Assembly (NCBI GenBank): GCA_021737945.1
Contig: JAIPCX010000014.1
Coordinates: forward strand, 1 to 64,000
Reading direction: 5' to 3'
DNA length: 64,000 nt
DNA from: Polynucleobacter sp.
GTDB lineage: Bacteria > Pseudomonadota > Gammaproteobacteria > Burkholderiales > Burkholderiaceae_D
Of the stretch, positions 1 to 64,000 are shown piece by piece (position 1 is the first letter of the stretch; each line of letters opens with the position of its first letter). A model generated the notes under the pieces. It had not been told where the DNA came from and ran no database searches. It saw only the letters and a list, made by a program, of their open reading frames with translations. The position numbers and the translations under genes were made by a program.

Positions 1-998
1 TGATGCTGTCTGCCGTCTCTAGCGGTAACTGCAACATCATTGCCCCCGTTGCTGAAGATTTAAAAGTGCTGAATATTTTGTGGGACTGCGGCACTGAAAA
101 AGTTCTCGAAGAAAAGCGCTATCGTTATGTAACGCGCACCCAAGCGAATGCCACCATAGAGATGTTATCGACTGTTCTGTATCTCTTGAAAACTAAACCA
201 GACATCAAAACCATCGCAGTGATGAATCAAGATTACGCATGGGGACGTGATTCTTGGGAATTGTTCCGTAATGCCTTACTCGCGCTCAAACCAGACGTAA
301 AAATCGTCGCTGAGCTGTTTCCAAAATTTGGCGCGACCGATTACTCCACTGAGATTAGTCGTTTGCAGGCATTACGTCCTGATGTGATCCTGTCGACATC
401 ATGGGGCGGTGATTTGGATACGTTCGTGCGTCAAGCGTCACAACGCGGCTTGATGAAGTCATCGCTGTTGGTTTTGCCTCTGGCTGAGAGTTCACTAGAG
501 CGCTTGGGCACTGCCTTACCCGATGGTGTAATCGTTGGCGCACGTGGTGATCACTACTTCCTTCACCCGCAATATAAAGATGAACCTAAGCTGAAAAACT
601 TCACCAAGAAGTTTCAGGAAAAAACGGGGGCTTATCCTATCTACCCCGTGTTTCACATGGTGCAAGCGCTGGATGGCTTAGTTGCGGGCTACCAAAAAGC
701 TATCAAGGTAAACAAAGGTCAATGGCCTTCCACAGAACAAGTGGCTGATGCTATGCGTGGCCTTGAGTTCCGCGGTTTAACTGGCACGGTGAAAATTCGT
801 GAAGATGGTCAAGGTTTGGAAGATCAACTGTTGGGCGTGACGCGTAAGGTGGCGGGCTACAACTTTCCTGTATTAGAAAAAATCATGATTTACCCTGCTG
901 ATTTAATCAGCACACCAGTGGGTCAAAAATCGCCTGAGTGGGTCAAGACAATCAAACCTGAATTGATCAACAACCCACGCTTTAAACAGCTCAACTGA
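1..998 (+). CDS. Liv-type ABC transporter substrate-binding protein (5' truncated)
   Basis: Periplasmic binding protein of the branched-chain amino acid (LivK-like, type I periplasmic fold) family, which captures a solute and delivers it to the LivH/LivM permease. About 331 residues are visible and the reading frame is open to the left edge, so the signal peptide and N-terminal lobe start lie outside the window; the first ATG at position 3 is internal. Family features visible are a conserved YRYVTRT-like hinge stretch, an AVMNQDYAWGRD segment and a DVILSTSWGGDL segment. It is the first visible gene of an operon with livH, livM, livG and livF and then oxidation enzymes. The ligand is unknown; the neighbouring alcohol and aldehyde dehydrogenases argue against a plain amino acid role. 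Confidence 0.88.
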   Translation, partial: MLSAVSSGNCNIIAPVAEDLKVLNILWDCGTEKVLEEKRYRYVTRTQANATIEMLSTVLYLLKTKPDIKTIAVMNQDYAWGRDSWELFRNALLALKPDVKIVAELFPKFGATDYSTEISRLQALRPDVILSTSWGGDLDTFVRQASQRGLMKSSLLVLPLAESSLERLGTALPDGVIVGARGDHYFLHPQYKDEPKLKNFTKKFQEKTGAYPIYPVFHMVQALDGLVAGYQKAIKVNKGQWPSTEQVADAMRGLEFRGLTGTVKIREDGQGLEDQLLGVTRKVAGYNFPVLEKIMIYPADLISTPVGQKSPEWVKTIKPELINNPRFKQLN

Positions 999-1087
999 TC
1001 TAGTTGATATTTTCTTTGTCCTGTTATGCCAAGTTTGGCATGACAGGACGTATTGAATTTTTTTCTGACGGTATTTGAAAGACGGCT

Positions 1088-1993
1088 ATGTCGCAGGACA
1101 TTTATATTTTGGCGGTGTTGGACGGCTTGTCCTACGCCGCTTTGCTTTTTCTGGTCGCGCTAGGCATGACACTCGTGTTTGGCGTGATGAATATTGTGAA
1201 CATGGCGCACGGCAGTTTTTATGCGCTAGGTGGCTACATGGCTGCCACGCTTGGGCTGTGGGCCACCGCCCATGGCGCTTCTCCGGCATGGTCACTGCTG
1301 ATACTTCCGCTAGCTGCAATCATCGTTGGTTGCGTGTTCGGTGCGTTGATGGAAACCTCCTTGATGCAGCATATCTATAACAAGGATCCGATTCTTCAAT
1401 TGCTGATTACGTTTTCGGCCTTCATGATTTTTGAAGATTTGCAGCGCTTAGTGTGGGGTACTCAACCTTATTTTGTCTCCGATATCGTCAACTATTTAGG
1501 TACCGCAGATATTTTAGGTATTACCTATACACGCTATCAATTGATGGTGGTGCCGGGTGTGGCATTGGTGGTATTTGTTGCCTTGCGCAGCTTCCTTAAA
1601 TTAAGCAGCATAGGTCGGCAAATTGTTGCGGTATCGCATAACCGTGAAATATCGACAGCGTTAGGCATTAATGTAAAACGCATATCGCTGCTGACGTTTG
1701 TAGTGGGTTCTATTCTTGGCGCCTTAGCTGGCGCATTAGCTTCGCCTACTGTCTCGTGGGTGCCGGGTATAGGCGGCGAGATGATTGTTTTATCATTCGC
1801 AGTGGTTGCAACCGCCGGTCTGGGTCAAATTGAAGGGGCATTGGTCGCTGCGATTCTGATTGGATTAGCGCGATCATTTACTGTGTATTTACTTCCGGAA
1901 CTCGAAGTCTTAATTCCTTTCCTGATCATGGTGCTGGTATTGCTGTTCAGGCCGCAGGGATTGTTTTCCGTCGCGCAGTCAAGGAGAGTGTGA
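1088..1993 (+). CDS. livH: Liv-type ABC transporter permease LivH
   Basis: Inner-membrane permease of the branched-chain amino acid/carboxylate ABC family, 301 residues, almost wholly hydrophobic with about eight membrane segments. The N-terminus has the family hallmark GMTLVFGVMNIVNMAHG (about residues 26-42) and the C-terminus the usual LLFRPQGLF. It pairs with the following LivM to form the pore. The gene lies 89 bases after the binding protein and its stop overlaps the next start by one base. The symbol is by homology; the transported substrate is not known. Confidence 0.92.
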   Translation: MSQDIYILAVLDGLSYAALLFLVALGMTLVFGVMNIVNMAHGSFYALGGYMAATLGLWATAHGASPAWSLLILPLAAIIVGCVFGALMETSLMQHIYNKDPILQLLITFSAFMIFEDLQRLVWGTQPYFVSDIVNYLGTADILGITYTRYQLMVVPGVALVVFVALRSFLKLSSIGRQIVAVSHNREISTALGINVKRISLLTFVVGSILGALAGALASPTVSWVPGIGGEMIVLSFAVVATAGLGQIEGALVAAILIGLARSFTVYLLPELEVLIPFLIMVLVLLFRPQGLFSVAQSRRV

Positions 1994-2937
1994 TGAACCG
2001 CGCGAAAATTGTCGTCATCCTGTTAGCGCTCGTCGCTTTGCTGCTGCCAGTTGCTCTGCCATGGATTAAGACGCCCTTAATTCTGGGTACGGCGTTTGGT
2101 ATTGCTGCATTAGGTATCTCTATTTTAATCATCTCGGGTCAGATTTCATTTGGACACGCGATGTTTGTGTGTGCCGGTGGTTATGCTGTTGCATTCGTCT
2201 CCAGACAATGGCCTCATCTAGATAGCGCCTGGCTGCTAGCGGTCGGCGCTGTAACAGGAGTGATACTCGGTATCGTTGTGGGTTCGTTTGTTGTTCGTTA
2301 CCGCGCTATTTTCTTCGGCATGCTGAACTTGGCTTTATCTATGGTCTTGTTCGCAGCGTTGGGTAAATTTTTTAATCTAACGGGTGGTACCGATGGTTTG
2401 CGTCTAGAACGTGCACCATTTTTCGGTATGAATCTCGAGCGCGACGCCTTTGAAAGTGTGCTGTTGGTAGTGGGAGTCGCGTTGGCTTTGCTATCAGGCT
2501 GGCTGGTGCAGCGTTACCTACGATCGTTAGCAGGGCAGGCGTTATCCGCCATTAAAACCAACGAAACCCGGCTTGAATATGTCGGCATCTCTGCCTATCA
2601 AACGCTTTGGATTGGCTACATCATCTCGGCCACGCTGTGCGGATTGTCGGGTGCCATCTTCGCCATTGCCCAAGGATTGGTCACTCCTGAAATGGGCTAC
2701 TGGGTTCGTTCAGGTGAAATTGTCTTCGTCGCTATTTTGGGTGGTGTAGGACATCCGGTCGGTGCATTCATCGGCGCGGGCATTTTTGAATTCGTTAAAT
2801 TATTCGCCGCCGCCTATCTTACTGGTGCATGGCAGATGGTGTTAGGTTTTGTGTTGATAGCGATGGTATTTCTGGCGCCGCGCGGGATTTCCGCCATGCT
2901 TGAACAGCGAACTATGTCGAAGCGGGAGGATGTATGA
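1993..2937 (+). CDS. livM: Liv-type ABC transporter permease LivM
   Basis: Second permease subunit, about 314 residues and polytopic, with the LivM-type ISGQISFGHAMF motif near residue 46 and a C-terminal FLAPRGI ending. I choose the ATG at 1993, which shares its A with the livH stop (TGATG), because an AGGAGA Shine-Dalgarno at 1982-1987 sits five bases upstream; the GTG at 1990 is an in-frame alternative but too close to that site. Translational coupling with livH is likely. It overlaps livG at its 3' end by four bases. Confidence 0.92.
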   Translation: MNRAKIVVILLALVALLLPVALPWIKTPLILGTAFGIAALGISILIISGQISFGHAMFVCAGGYAVAFVSRQWPHLDSAWLLAVGAVTGVILGIVVGSFVVRYRAIFFGMLNLALSMVLFAALGKFFNLTGGTDGLRLERAPFFGMNLERDAFESVLLVVGVALALLSGWLVQRYLRSLAGQALSAIKTNETRLEYVGISAYQTLWIGYIISATLCGLSGAIFAIAQGLVTPEMGYWVRSGEIVFVAILGGVGHPVGAFIGAGIFEFVKLFAAAYLTGAWQMVLGFVLIAMVFLAPRGISAMLEQRTMSKREDV

Positions 2938-3677
2938 GTACACCGCTATTACAAACTAACGATCTGCAGCTGGCTTTCGGCGCGGTGGTGGTCGCAGACC
3001 ATATCAATTTTTCGCTGAATCAAGGTGAACGCTTAGCTGTTATTGGACAAAACGGTGCCGGTAAGACCACGTTTATTAACATCTGCACCGGCTTGATCAG
3101 ACCACAGGCTGGTCGCGTTTTCTTTGAAGGTAAAGACGTAACCGAACTCTCACCACGCGCGATTGCGCTGCGCGGTATGGTGCGCTCTTTTCAATTACCG
3201 CAGCTATTTACAGAACACACCGTACGCGACTGTATTCGCATTGCTGCGGCGGGCAAGCGCAACCGTCTGGGCCTGTGGACGCCCTTAGCAAAGGCGGTTG
3301 ATGACGACCAGGTCGCACGCATTTTAACGATGGTTGGTTTAGATAAACGTGCCGACGAATTGTCGGGTGCCTTACCCGAAGGTCAGCGTAAATTGCTAGA
3401 TATCGCGATGGCGCTAATTATGAAACCGCGTTTGCTTATTCTTGATGAACCCACTTCTGGTGTGTCTTCAGATGAAAAACACGGTTTGATGAAGACCATC
3501 ATGAATGCGTTGGACGCACAAAAAGTAACCGCCATTTTTGTCGAGCATGATGTCGACATTGTCTCGCAATACTCCACTCGCGTTGCTGCATGGATTGCGG
3601 GTCGTATTGCGGCGGATGGCACGCCAGAAAAAGTATTGGCCGATCCTGAAATCCGCAAAAACGTGATCGGAGAATGA
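2934..3677 (+). CDS. livG: Liv-type ABC transporter ATP-binding protein LivG
   Basis: One of two ATPase subunits, 247 residues. Walker A GQNGAGKT is at residues 38-45, the Q-loop glutamine at 87, an LPEGQ signature variant around 147-151 and Walker B LLILDEP at 167-173, with an EHD switch histidine further on. The start ATG overlaps the livM stop (ATGA) and is preceded by GGGAGGA. LivG proteins are longer than LivF because of an extra C-terminal region, as here. It forms a heterodimer with the next gene product to energise uptake. Confidence 0.92.
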   Translation: MSTPLLQTNDLQLAFGAVVVADHINFSLNQGERLAVIGQNGAGKTTFINICTGLIRPQAGRVFFEGKDVTELSPRAIALRGMVRSFQLPQLFTEHTVRDCIRIAAAGKRNRLGLWTPLAKAVDDDQVARILTMVGLDKRADELSGALPEGQRKLLDIAMALIMKPRLLILDEPTSGVSSDEKHGLMKTIMNALDAQKVTAIFVEHDVDIVSQYSTRVAAWIAGRIAADGTPEKVLADPEIRKNVIGE

Positions 3678-3678
3678 C

Positions 3679-4350
3679 ATGCTAAAAATCGATAACGCTA
3701 GCGCGCGCATTGCAGGCATTACCGTATTGCGCGACATAACAACGGAATTTAAACCCGGACAGTTACTTGCCGTAGTCGGTCGTAATGGCGCTGGCAAGAC
3801 TACGCTGTTGCGCGCCATTATGGGCTTGCTGCCACTTTCATCGGGCCGCATTTCAATTGAAGGTCATGATCTGAGCAAAATTCCAGGGCATCGTCGCACA
3901 GAGTATGGCATCGGCTATGCCCCTGAAGACCGTGCGATGTTTCCAACGTTTACGGTGGAAGAAAATCTTCGACTCTCTTGCGAAGTATTAGGCTTGCCTC
4001 GTGCCGAAGCAGATCGACGTTTAGCTCGCGTGTTGGAAGTAGTGCCTCAGTTAGAGCCGATGTTAGTGCGCTCTGGTGCCGCCTTATCTGGGGGCCAGGG
4101 AAAAATGGCTGCACTCGGTCGCGCACTCATGGCTGGTACTCGACTTATTTTGCTCGATGAACCCTTTCAAGGTTTAGCGCCTGTACTCGCGAATCAATAT
4201 GCTGAATCGCTGCGCAAACTACATCAACTCTCACCAGAGTTATGCATTGTCGTGACGGAATCTAATCGTAGTCTGCTGCGTGATTTGCCCGATGCGACCT
4301 TGACGCTTGAGCGTGGTGAGCTAGTTGCTGGCGAATTGGCGATGCACTAA
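3679..4350 (+). CDS. livF: Liv-type ABC transporter ATP-binding protein LivF
   Basis: Second ATPase subunit, 223 residues, starting one base after the livG stop. Walker A GRNGAGKT is at 34-41, signature LSGGQ at 136-140 and Walker B LILLDEP at 156-162. The stretch after the signature (GKMAALGRAL) departs from the usual QQ-x-LAIARAL pattern but keeps the fold. It is the last transporter gene; a 70-base AT-rich gap follows before the aldehyde dehydrogenase. Confidence 0.91.
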   Translation: MLKIDNASARIAGITVLRDITTEFKPGQLLAVVGRNGAGKTTLLRAIMGLLPLSSGRISIEGHDLSKIPGHRRTEYGIGYAPEDRAMFPTFTVEENLRLSCEVLGLPRAEADRRLARVLEVVPQLEPMLVRSGAALSGGQGKMAALGRALMAGTRLILLDEPFQGLAPVLANQYAESLRKLHQLSPELCIVVTESNRSLLRDLPDATLTLERGELVAGELAMH

Positions 4351-4420
4351 ATACTCAGTGATCGACTCGCTACTAAAAATTAATTAAATAAAACAAACAA
4401 ATAAACATCGGAGACAACAC

Positions 4421-5854
4421 ATGCCAACTTTGCTAATCGATGGAAAATGGGTCGCTGCCACGGGTGGTCAGACTATTGATGTCATTAATCCTTGCGACGC
4501 AAAAGTATTCACTACGATAGATCGCGGAACCGCAGCGGATATTGATCTGGCTGTGAAAGCCGCGCAGCGCGCAATGGAAGGCGCCTGGGGACATTTGACA
4601 GCAACGGAACGCGGCCGCATTTTGGTCAAGGCAGGTGAGCTGATTTTAAAAAATGGTGAAGAGATAGCGCAGATAGAAGCGCGTGATACCGGCAAACCAT
4701 TGTCAGTAGCTCGTGCGGACGTGGTTGCTGTTGCCCGTTATTTTGAATACTACGGTGGTGCGGCTGATAAGCACCACGGCGAACAAATTCCTTACCTGAA
4801 TGGTTACAACGTTCAAGTAGTGCGCGTGCCACACGGCGTTGCTGCCCTAATCATTCCTTGGAACTATCCGGCACAAATGTTTGGCCGCACAGTTGCACCT
4901 GCACTCGCTGCGGGTAATGCCTGCGTGCTCAAGCCTTCTGAAGATGCGTGCATGTCGGGTTTGAAGTTAGCTGAAATATTGGTAGAAGCGGGATTACCGG
5001 CAGGTGCTTTGAATCTGGTTACGGGTTATGGCTATGAAGCGGGTGCGGCATTAACCTCGCATCCCGACATTAACTATGCAAGCTTTACCGGTTCACCTGA
5101 AGTCGGCGCGATGGTGCAGGAATCCACGGCTAAGCATTCAGTGGCGTGCACATTAGAACTCGGCGGCAAATCGCCACAAATCGTTTTTAATGATGCTGAC
5201 CTGGACAAGGCAATACCTATCATCGTAAAAGCGATTACGCAAAATGCGGGACAAACCTGTTCTGCAGGAAGTCGTTTATTGATTCAAGAAGACATCTACG
5301 ACAAAGTTGTTGCGCGAGTAGCGGAAGCATTCAAAAAAGTTCGCGTAGGTACACCTGAGATGGATTTTGACTGCGGCCCTATCGTCAACAAAAAACAATT
5401 TGATCGCGTAAATGATTTTATTGATGACGCTATCAAGAGCGGTGTTCCGCTGCTGGCACGTGCAACCGTGGCTGATGGCGTTTCCAAAGATGGCTATTTT
5501 GTTGCGCCTGCTTTGTTTGGCACCGTGCCGCGTGATCACCGTTTAGCGTGCAAAGAAGTGTTTGGCCCAGTGTTGTCGGCTATGTCGTTTAAAGATGAAG
5601 AGGATGCTGTTCAATTAGCTAATGCAACGGAATATGGTTTGGTATCGGGTATCTGGACTGAAAATGGTGGACGCCAGCAGCGTCTGGCTAAACGTATGCA
5701 GTCGGGACAAGTGTTCATTAACTGTTACGGCGCCGGCGGTGGTGTTGAATTACCGTTTGGTGGCATGAAACGCAGCGGCCACGGTCGCGAAAAAGGCTTT
5801 GTCGCACTGGAAGAATTCAGCACGCTGAAAACCATTGTTCAACATCACGGTTAA
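4421..5854 (+). CDS. NAD(P)-dependent aldehyde dehydrogenase
   Basis: Aldehyde dehydrogenase superfamily enzyme, 477 residues, close to the usual 480-500, oxidising an aldehyde to a carboxylate in the cytoplasm. Catalytic features are visible: PWNYP with Asn148, the general base Glu246 in LELGGK, the nucleophile Cys280 in NAGQTCSAG, and the FTGS nucleotide-binding motif near 222-225. The start is supported by GGAGAC six bases upstream. It lies between a Liv transporter and two alcohol-oxidising enzymes, so a sequence alcohol to aldehyde to acid is likely. The specific substrate cannot be told. Confidence 0.92.
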   Translation: MPTLLIDGKWVAATGGQTIDVINPCDAKVFTTIDRGTAADIDLAVKAAQRAMEGAWGHLTATERGRILVKAGELILKNGEEIAQIEARDTGKPLSVARADVVAVARYFEYYGGAADKHHGEQIPYLNGYNVQVVRVPHGVAALIIPWNYPAQMFGRTVAPALAAGNACVLKPSEDACMSGLKLAEILVEAGLPAGALNLVTGYGYEAGAALTSHPDINYASFTGSPEVGAMVQESTAKHSVACTLELGGKSPQIVFNDADLDKAIPIIVKAITQNAGQTCSAGSRLLIQEDIYDKVVARVAEAFKKVRVGTPEMDFDCGPIVNKKQFDRVNDFIDDAIKSGVPLLARATVADGVSKDGYFVAPALFGTVPRDHRLACKEVFGPVLSAMSFKDEEDAVQLANATEYGLVSGIWTENGGRQQRLAKRMQSGQVFINCYGAGGGVELPFGGMKRSGHGREKGFVALEEFSTLKTIVQHHG

Positions 5855-5882
5855 TTAAATAATTAAGTATCACGGAGACACT

Positions 5883-6638
5883 ATGGGACAACTTCAGGGA
5901 AAAGTAGCCATCATCACAGGCGCAGGCAGTGGATTCGGCGAAGGCATGGCTGAAGCGTATGTGCGTGAAGGTGCAAAAGTTATTATCGCTGATCTAAATG
6001 CAGCCGCTGGTGAGCGTGTGGCTAAAGCTTTAGGTGCGAATGCTAAAGCGGTAGCGACGGACGTGGCGAACATGGATTCGGTGACCACGATGGTTAAGGC
6101 ATGCATCGATAGCTTTGGTGTACCGGATATTGTTATCAACAACGCGGGCACGACGCACAAAAATCAACCGATGCTGCAGGTCGATGAAAAAACCTTTGAT
6201 CGCATGTTTGCGGTGAATGTGAAATCGATTTACTACATGGCGCACGCGGTGATTCCAGCTATGCGTGAGCGAGGTAAGGGCGGTGTGATTTTAAATGTAG
6301 GCTCTACCGCTGGTATTCGTCCACGTCCAGGTTTGTCTTGGTATAACGGCTCCAAAGGTGCCGTGAACTTACTTTCAAAAGCGATGGCCGTTGAACTCGC
6401 TCCCGATCGTATTCGCGTCAATGCCATATGCCCCGTAATGGGTGCGACGGGTTTACTCGCTGATTTTATGGGCGTGCCCGACACGCCTGAGAATCGCGCT
6501 AAATTTGTCTCAACGATTCCTCTGGGTCGTTTTTGTGAGCCACGTGATATGGCCGCCGCTGCGGTGTTTCTAGCAACCGATGCCGCTGAATTTTTAACTG
6601 GTTTAGAATTTCCAGTTGATGGTGGTCGCACTATCTGA
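5883..6638 (+). CDS. SDR family NAD(P)-dependent oxidoreductase
   Basis: Classical short-chain dehydrogenase/reductase, 251 residues. The cofactor motif TGAGSGFG is at 12-19, NNAG at 86-89, and the catalytic triad is Ser141, Tyr154 and Lys158 (YNGSK). The acidic Asp37 after strand 2 suggests NAD preference. A Shine-Dalgarno (CGGAGAC) precedes the ATG. It sits between the aldehyde dehydrogenase and the zinc alcohol dehydrogenase in one operon and probably oxidises a hydroxyl group of the same imported compound or an intermediate. Substrate unknown. Confidence 0.92.
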   Translation: MGQLQGKVAIITGAGSGFGEGMAEAYVREGAKVIIADLNAAAGERVAKALGANAKAVATDVANMDSVTTMVKACIDSFGVPDIVINNAGTTHKNQPMLQVDEKTFDRMFAVNVKSIYYMAHAVIPAMRERGKGGVILNVGSTAGIRPRPGLSWYNGSKGAVNLLSKAMAVELAPDRIRVNAICPVMGATGLLADFMGVPDTPENRAKFVSTIPLGRFCEPRDMAAAAVFLATDAAEFLTGLEFPVDGGRTI

Positions 6639-6664
6639 TGCATTGATATTTTCGGAGAAATTGT

Positions 6665-7789
6665 ATGAAGACGCGTGCCGCCGTATTACATACGCTTGAT
6701 TTACAGTCGCCCTTTGCAAACAGCAAGCCGTTAAAGATTGAAGAGATTGAGCTGGATGAACCGGGCATGGGTGAAGTGCTGGTCAAAATGACTGCCGCCG
6801 GTTTATGCCATTCCGATCTGTCCGTCATTACGGGTGTGCGTCCTCGCCCCGTGCCTATGGCGTTGGGACATGAAGCATCTGCCACGGTGATGAGAGTCGG
6901 TGATGGTGTTGTGAATTTAAAAGCCGGCGACCGTGTGGTGCTGGTATTTGTACCTAGCTGCGGTAACTGCATGCCATGCATGGAAGGGCGTCCTGCTTTG
7001 TGCGAACCCGGTGCAGAAGCGAATGGTAAGGGCACCTTGTTATCTGGCGCGCGTCGTTTGCATTTGGGTCAACAAGCGGTGAATCATCACGTTGGTGTGT
7101 CAGCTTTTGCAGAGCATGCGGTGGTGTCACAACGCTCGTGCGTAAAGGTCGCACAAGATATTGATCCGGTGGAATCTGCCCTATTTGGTTGTGCTGTTTT
7201 AACCGGTGTGGGCGCGGTAGTAAACACGGCCAAAGTACAACCCGGTCAGACCGCTGCCGTGATTGGTTTAGGTGGTGTGGGTATGTGTTCGCTGCTAGGT
7301 GCTGTTGCATCAGGTGCGGTTGAGGTGATCGCAGTTGATTTGAATGACGACAAATTAAAAGCAGCCAAAGAATTAGGCGCGACATTTACGGTCAATGCAC
7401 GTGATCCTGATGCCGCTGCAAAGGTGAGGGAATACACCAAAGGTGGCGTTGACTTCGCGTTTGAAATGGCGGGTGTGACGCCAGCAATGGAACTCGCGTA
7501 TCGCATTACAAAACGTGGTGGCACAACCGTCACCGCCAGCCTGTTTCATCCACAGCATACGTGGCCGATTCAGCAAGTGAGTTTGGTGGCTGAAGAGCGC
7601 ACGGTTAAAGGTAGCTATATCGGTTCATGCATTCCTTCGCGTGATATTCCGCGCTACATTGGTTTATATTTACGCGGCAAGCTACCGATTAATAAATTGT
7701 TGGGCGAACGACTCAAGCTCGACGATATCAATCGCGGCTTCGACAAACTCAACGCTGGCGAAAGCATGCGTGATTTGGTGGTGTTCTAA
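6665..7789 (+). CDS. Zinc-dependent alcohol dehydrogenase (MDR family)
   Basis: Medium-chain dehydrogenase/reductase, 374 residues. Catalytic zinc ligands Cys48 (GLCHSD) and His69/Glu70 (GHE) are present, as are the four structural zinc cysteines at about 99, 102, 105 and 113. A GLGGVG Rossmann motif and an acidic residue after the second strand (VDLND) indicate NAD binding. It resembles class III/aryl alcohol dehydrogenases of the AdhC type. Last gene of the operon that begins with the Liv transporter; a perfect 11-base-pair terminator hairpin follows. It likely oxidises an alcohol to the aldehyde used by the upstream dehydrogenase. Confidence 0.92.
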   Translation: MKTRAAVLHTLDLQSPFANSKPLKIEEIELDEPGMGEVLVKMTAAGLCHSDLSVITGVRPRPVPMALGHEASATVMRVGDGVVNLKAGDRVVLVFVPSCGNCMPCMEGRPALCEPGAEANGKGTLLSGARRLHLGQQAVNHHVGVSAFAEHAVVSQRSCVKVAQDIDPVESALFGCAVLTGVGAVVNTAKVQPGQTAAVIGLGGVGMCSLLGAVASGAVEVIAVDLNDDKLKAAKELGATFTVNARDPDAAAKVREYTKGGVDFAFEMAGVTPAMELAYRITKRGGTTVTASLFHPQHTWPIQQVSLVAEERTVKGSYIGSCIPSRDIPRYIGLYLRGKLPINKLLGERLKLDDINRGFDKLNAGESMRDLVVF

Positions 7790-7859
7790 CCCCCACTATC
7801 AAGCATTACGAATACGCATCACATATCTGACATCACCACGATGGCAAATAGATGGTGCA

Positions 7860-7892
7860 GGGAAGTGCTAGCAATAGCACTTCCCTTTCTTT
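7860..7892 (+). terminator. Intrinsic terminator after the alcohol dehydrogenase operon
   Basis: Perfect inverted repeat with arms GGGAAGTGCTA (7860-7870) and TAGCACTTCCC (7875-7885) closing a GCAA tetraloop of the GNRA type, followed by TTTCTTT. It ends the plus-strand operon and reaches the stop codon of the convergent HTH gene. Confidence 0.85.
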
Positions 7893-8214
7893 ATGCGTTC
7901 ATTGGCGTCCTGTTCGGTTTGCTGTGCATATCCGAAACACGATAGCGTGTCCGTCGATCTCCCATCAGATCGCGCAGATCACGAATGCTCAACTGAGTCA
8001 CTTCGTGCATTCGAATTAATAACGACGCTCCGACTGGTAAAGTACGATGCCGTATTTTGCTTATGACTGGAGCAGTGACTTCCAACGCTCGTGATAAAGC
8101 CGCATCATTTTTTAGATGCATACGCTCGCGCAAGGTATCCAGTAGTCGATTCGGATCATAGGTTTCTTGCGACGACAAGGTATGTGTATGCGTGTCGCGT
8201 TGCATGGGTTCCAT
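7891..8214 (-). CDS. Small helix-turn-helix protein
   Basis: 107-residue protein with a Cro/C1-like helix-turn-helix across about residues 28-85 (a DAALSRALEVTAPVISKIRH core followed by SLLIRMHEVTQLSIRDLRDLMG). It resembles a small regulator I recall from Oxalobacteraceae, but its target is not known. I place the start at 8214 because GAGGA lies six bases upstream; the ATG at 8226 has no ribosome site. It is the last gene of a minus-strand set with the S8 protease (42 bases apart) and the glutamine-rich protein, so it may regulate them. Alternatively it is an independent regulator. Confidence 0.8.
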   Translation of the reverse strand: MEPMQRDTHTHTLSSQETYDPNRLLDTLRERMHLKNDAALSRALEVTAPVISKIRHRTLPVGASLLIRMHEVTQLSIRDLRDLMGDRRTRYRVSDMHSKPNRTPMNA

Positions 8215-8256
8215 GAAAATCCTCATATCAAAGTAATGCGAACACGAGATAAAAAA

Positions 8257-10182
8257 TCACCATATGCCAAAGGTATATCCTGCTGGCATAGCCATGGGAC
8301 TGGAAACTAAGGGTCTATAGCTGCCGTAGGGATCAAATGAACCCAGCCCCGGATTCATTGTTTGCGGCATAAGACGCGGTGGCTCACGATACACATTGGC
8401 AAGCGACTGCATCATGGGCGAGCTCATCCCTGCACTCATACCTGCGCTCATCATCTGGGGCGAATACAAGGGAGCAAGTCCAACCGCACGCATGACGTCC
8501 GGCATACCAAATCCGATTCGTCGCTGATCACCGGGGACTACTGGCCGACACGACATTTTGATAACTTGAAAAAGTCGTTCAACACGCTCAGCACTGCGCT
8601 GACCCACAGATCCCTGAAATTCAGGATGATGTGCCAATACCAAAGCCGCTAACCCCACCACATGCGACGCTGCCATAGAGGTGCCATCCCACGCAGCAAA
8701 ACTATTTTCTGGCACCGATGAGGTGATAGCGACACCGGGAGCACACACAGCCACTTCAGGACCGAAGCAGCTAAAGCGTGCCACAAAAAAACCATTCGCA
8801 TCGACATTCGGTGTCACGGTCTGCGTGTGATAACTATCGGGTGGAAACTCATTCAATCTTCCAATCGCTGCGACAGCCATCACGTTAGCTGAAGAGGCAG
8901 GATAATTAACTGGGCCCGAAGAATTTCCCGCAGCGACAATACACGCAACACCCGCTTGCTTGGCGCGCATGATTTGCTGTTCAAGCGCTTCAGAGGGTTG
9001 CGCGCCTCCTAAGCTGAGGTTAACTACGTCAATTTGTTTTTCAATGCAGTATTCAAGAGCTTCAATTAATTGACTAATCTGGCCTGCCGGGAATAGCTTG
9101 ATCGCATGGACCTCAGCTTCAGGAGCAAAGCCACGTATCCCCGATGTTGAATCCTGGCCCGCGATCACTCCTGCACAATGCGATCCATGGGCGATGGTGT
9201 CAACAGTCCAATCCGTGGTGTCTTGTGTTTTATTGATGACGTCATAGCCGCGCGTTATTTTTATCAAGTCTTGATGTGTGTTCGCGATTCCGGAATCAAT
9301 CAGCGCAATGCGTATGCCTTGCCCTCGATAATGTGAGGGCAGCTGATCCAAACGCATCGCTCGTTGTCCCCACGTCAGTTGCTGTTGCTGTGGAAAATTC
9401 GTCAATGATGGCCAATCGCAGAGGGCGCGCAATCCTATGACGTTCATTTCACTACTACTCACATCCGGTTGCTCTTGGCAGAAACTCCAATAGTCCGAGC
9501 GCGGTTTAACGTACAGACGACGCAAACTTTGCGCACTTTCACCGATCAAGCTGAGCTTAACGCGACCCTTGGCATCAGTGATGCCGCTGGCAGGAATCAA
9601 ACCACCCATAAGACATACCTCGGCATCTTTAATCGGGCTGCCATTTCCCTGCACCAGAAATTCAGCGGTGAACGCAGGGCCAGTCGTGGGTAGATTGCAG
9701 TTAACTAACGAGGCCTGCGCATAATTCATGTCGAGTAGTTGCAATGGTTGATCGCGCTCGATAATCAATTGACCCTGTGCTTGCAGTGAAAGCGAACGCG
9801 CTTTGTCATCCGTCATACGCGCTACCAGCACGGCAGTGCAGTCAGGCATGCCCGTGGCGAGAGTGCCAACGGCATGCTTAGGACCAACACGATCGATGAT
9901 TTCTATATCGGGACTATCGCGTAGTGCTTGTTCGATAGCGGAAAATTGCAGCGGCGACAAATCCATCATCTGCATTTGATGATGACGTCGTGGCGCAATC
10001 AGAAACCGACCTTTGCGTTGTTTCATCTCGCGTGGCTTACTCGTTTGAGTGCCGTTTGATCCGATATTTGATGCGGTATTAAATGCAGCATTGCTTAAGC
10101 TGCTCGGCGCGTTGCTGGTATCAGATGAAGTAGCCGCACCGCTTTGGAATTCATTAGCAGTCGACTCTGGTTTAGTTACCAT
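8257..10182 (-). CDS. S8 family serine peptidase (subtilisin-like)
   Basis: Subtilase of 641 residues with an intact catalytic set: Asp296 (ALIDSG), His332 (HGSH), oxyanion Asn420 (AAGN) and Ser502 (GTSMAAS). Before the protease domain lie a Ser/Asn/Thr-rich disordered N-terminus (1-50), a stretch at about 58-150 that may act as a propeptide, and a carboxypeptidase-regulatory-like beta domain at about 175-230 (GSPIKDAEV, TDAKGRVKL). The C-terminus (about 575-641) is Met/Pro/Tyr-rich with SAGM repeats. No signal peptide or membrane segment is visible, which is unusual for the family and suggests a cytoplasmic role or non-Sec export. The start has an AAGGGGA site. It follows the glutamine-rich gene by 65 bases. 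Confidence 0.9.
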   Translation of the reverse strand: MVTKPESTANEFQSGAATSSDTSNAPSSLSNAAFNTASNIGSNGTQTSKPREMKQRKGRFLIAPRRHHQMQMMDLSPLQFSAIEQALRDSPDIEIIDRVGPKHAVGTLATGMPDCTAVLVARMTDDKARSLSLQAQGQLIIERDQPLQLLDMNYAQASLVNCNLPTTGPAFTAEFLVQGNGSPIKDAEVCLMGGLIPASGITDAKGRVKLSLIGESAQSLRRLYVKPRSDYWSFCQEQPDVSSSEMNVIGLRALCDWPSLTNFPQQQQLTWGQRAMRLDQLPSHYRGQGIRIALIDSGIANTHQDLIKITRGYDVINKTQDTTDWTVDTIAHGSHCAGVIAGQDSTSGIRGFAPEAEVHAIKLFPAGQISQLIEALEYCIEKQIDVVNLSLGGAQPSEALEQQIMRAKQAGVACIVAAGNSSGPVNYPASSANVMAVAAIGRLNEFPPDSYHTQTVTPNVDANGFFVARFSCFGPEVAVCAPGVAITSSVPENSFAAWDGTSMAASHVVGLAALVLAHHPEFQGSVGQRSAERVERLFQVIKMSCRPVVPGDQRRIGFGMPDVMRAVGLAPLYSPQMMSAGMSAGMSSPMMQSLANVYREPPRLMPQTMNPGLGSFDPYGSYRPLVSSPMAMPAGYTFGIW

Positions 10183-10204
10183 GGTTTTCCCCTTATCAAT
10201 TGGT

Positions 10205-10225
10205 CCTGCCGCACGTGGCGGCAGG
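10205..10225 (-). promoter_or_regulatory. Hairpin between the Gln-rich gene and the S8 protease gene
   Basis: Perfect 8-base-pair inverted repeat CCTGCCGC / GCGGCAGG with a five-base loop, lying 22 bases upstream of the protease start in the transcript. There is no T-run after it on the minus strand, so it is more likely an mRNA-stabilising or attenuating element than a full terminator. Confidence 0.45.
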
Positions 10226-10247
10226 GAGCTCTGGTTTATGCTGCCAA

Positions 10248-10850
10248 TCAGTGCAGGGTCTGTTGCGATCCAGAGTACCCTTGTTGACTACCACTTTGGT
10301 AGGCTTGATAAGGCTGCAGTTGCTGTTGTTGAAGTTGTGCGATTTGTTGCGATAACTGGTGTGACAGTTGGTGCGCCAACTGGTGCAATTGTTGAAGCTG
10401 CTGAAGTTGTTGCAGTTGCTGGATTTGTTGAAGCTGTTGCAGTTGTTGATTTTGACCGTAGCCTTGTTGATTCGTGCCGCCTACTAGATTGCTTCCCATA
10501 CCTGATTGACCAAACAAAGCACCACCTCCCATTTGCTGATTACCTTGGCCGGTATTACCCCAAAAATTTTGCGGCGACAGTTGTTGCTGATGCTGCTGTT
10601 GGTTCAGTTGCTGCAATTGTTGTTGCAACTGCTGTTGCGCATAGGCTTGTGCAAAAGGGTCTTGTTGAAACTGAAGATTCGCTCCACAAAGGCCTCCGGC
10701 ATTTTGCCCACTCTGATTTGCCCATGCTGAATTGCCTAATCCGCTGGCGAATCCGCGTCCGCCCAAGGAAGCTCCCAGCAATCCCCATAACAAACCCTGC
10801 GGTGCCAATTGTTGGCCGCCGTAGCCACCCCATTGTTGAATTCCATTCAT
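10248..10850 (-). CDS. Glutamine-rich low-complexity protein
   Basis: Unrecognised protein of 200 residues, about 32 percent glutamine (64 by hand count), with much Gly, Leu and Asn. The N-terminus has WGGYGGQQ, then a glycine-zipper-like hydrophobic stretch (GLLWGLLGASLGG) at about 19-31. Two Gln/Leu blocks follow, the second with LQQ repeated about six times, giving either a coiled coil or a prion-like domain. One cysteine, no charged core and no classical signal peptide. The start at 10850 is set by AGGAGC seven bases upstream; the frame is open further to 10907 without a site. It leads a module with a subtilase and an HTH gene and could be that protease's substrate or partner. No function is assigned. 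Confidence 0.75.
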   Translation of the reverse strand: MNGIQQWGGYGGQQLAPQGLLWGLLGASLGGRGFASGLGNSAWANQSGQNAGGLCGANLQFQQDPFAQAYAQQQLQQQLQQLNQQQHQQQLSPQNFWGNTGQGNQQMGGGALFGQSGMGSNLVGGTNQQGYGQNQQLQQLQQIQQLQQLQQLQQLHQLAHQLSHQLSQQIAQLQQQQLQPYQAYQSGSQQGYSGSQQTLH

Positions 10851-11055
10851 AGTCGCTCCTAAAAATTGAGAAAAATGTGCCTCGTTCGTGAATGAACGCT
10901 TGCTCATGGCAACGCTTTTATTTGCGTCACTTACAGACTATGGTTGTCGCAGCGGTTAGTAATTGCAAATTGATCGGACAGTAGCTTGCGTAGTCTCAAG
11001 AAGAGGCTGCGTGCTTGAATTCAGATCAAGTTTAGAAACTAAATTTTTTGGTTAG

Positions 11056-11095
11056 GTGAAAAAAAACCGTGCAGGCTTTTCAGCGCTGCACGGTT
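11056..11095 (-). terminator. Intrinsic terminator of the lactate permease gene
   Basis: Inverted repeat AACCGTGCAG (11065-11074) / CTGCACGGTT (11086-11095) with an eleven-base loop. On the minus strand it is followed directly by a run of eight Ts. It lies about 37 bases after the permease stop codon. Confidence 0.9.
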
Positions 11096-11132
11096 ACATG
11101 TGACTAAAACGAATTTATTTTTTGCAGGTTGT

Positions 11133-12791
11133 TTATTTCACCAACAGTGTGAACGGATGAACATACGCTTGCAATGTAACGAGTATGCCCACCAGTGCTG
11201 CTAATGCAATGGAATGGAAAAACACATAACGTAAAATCTCACCTTCGTGACCGTACCATTTGGTCGCCGTCGATGCCACCACAATCGATTGGGCATCGAT
11301 CATCTTGCCCATCACACCACCGGAAGAATTAGCTGCAGCCATCAGAACCGGGCTCAAACCAAGTTGTTCCGCTGAAGTACGCTGTAATCCACCAAACAAC
11401 ACATTCGATGCAGTATCAGAGCCAGTTAACGCAACGCCTAACCAGCCGAGCAAGGTACCAAAGAACGGATACAAAACACCCGTGTTGGCGAAAGCTAAGC
11501 CCAGCGCTGAATCAACGCCGGAGTAACGTGTCGCATAGCCTAAAGCCAGCATGGCGGCAATCGTTAGCAGCGAGTAACGAAGCAACTTAACCGTATCCCA
11601 ATAAATAGCGAGCATCTCGCGAACTTTGTAGCCCATCACGAAGGCTGAGGCTACTGCAGAGATGAAAATGCCCGTTCCAGTCGCAGATAACCAATTAAAT
11701 TTAAAAATTGCTTCTTCGATTTTTGGTACAGCAGCCACAGGTGGCATCTTTTGCACGAGCATATGTAGATTAGGCCATTCGATTTTGATAATCGAAATTC
11801 CATCGAGTACTTTCTTCCACTCGGGGATGCCCCACATCAAAACCACGACCGACAAAATCAACCATGGCACCCAAGCATTGATGACTTCCGAGCGAGTGTA
11901 GCTATGTCCCACGTGAGCGGTTGAGTCGATATGCTCGCCATCTTCAAGTTTTCCGGACGGTGAAGTCCAGATTTCTTTTGGTTTCCATACTTTGAGAAAG
12001 AGTGTCAGGCAAGCCATCGATGAAACGGCTGCGCCTACATCGACTAACCAAGGGCCGTGAAAGTTGGAGATGTAGTACTGAGGAATGGCGAATGCGGCTC
12101 CTGCTACTAGCACCGCTGGCCAAATCGCCAGCATGCCGCGAAAACCGCAGAAGGCCCAGATTAACCAAAACGGAACGATCAAAGAAAACAGTGGTAACTG
12201 ACGACCGACCATGCCAGACAACTCAAGCATATCGAGTCCAGTAACCGCCGCTAATGCAATGATAGGGGTACCTAAAGCGCCGTAGGCTACCGGTGCTGTG
12301 TTGGCTATCAGTGATAAACCGGAGGCCGCGAGTGGTGCGAAACCTAAACCAATTAACATCGCGCCCGTAACGGCGACGGGTGTACCAAAACCACCAGCAC
12401 CTTCAAAAAATGCGCCGAATGAAAACGCAATCAATAACAACTGCAAGCGTCTATCGCCGCTAATTGCAGCAATGCTTTCACGCAGGATGGTGAATTGACC
12501 CTTGCGCTCGGTGAGTTGGTACAGAAAGATCACATTCAAAATAATCCAGCCGATGGGAAACAAACCATAAGCCGCGCCATACAAGGCCGAGGCAACGGCT
12601 GCATTCGCTGGCATAGTAAATCCCCAGATGGCGACTACCAGCGCAGCAATCAAACCCATTAGGGCTGCAATGTGGGCCTTGATGTGAAAGAAGGCCAAAG
12701 CGGCTAACATCACGACAACAGGAATCGCTGCCGCAAAGGTTGAAAGCCAAACGTTATTGAATGGGTCGTAGATTTGTGACCACATAAGCAT
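11133..12791 (-). CDS. lldP: L-lactate permease family transporter
   Basis: Inner-membrane carboxylate permease of the LctP/LldP family, 552 residues against 551 for the Escherichia coli protein, with about twelve or more hydrophobic segments. Family motifs include the FGAFFEGAGGFGTPVA stretch, SDTASNVLFG and ANSSGGVMGKMI. It imports lactate and probably glycolate with protons. I use the ATG at 12791, six codons before an internal MWSQIYDPF, because AGGAG lies just upstream; an in-frame ATG further up lacks a site. Single-gene transcript by its position, ending at the terminator at 11056-11095. No lactate dehydrogenase gene lies nearby. Confidence 0.93.
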   Translation of the reverse strand: MLMWSQIYDPFNNVWLSTFAAAIPVVVMLAALAFFHIKAHIAALMGLIAALVVAIWGFTMPANAAVASALYGAAYGLFPIGWIILNVIFLYQLTERKGQFTILRESIAAISGDRRLQLLLIAFSFGAFFEGAGGFGTPVAVTGAMLIGLGFAPLAASGLSLIANTAPVAYGALGTPIIALAAVTGLDMLELSGMVGRQLPLFSLIVPFWLIWAFCGFRGMLAIWPAVLVAGAAFAIPQYYISNFHGPWLVDVGAAVSSMACLTLFLKVWKPKEIWTSPSGKLEDGEHIDSTAHVGHSYTRSEVINAWVPWLILSVVVLMWGIPEWKKVLDGISIIKIEWPNLHMLVQKMPPVAAVPKIEEAIFKFNWLSATGTGIFISAVASAFVMGYKVREMLAIYWDTVKLLRYSLLTIAAMLALGYATRYSGVDSALGLAFANTGVLYPFFGTLLGWLGVALTGSDTASNVLFGGLQRTSAEQLGLSPVLMAAANSSGGVMGKMIDAQSIVVASTATKWYGHEGEILRYVFFHSIALAALVGILVTLQAYVHPFTLLVK

Positions 12792-13043
12792 GTCTCCTGA
12801 AAAAACTTGGATCAACAATCACCGCAAACTGACTATCGATGAAATTGTTATTTTTTCTAGTTAATCCACCATGATATTGAACGACGCTACCCTTGTCCAC
12901 GTTCAATGGCAGATGAAGTTGGCGTAATTTTCAAGCGAGGGTGAAAATTCTTAAACGAAGAGTCTTTGCCTTTAACTTCCATTAACAGCGGTGATCTTGC
13001 TGCTTGTCAGGCTGTGATTAGCCTGACAAGTCTTTTTTCAGTC
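12792..13043. other. Intergenic region upstream of lldP
   Basis: About 250 bases between the lactate permease start and the ene-reductase stop. It must hold the lldP promoter, but I cannot place -35 and -10 boxes with confidence. The only clear element is the plus-strand terminator-like hairpin at 13003-13037. Confidence 0.5.
13003..13037 (+). terminator. Terminator-like hairpin with plus-strand T tract
   Basis: Perfect 11-base-pair repeat CTTGTCAGGCT (13003-13013) / AGCCTGACAAG (13020-13030) with a six-base loop, followed by TCTTTTTTC on the plus strand. The adjacent gene, the ene-reductase, is on the minus strand and ends at 13044, so the T tract points the wrong way for it. It is either a bidirectional terminator or the end of an unannotated plus-strand transcript. 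Confidence 0.7.
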
Positions 13044-14162
13044 TTAGCGCTGAGAAGTTTTAATCGCGCCAAAGACGGAAGGATAGCCAGAGGGCAGGCA
13101 GCGATAATATTGCGTCGAGCCTTGGACAGTCCCACCCAGCTCTGCTGCAGCGCGCCATGGCCAGCGCGGTTCAGCAATCATGCCACGCGCAAGTGCAACC
13201 ATGTCAGCCTTTCCCTGTTGAAGAATCTCTTCGGCTTGTTTAGGTTCAGTGATTAAGCCTACAGTCATAACAGGAATAGTTACTTCGGCCTTGATCTTTT
13301 CGGCAAACGGCACTTGATAACCTGGGCCCAAGGTGATTTTTTGATGCGGTGATACGCCGCCCGATGAAATATCGAGAAAATCTGCACCCATAGCTTGCAG
13401 GCGTTTTGACAACGTGATGCTTTGCTCTACATCCCAACCACCTTCTACCCAATCGGTTGCTGACAGTCTGGCGCCGACTGCAATGTCCGGTCCGGCAGCA
13501 GCGCGAACGGCTTCAAAAGCCTCCAACACAAAGCGCATGCGATTTTCTAGCGAACCACCATACTCGTCAGTACGAGCATTGGACAAGGGAGATAAAAATT
13601 CATGCAAGAGATATCCGTGCGCTGCATGAACTTCGATGACCTCTAAACCGAGCTCACGTGCACGACGTGCGCTTACAGAAAAACTTTGTATCAACTCTTT
13701 TATTTGTTGTTTGCTTAATTCAGTCGGCACCAACTCACCTTCTTTGTGGGCGATCGCAGAGGGTGCAAAGGTAGTCCATCCGCCTTCGCTGGGCGTCATG
13801 AGTTCGCCACCTTGCCAGGGTCTGTGGCTGGAGGCTTTGCGTCCGGCATGCCCCAATTGAATCGCTATCTTGATAGGCGAGACCGCTCGCAGACTGTTAA
13901 CCAGTTTTTTTAAGGCCTGAAAATTTTCTTCGCTATATAAACCAACACAACCTGGAGTAATGCGCCCCTCTGGAGTAATTGATGTCGCTTCGATGTAAAG
14001 CAAGCCAGCACCAGAAAGTGAGAGCGATCCTAAGTGCGCGTGATGCCAGTCATTGACATTACCGTCAACCGCAGAGTACTGGCACATAGGAGAAATGACG
14101 ATGCGATTTGGTAATTCGACCTGACCTAATTTTATAGGTGTAAATAAAAGTGGAGCAGTCAT
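13044..14162 (-). CDS. FMN-dependent NADH:flavin oxidoreductase, YqjM-type old yellow enzyme
   Basis: Ene-reductase of the old yellow enzyme family, 372 residues, an FMN-binding TIM barrel that reduces activated C=C bonds with NADPH. The thermophilic-like/YqjM subgroup is indicated by Cys27 in SPMCQYS, the QLGHAGRKAS motif, the EVHAAHGYLLHEFLSP motif with the substrate-binding histidine pair, and the C-terminal MVALARGMIAEPRWPWRAA stretch. It starts 50 bases after the ribA stop codon on the same strand, which links a flavin biosynthesis enzyme with a flavin user. Physiological substrate unknown; enone detoxification is typical. Confidence 0.92.
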   Translation of the reverse strand: MTAPLLFTPIKLGQVELPNRIVISPMCQYSAVDGNVNDWHHAHLGSLSLSGAGLLYIEATSITPEGRITPGCVGLYSEENFQALKKLVNSLRAVSPIKIAIQLGHAGRKASSHRPWQGGELMTPSEGGWTTFAPSAIAHKEGELVPTELSKQQIKELIQSFSVSARRARELGLEVIEVHAAHGYLLHEFLSPLSNARTDEYGGSLENRMRFVLEAFEAVRAAAGPDIAVGARLSATDWVEGGWDVEQSITLSKRLQAMGADFLDISSGGVSPHQKITLGPGYQVPFAEKIKAEVTIPVMTVGLITEPKQAEEILQQGKADMVALARGMIAEPRWPWRAAAELGGTVQGSTQYYRCLPSGYPSVFGAIKTSQR

Positions 14163-14212
14163 TGTTTTAGTCCCTTAAAAAATAAAACGGCGAACACCTA
14201 TGATTGAAAAAC

Positions 14213-14890
14213 TTATTTTTTGGTGATCGCTGATATAGCTTGTTTCTGACTAGCCTCGTGGACTGGCGCGGAGCCTTGTGGGAGTAGGTGGCCCAGCTTG
14301 TGAGCTTTGGTCGCCAGATAATTTGAATTGAAGCGTGTGCTACCAACGACATGCTCGACACGCTCAACGTGTATGCCTAACTCTTCAAGCGCAGTAATTT
14401 TGCGTGGATTATTTGTCAGCAGACGTAATGACTGAACATCAAAATGACGTAGCAGAGGGCCGCATAAGGCGTAATCGCGTGCATCATCAGCAAATCCTAG
14501 CTGGTGATTCGCTTCGACGGTATCTGCCCCTGATTCTTGAAGTGCATAAGCGCGGATTTTATTCACCAGACCAATACCGCGACCTTCTTGTCGCAGATAA
14601 AGCACTAGGCCTCGACCTTCTTTGGCGATGTGTTTGAGTGCTGATTCAAGCTGTGTGCCGCAATCGCATCGAAGGCTGAACAGAGTGTCCCCTGTAAGAC
14701 ACTCAGAATGAATGCGCGCCAATACAGGCTGACCATCATTCACGGCGCCTAATGTCAGAGCGAGATGCTCTTTGCCGCTGCTTTTTTCTAGGAAAACATG
14801 CAAATCAAATGTCGCCCAAGGTGTCGGTAGGGCGCAGCTGGCAACGTGTTCTAGGTTGATCGATGATGAGGTACTTGATGGGTGAACCAT
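14213..14890 (-). CDS. ribA: GTP cyclohydrolase II
   Basis: First committed enzyme of riboflavin synthesis, opening GTP to the diaminopyrimidine with loss of formate. 225 residues, the single-domain length. Zinc-binding cysteines at 64, 75 and 77 ([17 protein letters not shown]), the RQEGRGIGL catalytic stretch and the NNPRK motif are present. No FMN riboswitch is visible upstream; instead a hairpin lies at 14915-14945. It probably shares a transcript with the downstream FMN-dependent reductase. This is a stand-alone RibA, not the RibBA fusion, so a further paralogue elsewhere is possible. Confidence 0.93.
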
Positions 14891-14914
14891 GACTTATTTC
14901 GGCTTTCTGGCTGC

Positions 14915-14945
14915 AATGCGGCGTTACTGTTGCAGTCGCCGCATT
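14915..14945. promoter_or_regulatory. Stem-loop upstream of ribA
   Basis: Arms AATGCGGCG (14915-14923) and CGCCGCATT (14937-14945) with an inner ACTG/CAGT pairing, about 25 bases before the ribA start. On the plus strand it is followed by TTTAT. It lies between the regulator stop and ribA and could be a weak terminator for the regulator or a leader element of ribA. Confidence 0.45.
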
Positions 14946-14989
14946 TTATGTAATAGCCAGAATTATGCCGCAAATCATGCGACTAACCC

Positions 14990-15844
14990 CTAACGCATGC
15001 TTGAAGACTCTGAGAGCCAGCTAGTCTCACTGGCACGATTGTGGGCTGTGTCCTGCCAGGCTTCCAGTGTGTTGGTAGGTGGTTGGGCATCATAAGAATT
15101 AACATGCCGCATCACATAACCCGAGTTATACGAATTCGTGAGTGTGAACTGGCAGCGTGTCACGGCCTCAATTTTGAAGCGCAACTGAAACATGGTGACC
15201 CGTATATTGCTGCCTTCTGTTGAACGACCCGAGAGCTTAAAAAGTAAATGAATATCTTCGTTAGGAATGAGCGTTCCGAAGTGATTAAGAAACAGCTCGG
15301 CAACCGCAACTTCAGATGCAGTCAATTGCGCTGTATCGCCTGCATAGCAGAGCATACGAGAATCCGGTAACAACGTTAAAACACCATACCCCAGCTCTGA
15401 ACGTAATCGTTGATTGCGTTTTAAGCTTGAGAAAATTCGACGAACCAGATCATCAAGTGAGACAGGTTCTATCAGCCAATCAAAAACGATTTCAGGCATG
15501 TCCAGCAATTCTGATGCAGCTATCTCGCGACCGAGCACCATAATCACTGGCGATATTTCTTGCGTTGGTCCGTGGGCCGATCGCGCATGCAGCGATTCGC
15601 GTCGCTCTATCGTTCTAACATCTTCGATGATCGCCAGATCTTGTGCTTCCATAATGACTACCGATAGCTCGCTTGAGTCATTTTCTACATAGTCAGAGTT
15701 GAATGGGGGTGCCAAGGGTAGCAATTGCCAGGTAATGAGCTTGCCGTCCGCACCCGAGCGTGGAAATGGGGATTTAGCAGAAGCGATTGCTTTTGTGATC
15801 CGTTGGTAAAGCGTGTTTCCCATGATTTTCAGCACGATCTTCAC
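14990..15844 (-). CDS. Atypical OmpR-like winged-helix transcriptional regulator
   Basis: 284 residues. The C-terminal half (about 155-250) looks like an OmpR/PhoB winged helix: a LTASEVAVAELFLNHFGTLI segment, then an IRVTMFQLRFKIE recognition region, then a YNSGYVMR wing. The N-terminal half resembles a degraded receiver domain: VVIMEAQD in place of the phosphoacceptor strand, and EP where the conserved Lys-Pro should be, so phosphorylation is unlikely. The start is a GTG at 15844 with GGGAGAG upstream; an ATG at 15825 is an alternative. No histidine kinase is adjacent. It lies 27 bases after the broken LysR gene. Target unknown. Confidence 0.7.
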   Translation of the reverse strand: MKIVLKIMGNTLYQRITKAIASAKSPFPRSGADGKLITWQLLPLAPPFNSDYVENDSSELSVVIMEAQDLAIIEDVRTIERRESLHARSAHGPTQEISPVIMVLGREIAASELLDMPEIVFDWLIEPVSLDDLVRRIFSSLKRNQRLRSELGYGVLTLLPDSRMLCYAGDTAQLTASEVAVAELFLNHFGTLIPNEDIHLLFKLSGRSTEGSNIRVTMFQLRFKIEAVTRCQFTLTNSYNSGYVMRHVNSYDAQPPTNTLEAWQDTAHNRASETSWLSESSSMR

Positions 15845-15871
15845 TGGCTCTCCCTTTGGGCTAACAAATTA

Positions 15872-16793
15872 TCAAATAGTGGCAAGACCAGATTCTTGCC
15901 AATCTCTGATGTTTTCCCACAGGTTAAACTCGAGCAGCTTGGCTCTTTCTGGGGACGCGTACAGTCTGATTTCAATGTCGGTATTCCATCGCTCGCTGCC
16001 AGCGTTAACCAAGGCTCCACGTTGAATATCCTCACGCACACAGCGTTCAGGTAGCCATGCAATGCCCGAACCATTCAGTGCTAATGCCCGCAGAACTCGC
16101 GAATAAGCGCTTTGCGCGACGATACTAAAAGGGGGGGGTGCGTGGTCCAAATCGAACCACGCCATTCAGCAATCGTCCAAAGAACGTTTCCGGTGGGTAG
16201 ACCAAGATAGGAACTGAGCCGCTATCGACATTCGCCAGAGAGAATCTGGGTTCTCCTTCAGCGTTAGGCACACAAACGGGTATCAGCCGGTCGTTAGCGA
16301 GAACGATGGAGGCGCAGGCTTTTTCATCGACGGTCATCGGTGCGATTGAGCTGTAGTAAACCATTAGCAAATCGCAACGACCACCAGATAGGGCCACCAT
16401 GCCGTCGTAGGTTTCCCCAGCGGTAACGTCCAGTTTCAAGCCGGTGATACGGTGGTTAAGGTTTTGTATCCATTCAGGCAGAAAATGATCGACCAGCGAA
16501 TGGGATATAAACAGTTTGACGCCAGAGAAAGCACGCGTTTTGTGACCTAGAGCTACCCGTGTGTCTTGCAACTGCCTGACCATCTCTCTTGCAGCATCAC
16601 GGAAAAGGTGTCCAGCGACGGTCAACCGAGGCGGCACGGTATCCCTGTCAATTAAGGGAATACCAATCCAGTCCTCTAATGAGCGTATGCGGCGACTAAA
16701 GGCTGATTGGGTTACGTTTCGGCTCTGAGCTGCGCGAGTAAAGCTGGATAAATCGGAAAGCACTAAAAAGTCTTCCAGCCACTCGATATCCAT
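15872..16793 (-). pseudogene. LysR family regulator, frameshifted at a C8 tract
   Basis: The first 209 or so codons encode a LysR helix-turn-helix (WLEDFLVLSDLSSFTRAAQ, then SQSAFSRRIRSLED) and most of the ligand-binding domain. The frame then runs into a stop just after eight consecutive Cs (plus strand G8 at 16131-16138). The remaining domain (SAYSRVLRALALNGSGIAWLPE and on to 15872) continues in another frame. Removing one C would rejoin the parts into about 306 residues, the normal LysR length. The lesion may be a true mutation, phase variation or a sequencing error. No divergent target gene is adjacent. Confidence 0.85.
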
Positions 16794-17251
16794 AGTACCT
16801 CCAGCATGCTTTGATGGTTGCTATTACAGACGCCGCGCTTCATAGCCGCGGAATCCAAGAGCAATTTATTTATTTTTAGATAACAGTGCTAATGGCGAAT
16901 GTAATCAAAAAAGTTCCATTGAGATAGTGGGTAGTGCAGCGTAAAAACTCACAATGTGTGAGCTTTGCCACAATTGACGGTTGAGATGTGCCGTAGGCGC
17001 AACGAATGGTGCAATGCCCTTAGAGAAAAAAAGGCAATTAGCTGAAGGAAAAGCGGAATAGTTGCCCAGAGCCATACAAAAACTCTGGGTAGCCCAAATG
17101 AGTTTTATGCTCGTTCAAAAAATACCCGGCATGGGTTAAGGGCGAGATTTTTTAAGTAGTACATCGAGAGTGCAAAACAAAAACGGTGGGAGCAAACCTA
17201 TGGCCGAAAAAAAACCGCCGGTAAGCCGGCGGTTTTTCGATACGAAGCTCA
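16794..17251. other. Intergenic region between the MFS gene and the LysR gene
   Basis: 458 bases without a convincing gene. It contains the MFS terminator at its right end, a short palindrome CTCACA-ATG-TGTGAG (16948-16962) that could be a LysR-type operator, and a CCCAGAG/CTCTGGG inverted repeat (17065-17089) with no T tract. AT-rich stretches are compatible with a promoter for the LysR gene, but I cannot fix one. Confidence 0.5.
17206..17237 (-). terminator. Intrinsic terminator of the MFS transporter gene
   Basis: Repeat AAACCGCCGG (17212-17221) / CCGGCGGTTT (17226-17235) with a four-base loop. On the minus strand it runs into eight Ts; the plus strand also has a short T run, so it may work in both directions. 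It begins 15 bases after the transporter stop. Confidence 0.9.
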
Positions 17252-18910
17252 TCAGTGTTGATGAATATCGTTATCTTTGGTTTCTGCCACAAAAATGGAA
17301 CCAATAATTGCCGTCATCAAGGCGATGACGATTGGATACCATAGGCCGAAATAGATATCGCCTGCATAAGCAACCAGCGCGAACGAGGTGGTAGGCAGAA
17401 GACCGCCAAACCAGCCGTTACCGATGTGATAGGGCAGGGACATAGAGGTGTAACGTATGCGTGTTGGGAACATCTCAACCAGCATCGCTGCAATCGGTCC
17501 GTAGACCATCGTCACATACAGCACCAAGATAAAGAGCAATAACAGAACCATAGGCTTGTTGATCTGAGCTGAGTCAGCCTTGGCTGGATAGCCAGATTCC
17601 TTGATCAAATCCTTTAGCTGGCCAGAAAATTCTTTATCCTTAGCCGTAGCATCTTCTTTAGAAAGGCCAACGGCGCTATAGGACTCAAGCGTCTTGTCAC
17701 CCACCTTGATCGACGCTAACGTTCCAGCAGGAGCTACTTCGTTCTTGTAGTTCACCGACGCTGCGGCTAACTTAGCTTTGGCGATATCACAGGAAGAAGT
17801 GAACTTCTTAGTTCCGGTCGGGTTGAACTGGAACTGACACTCTGCGGGATCGGCCACCACCACCACTGGGGAGTTGATTTGCGCCGACTCAAGCGCAGGG
17901 TTAGCGTAATGAGTTAAGGCCTTGAAAATCGGGAAGTAGGTCAACGCAGCAAGCACGCAACCAACCATGATGATTTTCTTACGACCGATCTTGTCAGACA
18001 GTGAGCCAAACACGATGAAAAATGGCGTACCAATCAACAGTGAAGCGGCGATCAGAATGTTGGCCGTAGGACCATCCACTTTCAAGATTTGAGTCATAAA
18101 AAACAGGGCGTAGAACTGTCCTGTATACCAAACCACGGCCTGACCTGCTGTTAAGCCAACTAACGCAAGAATAACTAGCTTGAGGTTTTTCCACTGGCCG
18201 AACGCTTCCGACAAAGGCGCTTTGGAAATCTTGCCCTCATCCTTCATGCGCTGGAACGCTGGCGATTCGTTCATAGACAAACGAATCCACACCGATATAC
18301 CCAGCAAGACAATCGAAACCAGGAAAGGAATACGCCAGCCCCAGTCAGCGAAAGCTTCTTCACCGATCGCTGTTCGCGTGGCAAGAATCACCATCAACGA
18401 AAGGAACAAGCCCAAAGTCGCTGTCGTTTGAATCCACGCCGTGAACGCACCACGCTTGTCGTCCGGTGCATGCTCTGCAACATAGGTGGCTGCGCCGCCG
18501 TATTCGCCACCCAATGCCAGACCCTGCAATATACGCAGAGTAATCAAAATGATGGGAGCTGCAATACCGATGCTGGCGTAGTTAGGCAGCAGACCGACGA
18601 TAAACGTGGAGGCACCCATCAGTAGGATGGTGACTAGGAACGTGTATTTACGTCCCACCATATCGCCCAAGCGACCAAATACAATGGCACCGAACGGGCG
18701 AACCAGAAAACCGGCAGCAAAAGCTAGCAGTGCGAAAATAAATGCTGTGTTCGGATCAGTACCGGCAAAAAATTGCTTAGCAATGATGGCGGCGAGTGAC
18801 CCGTACAAATAGAAGTCATACCATTCAAAAACAGTACCCAGCGAAGAGGCGAAAATAACCTTCCGTTCTTCAGCCGTGATGCCCTGTGCTTGCGCATCGG
18901 CAGTAGCCAT
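17252..18910 (-). CDS. MFS transporter, metabolite:H+ symporter (MHS) type
   Basis: Major facilitator of 552 residues, about 100 longer than typical MHS proteins such as ProP or ShiA. Hallmarks are FEWYDFYLYG near residue 28, FGRLGDMVGRKYT between helices 2 and 3, RILQGLALGGEYGG in helix 4, and SDKIGRKK between helices 8 and 9. The extra length is a hydrophilic insert of roughly 110 residues (about 345-450) containing two cysteines, between hydrophobic segments of the C-terminal half. Probably a proton-coupled importer of an organic acid or osmolyte; substrate not determinable. A GGAGA site precedes the ATG, and a terminator follows. Confidence 0.9.
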   Translation of the reverse strand: MATADAQAQGITAEERKVIFASSLGTVFEWYDFYLYGSLAAIIAKQFFAGTDPNTAFIFALLAFAAGFLVRPFGAIVFGRLGDMVGRKYTFLVTILLMGASTFIVGLLPNYASIGIAAPIILITLRILQGLALGGEYGGAATYVAEHAPDDKRGAFTAWIQTTATLGLFLSLMVILATRTAIGEEAFADWGWRIPFLVSIVLLGISVWIRLSMNESPAFQRMKDEGKISKAPLSEAFGQWKNLKLVILALVGLTAGQAVVWYTGQFYALFFMTQILKVDGPTANILIAASLLIGTPFFIVFGSLSDKIGRKKIIMVGCVLAALTYFPIFKALTHYANPALESAQINSPVVVVADPAECQFQFNPTGTKKFTSSCDIAKAKLAAASVNYKNEVAPAGTLASIKVGDKTLESYSAVGLSKEDATAKDKEFSGQLKDLIKESGYPAKADSAQINKPMVLLLLFILVLYVTMVYGPIAAMLVEMFPTRIRYTSMSLPYHIGNGWFGGLLPTTSFALVAYAGDIYFGLWYPIVIALMTAIIGSIFVAETKDNDIHQH

Positions 18911-19224
18911 GATATCTCCTTAATATTTTTACAATTTTGGTTGCGCGAGTGCAATTTCGCACAATGTGGCTGAGTGTAGGTACAGAAGCTTACACACAAC
19001 TTGCTGAAAACTTACAGAAACTTACGCCAACCCCAGAGAGCCAAGCTCGATTATCGAACGGTCGTGCTGTTAGCTGTGCTATTCTCGGCCAAAGCCTATT
19101 GCTGGGGCCACTATTCCATCGCAAAGCCAGTCAAACTAGCGAAAATTATGGAAATTTGGGCCTAGGCGCGACGCAGGCACTGTTGCTGCCGACAAGAACA
19201 AAACAAACACTATTGGAGACTCCC
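18911..19224. other. Divergent promoter region between the MFS gene and the thiolase gene
   Basis: 314 bases between divergent starts. It shows a small GTGC/GCAC inverted repeat near 18949-18962 and three CTTACA-like copies between 18990 and 19025, which may be regulatory. The reading frame on the plus strand is open through the region, but no start there has a ribosome site. No firm promoter boxes could be assigned. Confidence 0.45.
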
Positions 19225-20403
19225 ATGACCGACGCCGTCATCGTATCTACTGCACGCACACCCCTCACCAAATCTTGGAAGGGCGCCTTCAACATGACCC
19301 ACGGGGCAACCTTGGGTGGACACGCTCTGCAAGCAGCTATCGCGCGCGCTGGCATCGAAGCAGGGCAGGTAGAAGACGTGATCATTGGCTGCGCCAATCC
19401 TGAAGGTGCAACCGGCTTTAATATTGCACGCCAAATTGCCTTGCGTGGCGGCTGTCCGGTAACCACGTCTGGCATGACCATCAATCGCTTTTGCTCCTCA
19501 GGTCTGCAAACCATTGCAACAGCAGCGCAGCGTGTGATTGCAGGTGAAGGAGACATTTATGCTGCCGGTGGCGTTGAATCCATCTCTTGCGTGCAAAATG
19601 AAATGAACATGCACATGGTGAACGACTCCTGGCTCAACCAACACAAGCCAGAAATTTATTGGCCCATGTTGCAAACCGCTGAGACGGTAGCAAAGCGCTA
19701 CAACATCGCCCGTGATCGCCAAGATCATTACGGCGTGCAAAGCCAACAGCGAGCCGCCGCCGCCCGAGCCGCCGGCAAATTCGATGATGAAATCGTTCCA
19801 CTAACGACAACAATGGCCATCGCTGATAAAGAGACTGGTCAGATTATTACGCGCGAAGTCACTGCATCAGTTGATGAAGGTATTCGTGCTGATACCACGT
19901 ATGAAGGCGTGTCACAAATTCGTACTGCGATTCCCGGTGGTGTCATCGCCGCAGGCAATGCGAGCCAGTTTTCGGATGGCTCTTCGATTGCGATCGTCAT
20001 GAGCGACAAAGCTGCTGCTGCTGCAGGTAAAACTCCGTTGGGTATTTTCCGTGGATTTGCTGTGGCGGGATGTGAGCCTGATGAAATGGGCATTGGTCCT
20101 ATTTATGCAATACCCAAGCTGCTAAAAAAAGCAGGCTTAAAAGTGGATGACATTGGGCTGTGGGAGCTAAACGAAGCCTTTGCCGTGCAGGTTTTGTACT
20201 GCGCCGATACGCTTGGCATTCCTATGGACCGTTTGAATGTGAATGGTGGTGCGATTGCGGTTGGCCATCCTTACGGCACCTCAGGCGCACGTCTGACAGG
20301 TCATGCGCTGATCGAAGGTAAGCGTCGCGGTGTTAAGTATGTGGTCGTCACTATGTGTATTGGTGGTGGGCAGGGTGCTGCTGGATTGTTTGAAGTTGTC
20401 TGA
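19225..20403 (+). CDS. Acetyl-CoA acetyltransferase/acyltransferase (thiolase)
   Basis: Thiolase of 392 residues that cleaves 3-ketoacyl-CoA with CoA. The acyl-accepting Cys90 (NRFCSSGLQ), the histidine in [17 protein letters not shown] and the second catalytic cysteine in MCIGGGQG are present. The frame is open back to 18937, but TGGAGAC directly before the ATG at 19225 and the [13 protein letters not shown] opening fix the start. It opens a plus-strand cluster running to 27545 whose members fit beta-oxidation. FadA-like, but the chain-length preference is unknown. Confidence 0.93.
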
Positions 20404-20440
20404 CAGCGTTTAAAACTTCTGGCGCAGCGCCACTCTCGGT

Positions 20441-22252
20441 ATGGCTTCACCTATTTTATCCAGACGCGACCTGGATTTTCTTCTCTATGAATGGCTGGAT
20501 GCTGAGTCTTTGATTCAGCGCCAGCGCTTTTCAGAGCATAGTCGCGAAACCTTTGATGCTGTGCTTGATCTGTGCGAACAATTAGCGACCGATAAATTCG
20601 CTAATCACAATAAAAAATCAGATCAAAACGAACCTCACTTCGATGGTGAGCGTGTTCATATCATTCCCGAAGTGCGGCAAGCACTGGATGCATTTACTGA
20701 GGCAGGTCTCATCACCGCAGGGCACGATGCCGAACTCGGTGGTATGCAACTACCTTGTTTGCTTGAGAAAGCGGGATTTGCATGGTTTAACGGTGCCAAT
20801 GTAGCGACCTCTGCCTACCCCATGCTCAGCATAGGTAATGCCAATACGCTGCTGAAATGCGGTTCAGCGCAGCAAATTGAGCAATTTGTAAAACCCATCT
20901 TGGCCGGACGTTTTTTCGGCACCATGTGTTTGTCTGAGCCACAGGCCGGTTCAAGCTTGTCGGACATTCTTACTCAAGCGATTGCAGAACCCGATGGCAG
21001 CTATCGCTTGCGCGGCAATAAGATGTGGATATCGGGAGGCGAGCATGATCTTTCCGAGAATATTATTCATCTGGTGCTAGCTAAAGTTCCCGGTGCTGAT
21101 GGCAAATTAATCCCTGGTGTTAAAGGTATTTCTTTATTCATTGTTCCGAAATTTTTAGTCAACGACGATGGTTCAGTTGGCGAACGTAATGATGTTGTGC
21201 TCGCTGGCTTAAATCATAAAATGGGTTATCGGGGAACCACCAATTGCTTGCTAAATTTTGGTGAAGGAAAACACCAACCACAGGGAAAAACCGGAGCCGT
21301 CGCTTATTTAGTCGGCAAGCTGCACCACGGTTTAGCTGCCATGTTTCATATGATGAACGAGGCACGCATTGGTGTAGGGCTAGGTGCAGTCATGTTGGGC
21401 TATACCGGCTATTTACAGTCACTCGACTACGCTCGTAATCGCCCCCAAGGCAGACCGCCTGCAAATAAAGATCCATCGCAGCCACAAATACCGCTGATAG
21501 AACATACCGACGTGCGGCGCATGCTGTTAGCGCAAAAAACCTATGTTGAAGGTGGCTTGGCGCTGATTTTGTATTGCGCTCGTTTGGTGGATGAAGAAAA
21601 AACTGCCGACAGCGCTGAAGCCAGAGCATCCGCCACACTGCTACTAGACATATTGACGCCGGTTGCTAAATCCTGGCCATCACAATGGTGCTTAGAAGCG
21701 AATAATCTCGCGATTCAAATTTATGGCGGATACGGTTACACCCGCGAATACAACGTCGAACAACTGTATCGCGACAATCGTTTAAATCCGATTCATGAGG
21801 GCACACACGGCATACAAGCAATTGACCTGTTGGGTCGAAAAGTGGTGATGAATAGCGGCGCTGCGATGAAGTTATTATCAGAAAAAATTTTTCACACCTT
21901 AGTTCGTGCCGAAAGTTGCCAACTCACTGAACACAGTAGAGCTTTGGGAAAGCGATGGAAACGTTTGCTAAACACCACGGAAATTTTGCATGACACGAAT
22001 GATTTAAATGTAACGCTGGCAAACGCCTCGATCTACCTAGAGGCATTCGGTCATTTAGTCATGAGCTGGATATGGCTAGAACAAGCCATCACAGCTGATA
22101 AAGCCCAACGCGACGATCACGCGTTCTATGCAGGCAAACGGCAAGCCTGCGATTGGTTTTTCCGCTGGGAGTTACCGCGCGTCGATGCGCAGTTAGATTT
22201 GCTCGATTCATTAGACAAAACAACATTAAACATGCAAGACGATTGGTTTTAA
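20441..22252 (+). CDS. Acyl-CoA dehydrogenase, large (about 600-residue) type
   Basis: FAD-dependent acyl-CoA dehydrogenase of 603 residues, of the long form that carries an extra N-terminal helical segment (about 1-35) and a C-terminal extension, as in DmdC-like enzymes. The FAD/substrate motifs GTMCLSEPQAGSSLSD (about 165-180), a KMWISGG stretch and the C-terminal IQIYGGYGYTREYNVEQLYRD match the family. It introduces the trans-2 double bond in the first oxidation step. No good ribosome site is visible; coupling to the thiolase 37 bases upstream is likely. Substrate range is not determinable. Confidence 0.92.
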   Translation: MASPILSRRDLDFLLYEWLDAESLIQRQRFSEHSRETFDAVLDLCEQLATDKFANHNKKSDQNEPHFDGERVHIIPEVRQALDAFTEAGLITAGHDAELGGMQLPCLLEKAGFAWFNGANVATSAYPMLSIGNANTLLKCGSAQQIEQFVKPILAGRFFGTMCLSEPQAGSSLSDILTQAIAEPDGSYRLRGNKMWISGGEHDLSENIIHLVLAKVPGADGKLIPGVKGISLFIVPKFLVNDDGSVGERNDVVLAGLNHKMGYRGTTNCLLNFGEGKHQPQGKTGAVAYLVGKLHHGLAAMFHMMNEARIGVGLGAVMLGYTGYLQSLDYARNRPQGRPPANKDPSQPQIPLIEHTDVRRMLLAQKTYVEGGLALILYCARLVDEEKTADSAEARASATLLLDILTPVAKSWPSQWCLEANNLAIQIYGGYGYTREYNVEQLYRDNRLNPIHEGTHGIQAIDLLGRKVVMNSGAAMKLLSEKIFHTLVRAESCQLTEHSRALGKRWKRLLNTTEILHDTNDLNVTLANASIYLEAFGHLVMSWIWLEQAITADKAQRDDHAFYAGKRQACDWFFRWELPRVDAQLDLLDSLDKTTLNMQDDWF

Positions 22253-22284
22253 CTCTGCTTGCAAATACTTCGAATGGAATAACC

Positions 22285-22590
22285 ATGATTAAGCATATTG
22301 TGATGTGGCGGCTCAAAGATCATGCTGAAGGCGCTGACAAATCAGAGAACGCCATAAAAATGAAAGCCTTGTTAGATGCCTGCTCGGATGTGGTTCCCGG
22401 CATTCATACATTTGAAGTGGAATTAGCCCAACCAGGCTATGACTGTACCTACGATGTGGTGCTGTACTCAGAGTTTGATTCGCTGGCCGCATTACAAGCT
22501 TACCAAGATCACCCACAACACGTTGCACTTAAGCCTTTTGTTGGGGCTGTTCGTCTTGATCGGCAATGCATGGATTACGACGTAAAGTAA
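22285..22590 (+). CDS. Dabb family (stress-responsive alpha/beta barrel) protein
   Basis: 101 residues forming a ferredoxin-like dimeric alpha/beta barrel. The IKHIVMWRLKD opening, the PGIHTFEVE strand and the HPQHVALKPFV ending are typical of the family. The ATG at 22285 is chosen because the family begins exactly there, although the frame is open upstream into the dehydrogenase gene. Members bind small ligands and some act as enzymes on polyketide or aromatic intermediates; the role here is unknown. It sits inside the catabolic cluster, 32 bases after the dehydrogenase. Confidence 0.85.
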   Translation: MIKHIVMWRLKDHAEGADKSENAIKMKALLDACSDVVPGIHTFEVELAQPGYDCTYDVVLYSEFDSLAALQAYQDHPQHVALKPFVGAVRLDRQCMDYDVK

Positions 22591-22626
22591 ATTTATTTAG
22601 CCCGTAACAAAAATACAGGAGGTCAC

Positions 22627-23409
22627 GTGCACACAACCAAACAATTATTCGATCTTACTGGTCGCACTGCGCTCATCACCGGTGGCTCACGTGGTTTAGG
22701 CCTGCAAATGGCAGAAGCCTTGGGTGAGCAAGGCGCGAAATTAGTTATTTCATCGCGTAAGCAAAATGAATTAGATGAAGCAGTGGCTCATCTCAAAAAA
22801 ATGGGCATCGATGTACTGGCTATCGCCGCTGATTTAGGTAAAGAAGAATCCATCAAGCCACTGTCTGAGGCAGCGATAAAGCATCTGGGGCATGTTGATA
22901 TCTTGATCAACAATGCTGGCGCAACATGGGGCGCGCCTGCTGAAGATCATCCAGTTGAGGCGTGGGATAAAGTCATGGACTTAAATGTGCGTAGCATTTT
23001 TTTGCTGTCGCAATCGATAGGCAAGTTCTCCATGATTCCACGTAACTATGGTCGCATCGTGAATATTGCATCGATCGCTGGGCTTGCAGGTAATGGCGTC
23101 AACATGCAAACACTCGCCTACAACACCTCGAAAGCTGCCGTGATTAATTTCACGCGCACCTTAGCGGGTGAATGGGGCCGATACGGAATTACTGTAAATG
23201 CTATCGCACCCGGATTTTTTCCTTCGAAAATGTCGCGTGGCCTACTCGAGACTATGGGTGAAGACGCTATACAACGCGCACCTTTGCGACGCCTAGGTGA
23301 TGATGAAGATTTAAAAGGCGCTGTAGTCTTGTTTTCTAGTGCAGCAGGCAAGCACATCACGGGTCAAACGCTCGCCATTGATGGCGGCGTGTCAGCGGTC
23401 ATCATCTAA
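22627..23409 (+). CDS. SDR family oxidoreductase
   Basis: Short-chain dehydrogenase of 260 residues with a GTG start preceded by a strong AGGAGG. TGGSRGLG lies at about 18-25, NNAG at about 96-99, and the catalytic Ser, Tyr and Lys are in the IASIAGLAGN and YNTSKAA regions. An SSRK sequence after strand 2 suggests NADP(H). It resembles gluconate 5-dehydrogenase/3-ketoacyl reductase-like enzymes. In this cluster a 3-hydroxyacyl or hydroxyketone oxidoreductase role is plausible. Confidence 0.91.
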   Translation: MHTTKQLFDLTGRTALITGGSRGLGLQMAEALGEQGAKLVISSRKQNELDEAVAHLKKMGIDVLAIAADLGKEESIKPLSEAAIKHLGHVDILINNAGATWGAPAEDHPVEAWDKVMDLNVRSIFLLSQSIGKFSMIPRNYGRIVNIASIAGLAGNGVNMQTLAYNTSKAAVINFTRTLAGEWGRYGITVNAIAPGFFPSKMSRGLLETMGEDAIQRAPLRRLGDDEDLKGAVVLFSSAAGKHITGQTLAIDGGVSAVII

Positions 23410-23411
23410 TC

Positions 23412-23852
23412 ATGACGAGTACAGCTTTTCCATTTGATATTCCGTTTCTTGATGAAGTCGGTGTTGAGTATTTGGGCATGGAAGGCGGCAAGTCTCAGGT
23501 CGCGCTCAATCTAGAGTCGCGTCATATGAACAGTTGGCAAGTCACTCATGGCGGTGTGGTGATGACCTTGCTGGATGTGGCCATGGCAATGGCAGGTCGA
23601 TCGCTCGATGTTGAATCGCGTGCCTGCGTTACCGTCGAAATGAAAACTAGTTTTCTTCAACCCAGCGGCAAGCCTGGTCACCGACTCGTAGCAAGTGGTC
23701 ATGCATTTCATCGATCAACCACGCTATGCTTCTGTGAAGCCGATCTACACGATGGCGATCGATTGGTGGCAAAAGCGATGGGTACCTTCAAATACATTAA
23801 GCATACGACTCGCCTAGATATTTCCAGCAAATCTCCCTCCACAAAGGAATAG
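23412..23852 (+). CDS. PaaI family hotdog thioesterase
   Basis: 146-residue hotdog-fold protein that hydrolyses acyl-CoA thioesters. The THGGVVMTLLDVAMAMA segment (about 46-62) is the PaaI-type active-site helix, followed by a VEMKTSFLQP strand. It starts two bases after the SDR stop and ends three bases before the next ATG, so it is firmly in the operon. It probably releases CoA from an intermediate that would otherwise trap it. Confidence 0.87.
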   Translation: MTSTAFPFDIPFLDEVGVEYLGMEGGKSQVALNLESRHMNSWQVTHGGVVMTLLDVAMAMAGRSLDVESRACVTVEMKTSFLQPSGKPGHRLVASGHAFHRSTTLCFCEADLHDGDRLVAKAMGTFKYIKHTTRLDISSKSPSTKE

Positions 23853-23854
23853 TC

Positions 23855-24850
23855 ATGACTACGTATCAGCGCATGGTTCTCGCATCACGCCCGCAAGGTG
23901 TTGTGACTCCAGAAAATTTTCGTCTTGAGACCAAGCCCATTCCCTCGATTAAAGAGGGTGAGCTTCTGGTGCGTAACCACTATCTCTCACTCGACCCATA
24001 CATGCGCATGCGTATGGAAGATGTAAAAAGTTACGCCGCACCTCAAGCACTGGATGAAGTCATGATCGGTGGCACTGTTGGCGAAGTTATCGAATCCAAG
24101 AATGCAAAATTCAAGGTGGGCGATAAAGTCGTAGGCATGTTGGGCTGGACTGAAGTAGGCGTATCAGATGGCGCACTATTAAAAAAAGTGGATACCTCCC
24201 GTATTCCTATGTCAGCTTATTTAGGTGCGGTAGGTATGCCCGGCATGACTGCTTGGTACGGCCTGAATAAAATTATTCAGCCTAAAGCCGGTCAGACTAT
24301 CGCTGTATCCGCTGCCAGTGGCGCTGTGGGTAGCGTAGTTGGACAACTTGCAAAATTACACGGATGCCGCGTCATCGGTATTGCAGGTGGTAAGCAAAAA
24401 TGTGATTTCGTCGTGAATGAATTAGGCTTTGATGCCTGCATCGATTACAAGGGCGGCAATCTTTATAAAGATGTGAAAGCCGCCGCACCCGATGGCATTG
24501 GTGGTTTGTTTGAAAATGTCGGTGGTGTGGTGATGGATTCAGTATTAGCTCGTATGAATCCGTATGGCCGCATCGCACTGTGTGGTTTGATCTCGGGATA
24601 TGACGGTCAACCCATGCCTATTCATAATATGCGCGTCATTTTATCGATGCGTTTAATGCTGCAAGGCTTCATCGTGTCTGAGCATATGGAGTTATGGCCT
24701 GAAGGCTTAGGCGAAATCGGTGGCTTGGTCGCAAGTGGCAAGCTGAAATTCCGGGAAACAATTTCAGAAGGTTTAGCAAGTGCGCCTGAAGCCTTTATCG
24801 GCCTATTACGCGGGAAAAATTTCGGCAAACAATTAGTCAAATTAATCTGA
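23855..24850 (+). CDS. NADP-dependent oxidoreductase (MDR, CurA/leukotriene B4 dehydrogenase-like)
   Basis: Zinc-independent medium-chain reductase, 331 residues. The SLDPYMRMRM motif near residue 48, the GMPGMTAWYGL motif and the AASGAVGSVVGQLAK nucleotide-binding region identify the leukotriene B4 12-hydroxydehydrogenase / curcumin reductase group, which reduces alpha,beta-unsaturated ketones with NADPH. No zinc ligands are present. A Shine-Dalgarno (AAAGGAA) precedes the start. Its place in the cluster suggests reduction of an enone intermediate. Confidence 0.9.
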   Translation: MTTYQRMVLASRPQGVVTPENFRLETKPIPSIKEGELLVRNHYLSLDPYMRMRMEDVKSYAAPQALDEVMIGGTVGEVIESKNAKFKVGDKVVGMLGWTEVGVSDGALLKKVDTSRIPMSAYLGAVGMPGMTAWYGLNKIIQPKAGQTIAVSAASGAVGSVVGQLAKLHGCRVIGIAGGKQKCDFVVNELGFDACIDYKGGNLYKDVKAAAPDGIGGLFENVGGVVMDSVLARMNPYGRIALCGLISGYDGQPMPIHNMRVILSMRLMLQGFIVSEHMELWPEGLGEIGGLVASGKLKFRETISEGLASAPEAFIGLLRGKNFGKQLVKLI

Positions 24851-24866
24851 TTTTTTTGAGACCACG

Positions 24867-25772
24867 ATGAAAAATTTTAGTAAGCGCGTCGCCGTAATCA
24901 CGGGTGCAGCCAGTGGCTTTGGTCGCGAGTTTGCGTTTTTAGGCGCTAGTTTAGGGATGAAATTAGTGTTGGCCGATGTGCAAAAAGATGCCTTAGCCAG
25001 TACTGCCAAAGAATTAGAAGCGGTGGGCGCTGAAGTCATCTTCCAAATATGTGATGTCAGCAAACCTGAGCAGGTTGAAGCACTGGCAGATGCAGCGATG
25101 AAGCGATTTGGCGCAGTGCATTTGGTGTTTAACAATGCAGGCGTTGGTGCTGGCGGTCTTATCTGGGAAAACTCACGCGCAGATTGGGAGTGGGTACTAG
25201 GGGTCAATGTCTGGGGCGTGATCAATGGTGTTCGGGTATTCACGCCATTAATGCTCGAGTGCGCAAAGAGCGACCCGAATTACGAGGGTCACATTGTGAA
25301 CACTGCTTCCATGGCTGGCTTGTTGAATCCCCCAACGATGGGTATTTATAACGTATCCAAACATGCGGTGGTGTCCATTTCAGAAAGTCTGTATCACGAT
25401 CTATCGCTAGTCGAAGCACCTATCGGCGCATCAGTACTGTGTCCTTATTTCGTACAGACAGGTATTAGCCAGTCACACAAAAATCGGCCAGATGATTTGA
25501 AATCAGGTGAGGGTCCAACCATCAGTCAGCAAGTATCACAAGCGGTACTTGAAAAAGCGGTTTCCTCTGGAAAGGTAAGTGCAGCGGATGTCGCTCAACG
25601 CACCTTTGATGCGATTCGTGACAACACGTTTTATATTTATTCGCACCCCGGTGCCTTGGGCAATGTACAGCGCCGCATGGAAGATATCGTTACGGGTCGC
25701 AATCCTAGTGACCCGTATGAAGCCGCACCGCATGTGCGTGAAAAACTTCAAGCGGGTCTCAAGGGACACTAA
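24867..25772 (+). CDS. SDR family oxidoreductase
   Basis: Short-chain dehydrogenase of 301 residues, longer than the classical 250 because of a C-terminal extension. TGAASGFG is at about 12-19, an Asp after the second strand (LADVQ) suggests NAD, NNAG is near 89, and the active site is MAGLLNP then YNVSKHA. The C-terminus carries a stretch seen in this subgroup, ending in a YEAAPHVREKL segment. It reads within the plus-strand cluster, 16 bases after the reductase. Substrate unknown. Confidence 0.9.
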   Translation: MKNFSKRVAVITGAASGFGREFAFLGASLGMKLVLADVQKDALASTAKELEAVGAEVIFQICDVSKPEQVEALADAAMKRFGAVHLVFNNAGVGAGGLIWENSRADWEWVLGVNVWGVINGVRVFTPLMLECAKSDPNYEGHIVNTASMAGLLNPPTMGIYNVSKHAVVSISESLYHDLSLVEAPIGASVLCPYFVQTGISQSHKNRPDDLKSGEGPTISQQVSQAVLEKAVSSGKVSAADVAQRTFDAIRDNTFYIYSHPGALGNVQRRMEDIVTGRNPSDPYEAAPHVREKLQAGLKGH

Positions 25773-25774
25773 TC

Positions 25775-26671
25775 GTGAGAGCGAGCATACAAGAAGGTCA
25801 GTTCGCGACACTGCCCAACGGCATTCGACTTCACTATGCCAGTGCGGGTGAACGCGGTCAGCCACTCATCCTTTTTTTGCATGGCTTCCCAGAATTTTGG
25901 TACGCATGGCATGAGCAATTGCAGGAATTTGGAAACACGTATTTTGCTGTCGCGCCTGATTTGCGCGGATTTAATCTCTCCGATCAGCCATCTGATGTAT
26001 CTGCTTATCGCCCCAAATTGCTTACTCAAGATGTTGAGCAATTAATTGCTCACTTAGGTTATGAGAGCTGCATACTGGTGGCCCATGATTGGGGCGGGGC
26101 TTCAGCCTGGAATGTCGCTATCGGCCAGCCACATTTGGTGCAACGTTTAATCGTCATTAATTCAACTCATCCTTATCCCTTTGCGATGGCGCTTGCGCAC
26201 GACAAGCCGCAGCAAGAGGCAAGCGCGTATATGAATTGGTTACGTGCGACGGGGTCTGAAGAAGCACTAGCTAAAGATAATTTCCGTGTAATGGAACAAT
26301 TGATTCTCGGCATGGGTCGGCCTTCAGATCATTGGTTTGATGAACCCACACGTGCGCGGTATCACGCTAATTGGGCACGCGGTCTAACGGGTGGTGTGAA
26401 CTATTATCGGGCCACGCCACTTTACCCACCGAACGGTGATGATTTAGGTGCGGGAAAACTCACTCTCGATCCGAAAAATTTTTATTGCAAGGTGCCTGTG
26501 CGAGTTATTTGGGGCATGCAAGACAAAGCGCTACTTCCGATTTTATTAGATGATATGCCATCACTAGTTGATGATTTAGTCATTGAACGATTGCCTGAGC
26601 ATACGCATTGGATAGTGCATGAAAATCCGGCGTTGGTGAATCAACTGATTGCACGCTTTCTTACTGAATAA
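25775..26671 (+). CDS. Alpha/beta hydrolase, epoxide hydrolase-like
   Basis: 298 residues with a GTG start. The oxyanion motif HGFPEFWYAW (about 36-45) and nucleophile elbow HDWGG place Asp105 as nucleophile, which is the pattern of epoxide hydrolases and haloalkanoate (fluoroacetate-type) dehalogenases rather than esterases. A DLRGFNLSDQP segment and a final histidine region (EHTHWIVHE) complete the fold. No signal peptide. It starts two bases after the preceding SDR stop. Which of the two activities applies cannot be decided from sequence. Confidence 0.87.
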   Translation: MRASIQEGQFATLPNGIRLHYASAGERGQPLILFLHGFPEFWYAWHEQLQEFGNTYFAVAPDLRGFNLSDQPSDVSAYRPKLLTQDVEQLIAHLGYESCILVAHDWGGASAWNVAIGQPHLVQRLIVINSTHPYPFAMALAHDKPQQEASAYMNWLRATGSEEALAKDNFRVMEQLILGMGRPSDHWFDEPTRARYHANWARGLTGGVNYYRATPLYPPNGDDLGAGKLTLDPKNFYCKVPVRVIWGMQDKALLPILLDDMPSLVDDLVIERLPEHTHWIVHENPALVNQLIARFLTE

Positions 26672-26685
26672 TTAATAATTTTTTT

Positions 26686-27123
26686 ATGGCGAGACACGAC
26701 TTTTCTTTTTTTCATGCGCTACGCGTGCGTTGGTCTGAAGTGGATATGCAGGCTATCGTCTTCAATGGTAATTATTTAAATTATTTTGATGTCGCATTCA
26801 CTGAATATTGGCGCGAGCTGGCTTTACCTGACGTGATCGCTCAGGCGCAAACAGGTTTGGAGTTATTTGCGCGCAAAGCCACTATCGAATATCACGCACC
26901 TGCACGGTTTGACGACGTGTTGGATATTGGCGTTCGCTGTTCAGAGTTGGGAAGAAGTTCGATGCGCTTTGTGTTAGAAATTTATAAAGGAGATGAATTG
27001 CTCATCTCAGGCGAAATGATGTACGTACATGCCGACAGCCGCATCCGCAAAAGTGAACCCGTGCCCCAGAGTTGGCGCGATGTATTGATAGCCTATGAAA
27101 AAGGCAGCCCAGTCAAGCTATGA
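26686..27123 (+). CDS. Acyl-CoA thioesterase, 4-hydroxybenzoyl-CoA thioesterase type
   Basis: Hotdog thioesterase of 145 residues. RVRWSEVDMQAIVFNGNYLNYF near the N-terminus is the YbgC/4HBT signature with the catalytic Asp in SEVDMQ. It overlaps the next gene by four bases (ATGA). It is the second thioesterase in this cluster and likely acts on a different acyl-CoA than the PaaI-type enzyme. Confidence 0.88.
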   Translation: MARHDFSFFHALRVRWSEVDMQAIVFNGNYLNYFDVAFTEYWRELALPDVIAQAQTGLELFARKATIEYHAPARFDDVLDIGVRCSELGRSSMRFVLEIYKGDELLISGEMMYVHADSRIRKSEPVPQSWRDVLIAYEKGSPVKL

Positions 27124-27545
27124 GTTTTAGAATTATTACCGGCGACTGGGAAAGCGTGCGTGAAGATGCGCAACGTGTGCGTATCGAAGTTTTCGTGATT
27201 GAACAAAACGTACCGATTGAATTGGAATGGGATGAGGGCGATGAAGTCAGCACTCATGCAATTGCTTATGACGAAGAAGGTCAACCGGTAGCCACGGGGC
27301 GCTTACTACCCGATGGTCATATAGGCCGCATGGCTGTCATTAAACCCTTACGCGGTTGCGGCTTAGGTAGAGAAGTCTTGCAAGCGCTTTTGCAGCAGGC
27401 GCGCGATGAGGGTCATAAAGATTTGCTGCTACATGCACAAACGCATGCCTTATCCTTTTATGAAAAGCAGGGATTCATTGCTGAGGGCGAGGAATTTTTA
27501 GAGGCTGATATACCGCACCGACTCATGCGTCTAACGCTGAGTTAA
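27120..27545 (+). CDS. GNAT family N-acetyltransferase (ElaA-like)
   Basis: 141 residues. The opening region with VFVIEQNVP and the acetyl-CoA pyrophosphate-binding loop RGCGLGREVL match the ElaA/YitI branch of GNAT enzymes; a LHAQTHALSFYEKQGF segment is the typical C-terminal motif. Its start lies within the stop of the thioesterase, so it is translationally coupled and ends the plus-strand cluster. The acceptor substrate is unknown. It converges with the NRDE gene, 17 bases away, without a clear terminator. Confidence 0.88.
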   Translation: MSFRIITGDWESVREDAQRVRIEVFVIEQNVPIELEWDEGDEVSTHAIAYDEEGQPVATGRLLPDGHIGRMAVIKPLRGCGLGREVLQALLQQARDEGHKDLLLHAQTHALSFYEKQGFIAEGEEFLEADIPHRLMRLTLS

Positions 27546-27562
27546 CACCACGCAAAAAATTT

Positions 27563-28279
27563 TTAGCGAATCACTCGCTCATGCAATTCAGCGCTGCCAG
27601 CGCTATGCACTTTTAACAGCGTTGAAGCACGCGTTCCGTAGTCGGGTGACTCGATGCAAATAGGTGACAACAGGCGCTCCCACTCCAAACTAACGCCCGT
27701 GTCTGGAAGACGATTGTCAGATGCATGCGTGGTGTCAGAAAGCATATCGAAATACGCGTCATCAGGCGCGCTTTGACATAGCAGACTAGAAAATTGTGCC
27801 TTAGCCCTGACGACCTTGGGCCATGGCGTGTCTAAGCTGCCATTCGACAAACCATAAATGCCTGGCTGTAGCTGCAATGCTTCGGAGCCATTCTCATTCG
27901 AGAACCAAAACACGTGCTCTCCATCGCCGATTAATAAGTTAAAACCATTGTAGTGGTCAGCAGTTTGCTGCACCTTCGCTAAATAATCCTCGGCGCTTTG
28001 TTCAGAATCCAAATAACTAGCAACCAATTCACCTCGCGAACGTAAGTCAGCACGGCGTGGCTGTCCATTACGAATATTGGTTAGCGCAGCAAAGCGACCT
28101 TGCCGATTAATACCTAACCACGTACCACCTTCTTGTAAATCGCGTCCGGCATATACGTCTGGGCAATCATCCCACCAGTCGGCAGCTTTGGCGGGGCGAT
28201 TGAAAAACTCATCCCGATTCGCTGCCATGATGAGTGGGCACGTAGGCAGTAACTTCCATGCGAAAACGATCAGGCACAT
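27563..28279 (-). CDS. NRDE family protein (T10-like)
   Basis: 238 residues beginning MCLIVFAW with the conserved Cys2 followed by AANRDEF near residue 20, the hallmark of the NRDE/transport-and-Golgi-organisation-2 family, which has an N-terminal-nucleophile hydrolase-like fold. Other conserved pieces are GGTWLGI, LTNIRN and YGLSNG. The biochemical role in bacteria is unknown. It overlaps the DUF4936 gene by ten bases and forms a minus-strand operon with it and ygfZ. Confidence 0.9.
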   Translation of the reverse strand: MCLIVFAWKLLPTCPLIMAANRDEFFNRPAKAADWWDDCPDVYAGRDLQEGGTWLGINRQGRFAALTNIRNGQPRRADLRSRGELVASYLDSEQSAEDYLAKVQQTADHYNGFNLLIGDGEHVFWFSNENGSEALQLQPGIYGLSNGSLDTPWPKVVRAKAQFSSLLCQSAPDDAYFDMLSDTTHASDNRLPDTGVSLEWERLLSPICIESPDYGTRASTLLKVHSAGSAELHERVIR

Positions 28280-28557
28280 GGTGGCATATCCACAAAAATT
28301 TCGTTGTGACGCTCGCCATCAATCAAACGCAGTAAACCAGCACTGGTTACGGCATGTTCCAATACAGCGACAAATTCGTCTGAAACGGAAAAATAAATTT
28401 CCATCCACGTTTGGTAATCCACATTTTTTTCAACTCTACGCTTAAGTGAAAAACTGAGCTCATGAAGATTACTTAGGTTTTTTTGCATAGTCATGACTAT
28501 CGCTTGCAGCTCAGCGCTATAGTGATGTTGCACGCGATAGTAGACATACAAATCCAT
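28270..28557 (-). CDS. DUF4936 family protein
   Basis: 95-residue protein that I recognise as DUF4936, a family common downstream of ygfZ in betaproteobacteria. It opens MDLYVYYRV and contains VDYQTWMEIYF in the middle. No catalytic motif is visible and the function is unknown. Its start lies one base after the ygfZ stop and its end overlaps the NRDE gene, so the three are likely co-transcribed. Confidence 0.85.
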   Translation of the reverse strand: MDLYVYYRVQHHYSAELQAIVMTMQKNLSNLHELSFSLKRRVEKNVDYQTWMEIYFSVSDEFVAVLEHAVTSAGLLRLIDGERHNEIFVDMPPCA

Positions 28558-28558
28558 T

Positions 28559-29599
28559 TCAGGATGCCGCTTCTAGCGAATAAGGTAATGCTTCAAACTC
28601 TAAGCGCGGCCCTTCTAAACTCTGAAGATGAATATTCGAGCCTAAAAGCTCCAGCTTCATTTCAACTAAGCAGGCCAAACGTCCATCGGGACCAAGTTCG
28701 GCGTTAACCACCATACCGCAGGGTTGCCCCGGATCGGCATCAGAAAAAATCTCGGTACCTGGTAATGCCATGGTGGCATTTGCGGTGGCCAATTGCATGC
28801 GTCTTTTTAGCTTACCGAGATACTGGCTGCGGGCGACGATTTCTTGTCCTGGGTAACAACCTTTGCGGAAATTAACCCCGCCGAGCAATTCGAAATTCAC
28901 CATCTGAGGAACGAATTTTTCGCGCGTAGGCTCAAGAATTTGTGGCAGACCTGCTTGAATTTGCGTCCAATGCCATGCGGCAGGGGAGGTGATAGAGACT
29001 TGGCTAGCCACCTTAGCCCATATCTCAGGCGCGTGAACTTGAGGTCCTACCCAGAGGTATCGTGTCAGCCCAACCGCATCAGGCATTCGAATTAACTGGC
29101 CATTCCATGATGCGGATAATTCGCAGGCTTGTGCAGGAAGCCCAGCCAGATCGAGTGGATGCTGCTGTGGGATACCCAAACCAATAGCGACTATTGAAGA
29201 GCTGACATCCTCCAGCTGCACTTTGGCGCGCAGCACAAACATTTGCAGCCGCTTTTGAAAAGCCGCCAGCAGACTGTAGGGCACCAGCATCAGGATGCTC
29301 TCACCAGATTTCCAGAGCAGCACCGTCGCCAACAAGCGGCCATTCGCAGCGCAATAGCCTGAGAGCTGAGCTTGGTGCTCATCCAGACTGGCGAGATCGT
29401 TAGTTAGCTGATTTTGAAGAAAATTTATCGCATCTTGGCCGGATACAGACAAGATCCCTTGGTCGCTCAAGGGGGTGATAAATCCATGTTGTAAGAGATT
29501 GGGTGGTAGTGCAACAGCTGATTCTGAGCCCGTGGCCGCAGCCGCCGGCACACCTTGCTTACTCAGAAAATCCAGCCATGTAGAGGAGGGTTCAGCCAT
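28559..29599 (-). CDS. ygfZ: Folate-binding protein YgfZ
   Basis: 346 residues of the GcvT-like tetrahydrofolate-binding family involved in maintenance of some iron-sulfur enzymes. The family signature K-G-C-Y-x-G-Q-E is present as FRKGCYPGQEIVAR, with the essential cysteine, in the region around 240. The N-terminal LSGYCAANGRLLATV stretch is also typical. It diverges from mltG, a common betaproteobacterial arrangement. Confidence 0.93.
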   Translation of the reverse strand: MAEPSSTWLDFLSKQGVPAAAATGSESAVALPPNLLQHGFITPLSDQGILSVSGQDAINFLQNQLTNDLASLDEHQAQLSGYCAANGRLLATVLLWKSGESILMLVPYSLLAAFQKRLQMFVLRAKVQLEDVSSSIVAIGLGIPQQHPLDLAGLPAQACELSASWNGQLIRMPDAVGLTRYLWVGPQVHAPEIWAKVASQVSITSPAAWHWTQIQAGLPQILEPTREKFVPQMVNFELLGGVNFRKGCYPGQEIVARSQYLGKLKRRMQLATANATMALPGTEIFSDADPGQPCGMVVNAELGPDGRLACLVEMKLELLGSNIHLQSLEGPRLEFEALPYSLEAAS

Positions 29600-29739
29600 G
29601 AATTCGGTGTAATTTCCTGTTGGAAGCTATCATTACGGGACGGATTATAGAGGCGCACGGAAAATCGCGTTGGAAAGGCCCGTAAAAGCCTGCGCAGTCT
29701 TAAATACCAGCGCAGCCAAGCAAGGCGAGGGAGTCGACA

Positions 29740-30732
29740 TTGGGAATCATAAAAAAACTCGTAGCACTGATCATACTGCTAGCGCTGCTCAGCAGCGCCT
29801 TTCTGGTGTATTGGGTACGTGACCCATTAATCGCACCTAATGACCAGTCCATAGAATTCAATATCGCGCCCGGTAGTGGCTTGCGCTCGGCCATGAAACA
29901 AGTAGAAGCCCAAGGCATACCTGCAAACCACTGGCTGATGGAATTTTTGGCGCGTGGCATGGGTAAGGGAGCCGCGATTAAGCCGGGAAGCTACCGGATT
30001 GAGCCCGGCACCAATCCGATAGGCTTGCTCGATCAGCTAGTACGCGGCAACACCATCAAAGAATCGCTCACCATTATTGAAGGTTGGACCTTCCTTCAAA
30101 TGCGTGCCGAGCTGTCTAAGCAAAAATGGTTGAAGCAGGAAGGCGCAAATTTACCTATCAAGGAATTGCTGGAAAAAGTCGCGCCTGGATTTCCACATCC
30201 CGAAGGGATTTTTTATCCCAGCACTTATGTCTTTGAGCGCGGCACCAGTGATCTGACAATCTACCAACAAGCGCACCAGCAGCTAATGAAAAAGCTTAAG
30301 CAATCCTGGGCTAATCGTACCGCCGATTTACCCTACGATAATCCGTATGAGGCACTGATCATGGCGTCTATCGTAGAAAAAGAAACCGGCAAAGCAGCTG
30401 AGCGAGCCAAGATCGCCTCCGTATTTGTGAATCGTATGCGGCGTGGCATGTTGCTACAAACTGATCCGACCGTCATCTATGGCATGGGTGAACGTTTCGA
30501 TGGCAATATCCGCAAACAAGATTTGCAGACTGACACACCCTACAATACGTATACACGTAGTGGATTGCCACCTACACCGATCGCCTTACCTGGCAAAGAT
30601 GCGATTGATGCGGCATTGAATCCGGCGCCGGGCAAAGATTTATTTTTTGTGGCCAGAGGTGATGGCAGTAGCCAGTTTTCAGAAAATCTTGATGACCACA
30701 ACAAAGCCGTCAACAAATATCAGCGCAGATAG
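29740..30732 (+). CDS. mltG: Endolytic peptidoglycan transglycosylase MltG
   Basis: YceG-family lytic transglycosylase that cuts nascent glycan strands in the periplasm. 330 residues with one N-terminal membrane anchor (about 6-26). The catalytic glutamate lies in MASIVEKETG. Other conserved parts are the HPEGIFYPSTY and LQTDPTVIYG segments and a C-terminal SGLPPTPIALPG. The start is a TTG at 29740 with GAGGGAG six bases upstream; no ATG fits. It leads the mltG-tmk-holB-PilZ-TatD operon. Confidence 0.94.
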   Translation: MGIIKKLVALIILLALLSSAFLVYWVRDPLIAPNDQSIEFNIAPGSGLRSAMKQVEAQGIPANHWLMEFLARGMGKGAAIKPGSYRIEPGTNPIGLLDQLVRGNTIKESLTIIEGWTFLQMRAELSKQKWLKQEGANLPIKELLEKVAPGFPHPEGIFYPSTYVFERGTSDLTIYQQAHQQLMKKLKQSWANRTADLPYDNPYEALIMASIVEKETGKAAERAKIASVFVNRMRRGMLLQTDPTVIYGMGERFDGNIRKQDLQTDTPYNTYTRSGLPPTPIALPGKDAIDAALNPAPGKDLFFVARGDGSSQFSENLDDHNKAVNKYQRR

Positions 30733-30763
30733 TCATAAACGAGGGCATAGCTAGCAGGCATTC

Positions 30764-31378
30764 ATGGTTAAAGGCAAGTTCATTACCTTCGAAGGTATCG
30801 ATGGTGCAGGCAAATCCACTCACGTTGAATCCATCTCTGCGTATCTACGCGCAAAAGGAAAATCCGTTGTTACTACGCGTGAGCCGGGTGGAACGCCCTT
30901 AGGCGAGCGCTTACGCGAACTCTTATTGCACGAGCCCATGCATCTTGAAACGGAAGCGCTACTGATGTTTGCTTCACGGCGCGAGCATATAGCCAAATTG
31001 ATTGCGCCCGCATTAGAACGAGGCGACTGGGTTATTTCGGATCGATTTACCGATGCCTCCTTTGCCTATCAAGGAGGCGGTCGACAATTATCTACGCACA
31101 AGCTCGACATACTCGAGCAATGGGTGCACGCCGACTTTCAACCGCATTTAACTTTGCTATTTGACGTGCCGCTGGACGTCGCCAGAGCGCGTCTAGATAC
31201 CACCCGAACGCTGGATAAATTTGAACGCGAAAAACACGATTTTTTTGAAAAAGTACGCAATGCTTATCTGCAGCGTGCCGCACAATTTCCGCACCGCATA
31301 CGCGTGGTGGACTCCACCCAGCCACTATCCAAAGTCACACTGCAATTAGAACAATTGATCGATCAGTTGGATGAGTGA
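30764..31378 (+). CDS. tmk: Thymidylate kinase
   Basis: Phosphorylates dTMP to dTDP. 204 residues with P-loop [10 protein letters not shown] (about 10-19), the [15 protein letters not shown] substrate motif near 92-106 and the REPGGTP motif near 41. It overlaps holB by eight bases, the usual tmk-holB arrangement. Confidence 0.95.
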
Positions 31379-32408
31379 TTTTCTTTATCCTTGGCAGTCA
31401 AACGATTGGCAGCGCTGGCAACAAATGCGCGAACGCATGCCACACGCCTTATTGATTCATGGTCCGAATGGGGTAGGTAAAGTCGATTTTGCAGAACACG
31501 CCGCCCGCTCTTTGCTGTGTGAATCGCCATCGGTCGATGGCCATGCATGCGGCGCGTGTGCTTCTTGCGGCTGGTTCGAACAATATAGCCACCCAGACTA
31601 TCGTCGTGTACGGCCCGAGGCGTTAGATGCGGACGATGAAGACGATGCTCCCAGCGAGGGCGATGAAGCCACCACAAAAAAATCCGCTAGTAGCAAACCA
31701 CCTTCGCGCGATATTCGTATTGAGCAAATTCGTTCACTCGCTGGCTTCATGAATGTATCAACGCATAGAGCCGGTCGTCGAGTTATCTTGCTCTATCCCG
31801 CTGAAGCCTTGAATGCGCCTTCCGCGAATGCGTTATTAAAAACCTTGGAAGAGCCGCCACCCAACACCCTATTTTTATTGGTATCAGATCGTATCGACCG
31901 CTTATTACCCACCATACGTTCACGCTGCAGACTATTTGCGATGGCTATGCCTAAGGGTGCTGCAGCACTAGATTGGCTCACAACACAGGGCTTAGACGAT
32001 GCACAACGCTGGCTGGCAGAGCAGGGCGGTGCACCGTTGGCCGCGTTAGAGGCTGCCCAAGGTGAATTCGCTGAAGCTCAAAATGACTGGCTATCCCAAC
32101 TAGCCAAACCCGATCTCGCTTCGGCATTAAGCGTGGCAGATCGGCTACAAAAAATCGCTCTCTCACAACTGCTAGCATGGCAACAGCGCTGGCTCTATGA
32201 TCTTCTGGCGATTAAGCTCGCTGACCGTGTACGCTACTACCCAGAGCATCGCAGCAGCCTTGCCGCGCTGGCCGCACGAGTGACGGTCGACCGACTTCAA
32301 AAAGCTGTGCGCGATGCCGCCTCGCGCCGCGCCGTTTCAGAGCACCCTTTGTCGGCAAAGCTTTTCATAGAAGACATGCTGCTAGAGTACGCCGAGCTGT
32401 TTCGGTAA
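31371..32408 (+). CDS. holB: DNA polymerase III subunit delta'
   Basis: Clamp-loader delta' subunit, 345 residues. The N-terminal P-loop is degenerate (GPNGVGKV, 31-38), as usual in delta', which does not hydrolyse ATP. Zinc-ribbon cysteines lie in the CGACASC region near 60, and the SRC motif is in TIRSRCRLF. An acidic/Ser-Lys-rich insert (about 85-107) lies between the zinc finger and the IRSLAGFMN segment. It works with HolA and DnaX to load the beta clamp. Confidence 0.93.
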
Positions 32409-32463
32409 AACGCACCAGCGACGATGAGTCGAAGCTAGCGTTCCGCGTAAGCTAGTTTTTCGA

Positions 32464-32853
32464 ATGGACCGAATCGCCGTGCAAGAATTTTCAGGCTCTA
32501 CAGATTCTTCTTTACTCCGCCCCTCCGTTGTTTCACTCTCAATACGCGATCGCGCTGCGCTGTACGCGGCCTATATGCCGTTTCTGCGTAACGGTGGAAT
32601 TTTTGTACCGGGTAACCGCGTCTGCAAGTTAGGCGATGAAGTGTTTTTACTGCTTAGCTTGATGCAGGATGAACAACGCTATCCCATCGCGGGCAAGGTC
32701 GCATGGATCACGCCTATGGGAGCGGGTAATCGCCATACGCAAGGATTTGGCATCCATTTACCCGACGACGATTCCGGACGTCGGCTGCGTCAGCGTATAG
32801 AAGAGTTGTTAGGCACGGCATTGGGCTCGACGCGCTCTACCCATACGATGTGA
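32464..32853 (+). CDS. PilZ domain-containing protein
   Basis: 129 residues with a single PilZ-like beta barrel. This is the small PilZ protein that commonly sits between holB and tatD and is related to the type IV pilus assembly factor PilZ. The FLRNGGIFVPG and GKVAWITPMG segments fit that group. The classical c-di-GMP RxxxR and D/NxSxxG motifs are not clear, as in PilZ itself, so nucleotide binding is doubtful. No strong ribosome site was seen. Confidence 0.88.
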   Translation: MDRIAVQEFSGSTDSSLLRPSVVSLSIRDRAALYAAYMPFLRNGGIFVPGNRVCKLGDEVFLLLSLMQDEQRYPIAGKVAWITPMGAGNRHTQGFGIHLPDDDSGRRLRQRIEELLGTALGSTRSTHTM

Positions 32854-32900
32854 GCTAGCAGCGTACAATACGGCCGGTTCGCTTTTGATCGGCTGTTTTT

Positions 32901-33680
32901 ATGTTTGTTGACTCTCATTGCCACATTAATTTCCCCGAGTTAGCCGAAAGGCTACCTGAAATTTTAGCCACGATGCAGGCTAATCAGGTTAGCGACGCCT
33001 TGTGCGTTTCGGTGACCTTGCCCGACTTCCCTCAGGTCTTGGCACTCGCCGAATCCTATCCCAATATTTATGCATCGGTCGGCGTACATCCAGATTACGA
33101 TGACACGCCCGAACCCAGCACCGAACAATTAGTCGAGCTAGCTCAGAATCCGCGCATCGTCGCCATCGGTGAAACGGGTTTGGATTATTTTCGTATGAAA
33201 GGTGATCTTGAGTGGCAGCGTGAACGCTTTCGCGTTCATATCCGCGCCTCTCGCGCCTGCGCTAAGCCGCTGATTATCCACACCCGCAATGCCTCTGAAG
33301 ATACGCTACGTATACTGCATGAAGAAAAAGCCGGTACCGATCAAGGCGGCGTGGCCGGTGTCATGCACTGTTTTACAGAATCGCTTGATGTCGCCAAAGC
33401 GGCAATCGCAATGGGATTTTATATTTCATTTTCCGGCATCGTGACCTTCAAAAACGCCAAAGATCTACAAGCCGTTGCGCGTGCGGTACCTTTGGAAAGA
33501 ATGCTCATCGAAACGGATTCACCGTATCTGGCACCAGTGCCCATGCGAGGCAAGACTAATGAGCCGGGCTTTGTACGGCATGTTGCTGAATATTTGGCCG
33601 ACTTGAAGGAAGTACCCCTCGCTACGCTGGCAGCAGCTACGACAAGTAATTTCAAAACGCTGTTTCACATCCCGCACTAA
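32901..33680 (+). CDS. TatD family metal-dependent hydrolase
   Basis: 259-residue TIM-barrel metallohydrolase of the TatD DNase family. The metal-binding DSHCHINF opening (residues 4-11), GETGLDYFR, a PLIIHTRNA stretch with a metal histidine, MHCFTES and ETDSPYLAP are all present. Members act as DNA 3'-5' exonucleases or as D-aminoacyl hydrolases. It ends the mltG-to-tatD group, followed closely by the ankyrin gene. Confidence 0.93.
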   Translation: MFVDSHCHINFPELAERLPEILATMQANQVSDALCVSVTLPDFPQVLALAESYPNIYASVGVHPDYDDTPEPSTEQLVELAQNPRIVAIGETGLDYFRMKGDLEWQRERFRVHIRASRACAKPLIIHTRNASEDTLRILHEEKAGTDQGGVAGVMHCFTESLDVAKAAIAMGFYISFSGIVTFKNAKDLQAVARAVPLERMLIETDSPYLAPVPMRGKTNEPGFVRHVAEYLADLKEVPLATLAAATTSNFKTLFHIPH

Positions 33681-33704
33681 TTTTTCGGGGGCTTGGATTA
33701 TGTT

Positions 33705-34544
33705 ATGAACGATCATCCACACGACCCTTCCAGGCGCCAATTATTTGCCGCGGCATTACTGCCGGGTTTAGAAAAACTTTTAGAACCCATTGCGCGCAAA
33801 TCGAATTCCTACGAAGAGTGGTTTGCTGCGATAGAAATTGATGATGCTTTGCGCTGCCAATTGCTACTGCAACGGGGCTTTGATCCCAACACTATCGAGC
33901 CTGAGCGGCTGGATACGGCATTACTACTTTCTGTTCGACACCGAGCTTGGAAAGTGTTTGCTTTGCTGCTCAAACATCCTGATGTGCAGCTTGATGCACG
34001 CTCGCGCAATGGTGATACAGCGCTCATGATTGCTGCTTTTAATGGCGACACCAAAGCAGCACTGGAACTCATCGATAAAGGTGCGGAAATTAACCGCCCC
34101 GGTTGGACAGCGCTGCATTACGCCTGCGCAGTTGGCAATTTAGCCGTGATCCGAAAATTAATCGAGAACTCAGCCTATATTGATGCTGAATCACCCAACA
34201 AGACTACGCCATTGATGATGGCGGCTCGCGGTGGACATTTATCTTCGGTACAATTTTTGATTGATGAAGGTGCCGACGTTACTGCAAAAAATGAACTTGG
34301 CTTGAATTCGATTGATTTTGCCAAATCACAAAATCACATAGCGATCATTACTCTGCTTGAACGCTATGTGAAGCAAGCAGAAACTAAAGCAGAAACTAAA
34401 GCCGATACTAAAATCGATACTACAGCATCACCTGAAACATCTACCGCAACAACCCAACCAGAAAATTCTTCAAATCCACCCGAAGAATTTTATAAAGAGG
34501 CTGCTCAGCCCAAGGCTGAAAGCGAAAGTAAAACTCAAAAGTAA
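33705..34544 (+). CDS. Ankyrin repeat protein
   Basis: About 279 residues with four or five ankyrin repeats between about 60 and 215 (for example GDTALMIAAFNGD, GWTALHYACAVGN, KTTPLMMAARGGH), then a Thr/Glu/Lys/Ala-rich low-complexity tail of about 60 residues with TKAETKADTK-like repeats. I choose the ATG at 33705; a TTG at 33693 would have no usable site. The N-terminus has an SRRQLFAAALLPG stretch vaguely like a twin-arginine signal, but the hydrophobic part is too short to be convincing. In related genomes an ankyrin gene follows tatD. It is a protein-interaction scaffold with unknown partner. Confidence 0.87.
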   Translation: MNDHPHDPSRRQLFAAALLPGLEKLLEPIARKSNSYEEWFAAIEIDDALRCQLLLQRGFDPNTIEPERLDTALLLSVRHRAWKVFALLLKHPDVQLDARSRNGDTALMIAAFNGDTKAALELIDKGAEINRPGWTALHYACAVGNLAVIRKLIENSAYIDAESPNKTTPLMMAARGGHLSSVQFLIDEGADVTAKNELGLNSIDFAKSQNHIAIITLLERYVKQAETKAETKADTKIDTTASPETSTATTQPENSSNPPEEFYKEAAQPKAESESKTQK

Positions 34545-34631
34545 TTTTCGCTAGAAATTTTGAATCAAAGTAGCGTTCATTATCAAACCATCGTCAGTTT
34601 CTGTTCATCTGTCCCCCTTCTTGTTGAAACT

Positions 34632-34690
34632 ACAAAGACATACACCAGTCTGAATTCAGCCGGGATGTCCCGTCTTTGTTGTCGCGACAA
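34632..34690 (+). promoter_or_regulatory. Structured leader and palindrome upstream of the Ser/Gly-repeat gene
   Basis: Nested inverted repeats: ACAAAGAC (34632-34639) pairs with GTCTTTGT (34672-34679), and inside that CGGGA pairs with TCCCG (34661-34672, sharing one base). A perfect 12-base palindrome TTGTCGCGACAA covers 34679-34690, just before the ribosome site. These could form a regulatory stem-loop or an operator. Confidence 0.4.
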
Positions 34691-34708
34691 ATAATTCAAG
34701 GAGGACTT

Positions 34709-35239
34709 ATGCGCAAATCTTTCACCAGCAGTTTATTATTGCTGTTGATTTCAGCTACGTGGGCTCATGCTGAGACATCGACTTATCAAGGAATCAGAGA
34801 AAGTAACGATCCTCAGCGAGCTCAAGAAATAGAAAATAATGCCCGTCAGATATCGGGGCAAAGCACCAGCGAATCCGGTGCCACAGGCGCCGCTACTGAG
34901 CCTGAAAAAGCGACCGGGAAAAAGAAAAAAACTCACCCGAAGTCTCACAAAAAATCCCATAAACGCTCTAGCTCAGCCACTTCTAAAGCGGGAGATACTG
35001 ACACCGGAGCAGAAAAAAATAGCTCAGGTAACAGTAGCTCTGACTATAGCCCCGGTAACAGTTCAGGTAACAGCAATTCTGGTAACAACTCTGACTATAG
35101 CCTTGGCACTAAATCGGGGAATAGCTCTGGTGACAGCTCGGGCGCCAGTAATTCAGGCAGTAACTCAGACTCTGGCTCAACAACGAGTCCCGGCAATAGT
35201 TCGGGAAGTAATTATGAGAGTGTCAAACCCAGGGACTAA
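34709..35239 (+). CDS. Secreted Ser/Gly/Asn-repeat protein
   Basis: Unrecognised 176-residue protein with a clear Sec signal peptide (hydrophobic LLLLLISATWAHA, cleavage after AHA at about residue 22). After a short folded-looking stretch comes a Lys/His/Ser-rich basic segment (about 70-90), then a 70-residue low-complexity tail built from NSSG, DSSG and SGNS units with little charge. AAGGAGGA before the ATG at 34709 fixes the start. Such tails act as flexible linkers or surface polymers; no function is assigned. Single gene by spacing. Confidence 0.75.
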   Translation: MRKSFTSSLLLLLISATWAHAETSTYQGIRESNDPQRAQEIENNARQISGQSTSESGATGAATEPEKATGKKKKTHPKSHKKSHKRSSSATSKAGDTDTGAEKNSSGNSSSDYSPGNSSGNSNSGNNSDYSLGTKSGNSSGDSSGASNSGSNSDSGSTTSPGNSSGSNYESVKPRD

Positions 35240-35253
35240 TCGGTCGGTATAAG

Positions 35254-35284
35254 GTGGGCGCTGTGGTTCTGCTACAGTGCCCAC
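35254..35284 (+). promoter_or_regulatory. Hairpin directly abutting the rsuA start codon
   Basis: Arms GTGGGCGCTGT (35254-35264) and ACAGTGCCCAC (35274-35284) pair with one G-T wobble over a nine-base loop; the very next base is the A of the ATG at 35285. The only Shine-Dalgarno-like run (AAGG, 35251-35254) is on the far side of the stem. Confidence 0.55.
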
Positions 35285-35992
35285 ATGAAGAAAATTACCC
35301 TTGATAGGATGCTGCAGTCGCAGGGCTTTGGATCGCGCAAATATTGCCGTCAGCTGATAGCCGAAGGAGAGCTCAGCATCGATGGCCAGGTCGTAACCGA
35401 CTATAAACAGGAAGTCGACCTCAGCGATTTGCATTTTCGGCTATTCGACGAAGAGTGGCTGTATCGCGAGCATATTTATATCGCCCTAAACAAGCCCTCC
35501 GGTATTGAGTGTTCACGTAAACCTAGCAATCATCCTGGCGTGATGACTTTGCTTCCTGAGCAATTTAGCTGGCGCGACGTGCAAGCGATCGGGCGCCTCG
35601 ATCATGATACAACTGGGCTGTTATTACTCTCCGATGATGGCGCATTCAATCACGCCATGTCTTCGCCCAAACGGCATGTTCCCAAGCTGTATCTCGCTAA
35701 CACCGCTGAACCCGTCACTCAGGAATTAATCGACTCCTTACTCAAAGGCGTGCAGCTGCACGATGAGCCGCATCCCTTAGCAGCCGTGTCATGCGTGGCG
35801 CGTGGCGAACAGCAAATAGAAATCGTAGTGGAGCAGGGAAAGTACCACCAAGTTAAACGTATGCTTGCCGCTGCCGGTAATCACTGCCAAGCCTTAGAGA
35901 GAATTGCTATCGGTCGTTTAACATTAGAAGCGCTGGAACTTAATGAAGGCGAGTGGTGCTACCTACAGGCGAGCGACTTAGAATTTCTCTGA
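35285..35992 (+). CDS. rsuA: Pseudouridine synthase of the RsuA family
   Basis: 235 residues with an N-terminal S4 RNA-binding domain (about 3-50) and the catalytic motif GRLDHDTTGLLLL, nucleophile Asp106. The sequence after it (SDDGAFNHAMSSPK) is of the RsuA type, which makes pseudouridine 516 in 16S rRNA, rather than the RluB or RluF type. The C-terminal GKYHQVKRMLAAAGNHC motif agrees. The start codon is preceded by a hairpin instead of a close ribosome site. Confidence 0.87.
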   Translation: MKKITLDRMLQSQGFGSRKYCRQLIAEGELSIDGQVVTDYKQEVDLSDLHFRLFDEEWLYREHIYIALNKPSGIECSRKPSNHPGVMTLLPEQFSWRDVQAIGRLDHDTTGLLLLSDDGAFNHAMSSPKRHVPKLYLANTAEPVTQELIDSLLKGVQLHDEPHPLAAVSCVARGEQQIEIVVEQGKYHQVKRMLAAAGNHCQALERIAIGRLTLEALELNEGEWCYLQASDLEFL

Positions 35993-36011
35993 ACATTGAA
36001 GGAATTTTCAC

Positions 36012-36884
36012 ATGACTACACAGCCACCACGCTTTCGCACAGTCGCGCGCATCATCACCGCGATTAGTACCTCCGACGGCGCTGGCGTCAGGTTACGCCG
36101 CAGTCTGGGCAGCGGTGAGGGTACGCGCCTGGATCCTTTTTTGATGCTCGATGAATTTTCTTCCGATAATCCCGGTGATTACATCGCTGGTTTTCCATCC
36201 CATCCGCATCGAGGTTTCGAGACAGTGACCTACATACTCGATGGCCATATGCGGCATGAAGATCACTTGGGTAATCAAGGCGATTTAAAAAGTGGTGGTG
36301 TGCAGTGGATGACAGCAGGACGAGGGATTATTCACTCAGAAATGCCACAACAAGAAGAAGGGCGGATGCGGGGGTTTCAACTCTGGATCAATCTTCCAGC
36401 TAAAGAAAAAATGAAACCTGCGGGCTATCGTGACATCACGCCCGAAGAAATTCCTAATAAATCACTAGCTAATGGCGGCACCATCAAAGTGATTGCCGGT
36501 GATGTTGAAATAGAAGGCGAAATCAGCCACGGTCCGATTGCTGGTTTAACCACTGAGCCAATTTATCTCGATGTGAAGTTGCCAGCCGGTGCGAACATCA
36601 CACTACCCATTCCGCGTGGCCATCATTCCATGGCCTATCTGTTTGAGGGCAATCTTCATATCGCAGGCCATACGGCCACACTCACAACGCATACAGGCAT
36701 GATATTGACGGATGGTGATCATGCCGAATTTACCGCCGGTGGATTAGGCGCAAGGTTTCTGTTACTCGCGGGGCGTCCGTTAAATGAGCCCATCGTTCAG
36801 TATGGTCCCTTTGTGATGAATACCGTTGCCGAAATAGAGCAGGCTATCTTGGATTATCAAACCGGTCGGCTCACTTCGGCCTGA
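36012..36884 (+). CDS. Pirin family protein
   Basis: 290-residue bicupin. The N-terminal metal site is visible as HPHRGFETVTYILDG with further ligands in HEDHLG, plus the MTAGRGIIHSEMP motif. The C-terminal cupin (PRGHHSMAYLFEG) lacks an obvious metal set, as usual. Bacterial pirins can show quercetinase activity or regulate metabolism through protein contacts. The start has AAGGAA upstream. Its last 28 bases overlap, tail to tail, the convergent glycosyltransferase gene. Confidence 0.92.
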   Translation: MTTQPPRFRTVARIITAISTSDGAGVRLRRSLGSGEGTRLDPFLMLDEFSSDNPGDYIAGFPSHPHRGFETVTYILDGHMRHEDHLGNQGDLKSGGVQWMTAGRGIIHSEMPQQEEGRMRGFQLWINLPAKEKMKPAGYRDITPEEIPNKSLANGGTIKVIAGDVEIEGEISHGPIAGLTTEPIYLDVKLPAGANITLPIPRGHHSMAYLFEGNLHIAGHTATLTTHTGMILTDGDHAEFTAGGLGARFLLLAGRPLNEPIVQYGPFVMNTVAEIEQAILDYQTGRLTSA

Positions 36885-37987
36885 TCATTACTACGATGAC
36901 TACACGCTAATAAAGTCGCATCAATAATGCCTAGTGCTGCGGCATCAAAATCATACGGTTTGACTAGCAATTGTGAATGCTGTCCAAAGGCTTCGCGCCT
37001 TCTATCGTTTTGTAATAATCGAATCGCACAATCAGCCCACGAATCAGCATCAAGCTCGCGAATAAAACCGTTTTTTCCATCGATAACCAGCTCACCAGCG
37101 GCACCTGCATACGGCGTAATTAATACTGGCAAACCCGCTGCGCAGGCTTCATTGGCAACTACTCCCCACACATCGGCTTTGGTAGGAAACAAAAATAGTT
37201 TTGCTGATTGATAAAGACGAGGCAATTCTTCTTGCCTGGCAAAGCCTGTGAAATGTACGTCAATCAAATGACTTAATTGTTTCGCTTGTTCATACAACGC
37301 ATTTTCCATGCTGCCTGATCCCACCATCAGAATGCTCACACGTCGATCTAAACGCTGCGCACAGCGTGCAGCTACTTCAAGCGCAAAATCAGGACATTTA
37401 GCCGGCTCTAAACGTCCGCAAAAAATGAAATCCCATTTTTTTTCTGTCGCTGATTGATTTTCAAAAAAACGACTGTTATCAATGCATAAGCACGATTGAT
37501 AACAACGATCGGCTTCCACGCCATAATCCTGATACAACGCCATACCACCTTGACTGGCCGCAATAAATGCCGGGCCACGCGCATAGGCAAATCGACGTAA
37601 CCAGTGATGAATTTTGCTTAAACCCTGCTCAGATTGCAGCGTGCCATCGGTCATTGGCACGTAGGCACGTCGACGCAGCATGGTCCACAACATGGCGTAT
37701 AAGTGAGTCGGATTAAAGCCATTGCCGATCACAACGTCTGGATCAAATTTAGTTAGCGCAAAAAGTATATCGGGATTGTTATGGATGTATCTGCCATTAA
37801 CCGTATAGACATTTTCTTGTAAAAATTCATGATCGAATTCCATCGCTGGCAAATTCCAAAAGCGATTCGGTTCGTGCATGCAAAAGAAAATAACCTTGAG
37901 TTCAATATCATTAAAAGCTGCAACGCGATTAAAAATGGGAATCCTATACGGCGGAGGTTCATTAACAACAAGTGCGAGTTTCGGCAT
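36857..37987 (-). CDS. Glycosyltransferase family 4 protein
   Basis: GT-B fold glycosyltransferase of 376 residues. The N-terminal LVVNEPPPYRIPIFNRVA is typical of a group of exopolysaccharide/lipopolysaccharide transferases; the C-terminal half has DFIFCGRLEPAK, then VGSGSM, and the donor-binding EX7E-like stretch LFLFPTKADVWGVVANEACAAGLPV with both glutamate-region positions. It probably transfers a nucleotide-activated sugar onto a surface polysaccharide. It lies 24 bases downstream of a second, broken glycosyltransferase in the same direction. Confidence 0.89.
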   Translation of the reverse strand: MPKLALVVNEPPPYRIPIFNRVAAFNDIELKVIFFCMHEPNRFWNLPAMEFDHEFLQENVYTVNGRYIHNNPDILFALTKFDPDVVIGNGFNPTHLYAMLWTMLRRRAYVPMTDGTLQSEQGLSKIHHWLRRFAYARGPAFIAASQGGMALYQDYGVEADRCYQSCLCIDNSRFFENQSATEKKWDFIFCGRLEPAKCPDFALEVAARCAQRLDRRVSILMVGSGSMENALYEQAKQLSHLIDVHFTGFARQEELPRLYQSAKLFLFPTKADVWGVVANEACAAGLPVLITPYAGAAGELVIDGKNGFIRELDADSWADCAIRLLQNDRRREAFGQHSQLLVKPYDFDAAALGIIDATLLACSHRSNDQAEVSRPV

Positions 37988-38011
37988 AGGGGGAAGGGTG
38001 ATTGATAAAAA

Positions 38012-39229
38012 TTAATGCTCAATTTTTTGTAAGCTGACCTTTTCAGATCGTTTAAAGGGAAGGGTATCCGTAGGGATACGGGCCATAGATTCAACCGCTT
38101 CGCAGTAGATACTCATCAAGAGGCGGTAATTGATATCAGGGGTATAACGGGATAAATAAGCGTGCCTGGCTGCACGGCCCATGATTTTCATTTCATCGGG
38201 ATGATCTTCAGCGAATGCGATTGCTCGTGCTAGTGCATCTACATTTCCTGGCTCAACAAGAAAACCCGTTTTACCGTGAACTACAATTTCTCGTAAGCCT
38301 CCGTTCGCACTGGCAATGACAGGCGTTCCTGCAGCAAACGCTTCAATCGCTACTAATCCAAAGCTTTCTACACCCGTGCTAGGTACCACCAGATAAGCGG
38401 CTTGCCGCAAACAGGCTTGCAATTCATCGGCAACACGAAAACCTTTGTAATTAAAACCTCTGGTCGCTTCAACGTACGTTAGTAAATTACCCTTACTTTA
38501 GACATCAATTTGACTATCGGGTAACTGCGATAACGCTTCAGCCAATACCTTGAGACCTTTTTCTTCCGAAAGTCTTCCGATAAAAATTCCGCCGCTGCGA
38601 TGCACCCATTCGGGTTCATTGGCAGAATCAAAAAAATTAGGCTTAATTCGCAATACATCAAAAGGTAAACCACCCGCGATAAATTTATCGCGGCAAAGTT
38701 GATTCAAGACGATGTAGCGCGTTACTTTGGTATGCCAGGTACGTAGCAATCGATGTAACATAATCATGCTGCTTGATACCGCTGATTGTGATAACGAATT
38801 TCGGTAACATCGATGAACAATCGCTCGCCAAGGTAAATTTCCAACACAGTCTTCGCATTGAACACCATTACGTAAAAGTGTGGCTTGCGGACATATCAAT
38901 CGAAAATTATGCAGCGTTTGAATGACTGGTATATTTAATCGCTTAGCGACTGAATATAACGAAGGGGAAATAAGTGGAAATGTGTTGTGTGAATGTATGA
39001 GTTCCGGTCTGAATTTTTCAGATAAGGCAGTCACATCGGCGACCGCTTTGTATGACCACAAAGTCTGTAGCGCAGCGTGGTGGTTTTTCATGCGCGTGAG
39101 CTCTTCGTTATCACGCAAATAAACGAGTACTTCATGCCCGTTACGTCGCAATAAATCAACTTCAGCATCAACCACTGTATCCTCGCCGCCGCGATAACGA
39201 TAACGATTGTGCGCGACAAGAATTTTCAT
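38012..39229 (-). pseudogene. Glycosyltransferase family 4, interrupted by an in-frame stop
   Basis: A 405-codon gene interrupted by one TAA at 38498-38500. The upstream part (243 residues, MKILVAHNRYRYRGGEDTVV to about GIFIGRLSEEKGL) and the downstream part (EATRGFNYKGF, VVPSTGVESFGLVAIEAFAAGTPV, to 38012) are in the same frame and together make a complete GT4 protein. The stop falls just after the donor-domain strand SQIDV, where functional relatives continue into a GxG motif; SKGN follows immediately. A single base substitution or read error explains it. It would act with the adjacent transferase in polysaccharide synthesis. Confidence 0.88.
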
Positions 39230-39353
39230 AGGTATGAGCTTATCGGCTTGTTATGACGATCTTTTGGAGATGGCGCAATCAATCGAAGCGTTCGAGGTCT
39301 GCTAAGCTAAGCTTTACGACAAATACATATTCAAAACACCCCCAAAAACTACT

Positions 39354-40037
39354 ATGAATCCACTCGATCTTTCTGGTAAGCGCGTATTGCTGACGCAAGC
39401 CAATGAGTTCATGGGCCCAGCTTTGCATGAGGTCTTTACTGAACTCGGCGCCACTGTGATAGCCGATCACGGTCTACTGGATGACCCAAACCGTCCCTTA
39501 GCGCTCATCAACGAAGCGGGCCATGTCGACGTGCTATTGGCTAATTTGGGTATTCCCGCGACATCCACGCTAGCCACCGATGCGACTGATGAAGAATGGC
39601 GCGCAGCGTTTAGTCATATGGTGGATCCGCTGCATCGTTTAACGAAAGCCGTCTTGCCGCAAATGACTGCACGCGGTCATGGAAAAATTATTTTGATGGG
39701 TAGCGCATCCGCGTTACGCGGCATTAAACGATCATCGACTTATAGCGCGGCGCGCGGCGCTCAGCTGGCGTATATCCAATCTGTGGGGGTTGAAGTAGCC
39801 AACAAACGAGTTCAGGTCAATGCCATCGCACAAAACTACGTAGATAACCCAACGTATTTTTCAGCCGAGGTTCAGGCTAATCCTGTATTTCAAGACAAAC
39901 TTAAACGCGATGTTCCATTGGGTCGTTTAGTCGCCGCGCGCGAGGATGCGATGTTTGCAGCGTATCTGGCTAGCTCCAGTGCCGACTGTTTTGTGGGTCA
40001 GGTTTTCCCTGTGTGCGGCGGCTGGGTCGCGCGCTAA
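39354..40037 (+). CDS. Degenerate SDR family protein
   Basis: 227 residues of SDR fold with damaged catalytic motifs. The glycine-rich loop reads TQANEFMG instead of TGxxxGIG, the NNAG position reads LANLG, and the active site YSAARG keeps Tyr but has Arg in place of the catalytic Lys. GSASALRG provides a serine. It keeps the C-terminal GQVFPVCGGW shape. It may bind a nucleotide without normal oxidoreductase activity, or have another role. It is divergent from the broken glycosyltransferase. Confidence 0.82.
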   Translation: MNPLDLSGKRVLLTQANEFMGPALHEVFTELGATVIADHGLLDDPNRPLALINEAGHVDVLLANLGIPATSTLATDATDEEWRAAFSHMVDPLHRLTKAVLPQMTARGHGKIILMGSASALRGIKRSSTYSAARGAQLAYIQSVGVEVANKRVQVNAIAQNYVDNPTYFSAEVQANPVFQDKLKRDVPLGRLVAAREDAMFAAYLASSSADCFVGQVFPVCGGWVAR

Positions 40038-40161
40038 CGGGTTCTTAACTGATTCTGCCCATCCATTCTAAATGCGTATAATTTGTATTATGTAAAATTA
40101 GATATCGAGAGGTATTGGGTCGAAAGCTCAATAAACAGTAGGTTTCTATGATCGGTATCAC

Positions 40162-40614
40162 CTATTTGCGCGTTCGCTCTTCTTTAATCGGCTGTTCAAC
40201 CACCAGCCCAGCCAACATAGAAAGTTCAGCCGCTAACAGGTCGAGTAAATCATCAGTCGTCACCATACCGACCAAACCGCCAGCACGATTAACCACAGGC
40301 AATCGACGAATGCGTTTGCCGCGCATGACGCCTAAGGCTTCGGTTAAGCCTGCATCTTCCAACACCGTTGTTACCGGCGACGACATCAAATCCGATGCAG
40401 TAAACAGCCTCGCTTCAACATCCAAGGCTATGGTCTCTACCAAAATGTCTCGGTCAGTCAGAATACCCAAAGGTACCTGTTGACCTTCCTGTTGATTGGC
40501 TACGACTACCACATCTCCAACATGATGTTTACGCATTAAGGCGGCGACTTCAGATATCGGTGCATCGGGCTCGCAGCAAATTACATTAGCATTGCAATAC
40601 TCACGGATAGTCAT
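40162..40614 (-). CDS. CBS domain-containing protein
   Basis: 150 residues made of two CBS domains (about 10-60 and 75-130), each ending in the usual GILTDRDIL and GMVTTDDLL motifs. Such stand-alone pairs bind adenine nucleotides and act as energy or redox sensors. I place the start at 40614, where AGAGGA lies seven bases upstream; the open frame to 40713 has no site and would overlap the divergent DUF4404 gene. Partner unknown. Confidence 0.88.
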   Translation of the reverse strand: MTIREYCNANVICCEPDAPISEVAALMRKHHVGDVVVVANQQEGQQVPLGILTDRDILVETIALDVEARLFTASDLMSSPVTTVLEDAGLTEALGVMRGKRIRRLPVVNRAGGLVGMVTTDDLLDLLAAELSMLAGLVVEQPIKEERTRK

Positions 40615-40704
40615 TCTTTTCCTCTTGGCGAGCTCAATTCTGATTGATAATGAAGCCATAAAGTCACAACATGAATCATTCCTCATTACGAAAAGGACTA
40701 GCTT

Positions 40705-41010
40705 ATGTCGCACTCATATGATGGATCATCCCCTGCATTCAGTCTCGATCGAGTCTCGAAGCTCGTATCTGATCTTGAGCAAGAGTTGGCTCTAGCGCCC
40801 TCAGATTCGCCAAAATTTGCAGCACTTAAAACTGAAATCGACTCTTTGAAGCAAACACTAGCAATGCCCGACCAGCCTGCTGACGGTTTGCATCAACATT
40901 TAAAAGGCACCCACAGCCGGCTAGAAGATTGGATAGCCACCGTCGAAGGCGAAGCGATGAAAGACACGCCCTACCTGACCGAAATGGCGCGCATCCTTGG
41001 GATGATCTAG
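40705..41010 (+). CDS. DUF4404 family protein
   Basis: 101-residue alpha-helical protein with a Leu/Glu-rich N-terminal coil (LVSDLEQELALA), a middle HSRLEDWIATVEG segment and the conserved MARILGMI C-terminus of DUF4404. Function unknown. An AAAAGGA lies before the ATG. It leads towards the truncated AAA ATPase gene 79 bases downstream. Confidence 0.8.
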   Translation: MSHSYDGSSPAFSLDRVSKLVSDLEQELALAPSDSPKFAALKTEIDSLKQTLAMPDQPADGLHQHLKGTHSRLEDWIATVEGEAMKDTPYLTEMARILGMI

Positions 41011-41089
41011 GAAAGTACTCTCCGTCAATCACAACACTGTCACTAAGTGCCAATCTGGCAGGCAACTTATCACTAGGCAAGGGGTCGAA

Positions 41090-42169
41090 TTGTTTCACAA
41101 CGTCCCCCCTCCTACCCACATGCCGAATTTTTTTGTCTTTGTACGATCGTTTCAAGTACTGCCAAGACGCATTGCTTTATTCGCTACGTTACTGATCTCC
41201 GCACTGGCACTATCGGTTTACCAAGTGCCGCAACAACCAGAAAATTCTCGGGTTATATACAGCCAGGATATTTCGCTGCTTACTGAGTTGCCTGCACACC
41301 GACATAGACTCGACTATTTACTATTGGCTCAGCCATTAGCAGATTTTCCTCACTACATCATTAAGTACAAAGACCAGACCAAGCTAGTCGCGGTAAAAAT
41401 TCCTCAGACTACCCAAGTCAGCCTTGAACGTGAAGTTTTGCTTCGTAACGCAATTCCGTATTCAATCGCTAGTAATGCCTGGTTACGTGAGCATCCTCAA
41501 ACACTGTCGGATCCGGAAGCATCAACCAGCATATGGAGATCGTTACTAGAATTTATTCAGAAAAATATTATTGGCATAGGCTTACTTGTGCTGCTGTTTT
41601 TTTTGGTAAAGAAGAACCTACCTCCTTTAGCCGGTGGCGCAAAAATCATCCAGCCTGAATCACTGAAAGGAAGCATGGATGATTTGATCGGTATGGAAGA
41701 CATCAAGCAAGAAGTTTTGCATTTAGAGGCGATGATTAATCAGCGGCACCTCTACAAGTCACACAACATGGATAAACCCTTTAATGTCATGTTGACTGGC
41801 CCTGCCGGTACCGGAAAAACTAAATTGGCCGGATACCTCGCTAAAAAACTCAACATCCCTCTGATTCAGATTGCCGGCTCTAACTTGGAATCAGGTTTGG
41901 TTGGAGGTGGATCTAAGACACTTAACGCCATCTACAAAAAAGCCTGCGCTCAAAAGCGCTGCCTGATTTTTCTGGATGAAGCCCAAAGCTTATTTATGCC
42001 GCGTGGTCGCAGCGAGCGCCGTTGGGATGATGACACTGCTAACACCCTACTCGGACTTTTAGATGGCATTAAAAGTACCGAAGGGCTTGAAGTTATTTGG
42101 ATGGTCGCTTCAAACTTTGATGAAGCCCACAGCCCCATGGATGAAGCCATGCTTACCCGCAGCCATTGA
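41090..42169 (+). pseudogene. FtsH-like AAA ATPase, C-terminally truncated
   Basis: 359 residues remain. Layout: membrane segment (about 27-46), a periplasmic-facing region of about 105 residues unlike that of typical FtsH, a second membrane segment (about 157-174), then an AAA domain with Walker A GPAGTGKT (237-244), Walker B CLIFLDEA (291-298) and sensor 1 ASN (340-342). The sequence stops after MDEAMLTR, just where the arginine-finger region should follow, and no zinc protease domain remains. The start is a TTG at 41090 with AAGGGG upstream. The break coincides with the truncated usher at about 42160-42170. It would have been a membrane-anchored ATPase or protease. Confidence 0.82.
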
Positions 42170-42622
42170 TGGGGTACCTGCCAAGCTCTGTATGGGTACT
42201 TTTATTGAGGAAGCCTCAAACGCGTTGGATGCCAAATCAATACGTAGGATTTGATTTTCTTCTGAAAAATTGGTGTCGACTTTGCCTAACGAAGCTGTCG
42301 AGACGTAATTGATACTTTCTTGGATAACGAGCGGTACCGTTAATGGAATTCGCACTCTAGAGCGCTGTAGTAAATCAACCGGCAATAGCCAGTCTTTTCC
42401 ATTTTCGTGCTTCCATACAAATGCGGAGCAACTATCTTGCTGATTAATTTTCAAATCGACGAGGAGAGGTTTCCATGCACGCGTATCACGATCTGGCATT
42501 TGTTTGCCTTGTGGCTGGGCATACGCGGAAGAGTAAAACGTTAATTTAATAATGAAAATTATTAAATAAATCCAGCTAAATCTGCCTTTCGATAAGTTGT
42601 CATGGATTGCGGTACTTCGCAT
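42110..42622 (-). pseudogene. Fimbrial usher, N-terminal remnant
   Basis: Only the first 150 or so residues of an outer-membrane pilus usher: a signal peptide (IIFIIKLTFYSSAYAQ), then a periplasmic N-terminal domain (about 40-150). A full usher has about 800 residues. The frame then runs into sequence antisense to the AAA gene and stops at 42110, so the last 20 residues are not usher. It follows the chaperone gene with a 23-base overlap, the usual order SCPU-chaperone-usher. Assignment rests on context and on the N-terminal domain shape, so it is less sure than the chaperone. Confidence 0.65.
42155..42175. other. Junction of two truncated genes
   Basis: The AAA ATPase loses homology after codon 42158-42160 and the convergent usher loses it at about 42167-42170. 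The two broken ends are within ten bases. A deletion or rearrangement that removed the 3' parts of both genes is the simplest reading; an assembly join is the alternative. Confidence 0.7.
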
Positions 42623-43373
42623 GGAACACTTTATCTCCGGTGGAAGTCTCTGTTTTAATCAAAAAAATTTTTACTGGTGTAATTTCTTGATCAGTCGGCG
42701 CGAACTCAAGATAACGACTCTGCCCAGGCAAGATGTAAAGTGATTTTTCTTGAGTGAAAAAGACCGATTTTTCGTCAGACTCATCTGAAATTTTCGTGCG
42801 AAGAATCTGGACATGAGCTGAGCCATGATTAGCTATCGAGACTCGAATTTTTTTATCTTGTGTCTGTAACCAAGAGAAATCTAATTCAGGAACCGATTTA
42901 GATTGCGGCTGAAAAAAAATTGGAAGGGTAATTTTTAGAGCGACCTGTAAGCCTTTGAAGCCAGGCTCTGGAGGTGACGGTATTTCATCCAGAATCAATC
43001 GATAAGCGATTTCGTTTACTGGATCGGGTTTGGTCACCATGCCGACGCGTATCAACTGAGTCGCACCGGCTTTAAGAGAAAAAATCTGCGGTGTTGCAAT
43101 TATTTCTCTTGTGGGTTGCAGCTTATCTCCTTCTCCCTCTTGTATCCACCGCATAGTTTGGAGTTGGATGGTGGTGTCGGAATTACCCGCATTACTGACC
43201 GAGATGATGGCCGTAGAAGAATTTTTTGAAAGATTGATTTTTACTGGACTAACGTTGAAAGTACCTGCCAGTGCTGGAGAAAAATTGAGCGTAAAAACAC
43301 AAATGGCAAAAAATAAATTGGCCACCCAGCCAGTATGGGGCAATGCTTGAGGACTGACTGAGTGGCAATTCAT
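42600..43373 (-). CDS. Fimbrial periplasmic chaperone (PapD-like)
   Basis: 257 residues with a signal peptide ending ALA near residue 36, then two immunoglobulin-like domains. The FNVSPVKINLS strand opens the mature protein, SVSNAGNSDTTIQLQTMRW matches the first domain and IAYRLILDEIP is the G1-strand hallmark. It belongs to the chaperones of spore-coat-U type (Csu-like) pili, which cap subunits before delivery to the usher. It starts four bases after the SCPU gene. The usher it would serve is truncated, so the system is probably not functional. Confidence 0.88.
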   Translation of the reverse strand: MNCHSVSPQALPHTGWVANLFFAICVFTLNFSPALAGTFNVSPVKINLSKNSSTAIISVSNAGNSDTTIQLQTMRWIQEGEGDKLQPTREIIATPQIFSLKAGATQLIRVGMVTKPDPVNEIAYRLILDEIPSPPEPGFKGLQVALKITLPIFFQPQSKSVPELDFSWLQTQDKKIRVSIANHGSAHVQILRTKISDESDEKSVFFTQEKSLYILPGQSRYLEFAPTDQEITPVKIFLIKTETSTGDKVFHAKYRNP

Positions 43374-43377
43374 TAGA

Positions 43378-43926
43378 TCAGAAGTTGATTTCTGCAGTTA
43401 CCGTATCGTTGTAATCACCAGTACCTACAGTCAACTGACCTTTAGGAATGATGCCGCAGATATTGTAGGTTAATGGATCGGCTGTCGGCGCTATAGGTGG
43501 ATGCAAACGTGATGGAACATCCAAACCCCAAGGCTGATTCTCAGTACCTACACAAGCAGTATTCGGCAAATCTATTGCAGGATTTGCTGCAGTCGGTTTG
43601 AACAAATCATAATTAAGGAAATCACTGGTGACAGCATTGATCATCCTGCGTTGAGCACCATTTGGATTCAAACCTGCTGTGAGGGAAATCGTAGGCTGAC
43701 TACCTTTCACACACGTTAAAGTTACGGTGCCTGTACCTGTTTTATCTGTAGTACTGGTCGGATCGTAGTTATTAAATTCCAGCGAGGTTGCCGAAATACT
43801 ACACGTAGGTGCAACTGTGGCATGAATCGTTACAGTGGCTGTTTGGGCACCAGCTGCATAGCTCGCATTGGCTGCACAGATCGCAGCGGTTAAAGTACAA
43901 AGTTTTACTACGCTATTCATTTTCAT
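43378..43926 (-). CDS. Spore coat U domain pilus subunit
   Basis: 182-residue secreted pilin of the SCPU family (Csu-type chaperone-usher pili, unrelated to sporulation here). Signal peptide with cleavage after SYA, then a beta sandwich with a cysteine in ATVAPTCSISATSLEF, a TVTLTC strand and a C-terminal YNDTVTAEINF donor strand. I choose the second of three close ATGs (43926), which gives proper spacing to GAGAGGA; the ATG at 43932 is too near the site. First gene of the remnant pilus operon. Confidence 0.87.
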   Translation of the reverse strand: MKMNSVVKLCTLTAAICAANASYAAGAQTATVTIHATVAPTCSISATSLEFNNYDPTSTTDKTGTGTVTLTCVKGSQPTISLTAGLNPNGAQRRMINAVTSDFLNYDLFKPTAANPAIDLPNTACVGTENQPWGLDVPSRLHPPIAPTADPLTYNICGIIPKGQLTVGTGDYNDTVTAEINF

Positions 43927-44269
43927 CTTCATTCCTCTCGAGAATTTAAAGGGAAATGAATTGTAGGCAATGAAGAAATGCTTATCGCTAATTTAGGGCA
44001 TGTTATTTGGGAATGGTTTTATTCAGTGGCTTTGCTGCGGGAGTGTTTGAAAAAGAGAGAACTTATTGGTCGTGGGATTTTTAGTTTATGACCAGCGCAC
44101 AGTTTTTTCTCAATTTTCGCTGCCAATTCGCAACACTGAAAATTTGTTGAAAAACAACGGCTCATGACGGCGACTCTGTTGAAAAAGGACGGGTGACGAG
44201 TCAGGCAAGCGAACAGCGATTAATTGAATCGCGCTCGCGAGCCTAAAATTTCTGAAATAACGGAGGGAA
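43927..44269. other. Intergenic region upstream of the pilus genes
   Basis: About 340 bases between the pilin start and the fadB-like stop, AT-rich in its left half. Near 44216-44245 there are a GCGATT/AATCGC repeat and a GCTCGCGAGC palindrome that might end the upstream minus-strand transcript, but no T tract follows. No gene is visible. Confidence 0.45.
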
Positions 44270-46348
44270 TTAACTAAATGTTTTACCTTCTTGCGCCAAT
44301 TTAGTCAGTAGAGGCGCTGGAGTCCATGCTTCGGGATGACTTCCCTTTGCATACGAATGAATGGCCATAACTACGTTAGAAAGACCGACGGTATCGGCAT
44401 AGAACATAGGACCGCCACGGAATAACGGAAAGCCATAACCCGTCAGGTAGACCATATCGATATCGGAGGCACGCATTGCAATGCCCTCTTCCAGTATCAA
44501 GGCACCTTCATTCACTAGTGCATACACCAGACGTTCAACGATTTCTTTATCGCTGACTTTGCGGCGTTCGATTCCCATGGCTTTGGAATGATCGACGATC
44601 ATGGTGTTAACTTCAGTCGAAGCGTAGGCCTTACGATCACCCGCTTTATAGTCATACCAACCCGCTGAGGTTTTTTGACCAAAACGCCCTTTTTCACACA
44701 GCAGATCCGCAACTTTTGAGTACGTAACCTCTGGCTTTTCTACATAACGACGTTTACGTATATACCAGCCAATATCGTTACCCGCCAAATCACTCATGCG
44801 GAACGGCCCCATGGCAAAGCCAAATTTCTCGACGGCCTTATCGACCTGCTCTGGCAGACAACCTTCCTCAAGCAGAAAACCTGCCTGTCGTATGTATTGC
44901 TCCACCATACGATTACCAATGAATCCGTCACAGACGCCCGAAACAACGCCCGTCTTTTTAATGGTCTTGGATAATGCCAGCGTGGTCGCGAGTACATCTT
45001 TGCCGGTCTTGGCACCGCGCACAATTTCAAGTAACTTCATGACATTGGCGGGGCTAAAGAAGTGCGTACCAATAACATCGTGAGGACGCTTGGTAAAGGC
45101 AGCAATTTTGTCGACATCTAAGGTCGATGTATTAGAGGCGAGAATCGCGCCTTGCTTCATTACCTCATCTAATTTCTTGAATACTGTTTCCTTAACATCC
45201 ATGTCTTCGAACACCGCTTCAACCACAATGTCTGCTTGAGCTAACTCTTCATACGCCAATGTTCCGGTAATCAAGGCCACGCGTTTATCAAATTGCTCTT
45301 GCGTCAACCGGCCTTTCTTCATGGTGTTTTCGTAATTTTTACGTATTGTCGCTAAGCCCTTGTCTAAGGCTTCCTGCTTCATTTCAAGCATTTTGACGGG
45401 TATGCCTGCATTGGCAAAATTCATGGCGATACCACCGCCCATGGTGCCGGCACCAATCACTGCCGCTGACTTAATCGTTCTAAGTGGCGTATCGGAAGGA
45501 ACATCAGGGACTTTTGATGCAGTACGCTCACCAAAAAACGCATGGCGTAAGGCTTTCGATTCTGTGGTTTGAACCAGCTCAAGGAATAGATTGCGCTCGA
45601 GGTTGAGGCCATCATCAAATTTCATTTTGACGGAAGCTGCAACCGCATCAACACACTTTAGCGGTGCTGGAAAAGGGCCGGCCACTACGCGCACGGTATT
45701 ACGTGCAAACTGAAGATATCCATCGGCATTGGGATACGTAATTTTTATATCGCGAATCTTAGGCAGTGGACGCACAGTTGAAACTTTTTTAGCAAACGCT
45801 AATGCACCTACGAGTAAATCACCTGTGATCATTTGATCAAATAATTTTGTGCTGGCTAATTTGTCGGACATGATTGTTTTACCGGAGACGATCATGTTTA
45901 AAGCTGGCTCCAGACCCAAGATGCGCGGTAGTCGTTGCGTACCACCCGCCCCCGGCAAAATACCGATATTTACCTCAGGTAGAGCGATTTGTGCACCGGC
46001 CACCGCAACGCGATAATGACAACCCAGCGCTAATTCAAGGCCACCACCCATAGCCACACCATGTATGGCAGCGATGACGGGTTTATCACTCGCCTCAACA
46101 ATACTAATCACCGTCATGAGTGAGGGTTCTTGCATGGCTTTAGGCGTATTGAATTCACGAATATCGGCGCCGCCTGAAAACCCCCTGCCTTCACCTACGA
46201 TTACGACTGCAGTGATGGCTGCATTTTCAGCCGCCTTAGCGATACCTTCCACGATACCCGTACGGGTCGCATGCCCCAGCCCGTTAACAGGTGGGTTATT
46301 TAGCGTGATGACGGCGATATCGCCTTGCTCTCGGTACGTGGCGGTCAT
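44270..46348 (-). CDS. FadB-type enoyl-CoA hydratase / 3-hydroxyacyl-CoA dehydrogenase
   Basis: Bifunctional beta-oxidation enzyme of 692 residues. The crotonase half has the oxyanion hole segments SGGADI and HGVAMGGGLELAL; the dehydrogenase half begins at about 295 with the NAD motif GAGTMGGGIA and has the THFFSPANVMKLLEIV catalytic region and GNRM. Its length and layout fit the FadB/peroxisomal bifunctional group. It hydrates enoyl-CoA and oxidises the hydroxyl with NAD, feeding the thiolase step. It lies alone, about 190 bases from the next gene, on the opposite strand to the thiolase/dehydrogenase cluster. Confidence 0.93.
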   Translation of the reverse strand: MTATYREQGDIAVITLNNPPVNGLGHATRTGIVEGIAKAAENAAITAVVIVGEGRGFSGGADIREFNTPKAMQEPSLMTVISIVEASDKPVIAAIHGVAMGGGLELALGCHYRVAVAGAQIALPEVNIGILPGAGGTQRLPRILGLEPALNMIVSGKTIMSDKLASTKLFDQMITGDLLVGALAFAKKVSTVRPLPKIRDIKITYPNADGYLQFARNTVRVVAGPFPAPLKCVDAVAASVKMKFDDGLNLERNLFLELVQTTESKALRHAFFGERTASKVPDVPSDTPLRTIKSAAVIGAGTMGGGIAMNFANAGIPVKMLEMKQEALDKGLATIRKNYENTMKKGRLTQEQFDKRVALITGTLAYEELAQADIVVEAVFEDMDVKETVFKKLDEVMKQGAILASNTSTLDVDKIAAFTKRPHDVIGTHFFSPANVMKLLEIVRGAKTGKDVLATTLALSKTIKKTGVVSGVCDGFIGNRMVEQYIRQAGFLLEEGCLPEQVDKAVEKFGFAMGPFRMSDLAGNDIGWYIRKRRYVEKPEVTYSKVADLLCEKGRFGQKTSAGWYDYKAGDRKAYASTEVNTMIVDHSKAMGIERRKVSDKEIVERLVYALVNEGALILEEGIAMRASDIDMVYLTGYGFPLFRGGPMFYADTVGLSNVVMAIHSYAKGSHPEAWTPAPLLTKLAQEGKTFS

Positions 46349-46537
46349 GCTTGTCTCTCCGGTGATTATTTTTAATAGGTTGTACAGCCGTATGATAGCG
46401 GCAGACCATTAATATACCCCAGAAAAGCACGACCGTATTATTCCCCTTGACTCAATTAAATTAACCTCTGCGTGTTACGGAAATGCTGGCCGTAAATCAT
46501 TCGCATGACCCTATCAATTGCTCTATCAATTTTTCTA

Positions 46538-47767
46538 TCAATTGGAATTTCGTTTAACACGCAAGATAGCGCTGCGCTGTTGATCTTCGCTATAGGCATA
46601 ATCCACGCGACCATTCGAAACTTTGCCCAACACGATCATGTTGGTAGTAATCGCATCATGATCTTGCGCTGAAAAAGGTCGCTCGTAACTAGTAACCACG
46701 CCTTGATATCTGAAATTCAAATTCTCTAATGACGCTCGAATAGCATCACCATCCAAAGTTTTTGACTGACGAATGGCATGGGCTAATATATGCATTCCAT
46801 CGTAACCTTGAGCCGCACTCATAGGCGAAGGAATGAGATCGGTTTTAAAGGCGCGATGGTAGGCCAGTAAAAAACTATTCTTGGTCGTTGAGCCTGCATC
46901 TTGTATGAAGGTTTGTGGCATCAGCGCACCATCACCGGCTGGCCCAGCTGCATCAATAAAATTGCGCATAGAGAGCGTCCAACTACCCAATAACGGAACG
47001 CGCCAACCGGAAGCCTGAACACCACGCGCAATATTCGCCAGTTCGGGACCTATACCCCACACCACCAAGGCCGATGCACCCGCTGCACGCGCACGTTTTA
47101 TTAGCCCACTCATATCGGTGTCACCGACTTTAAAGCGAAATTCACCCACCACATCTAGCCCAGCGAGTCGTGCTTGCTCTGCGAAAGCCGCAACACCACT
47201 GTCACCGTAAGGCGTGGTATCCGCCATTAAAGCGATTCGAATTAGTGATCTACGTTTCAAGTCTGCAGCAAGTACTTTGGCTTCGAGATCAAGCGTAGGT
47301 GAAACACGAAAGATGAAATTCACCTTCTGGGCGGGCGGTGAAAATTTACGCGTAAGCGATGGCCCAGTGGACACCGCAACCACTAGCGGAATTTTTGCCT
47401 TTTGGTAGTGGTCTATCGATGCAAGGCCAACACCGGTGTTGACGATACCTATGGTAGCGACGACTTTTAAACGGGTCAGCTCATCGGCGATTTTGCCGCC
47501 GGTTTCATTGTTAGCGGTGTCATCGCGTTCAATCAGCTCTATGGGCAAACCATTTATGCCGCCTGAACTATTGATTTCTTCAACAGCAAGTCGCACTCCA
47601 TTCCGCATACTTTCGCCCATGGGGCTAGACCCGCCGGTAAACGGCCCACTCAGCCCAATACGGATAGCTTGAGCTTGAACTTCTGTAAAGAGACATGCCA
47701 GGCAAAGAATCAACAAAATTTTTGTTAAGCAAAGTGGGCGACTAATAAAGCGGTAGTAAGCATCCAA
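46538..47767 (-). CDS. Orphan Liv-type ABC transporter substrate-binding protein
   Basis: Type I periplasmic binding protein of about 409 residues with a Sec signal (ILLILCLACLFTEVQA) and the mature opening AIRIGLSGPFTGGSSPMG typical of LivK-like receptors. I set the start at a TTG (47767) because AAGGAG lies six bases upstream; an ATG at 47797 is in frame but has no site. It has no permease of its own and is separated from the Liv operon upstream by a terminator. It could feed that transporter with a second ligand. The ligand is unknown. Confidence 0.85.
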   Translation of the reverse strand: MDAYYRFISRPLCLTKILLILCLACLFTEVQAQAIRIGLSGPFTGGSSPMGESMRNGVRLAVEEINSSGGINGLPIELIERDDTANNETGGKIADELTRLKVVATIGIVNTGVGLASIDHYQKAKIPLVVAVSTGPSLTRKFSPPAQKVNFIFRVSPTLDLEAKVLAADLKRRSLIRIALMADTTPYGDSGVAAFAEQARLAGLDVVGEFRFKVGDTDMSGLIKRARAAGASALVVWGIGPELANIARGVQASGWRVPLLGSWTLSMRNFIDAAGPAGDGALMPQTFIQDAGSTTKNSFLLAYHRAFKTDLIPSPMSAAQGYDGMHILAHAIRQSKTLDGDAIRASLENLNFRYQGVVTSYERPFSAQDHDAITTNMIVLGKVSNGRVDYAYSEDQQRSAILRVKRNSN

Positions 47768-47881
47768 AGCAGTCTCCTTGTTGAATGAATGCCGCATTTC
47801 ATGTCATCGCTACTCGGCTGTCTAGACTTACACTGTATTTGTGGCGCAGATCACACCGAGTAAAGCGCTTGGGGCCAGAAA

Positions 47882-47912
47882 TAAAAAAAGCCCGCAGGAT
47901 ATGCGGGCTTAT
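47882..47912 (-). terminator. Intrinsic terminator of the acyl-CoA ligase/Liv operon
   Basis: Repeat AAGCCCGCA (47888-47896) / TGCGGGCTT (47902-47910) with a five-base loop; on the minus strand the stem is followed by a run of seven Ts. It lies just after the binding-protein stop at 47931. Confidence 0.9.
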
Positions 47913-47930
47913 TATCGAGCGACGATTTTT

Positions 47931-49172
47931 TTATGAAGGGCGCTTCATGCTGCAAGAAGTTGGCTGAGAAGCCACATAGGCATCGACTTTTTGATCAGTG
48001 CGCCAGCCGTGTCCGGTATTTTCCTGATCGTATTTCACCGTCTTGCCATTGGTTTTCACCCAGGTGGTTACATACAATGGCTGTTGTAGTTGGTGATCGG
48101 TCTTCCGCATTTCCACCTCACCATTCAAACTCTTGAATTTTTGCCCTTCCATGGCGAAGGCAACTTTAACCGGATCTGTCGTTTTGGCTTGATTCACGCC
48201 CTTAGCAAGCAACTGTATGCCTGAGTAGGTGGTTACAGCGTACAAGTCATCATTAAATTTCTTTTTGAATTCTTCAATGATTTCTTTACCAGCGTAGGTT
48301 TCATTGTTGACATTCCATGTGCCCACGTAGCGCACATGATTAGCTGCTCCTGCGCCCATCACCGTAGGAACACCCGTTGTGTAACCGTAATAGGTGTAGA
48401 ACTGCGCTTTCAGATCCGATTCGCGTGCGGCTTTAACCAGCAATGCCAAATCCGAACCCCAGTTTCCAGTAATCACCGTATCTGCACCACTCGCACTAAT
48501 TTTAGCGACATAGGGAGCAAAGTCTTTAACACTTCCAATCGGATGTAAATCATCACCGACGATTTCGATATCCGGACGTTTGCGCTTGAGATATTCCTTA
48601 GCGGCGCGCGTAACTTGCTGACCGTGAGCGTAGTTTTGCCCAATGATGTAAACCTTTTTAACTTTCTTATCGGCTGCGAGGTAGGTGGTCATCGCTTCCA
48701 TTTTCATATCGGAATTCGCATCCAACCTGAAGTGCCAGAAACTACATTTGCTATTAGTAAGATCAGGATCAACAGCGGCGTAATTCAAGAAAACGATTTC
48801 TTTACCCGGATTGCGTTCGTTATGCTTATTAATAGCATCAATCAACGCACCCGCCGCTCCGGAACCATTACCTTGAACGATATAGCGATAACCTTGATCA
48901 ATCACTGCTTTTAAAACAGTTAACGACTCTTGCGGGCTCGCTTTGTTATCAAAGCCGGTAATTTCAAAGGTATGGCCGGGCGCCCATTTTTCTCTATTCG
49001 CTATTTCTGCGACCAGTTGGAAGCTATGAAAAGTATTTTGGCCTACTGGCGCAAATGGACCTGACAAGGGGTCGATGAATGCAATTTTTATGTTCTCTGC
49101 AATAACCGATGACGATGCCAGAGCAAGCAATACACCTGCCGATGCCAAGGATTTACGAATTCGAATAGTCAT
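47931..49172 (-). CDS. Liv-type ABC transporter substrate-binding protein
   Basis: 413 residues with a signal peptide cleaved after VIA (about residue 25) and the mature opening ENIKIAFIDPLSGPFA of the branched-chain family. Two conserved stretches, VYIIGQNYAHGQQ and DTVITGNWGSDL, resemble those of the binding protein at the left window edge, so the two systems may have related ligands. Last gene of the operon led by an acyl-CoA ligase; 56 bases separate it from livF. The ligand is probably a carboxylate or amide, not determined. Confidence 0.91.
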   Translation of the reverse strand: MTIRIRKSLASAGVLLALASSSVIAENIKIAFIDPLSGPFAPVGQNTFHSFQLVAEIANREKWAPGHTFEITGFDNKASPQESLTVLKAVIDQGYRYIVQGNGSGAAGALIDAINKHNERNPGKEIVFLNYAAVDPDLTNSKCSFWHFRLDANSDMKMEAMTTYLAADKKVKKVYIIGQNYAHGQQVTRAAKEYLKRKRPDIEIVGDDLHPIGSVKDFAPYVAKISASGADTVITGNWGSDLALLVKAARESDLKAQFYTYYGYTTGVPTVMGAGAANHVRYVGTWNVNNETYAGKEIIEEFKKKFNDDLYAVTTYSGIQLLAKGVNQAKTTDPVKVAFAMEGQKFKSLNGEVEMRKTDHQLQQPLYVTTWVKTNGKTVKYDQENTGHGWRTDQKVDAYVASQPTSCSMKRPS

Positions 49173-49228
49173 ACATGCTCTCCCTCAGTCCATTAAATTT
49201 ATTATCAAATTTCTCAGTGCAACCACTA

Positions 49229-49930
49229 TCAGACTTCCAACCATTCTTTGCGTACGATAGCATTTTCACGCAGCTCTGCAGGCGAACCTTCAAAAATAAT
49301 AGAACCCCGACCCATAACGTAGACACGCTCTGAAATTTTCATAGCGATATCCAGCTTCTGCTCAACCAGTAAAACAGAAATGCCACGCGCTTTAAGTGCC
49401 AGCAGATACTCTGCAACCAGTTCCACTATTTTCGGTGCAAGTCCTTCAGTCGGCTCATCAATCATGATCAGATCAGGATCGCCCATCAGAGTCCGGCACA
49501 AGGTGAGCATTTGTTGCTCTCCGCCTGAGAGCACGCCGGCTTGTGTGTACTGACGCTCACGTAAACGCGGAAACATCGTATACATGTCGTCTAAAGACCA
49601 GCGCGACGATTTAGTTTTTTTGTCACCGAGTAGCAAGTTCTGCTCAACCGTCAGCGTCGGAAAAATATCGCGACTCTCGGGAACATAACCTAAACCTTTG
49701 TGAGCAATACGAAAAGCTGGCAAACCCAATATCTGTTCGTCGTTGAATATAACGGACCCAGTAGCGTCTAGCTGACCCATCACGGCTTTCACTGTGGTGG
49801 AACGCCCCACACCATTGCGACCCAGCAGGCTAACAATCTCGCCACGCCCAACGCGCAGATTCACCCCATGCAGAACATGGCTTTTGCCATAAAAAGCGTG
49901 CAGATCACGAACGTCTAACAAATCGCTCAC
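49229..49930 (-). CDS. livF: Liv-type ABC transporter ATP-binding protein LivF
   Basis: 233 residues. Signature LSGGEQ at 134-139 and Walker B LIMIDEP at 154-160 are normal, but Walker A reads GRNGVGRS (37-44) with Arg43 where the ATP-binding lysine is expected. The codon is CGT, so a single read error from AAA or AAG is not enough. Its start overlaps livG by four bases. It would pair with LivG to drive uptake, perhaps with altered nucleotide handling at one site. Confidence 0.9.
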   Translation of the reverse strand: MSDLLDVRDLHAFYGKSHVLHGVNLRVGRGEIVSLLGRNGVGRSTTVKAVMGQLDATGSVIFNDEQILGLPAFRIAHKGLGYVPESRDIFPTLTVEQNLLLGDKKTKSSRWSLDDMYTMFPRLRERQYTQAGVLSGGEQQMLTLCRTLMGDPDLIMIDEPTEGLAPKIVELVAEYLLALKARGISVLLVEQKLDIAMKISERVYVMGRGSIIFEGSPAELRENAIVRKEWLEV

Positions 49931-50694
49931 AGCACCTCCTGATCAGGCGCATGGCTACCAAGATAAGCTTCCTGAACTTTGGCATTCTCGCGGATGACCG
50001 CTGGCGTATCACAAGCAATCACTTCGCCATAAACAACCACTGCAATCCTATCGGCCAAACCAAACACAACGCTCATGTCATGTTCGACCATCAGTAGTGT
50101 TTTATCTTTAGTTACCTTAGAAATTAAAGTAACTGCCGCATCGGATTCGGATCGACTCATACCGGCTGTGGGTTCATCCAATAAAATCACCTCTGCACCA
50201 CCAGCGACCGTAATACCTATCTCTAAAGCGCGTTGCTCGGCATACGTCAACAAACCCGCCGGTGTATCGCGGCGCCAGGTAAGACCAATCGATTCCATGA
50301 CGTGCTCCGCGTGAGCACGGGCATCTTTTAAAGCACTTAATTTATGCCAAAACGAATAGCGGTAACCCAGCGACCACAACACCGCACAACGTAAATTTTC
50401 AAATACCGACAGTCGATGAAATATATTTGTAATTTGAAAACTACGCGACAAACCAAGACGATTAATTTCGTAGGGAGCCAGTCGTTGAATGGCTTGACCG
50501 TTTAAAGAAATTTCTCCGCTGCTCACACCAAAACGGCCAGATATCAAATTAAACAGTGTAGATTTTCCAGCGCCATTCGGGCCAATGATGGCCAGTCGCT
50601 CCCCTTTATTCACGGCGAGATTGACACCACGAATAATCTCTACACTGCCAAATTGTTTGCGAACTTCGCGCAACTCCAACGCGGGCACACTCAT
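49927..50694 (-). CDS. livG: Liv-type ABC transporter ATP-binding protein LivG
   Basis: 255 residues with an intact Walker A GPNGAGKS (38-45), a Q-loop in SRSFQITNIF, an LTYAEQRALEIG signature variant and Walker B VILLDEP, followed by the VEHDMSVVFGLAD region of LivG. Overlaps livM at its start and livF at its end by four bases each. Substrate as for the operon. Confidence 0.92.
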   Translation of the reverse strand: MSVPALELREVRKQFGSVEIIRGVNLAVNKGERLAIIGPNGAGKSTLFNLISGRFGVSSGEISLNGQAIQRLAPYEINRLGLSRSFQITNIFHRLSVFENLRCAVLWSLGYRYSFWHKLSALKDARAHAEHVMESIGLTWRRDTPAGLLTYAEQRALEIGITVAGGAEVILLDEPTAGMSRSESDAAVTLISKVTKDKTLLMVEHDMSVVFGLADRIAVVVYGEVIACDTPAVIRENAKVQEAYLGSHAPDQEVL

Positions 50695-51983
50695 CGACCA
50701 CTCCCAGCAATTCGGCGTTCGATTTCTGCATTCGCCTCATCCCAGGCATCCATAAACGATGTCCGGCTGCGTAAGAACACGACAACCCCGACGATAAATG
50801 CGATAGATGCAATCAACCACCCACTGGCCTGAGCCGTATCGATTTGCGCGCCAAATAATTGAATAGAGGTTCCTTGTGCTGATTCTAGCGATGAGTGATA
50901 GGTCATTTCTATCAACATCACCACACTAAAAAATACCAACAAGCCAGCCGATGTGACTTTCAGCATAGAAGGAAGCAAAGGCATAAAAAGTCGATTCGCC
51001 ATCAAACGGAAGTTCATCATGATGATGCTAGCCAAACCGCCAGGGGCGTACATCACCATCAAAATAAAAAACAAACCAAGGTAGAGCAACCATGCTTTAG
51101 TAATTTCGGACAGCATCACCGTCAGCAACACACCGATAATCGCGCCCAGCAAAGGGCCAAAGAAAAATCCTATGCCACCGATAAAAGTAAACAACAACAC
51201 GGCTCCTGAGCGGGCTGCACTGACGTTTTCTGCACTAACAATCTCAAAATTGATCGCCGATAATCCGCCGGAAATACCTGCAAAAAAACCAGACAAAATC
51301 AGCATCAGATAACGAACGCGCTGAGTATCGTAACCAATGAATTCTGCACGCTCGGGATTATCACGAACTGCATTTGCGATGCGACCCAAAGGCGTATGTG
51401 AGATCGCAAACATGGCCACAGTACTGATAAATAACCACGTAGCAATCAGGTAATACACTTGAATTTGCGGGCCAAAACTGACCCCCATCAATGCTTTACC
51501 AAACACGCGATTACCAGAAACACCGCCCTCACCGCCAAAAAAGCCTGGGAACATGAGCGAGCAGGCAAACACGAGTTCAACAATGCCTAGCGAGATCATA
51601 GAAAACGTTGTGCCAGAACGTTTCGTGGTGACGTATCCAAACAAAATACCAAACGTTAAACCAGCGATGCCACCAACTAACGGGACCAGAGACAAGGGAA
51701 TATAAAATGAATCACTGGCGGATAGATTGATGGCATGAATCGCAAAAAAAGCACCCAAACCCGAATAGACTGCATGACCAAACGAGAGCATGCCACTCTG
51801 CCCTAACAGCATGTTGTAGGACAAAGCAAAAATCATGATGGTGCCCATCAACGACAGCAGCGACAAACTGCCACCCGAGCTAAATAGTAATGGCGCTAAA
51901 ATCAATAAGGCTACAAAAGTTAGCCACACTAACCAACGACCTATGTTTATGGGTGAATAACTGATTGTCTGCAAACTCATCAT
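50691..51983 (-). CDS. livM: Liv-type ABC transporter permease LivM
   Basis: 430 residues, polytopic. The LivM signature GQSGMLSFGHAVYSGLG lies near residue 63. It is about 110 residues longer than a typical LivM because of C-terminal segments after the usual end, including one more hydrophobic helix near 390. The start codon shares a base with the livH stop (TAATG). Function as a pore subunit with LivH. Confidence 0.91.
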   Translation of the reverse strand: MMSLQTISYSPINIGRWLVWLTFVALLILAPLLFSSGGSLSLLSLMGTIMIFALSYNMLLGQSGMLSFGHAVYSGLGAFFAIHAINLSASDSFYIPLSLVPLVGGIAGLTFGILFGYVTTKRSGTTFSMISLGIVELVFACSLMFPGFFGGEGGVSGNRVFGKALMGVSFGPQIQVYYLIATWLFISTVAMFAISHTPLGRIANAVRDNPERAEFIGYDTQRVRYLMLILSGFFAGISGGLSAINFEIVSAENVSAARSGAVLLFTFIGGIGFFFGPLLGAIIGVLLTVMLSEITKAWLLYLGLFFILMVMYAPGGLASIIMMNFRLMANRLFMPLLPSMLKVTSAGLLVFFSVVMLIEMTYHSSLESAQGTSIQLFGAQIDTAQASGWLIASIAFIVGVVVFLRSRTSFMDAWDEANAEIERRIAGSGR

Positions 51984-52930
51984 TAGCCTTCCCTCGTGCC
52001 GAGCAAACCTTTAGGCCGAAAAATTAGCATCAAGACTAAAAGCATGTACGGCAAAATCGGCGCAACCTCGGCTAGCGTTATAGAAAGCAAGCGATACACT
52101 GGAAATTCTGGGCTCACAGAGAGTCCCACTGTTGCCAGTGCACTGAGCACCGACCAATCAAGAGCAACGGCGAAGGTTTGTATCATGCCGATTAAAATCG
52201 ACGCTAACAAAGCGCCTGCTAACGAGCCCATACCCCCCACAACTACCACCACAAAAATAATACTGCCTACGGTGGCAGCCATCGCTGGTTCAGTCACAAA
52301 CGCATTACCACCGATGACACCGGCCAAACCTGCCAAAGCGCATCCACCACCAAACACCAACATGAACACACGCGGAACATTGTGGCCTAAGGCTTCGACA
52401 GTCTCTGGATGTGTCAATGCTGCCTGAATCACTAAACCAATGCGGGTACGTGTTAACAACAGCCAGATCACTAGTAGCATTAATAAAGCCACTAGCATCA
52501 TGAACGCGCGATACATAGGAAATGCCAACGCATATAACGTGAACAGCGGACCATCTAATTCAGCAGGTATGGGATAAGGCACTGCAGCACGACCCCAAAT
52601 CAACTGTACCAACTCAACCATCACATACGATAAACCAAACGTAAATAGCAATTCTGAGACATGACCATGTTTATGCACGGCGCGCAGGCCGATGCGCTCA
52701 ACTGCCGCACCAGCCAAACCAACAATCAATGGAGCCAACACTAAAGCGGGCCAAAAGCCCACGGTTTTGCTGATCGCAAATCCTAAATACGCGCCTATCA
52801 TGTAAAAACTGGCATGCGCAAAATTGAGCACACCCATCATGCTAAAGATAAGTGTTAACCCAGACGACAGCATGAACAACAGCAAGCCGTAGCTCAATCC
52901 ATTGAGTAATGAAATTACGGTAAATTCCAC
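51983..52930 (-). CDS. livH: Liv-type ABC transporter permease LivH
   Basis: 315 residues with a GTG start preceded by GAGG. The family motif SGLTLIFSMMGVLNFAHA (about 22-39) and the C-terminal LIFRPKGLLG are present. It lies 40 bases after the acyl-CoA ligase gene and begins the transporter part of the operon. Confidence 0.92.
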   Translation of the reverse strand: MEFTVISLLNGLSYGLLLFMLSSGLTLIFSMMGVLNFAHASFYMIGAYLGFAISKTVGFWPALVLAPLIVGLAGAAVERIGLRAVHKHGHVSELLFTFGLSYVMVELVQLIWGRAAVPYPIPAELDGPLFTLYALAFPMYRAFMMLVALLMLLVIWLLLTRTRIGLVIQAALTHPETVEALGHNVPRVFMLVFGGGCALAGLAGVIGGNAFVTEPAMAATVGSIIFVVVVVGGMGSLAGALLASILIGMIQTFAVALDWSVLSALATVGLSVSPEFPVYRLLSITLAEVAPILPYMLLVLMLIFRPKGLLGTREG

Positions 52931-52970
52931 GCACCAGCCTCGTTAGTTTTCAACAATCGTTTGCGCACAC

Positions 52971-54623
52971 TTAGGCAGTGGGCAATTTGTAATCGCGGTA
53001 GGTTTCCCGAATTTTATTTTTCAAAATTTTTCCGGTCGCACCTAACGGCAAACTATCCGCGAACACCACATCATCTGGCGTCCACCATTTGGCAATTTTT
53101 CCATCATAAAATTTCAGTAGCTCGTCTCTAGTCACATCCATGCCAGGCTTTTTAACTACGACGAGCAATGGACGCTCATCCCACTTCGGATGAAACACTC
53201 CAATGCATGCTGCCTGCAATACAGCGGGATGCGCAACGGCGATATTTTCAAGATCAATGCTACCAATCCACTCACCACCCGACTTGATCACATCCTTACT
53301 GCGATCGGTGATCTGCATATAGCCTTCTTCGTCGATCACGGCCACATCACCAGTCGGGAACCATCCATGTTCGAGTACATCACCGCCTTCATTTTTGAAA
53401 TAGGCTTCAATCACCCACGGGCCTCTGACCAAAAGATTTCCATAAGTCTTGCCATCCCACGGAAGCTCATGACCATCGTCATCCACAATTTTCATGTCGA
53501 CGCCAAAAATCGCACGACCCTGTTTTTCTAAAATCGATTGCTTCGCATCTTCAGACAAATGCACATGCTTACCTGTCAGCGTGCAGGATGTTCCTAATGG
53601 CGACATCTCGGTCATGCCCCAGGCGTGTACCACGTCGACGCCATACTCATGACGGAAGGTTTTCATCATCGCGGGTGGGCAAGCAGAGCCACCAATGACG
53701 GTACGTTTAAAGGTAGAAAATTTCAGATTGTTTTGGCTGACATGCGACAGTAAACTGAGCCAGACTGTGGGCACACCGGCTGAGAAGGTCACGCCTTCTT
53801 GCTCGAATAACTCATAAATAGATTTTCCATCCAATGCAGGCCCTGGAAAAACTAGCTTAGCGCCCGTCAACATCACCGAATACGGTAAACCCCATGCATT
53901 CACATGAAACATCGGAACCACTGGCAACACCACATCGCGCGCTGATACATTTAACGCATCAGGCAATGCAGAGGCATATGAGTGCAACATGGTTGAACGA
54001 TGCGAGTACAGCGCGCCTTTAGGATTGCCTGTCGTGCCCGAGGTGTAGCAAAGACTCGACGCTGAATTTTCATCAAACAGAGGCCATTCGTACTCATCAC
54101 TGCAATCGGCGATTAAATCTTCGTAGCACATCAGGTTGGGAATTTTTGTTTCAGCTGGCATGCGATCACGATCACACATCATCACAAAACCTTTAATCGT
54201 TTTGCACAGCGGTGCAACCGATTCGACTACCGGCAAAAAGTTCAAATCAAAAAACAGATACAGATCTTCTGCGTGATTCGCAATGTAAGCAATTTGCTCA
54301 GGATGTAAACGTGGATTAACCGTGTGCAGAACCGCGCCCGATCCCGATACGGCGTAATAGGCCTCAAGATGGCGATAACCATTCCACGCCAGGGTAGCCA
54401 CACGGTCACCCATCTTCACACCCAGCTTATTTAGTGCATTCGCTAACTGCTTAGAACGCTTGTGACAATCGTTGTAGGTATAGCGATGAATGTCACCCTC
54501 TACGCGGCGCGAAACAACTTCAATGTTTCCGTAATACCGATCTGCATGCTTGATCAAACTAGAAATGAGCAGTGGCTGGCTCATCATGCGGCCCATTAGT
54601 GGGCTCTTGGGGTACTGCGCCAT
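52971..54623 (-). CDS. Acyl-CoA ligase (AMP-forming, DmdB/AlkK-like)
   Basis: 550-residue adenylate-forming enzyme that activates a carboxylic acid to its CoA thioester using ATP. The AMP-binding motif [16 protein letters not shown] is near 193-208, followed by WGMTEMSP, the hinge [13 protein letters not shown] and the C-terminal catalytic lysine region GATGKILKN. Overall it resembles medium-chain acyl-CoA and 3-methylmercaptopropionyl-CoA ligases. It leads an operon with a Liv-type importer, implying that the imported compound is an acid that is trapped as CoA ester. A GGAGAC site precedes the ATG. Confidence 0.92.
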
Positions 54624-54895
54624 GGTGTCTCCTGATTATTCTATTTATTTAATGCAATTTTTTTTACAGCGCGATTCTTGAGCGGGGATTATCTGTCCGT
54701 CAACGAATTTTCATAGTGCGCCGCAACAAAAGTCGCCGATCTATACAATCCGTAGAAATTAATCGACTCGCCGTTGTTCGGTGAACAGTGCACTTCTCTG
54801 TCAAAATGCAAGTCATATCACGTCGCCCTAGCCTAATTCAGACGATTATTCGCAATTAGATGACTTGCCTTAAATCATCGTAACAGAACCCTAAG
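54624..54895. other. Divergent intergenic region upstream of selO
   Basis: 272 bases between divergent starts of the acyl-CoA ligase and selO genes. It must hold both promoters. I find no ribosome site close to the selO ATG and no clear boxes or repeats. Confidence 0.4.
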
Positions 54896-56401
54896 ATGAA
54901 TTCTCCTGAAAACCCACTTGGCGCGCACGTTTTGCTCAATCAACTTGAGTGGAAAAATAGCTTTGCCAGTCTGCCGAGCGAGTTTTATACAAAACTGTCA
55001 CCTACACCGCTGCCCGATCCCTATCTAGTCAGCGTCAGCCGCAAAGCAGCCGAATTGATCAGGCTGAATCCATCTGAACTTTCTAGTGGCAGTTTTGTGA
55101 GTATTTTTTCGGGCAATGCCGTGCCATTAGGTGCAGATCCGCTGGCCGCTGTGTATTCAGGCCATCAGTTTGGTGTGTGGGCTGGTCAACTTGGCGATGG
55201 CCGCGCCGTCCTTTTGGGTGAAGCCTTAGCGCCTTCTGAGTCGTCTGGCACCTTGGAACTTCAGCTGAAAGGCGCGGGCAAAACTCCTTACTCACGTATG
55301 GGCGATGGTCGTGCAGTTTTGCGTTCATCGATTCGAGAATTTTTATGCTCTGAAGCCATGGCCGGCTTAGGTATTCCTACATCGCGCGCACTTTGCATTG
55401 TTGGTTCAGATAAGCGCGTCTTGCGCGAAATGCCCGAAACCTCAGCCGTTGTCACTCGCATGGCGCCTAGCTTTGTGCGTTTTGGTTCATTCGAACACTG
55501 GTTTTACAACGATAAGCCGGCTGAACTAAAACAACTTGCTGATTATGTTTTGGAAAAAAGCTATCCCGAGTTACGTGAATCAGCGAATCCCTATCAGGCA
55601 CTTTTGCGCGAAATTACTCACCTCACCGCCGAACTCGTCGCGCAATGGCAAGCCGTAGGTTTTATGCATGGCGTGCTCAACACCGACAACATGTCGATAC
55701 TAGGTCAGACGCTAGACTACGGTCCTTTCGGGTTCATGGAAGCCTATGATCCTGCACATATTTGTAATCACACCGATCAACAGGGTCGCTATTCCTATCG
55801 CATGCAGCCACGCATAGGTGAATGGAATTGCTACGCCTTAGGTCAGGCTATGGTTTCACTGATAGGCAGCGTAGAAGACACGCAAGAAGCCTTGGCGGTA
55901 TACACGCCCTCGTTTGATAGCAAAATGTCGGCACTCTGGAATGCCAAGTTAGGATTCCAAGTCAGCGACTCTTCGGATGCAGAACTCGTTGAGTCCTTAC
56001 TCACGATTTTGGCGCGTAGCCGAGTTGATTTTTCTTTGTTTTTCCGGCGACTATCATCGATAAAACTTGACAACCCCTCGTTGGATAACGCAGTACGCGA
56101 TCTGTTTCTTGATCGAGCTTCATTTGATGCCTGGGCAATAAACTATCGCCAGCGCTTAAAACGCGAATCGAGTATTGATGCCGAGCGTAAAGTCGCAATG
56201 GATAAAGTTAATCCTAATTACGTTCTCCGCAATTACTTAGCTCAGGTAGCGATTGAAAAAGCGCAGGAGAAAGATTTTTCAGAAATAGAGAAACTTCTTA
56301 CACTGTTAGAAAATCCGTTTGATGAACATCCAGACTATCAATCATATGCAGAATTACCGCCGGATTGGGCTGCGGATATTGAAGTCAGTTGTTCATCGTG
56401 A
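54896..56401 (+). CDS. selO: Protein adenylyltransferase SelO (YdiU family)
   Basis: 501-residue pseudokinase-fold enzyme that transfers AMP to protein Ser/Thr/Tyr and is linked to redox control. The conserved segments YSGHQFGVWAGQLGDGRA, ELQLKGAGKTPYSR and GDGRAVLRSSIREFL are intact, and the metal site region HGVLNTDNMSILGQTLDYGPF has the expected Asn and Asp. Followed by msrB, a frequent neighbour that repairs oxidised methionine, which fits the oxidative-stress role. No good ribosome site is seen before the ATG. Confidence 0.94.
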   Translation: MNSPENPLGAHVLLNQLEWKNSFASLPSEFYTKLSPTPLPDPYLVSVSRKAAELIRLNPSELSSGSFVSIFSGNAVPLGADPLAAVYSGHQFGVWAGQLGDGRAVLLGEALAPSESSGTLELQLKGAGKTPYSRMGDGRAVLRSSIREFLCSEAMAGLGIPTSRALCIVGSDKRVLREMPETSAVVTRMAPSFVRFGSFEHWFYNDKPAELKQLADYVLEKSYPELRESANPYQALLREITHLTAELVAQWQAVGFMHGVLNTDNMSILGQTLDYGPFGFMEAYDPAHICNHTDQQGRYSYRMQPRIGEWNCYALGQAMVSLIGSVEDTQEALAVYTPSFDSKMSALWNAKLGFQVSDSSDAELVESLLTILARSRVDFSLFFRRLSSIKLDNPSLDNAVRDLFLDRASFDAWAINYRQRLKRESSIDAERKVAMDKVNPNYVLRNYLAQVAIEKAQEKDFSEIEKLLTLLENPFDEHPDYQSYAELPPDWAADIEVSCSS

Positions 56402-56446
56402 GCTGTTTCTAATTTTTTTCTTATTTTCCTTTATTACGGAAACACT

Positions 56447-56848
56447 ATGAGTTCCAAAAAAGTCGTTCGTAGCGATTCAGAATGGAAATCCATGCTGGAT
56501 CCCATGGAATATCAAGTCACCCGCCATGCGGCTACCGAGCGCGCATTTACCGGACGGTATTGGGACCATCATGAACACGGCGTTTACCATTGCGTTTGTT
56601 GCAGCACGCCGCTATTTGAATCCGATACTAAATTTGATTCCGGCTGCGGTTGGCCGAGTTATTTTCGCGCGATTAATCCTGAAAATGTTTCAGAACGCAT
56701 TGACCGTACCCATGGCATGGTTCGCACAGAAATTTTGTGCAACGTCTGCGATGCGCATTTGGGACATGTATTTCCGGATGGTCCACCACCGACTGGCCTG
56801 CGATATTGCATTAATTCAGCGTCCTTGGGGTTTACTCCCGGCGCCTGA
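56447..56848 (+). CDS. msrB: Peptide-methionine (R)-S-oxide reductase MsrB
   Basis: 133 residues. Zinc cysteines at 49 and 52 and at 98 and 101, the [10 protein letters not shown] motif near 63-72, and the catalytic cysteine at 121 in RYCINSASL are all present. It reduces methionine-R-sulfoxide in proteins. It lies 45 bases after selO and 17 before yciB in the same direction. Confidence 0.95.
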
Positions 56849-56865
56849 CAGATACTAGGATTTTC

Positions 56866-57498
56866 ATGAAACTATTGTTCGACTTGTTTCCCGTCATTCT
56901 GTTTTTCTTGGTATTCAAGATCGCAGGCGCTAACCCCGAAGCCGCGCAAAACTTTGGCAGTGCGTATTTATCAGGGCTTGTGTCGGGCGGCGAGGTCAGC
57001 CTGACCCAAGCACCGATCTTGCTGGCGACCGCTGTGACCATACTCGCCACCATTGCACAAATCACTTTACTGCTAGTGCGCCGTCAACGTGTGGATAATA
57101 TGCTGTGGGTGTCGTTAGTCATCATCGTATTTTTTGGTGGTGCGACTATCTATTTCCATGATGAGCAATTCATTAAATTAAAACCTACCGTTCTCTACTG
57201 GTTCTTTGCCATCGCTTTACTGGTAAGTCCCTTTTTATTCAAGAAAAATTTAATAAAGTCTATGATGAGTCAGCAGCTAGAACTGCCTGATCCAGTCTGG
57301 ATTCAGTTGAATTATGCCTGGGGTGGTTTTTTTAGTTTGATGGGCTTACTCAATCTGTATATCGCTTTTAATTATCCCCTGGAGTTTTGGGTTAATTTCA
57401 AATTATTCGGATTCATAGGCTTAATGATTGTCTTTGTTGTAATTCAAAGCATCTATCTTTCGCGCTACATTAAAGAAACAGAACAGGAATCAGAATGA
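56866..57498 (+). CDS. yciB: Inner membrane septation protein YciB (IspZ)
   Basis: 210 residues with about five membrane helices. It opens [18 protein letters not shown] and has the family segments [16 protein letters not shown] and [18 protein letters not shown]. The protein takes part in cell envelope synthesis and septation. Its stop overlaps the BolA start by four bases. Confidence 0.94.
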
Positions 57499-57776
57499 GC
57501 CGACCAGACAAAATTCGTGAACTACTCACGGCCGGCCTAGCACCTGAAACTATAGAGATTGCCGATGAGTCTGCATTTCATGCTGGCCACGCAGGTGCTG
57601 CTTCTGGCGGTGGACATTACCGATTGCATCTAGTCTCGGCACGTTTTGAAGGGGTTGGCAAAGTAGGAAGGCACCGGCTAGTGTATGATTGCCTCAGCGA
57701 GATGATGCAAAAAGACATACATGCTCTTGCCATGACTTTGCTGACTCCCAAAGAAGCAGCAGAACAAGGAAATTGA
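57495..57776 (+). CDS. BolA family protein
   Basis: 93 residues with the BolA fold: [15 protein letters not shown], then [16 protein letters not shown] and a [11 protein letters not shown] helix. Some relatives bind iron-sulfur clusters with glutaredoxins. Translationally coupled to yciB (ATGA) and followed closely by the PpiC gene. Confidence 0.93.
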
Positions 57777-57827
57777 CTTCAACGGCCGTCGCGGCCAATT
57801 TTTATCAACGCTCTTACCTCCACAACT

Positions 57828-58607
57828 ATGATGAATTTGAAAACTTCGCGCCTGCTTTTGGCGCTGTGCGTATCTGTCTACCTGCCGGCGATTGCACAAA
57901 ACGTTGCTGTCGTTAATGGCAAGGCTGTGCCAACTTCGCGCGTCGATGCTATGGTCAAACAAATGGTTCAACAGGGCCAGCAAGATACGCCCGAAATGCG
58001 TTCCATGATCAAAGACGAGTTGATCAACCGTGAAGTACTGGCGCAAGAAGCCGACAAGCAAGGCTTATCCAGTCGCCCAGAAATCAAAAATCAAATTGAA
58101 TTGGCGCGCCAATCGATCATCATTCGTGCCATGGTGACTGAATATCTATCTAAGAACTCAGTCAAAGACGACGAAATCAAGGCTGAATACGAAAAGGTCA
58201 AAACAAGCTCCAGCGGCAAGGAATATCACGCACGCCACATCTTGGTTGAAAAAGAAGATGAAGCCAAAGGCATCATTGAAAAACTCAAAGGCGGCGCGAA
58301 ATTTGAAGAGCTCGCCAAAGTCTCCAAAGATCCTGGCTCAGCTGAACAAGGTGGCGATTTGGGTTGGGCACCTTCGGATGCGTTCGTCAAACCTTTTTCA
58401 GAAGCGATGATGAGTTTGAAAGCTGGTGATGTGACTCCAGCCCCCGTCAAAACTCAATTCGGTTTTCATGTGATCAAACTCGAAGAGATGCGCGATGCGC
58501 AGATACCACCGTTTGATCAAGTTAAAGCTCAGATCGCTGAATCTCTGCAACAGCGTAAGCTTCAGACTTTCCAGCAAGAACTGAAGAAAAAAGCAAAGAT
58601 CAAGTAA
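57828..58607 (+). CDS. Periplasmic peptidylprolyl isomerase, parvulin type
   Basis: 259 residues with a signal peptide (LLLALCVSVYLPAIA) and an N-terminal SurA/PrsA-like chaperone helix region, then a rotamase domain at about 135-225 containing HARHILVEKEDEA, GGDLGWAPSDAFVKPF and FGFHVIKLEE. It helps folding of exported proteins. A terminator follows at 58621-58662. The usual partner next to it in relatives is purL, from which it is here separated by two toxin-antitoxin modules. Confidence 0.92.
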   Translation: MMNLKTSRLLLALCVSVYLPAIAQNVAVVNGKAVPTSRVDAMVKQMVQQGQQDTPEMRSMIKDELINREVLAQEADKQGLSSRPEIKNQIELARQSIIIRAMVTEYLSKNSVKDDEIKAEYEKVKTSSSGKEYHARHILVEKEDEAKGIIEKLKGGAKFEELAKVSKDPGSAEQGGDLGWAPSDAFVKPFSEAMMSLKAGDVTPAPVKTQFGFHVIKLEEMRDAQIPPFDQVKAQIAESLQQRKLQTFQQELKKKAKIK

Positions 58608-58620
58608 TCGTTAGGATCAC

Positions 58621-58662
58621 AAAAAACGCTCCGGAAAAGAATTTTTCTCGGAGCGTTTTTTT
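58621..58662 (+). terminator. Intrinsic terminator after the PpiC-type gene
   Basis: Repeat AAAAACGCTCCG (58622-58633) / CGGAGCGTTTTT (58649-58660), the stem extended by GAAAA pairing with TTTTC, ending in a T run of seven. It closes the selO-msrB-yciB-bolA-ppiC group. Confidence 0.9.
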
Positions 58663-58750
58663 ATAGATGCATACATACTGTTAGTAGCGATGAGAAATGG
58701 GCCATGATCTTTTCTATTACAGTCGTGAGAACCACCATAAAATAGATTAA

Positions 58751-60043
58751 TCAAATTGGAATATTTACACCCTGCGGCCCATTGAGAAAAGCAAAGGGAT
58801 TCAAAAACTGCCGGCGCCAAAACAAGTTTCGTTCAACCTCGCTCAAGCCAGCTTCATCACACGTTGCCAGCCATTCGTGCTCAATCACCTTCACTTGATA
58901 GTTGATAATGTCGATCGCCTCTTGCTGCCCAAGCAAAAACACAGACGCCGCCGAAACACATAAGCCCACTTGACTGGCTCGCTCAGACCCACGAATCAAC
59001 ATCGCTTGCGAAGCCTGCTGCCCAGTTCGTGATTGAGGACAGATATCATAGGCGGGCGTTAAAGTTAGCTGATGCCCATCCCAAAACGCCGCATGATTAC
59101 GAGCGTGATCGTCCGTATTACCAGACAAAATATTAAATACCAATCGAGAGAACAATTCACGCAAAGTAGACTTAGGCTCAGCAAACCGGTGACGAATAAT
59201 TTCTGCAAGCTTTTCGTAGCTCGCATACGCCGCCATCATTTCATCAAGTTCAAACAATGTGAGTGCAGATACCATCGCATGCCTGCACCATAGCTCATCA
59301 TGACGAACACGATCAAATCGCTCAATTAACAGCACATCCTTACCCATCGCAGAGCGCAGGCTTACCGATGGAACATTCAAACCAACCTTACGCGCCAAAC
59401 GCATGGCTATAAACTCGGCTTTGACCACACTATAGAGATCATTACTCGCAGAAAATTTGGCAATGTATTTATGCCGGCCATCATCTAGCAATACTTTGGG
59501 TCGAGCACCTCCCAGTGAAGTGCCATGTAACAAAGCTGCGTCCAGATCAGGTGCAAGTTGTATCCCTCGCTCTACTTTTTCTGCTGCCGTTAAGAGCGAC
59601 TCCATCGAGGATTGCTGAGAAAGACGCGGCTCATACAAAGTAGACGACCTCTGAAAATCCAGCGCTCCAATTCTGTCTGAGCCTGACTCCAGCAGATACG
59701 ACAACTCATCGAGTTCGAACTGTAAAGAATCTGCCCCTCGGATTCCTAGCTTGCGATTTATTAATACCCGGCGACCCCACGCATCGGGCGAAGCATCACG
59801 GAGACAGCTGGGCATACTCAAGCCAGATATCAATGGAATAGCACCTGACTGCAAAGAGAGTTCAGGCGAATACAGAGCAATCGCATCCTCTCGTGCAAGA
59901 TAGCTGCGACCATAATTGAACACCAGCTGCTGCCCTTGTTTAGCAAGTACACCAGCCACCACAGGGTCGGTGGCATTCGGTAACCAAACCCAAACATACG
60001 CCTCTGAATACATAGTCGCGAACTCAGAAGTCATCGTTGACAT
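58751..60043 (-). CDS. hipA: HipA family type II toxin (serine/threonine kinase)
   Basis: About 430 residues. The N-terminal subdomain opens YVWVWLPNATDPVVAG, then DASPDAWGRR near 83-92. The kinase part includes LGGARPKVLL, YIAKFSAS with the ATP lysine, VLLIERFDR, the catalytic loop GNTDDHARNHA and the metal motif AYDICP. HipA kinases phosphorylate a translation component such as glutamyl-tRNA synthetase. I start it at 60043, overlapping hipB; ATGs at 60034 and 60013 are possible. The longer open frame to 60319 is antitoxin antisense-frame sequence and is rejected. Confidence 0.88.
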   Translation of the reverse strand: MSTMTSEFATMYSEAYVWVWLPNATDPVVAGVLAKQGQQLVFNYGRSYLAREDAIALYSPELSLQSGAIPLISGLSMPSCLRDASPDAWGRRVLINRKLGIRGADSLQFELDELSYLLESGSDRIGALDFQRSSTLYEPRLSQQSSMESLLTAAEKVERGIQLAPDLDAALLHGTSLGGARPKVLLDDGRHKYIAKFSASNDLYSVVKAEFIAMRLARKVGLNVPSVSLRSAMGKDVLLIERFDRVRHDELWCRHAMVSALTLFELDEMMAAYASYEKLAEIIRHRFAEPKSTLRELFSRLVFNILSGNTDDHARNHAAFWDGHQLTLTPAYDICPQSRTGQQASQAMLIRGSERASQVGLCVSAASVFLLGQQEAIDIINYQVKVIEHEWLATCDEAGLSEVERNLFWRRQFLNPFAFLNGPQGVNIPI

Positions 60044-60362
60044 CGACAGCGCTGGTTCTGACTGACTTTGGAAGCAAAGCCATTTTTTCCCGCTGAAGCG
60101 CCAATTTGACAGATAGCTGCCGCTGATCCATCTCAAATAAAGGCACGCCACAAATGCTAGCCACTTCAAACACTGCACCGATAGAACAACCCGGGTCTCC
60201 GCGCTCAATTCGTTGAAGCAAGGCGCGAGAAACGCCAGCGCGTGCAGCCAAGTCCGTCGTGGTGAGTGCCTTGGCCAAGCGGGCTTCGCGCACGAGTTGC
60301 CCCACGAGCGCCAAGGCATCCGAGGTGTAGCGAGAGTAAGGACGGGACAGAGGCTTAACCAT
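60024..60362 (-). CDS. hipB: HipB family antitoxin
   Basis: 112 residues with a Cro/C1-type helix-turn-helix (about 19-75) containing TTDLAARAGVSRALLQRIERG. HipB binds and inhibits HipA and represses the operon. The HipA start lies inside its 3' end, so the pair is co-translated. Two related palindromes at the promoter are candidate operators. Confidence 0.9.
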   Translation of the reverse strand: MVKPLSRPYSRYTSDALALVGQLVREARLAKALTTTDLAARAGVSRALLQRIERGDPGCSIGAVFEVASICGVPLFEMDQRQLSVKLALQREKMALLPKSVRTSAVDVNDDF

Positions 60363-60365
60363 ATT

Positions 60366-60413
60366 GACTCATTAATGACTCACAAAGTTATTTAAGACTT
60401 ATTAATGAATCAA
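60366..60413 (-). promoter_or_regulatory. hipBA promoter with two operator-like repeats
   Basis: Two near-palindromes, GACTCATTAATGACTC (60366-60381) and GACTTATTAATGAATC (60396-60411), share an ATTAATGA core and are centred 30 bases apart, three helical turns. The minus strand offers -35 TTGATT (60408-60413) and -10 TAACTT (60385-60390) with a 17-base spacer, so a bound HipB would block the polymerase. Confidence 0.7.
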
Positions 60414-60813
60414 TTTTACATGCTTGAACTACTCAGTCAATACGTCTGAATCATTACGACAGCGTTAATTTACACCCGCCGCCTGAATTGATTGTGTATT
60501 TGGCATTTCTAGGGCATTACTGATTTAATAAAAACCAGATAGTTCTCGATTAATGGACCAAAGCTAAGCGCTTGATTTGCCTGGCTCCGCGTCGCACAGC
60601 TGCGCTGACTCGCCATAAATAAATCAGCATCTCTCTAGGCCTGCAAAAATTTTCAATGGCATTGGGTAGAGATAAGTTTTGGTTATCAAGCAGTTAGAAA
60701 CTGTGGTTTGCTTGAACACCGATGCGGACGGTTGATTCTTGCGCCAGCGCGGCGGCCTTGATCCGCTAAAAGCATTCATTTGTTTACTTCCGCTTCACTC
60801 AAGTAAATCAATA
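60414..60813. other. Intergenic region between hipBA and parDE
   Basis: About 400 bases between divergent toxin-antitoxin modules with no gene seen. It has a mixed base composition with no repeats other than those at the two promoters, and may be leftover from the insertions. Confidence 0.4.
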
Positions 60814-60863
60814 TTGACAACCCCAGAAAGCTATAAAATAATATTAACTATTACTAACTATTA
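60814..60863 (+). promoter_or_regulatory. parDE promoter and operator repeats
   Basis: A perfect -35 TTGACA (60814-60819) is 17 bases from a -10 AATAAT (60837-60842). Downstream is a direct repeat TAACTATTA at 60845-60853 and 60855-60863, spaced one helical turn, as expected for a ribbon-helix-helix repressor such as ParD. Confidence 0.7.
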
Positions 60864-60875
60864 GTAAACAACATC

Positions 60876-61142
60876 ATGGCCACCAGCGTTGCACTTAGCC
60901 CCCATTTTGAGACATTCGTTCGCGACCAAGTCGAAAGCGGTCGATACAATAATGTCAGCGAAGTCGTCCGAGCTGGGCTGCGCCTACTCGAAGATGCAGA
61001 AAGCCAAAAGGCTATTCAACTGCAAGCGCTACGCGCAGATATCGCAGGGGGAAAGGCAAGCGGAACACCGCAAGCTGCAGAACATGAATTCGAGAGACTA
61101 CAATCAAAATATAAAAAACTAGCTAAAACTCAAGCCCGCTGA
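60876..61142 (+). CDS. parD: ParD-like antitoxin
   Basis: 88 residues. The N-terminal ribbon-helix-helix reads from SVALSPHFETFVRDQVESGRY, with NVSEVVRAGLRLLED the second helix; the rest is the flexible toxin-binding tail. The last base of its stop overlaps the ParE start. It should neutralise ParE and repress the operon through the repeats just upstream. Confidence 0.92.
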   Translation: MATSVALSPHFETFVRDQVESGRYNNVSEVVRAGLRLLEDAESQKAIQLQALRADIAGGKASGTPQAAEHEFERLQSKYKKLAKTQAR

Positions 61143-61435
61143 TGCGGTTGCTGATCACACCTTTGGCTGCGCAAGATCTCGAAGAGATTGGTGACTTTAT
61201 TGCTCAAGACAATCCGCAGCGTGCTAGTAGTTTTATCAGTGAGCTGAGGATGCAATGCAAGAAAATTTGCCTTAATCCCGCAGGCTATCGACTCCGCCCT
61301 GAACTTACTAATAATCTACGTTCATGCGCGCACGGTAACTACGTGATTTTTTTTGAAAATTCACAAGATCGAGTCACCATTATTCGAATACTGCATGGCG
61401 CAAGAGATATTCCCCCGGCACTCGATCCACTTTAA
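61142..61435 (+). CDS. parE: ParE-like toxin
   Basis: 97 residues of the RelE/ParE fold: LLITPLAAQDLEEIGDFIAQDNP, the GYRLRPEL middle segment and VTIIRILHGARD at the end, a motif typical of ParE. ParE toxins poison DNA gyrase. It ends four bases from the stop of the convergent purL. Confidence 0.92.
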   Translation: MRLLITPLAAQDLEEIGDFIAQDNPQRASSFISELRMQCKKICLNPAGYRLRPELTNNLRSCAHGNYVIFFENSQDRVTIIRILHGARDIPPALDPL

Positions 61436-61439
61436 AACC

Positions 61440-64000
61440 TTATCCCACCCATTTGCGCGCATTCTGAAACATACGCGTCCACGGCGACTCTTCACCCCAG
61501 CCATCTGGATGCCATGACTGCTGCACCGTTCTAAACACACGCTCGGCGTGCGGCATCATCACGGTGAAGCGACCATCGTCCGTGGTAACCGATGTAATTC
61601 CTGTAGGCGATCCATTTGGATTGAGCGGATAACGCTCAGTAGCCTGTCCGTGATGGTCAACAAAACGAAGCGCGACTTTTACCTCACTTAGTTGACCGGT
61701 ATGCGCAAAATTAGCAAAGCCTTCGCCGTGAGCAACCGCAATCGGCGTTTGGGTACCCGCCATACCAGCAAAGAAGATAGCGGGTGAATCCATCACCTCA
61801 ACCATCGCAAACCTAGCTTCAAATTGCTCCGATTGATTGCGAGTAAATTTAGGCCAGTGCTCAGCGCCGGGGATGATGGACTTTAAACTGCTCATCATCT
61901 GACAGCCATTACAGATACCTAAAGCAAAGGTGTTGGGGCTATGGAAAAACGCAGAAAACTGATCCGAAAGTTTGGAGTTAAACAGTATCGTCTTCGACCA
62001 TCCCTCACCGGCTCCCAGCACATCGCCGTAGGAAAATCCACCGACGGCAATCAAACCACGAAAATCTTTCAATGACACTCGATCTGCAATCAAATCGCTC
62101 ATGTGCACATCGACCGCATCGAAACCCGACTGATCCATGACATACGCCGTCTCAACATGCGAGTTAACGCCCTGCTCACGAAGAATGGCGACCTTAGGCC
62201 GAACACCCTTTGCAATGAATGGCGCTGCGATATTGTCAGCAGGATTGAAGGTCAGCTTTGGTGTAATGCCCGGATCTTTTTCATCGAGTAGCAAGTCGTA
62301 CTCTTGATCTACGCAAGCGGGGTTGTCACGCAAACGCGCAATGCGCCAGCTTGTTTCACTCCACAGTCGGTGCAAATCAGCACGCTTGTGGCTGTAGATA
62401 GTTTTTGCGTCGCGAGTAAATTCAATCACATCTCGATCATTCAGTTTGCCGATGATATGGCTGCAAGCACCCAGACCATAGTCGCGCAGCACATTCATTA
62501 CATCCGATTTTTCAGAGGCTTTAACTTGTAATACGGCACCTAGCTCTTCATTAAATAATGCGCGCAAGGTGAGGTCATTACGACGTTGGTCAACTTGTGT
62601 GGCCCAGTTTTTGGAGTCGCCCCAATCAGCTGCATGCTCGCTTTCCATGGCAAGGATATCGAGATTGACGGATATACCTGTATGACCCGCAAAGGCCATC
62701 TCACACAGCGTAGCAAACAAACCGCCATCAGAACGATCGTGATAAGCGAGTAAATGTCCGTCACGATTTAAACGCTGCACAACATTGAAAAAAGCTTTCA
62801 GATCATCGGCGCTATCGACATCTGGAACGTCATCGCCCAACTGCTGAACTACTTGTGTGAAGACGGATGCAGCGAGTCGATTCTTGCCACGACCCAGATC
62901 AATCAAAATCAGCGCGGTTTCACCTAGATCGGTACGCAGCTGAGGCGTGAGCGAACGCCTAACATCGCTGACGGGCGCAAAGGCTGACACGATCAGTGAC
63001 ACCGGAGACATCACGGTCTTGTCGCCCTCGTCATCTTTCCAGGTCGTGCGCATCGATAAGGAATCTTTACCCACCGGTATGCTAATGCCCAAGGCTGGAC
63101 ATAACTCCATACCCACCGCTTTCACGGTATCGAACAAAGCAGCGTCTTGACCGGGTTGTCCACAGGCGGCCATCCAGTTAGCTGAGAGCTTAATGTCAGA
63201 CAGTGTTTCGATAGCGGCTGCCGCAATATTGGTGATGGCCTCGCCCACAGCCATACGTCCCGAAGCAGGCGCATTAATCACTGCTAGCGGTGTGCGCTCG
63301 CCCATCGCCATCGCTTCACCGAGATAACCTTGGTGGCTCATGGTAGTGACAGCGCAATCAGCAACCGGCACTTGCCAAGGGCCGACCATCTGGTCACGCA
63401 CGGTATGCGCACCCACCGTGCGATCGCCAATCGTAATTAAAAAGGATTTATCAGCCACTGTTGGCTGGCGCAGCACGCGCTCTGCCGCATCGTCTAAGCT
63501 GATACCTGTTAAATCTAAGGCGACTTTCGGCGTCGCTTGGCGTTTTACATCGCGATGCATTTTGGGTGGCTTGCCCAACAAGACTTCCATGGGCATATCA
63601 ACCGGATAGTTGTCATGCTCAGGATCCAGCACACGCAACTGTCGCTCTTCAGTGGCGATACCAACGACAGCAAAGGGACAGCGCTCACGCTCGCACATGC
63701 GAGTAAAAAGTGACAAACTCGAGGGCGCAATTCCTAGTACGTAGCGCTCTTGTGATTCGTTACTCCAGATTTCGCGCGGCGACATGCCTGATTCTTCGAG
63801 ATGAATTTTGCGCAAATCAAATACAGCACCCCGACCCGCATCGTTGGTCAACTCTGGGAAGGCATTCGATAAACCACCCGCACCGACATCATGAATCGAC
63901 AGCACAGGATTACTTTCACCCATAGACCAGCAAGCGTTAATCACTTCTTGTGCGCGCCGCTGCATTTCAGGATTACCGCGCTGCACAGAATCGAAATCGA
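61440..64000 (-). CDS. purL: Phosphoribosylformylglycinamidine synthase (5' part outside window)
   Basis: Large-type PurL of purine synthesis, which converts FGAR to FGAM with glutamine. About 853 of some 1300 residues are visible, open to the right edge ([11 protein letters not shown] at the border); the GTG at 63986 is internal. The synthase region includes [24 protein letters not shown]-like segments and [10 protein letters not shown]. The C-terminal glutaminase has [15 protein letters not shown], the nucleophile cysteine in GICNGCQMM and the AHGEG histidine/glutamate. No terminator is seen in the four-base gap to parE. Confidence 0.95.

Follow-up and report, generated by a model that had tools for sequence, protein, structure and literature searches.

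A Gln-rich protein gene beside an S8 subtilase gene in Polynucleobacter: a possible functional unit

The gene for a Gln-rich protein (A) and the gene for an S8 subtilase (C) that follows it, together with a further gene, B, in most relatives, may constitute one functional unit in which C cuts or trims a self-assembling A; we give this reading a probability of about 0.4. Most likely, A would be a self-assembling client or scaffold, C a dedicated and probably cytosolic subtilase, and B a regulator of C. The unit was analyzed in a 64,000-nucleotide stretch of Polynucleobacter sp. DNA (the window), where A, C and a small HTH-like gene lie on the minus strand at positions 7891-10850. If A is indeed the client of C, the unit would offer a compact two- or three-gene model of protease control over a zipper-type or Gln-rich bacterial assembly. 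Natural versions that lack B, the repeats or catalysis would allow each component's role to be tested directly. In literature searches aimed at it, we found no described system with this gene set.

Adjacency of A and C in the window and in relatives

The layout, the strand and the 65 bases between A and C agree with the original prediction. Measured to the ATG at 8226, the gap between C and the HTH-like gene has 30 bases; the 42 bases claimed earlier presuppose the inner ATG at 8214. GC content around the A-C unit is flat (0.46 to 0.51), and a consensus search for promoters in 7700-11200 returned none, with a mean of 3.8 in shuffles. Of the three-gene module that had been proposed, the A-C pair is real and conserved across relatives. 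The HTH-like gene (7891-8226, minus strand; 111 amino acids) is not a member: it adjoins C in 10/10 loci of the window's clade and in 0/32 elsewhere, which places it outside the conserved unit as a clade-specific neighbour. Its HTH assignment comes from PHROGs, which matched it weakly to a transcriptional regulator (E 1.6e-4) and, at E 1.7e-4, to an HTH DNA-binding protein. Nothing in Pfam or NCBIfam scored above cut-off, and its dN/dS between the window and the nearest relatives is 0.06 to 0.07.

The locus set comprised 42 loci, window included, after removal from 44 of L095 (the L060 locus) and L068 (the other half of the L065 gene). A Gln/Gly-rich ORF A lies ahead of C on the same strand in 39 of the 42. 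Among 145 genomes of the family, near full-length C was found in 26 (31 at E 1e-20, partial matches included) and A in 20; 18 of these 20 hold near full-length C, always just downstream on the same contig. The family of the HTH-like protein is present in 131 of the 145 genomes. No C match was obtained in G122, one of five genomes from the genus of the window. The unit occurs in at least nine neighbourhood groups, the single group of L055 being left uncounted because its contig has 3437 bases; neighbourhoods are common to up to 18 loci, and no further gene is shared by the groups. In L094, the A-C order is seen only through a cut PQG-bearing ORF.

The adjacency of A and C in other genera, combined with low dN/dS in all three genes of the window, indicates that the locus is more than chance. 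That unrelated genes were brought together by chance or history would suit the HTH-like gene, a neighbour of C in one clade only. It is very improbable for A and C, whose order recurs across nine or more neighbourhood groups and also in two MAGs of Acidobacteria; the copies in these MAGs are nested within the Oxalobacteraceae tree.

The N-terminal part of C matched 2/299 genomes of the phylum, both in the window's family, and 4/200 genomes of the order, three of them in the family and the fourth (G697) carrying a distant subtilase with no Gln-rich neighbour. Three of 247 Acidobacteriota genomes matched, one being the genome of L066 itself and the other two giving partial matches to the beta-sandwich of C. 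The repeat model built for A (A1) matched 4/299 phylum genomes: one of the family (G018) and, from other families, three with weak matches (E 8e-5 to 1e-3). A phage origin was rejected, as two peptide patterns found no relative in viral contigs and none of 58 matching phage records holds 80% of C. A plasmid origin was likewise rejected: at least 80% of C is present in only 2/670 matching plasmid records, both from Streptomyces.

Repeats of A and the stem-loop behind its gene

Gene A (10248-10850, minus strand) encodes, from the Met at 10850, 200 amino acids with 32% Gln, as originally stated, and 2 charged residues; the protein ends in ..QQTLH and the reading frame is open upstream as far as 10907. 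The repeat nature of A, like gene B, had escaped the first reading because both are visible only in relatives. At least two glycine-zipper "PQG" units with Gln-rich linkers are found in A of 27/39 loci. The A of the window is a worn-down relative of this repeat protein. Comparison by eye with alignment A1 places a remnant of its first unit, starting LAPQGLLWGLLG, at 10668-10808 (minus strand); model A1 gave no match to G000 at E 0.001. By pattern search, A of the window and of L065 have no complete PQG unit, and their dN/dS is low. The values for A between the window and its nearest relatives are 0.12 and 0.06, and selection is gauged against these relatives only since dS against L052 was not computable.

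A, a repetitive protein of few charges, probably self-assembles via its glycine-zipper repeats and Gln-rich linkers. The family libraries searched contained no model reached by A or B at its curated cut-off; A came closest to low-complexity or glycine-zipper models (E 0.002 to 0.01), along with a virion structural protein at E 0.004.

Bacterial gasdermins are encoded beside proteases, and C could similarly free glycine-zipper segments of A for insertion into a membrane, in an attack or suicide response. Such a role would suit the 12 to 24 GxxxGxxxG motifs present in 24/34 A proteins and the separate propeptide-like gene B. However, in 33/34 A no 19-residue stretch reaches a hydropathy of 1.4 (the maximum in L091 is 1.84), and the repeats in these 33 fall short of the hydrophobicity usual for membrane spans; Pfam gave no gasdermin match for the four A tested. 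A defence library returned only a generic subtilase model and a weak IetS match, two peptide patterns found no relative in viral contigs, and neighbourhoods common to up to 18 loci are atypical of defence islands. We consider this explanation improbable.

Between A and C of the window, a stem-loop with a perfect stem of 8 bp and no following T run is located at 10205-10225 (minus strand), and relatives have counterparts between A and B. Perfect stems of at least 8 bp occur in 17/36 gaps after A, where shuffles expect 0.4, and in 2/45 control gaps; loci L064, L073, L076, L079, L084 and L094 were left out of this test owing to frame breaks, Ns or contig ends. A T run follows 7 of the 17 stems, no perfect 8-bp stem is present in the other 19 gaps, and the A-C gap of the window folds at a z of only -1.5. 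We propose that the stem-loop reduces read-through or acts to protect the A message, and that A would thereby be produced in excess over the rest of the unit.

A stem-loop after the first gene is also a feature of lantibiotic operons. It would suit an A that is a polyprotein or RiPP-like precursor whose linkers are cut by C to release several glycine-zipper peptides, and the homogenization of tandem units within a locus points the same way (inner units score 0.85 within a locus and 0.72 between loci). The first unit is, however, a conserved type of its own, scoring 0.71 between loci and 0.51 against the inner units of its own protein. Furthermore, A is under low dN/dS in the window and L065 in spite of having no complete unit there, the neighbourhood groups share no further gene, and C stays far under the cut-offs of the PatA/PatG and QhpE models. 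A precursor role for A thus has a small chance of being correct.

Subtilase C and the separate, propeptide-like gene B

Gene C (8257-10182, minus strand) encodes 641 amino acids and belongs to the S8 family by its match to PF00082 (E 6.6e-41; 140.9 bits for a curated cut-off of 21.8). The catalytic domain (residues ~287-570; 8473-9324, minus strand) carries Asn420 and the full triad of the original prediction, Asp296, His332 and Ser502; the N-terminus is by eye not hydrophobic, in agreement with the absence of a signal peptide claimed there. A putative transthyretin-like or CnaB-like beta-sandwich (residues ~166-255; 9418-9687, minus strand) is suggested by fold matches, 9hfj (Z 9.6, rmsd 3.1 over 79) and 5aq0_B (Z 9.0, rmsd 2.2 over 78), with pilin and other sandwich folds close behind, within about 1 to 1.5. 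Pfam matched it to CarboxypepD_reg in 10/19 members (best E 8e-4) and to Big_1 in 13/19 (best E 4e-5). The model of whole-length C was poor (mean pLDDT 42.7) and was left out of the fold searches. C ends in a low-complexity tail (residues 571-641 plus stop; 8257-8472, minus strand) whose final residue is Trp, as it is in 33/39 C of an alignment made without L065, L068, L073, L087 and L095. The dN/dS of C between the window and the nearest relatives is 0.03 to 0.07.

The remaining domain of C, propeptide-like, spans residues ~57-145 (9748-10014, minus strand). At the sequence level, B is a homologue of this one domain and resembles a detached part of the protease: hhalign of B against the N-terminal part of C gave a probability of 98.2 and E 4e-14. 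A B homologue lies ahead of C in 36/42 loci and is fused to it in three of these. It was not found in the other six, window included, one of which (L093) has a divergent candidate by eye; elsewhere in the genome of the window, only the domain of C itself and one match at E 0.39 were detected. The domain model (mean pLDDT 68) has the order beta-alpha-beta-beta-alpha-beta (E9-15, H31-39, E45-50, E69-74, H76-85, E90-94) and a short helix at 19-23; in the fold search, its match lists were taken up by the neighbouring domain. No match to a Pfam propeptide family, such as the subtilase family I9, was obtained for 16 B and 19 C N-terminal parts at E up to 10, a range in which HMMER filters drop most weak matches. 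A coupling between loss of B and loss of the repeats is not claimed: it fits the window's clade and L067, but L094 keeps PQG segments with no B found.

A stand-alone protein of this kind has a parallel in Plasmodium, where the propeptide-like SUB1-ProM is encoded beside subtilase genes and inhibits SUB1 (PMC6993865). That system differs in being eukaryotic and located in the parasitophorous vacuole, and in that no Pfam propeptide model recognizes B. B might restrain C or aid its folding in trans. C itself would be cytosolic and dedicated to A; it would bind A and, where the catalytic residues are present, cut or trim it, and so determine the assembly's size or state. In the closest relatives of the window, B is gone and the repeats of A are worn down, yet selection on A and C persists.

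The catalytic Asp, His, Asn and Ser are present in 39/39 aligned C, which indicates that cleavage of something is kept. In the Streptomyces plasmid copies, which also lie beside a Gln-rich gene, the catalytic Ser and the oxyanion Asn are lost in 3/3, so cleavage is not needed everywhere. A broader reading is tentative and somewhat unlikely: an undescribed system, present in more than one phylum, in which a dedicated self-assembling repeat protein is controlled by a cytosolic subtilase of its own together with a detached propeptide. It would include a Streptomyces branch that has lost catalysis but retained the partnership, and would be a case of protease-controlled protein assemblies inside bacteria.

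Comparison with known systems

Cleavage of A would be dispensable if A were a carrier that forms a gel or condensate and serves to store, place or stabilize C (and B). GerG of Clostridioides difficile is a low-complexity, gel-forming protein with Asn-rich repeats that governs the amount of the Csp subtilisin-like proteases and pseudoproteases, its repeats being variable in number and dispensable (PMC5241399). The retention of the Gln-rich neighbour by Streptomyces copies without Ser and Asn, and the persistence of selection in the window's clade despite worn-down repeats, also fit a scaffold. However, GerG and A are alike in low complexity only, GerG is part of a spore system, neither glycine zippers nor a B-like gene figure in the passages on it that were consulted, and the catalytic residues are kept in all 39 other copies. 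A scaffold acting without cleavage is rather unlikely, and we retain cutting or trimming of A by C as the preferred reading.

A subtilase with no signal peptide and a repetitive partner could also be the look of a maturase system. QhpE, a subtilisin-like protease involved in maturing quinohemoprotein amine dehydrogenase, acts in the cytoplasm on a substrate from its own operon (PMC7876137), two properties that C may share. Against the QhpE model (NF049966, cut-off 165), C of the window scored 79.1 bits and that of L059 74.5, and no qhp partner genes were recognized by eye in 17 loci. More generally, C reached no maturase model at its cut-off. The cyanobactin maturation proteases PatA/PatG combine an S8 domain with a repeat-bearing substrate from their own cluster; C scored 34.9 bits with their model (TIGR03895, cut-off 421.05). 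The best-scoring NCBIfam model was that of MycP, the mycosin of type VII secretion (TIGR03921; 127.4 bits, cut-off 278.75), from which C differs in that no signal peptide is seen by eye. With the anti-phage S8 peptidase IetS (NF042956; 30 bits, cut-off 900), C has the S8 catalytic domain in common, through a weak local match only. The phage protease family phrog_3677 gave a strong match of 196 bits, limited to the catalytic part of C (residues 264-567; 284 of 1125 profile positions).

Distribution and history of the gene pair

The three minus-strand genes of the window lie at 7891-10850, where the original prediction had placed them, with a Gln share of 32% in the Gln-rich protein (A) and intergenic gaps of 65 and 42 bases, the latter counted from an inner ATG. 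Their reading as a three-gene module held for A and the S8 subtilase (C): of 42 compared loci, 39 have a Q/G-rich ORF ahead of C on its strand. In the other three, an ORF with the PQG motif of A has a broken frame (L073) or is cut by the contig end (L094), or the contig ends before the position of A (L079). The small HTH-like gene has to be removed from the module, as it adjoins C in 10/10 loci of the window's clade and in 0/32 elsewhere; L065 was counted through its other contig, L068, and two of the 32 loci have less than 1 kb of downstream sequence. Matches to the HTH family occur in 131 of the 145 family genomes, and at four places in the window's own. Its dN/dS is 0.06-0.07 (window versus L065 and L051).

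At E 1e-20, C matched 31 of the 145 family genomes, including four of the five of the window's genus; in 26 of the 31 the top match spans some 500 residues or more, with identities of 41 to 100%. A was present in 20 of the 145 genomes and just upstream of C, on the same contig, in 18; the remaining two hold a match at a contig end (G090) and a weak match (G112, E 9e-4). Scanning species genomes yielded 25 loci. Of these, 23 are relatives of C (L051-L073); the other two, weak Firmicutes matches, were left out. Some of the 23 share contigs with the family-genome matches, and two lie in Acidobacteria MAGs. Together with the window and 20 further regions these made 44 loci, reduced to 42 by removal of one duplicate and one half-gene.

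When linked by two or more flanking genes in common, the loci fell into groups of 18, 13 and 4 plus seven single loci. L055 was too short and was left out of the group count, so that at least nine neighbourhoods are distinct. In the tree of C, the two Acidobacteria copies fall within the Oxalobacteraceae. The unit was probably transferred as a whole, but both copies come from MAGs that may be misbinned. The N-terminal part of C is rare outside the family, and a search of viral contigs with two peptide patterns found no relative. A distant subtilase from another family of the order (L116, 957-2498) matches the sandwich domain and has no Gln-rich neighbour. At L057 (2829-11371), the unit is flanked by genes that we take, by the look of their sequences, to be citrate synthase and 2-oxoglutarate dehydrogenase E1.

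The operon is real and conserved, and its natural variants separate its parts. It is apparently undescribed; a search of mainly open-access journal literature did not find the gene set A-B-C (B being a small protein of the relatives). A simple scan of window positions 7700-11200 detected no sigma-70 consensus promoter although shuffles average 3.8, and the operon may therefore use a promoter of another type. Between the HTH gene and a plus-strand neighbour, presumably an alcohol-dehydrogenase-like gene, lies a terminator-like hairpin (7859-7886) of 12 pairs with a T-rich tail on the plus strand.

The Gln-rich protein and the gap behind it

The repeat unit of A measures 45-48 residues and consists of a PQG start, glycine zippers and LPFxxD, with Gln-rich linkers between units. 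Pattern search found at least two complete units in 27 of 39 loci. Mean alignment scores per length over 30 first and 68 inner units indicate that the first unit is a type of its own: first units scored 0.71 mutually between loci versus 0.51 against the inner units of the same protein, and inner units 0.85 against those of their own locus and 0.72 against those of other loci. At L055 the contig is cut, so the foremost unit present there is an inner unit. A is poor in charged residues (2 out of 200 in the window). Its last residue is His in 34 of the 39 loci in which it could be read; of the five exceptions, three have a broken frame or contain Ns.

The A of the window retains one PQG and no complete unit. 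Its dN/dS is 0.12 versus L065 and 0.06 versus L051 for the C-terminal part, the dS versus L052 not being computable. Such low ratios indicate that this worn-down form is still under selection. The A of L093 (5172-6536) is divergent: its PQG repeats are of another kind (VAPQGFDFGSI...), it ends in ..VTVH, and the C beside it shows about 40% identity. Elsewhere in the phylum, outside the family, the PQG repeat model gave three weak matches (G405, G235, G414; L097-L099; E 8e-5 to 1e-3).

A strong stem-loop is frequent in the gap after A, and its sequence differs from locus to locus. Perfect stems of at least 8 bp occur in 17 of 36 gaps versus 0.4 expected from shuffles; among 45 control gaps, taken between co-directional ORFs that were called mechanically, 2 have such a stem. 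The folding energy z falls below -2 in 22 of the 36 gaps, and 7 of the 17 perfect stems have a T run within 10 bases. The stem of the window has 8 bp and no T run, in a gap folding at z -1.5. The simplest reading is a leaky terminator or message-protecting hairpin, which would give more A than B and C.

The subtilase and its detached domain

C (window 8257-10182) consists of a variable low-complexity N-terminus, a B-like domain, a beta-sandwich, the S8 catalytic domain and a low-complexity tail that varies freely, its last residue being Trp in 33/39. In the predicted model the B-like domain folds as beta-alpha-beta-beta-alpha-beta; Pfam does not recognise it as a propeptide. Among the structural matches of the sandwich, transthyretin-like domains rank first (9hfj, Z 9.6; 5aq0_B, Z 9.0), closely followed by pilin-type sandwiches. 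Of 19 members compared with Pfam, 13 match Big_1 (best E 4e-5) and 10 match CarboxypepD_reg (best E 8e-4). Asp296, His332, Asn420 and Ser502 are all present in 39/39 aligned sequences, and dN/dS is 0.03-0.07 (window versus L065 and L051). In NCBIfam, C stays below every maturase, mycosin and defence cut-off. Five cysteines are kept although no signal peptide is seen: Cys336, Cys379 and Cys472 in 39/39, Cys414 and Cys480 in 38/39. A sixth, at position 361, is Cys in 36/39 and Ile in the window.

The coding sequence of B, a protein of about 87 residues, stands between those of A and C in 36 of 42 loci; in three of these (L059, L066, L071) it is part of the C frame. Its profile also matches a domain near the start of C, and profile-profile comparison with C residues 50-285 gave a probability of 98.2 (E 4e-14). 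These matches identify B, at the sequence level, as a detached relative of a C domain. B was not found in the window, L051, L065, L067, L093 and L094; at L093, reading by eye gave a divergent candidate, about 80 residues long, at the expected position. The window, L051 and L065 still have the stem-loop after A and a short stretch ahead of C, but no longer B, and no other copy was found elsewhere in the window's genome.

Proposed roles and a catalytically dead branch

The data show adjacency, domain make-up and selection, from which we infer cleavage, inhibition, assembly and location. Most probably, A would be a dedicated partner of C, produced in excess and able to assemble. C would be restrained by the propeptide-like domain that it carries and also, in most genomes, by B; C would then trim A, or A would place C. 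Known systems with a possibly related function are C. difficile GerG, a gel-forming repeat protein rich in Asn, with dispensable repeats, that sets the level of Csp subtilases in spores (PMC5241399); QhpE, a subtilisin-like protease processing a same-operon substrate in the cytoplasm (PMC7876137); and SUB1-ProM of Plasmodium, a stand-alone propeptide-like inhibitor whose gene lies beside subtilase genes (PMC6993865).

Two Streptomyces plasmids carry three copies of C (L106, 6034-7620; L107, starting near 6001; L111, on the reverse strand), whose B-like, sandwich and S8 regions show 35-36% identity. In all three the catalytic Ser is replaced by Thr or Ala and the oxyanion Asn by Asp, and they look like pseudoproteases that retained their partner. 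This dead branch speaks for binding being no less important than cutting. We therefore give a quarter of the weight to a scaffold role, in which A places C and cutting is not essential, since the branch is catalytically dead yet keeps its Gln-rich neighbour; a restrained protease with A as its dedicated partner is still the reading we prefer. The neighbour, upstream of each copy, is 183 to 195 residues long and has a Gln share of 29 to 38%. By eye these proteins show no glycine-zipper units, and two of them share the start of the third, MSVYTPQQ.
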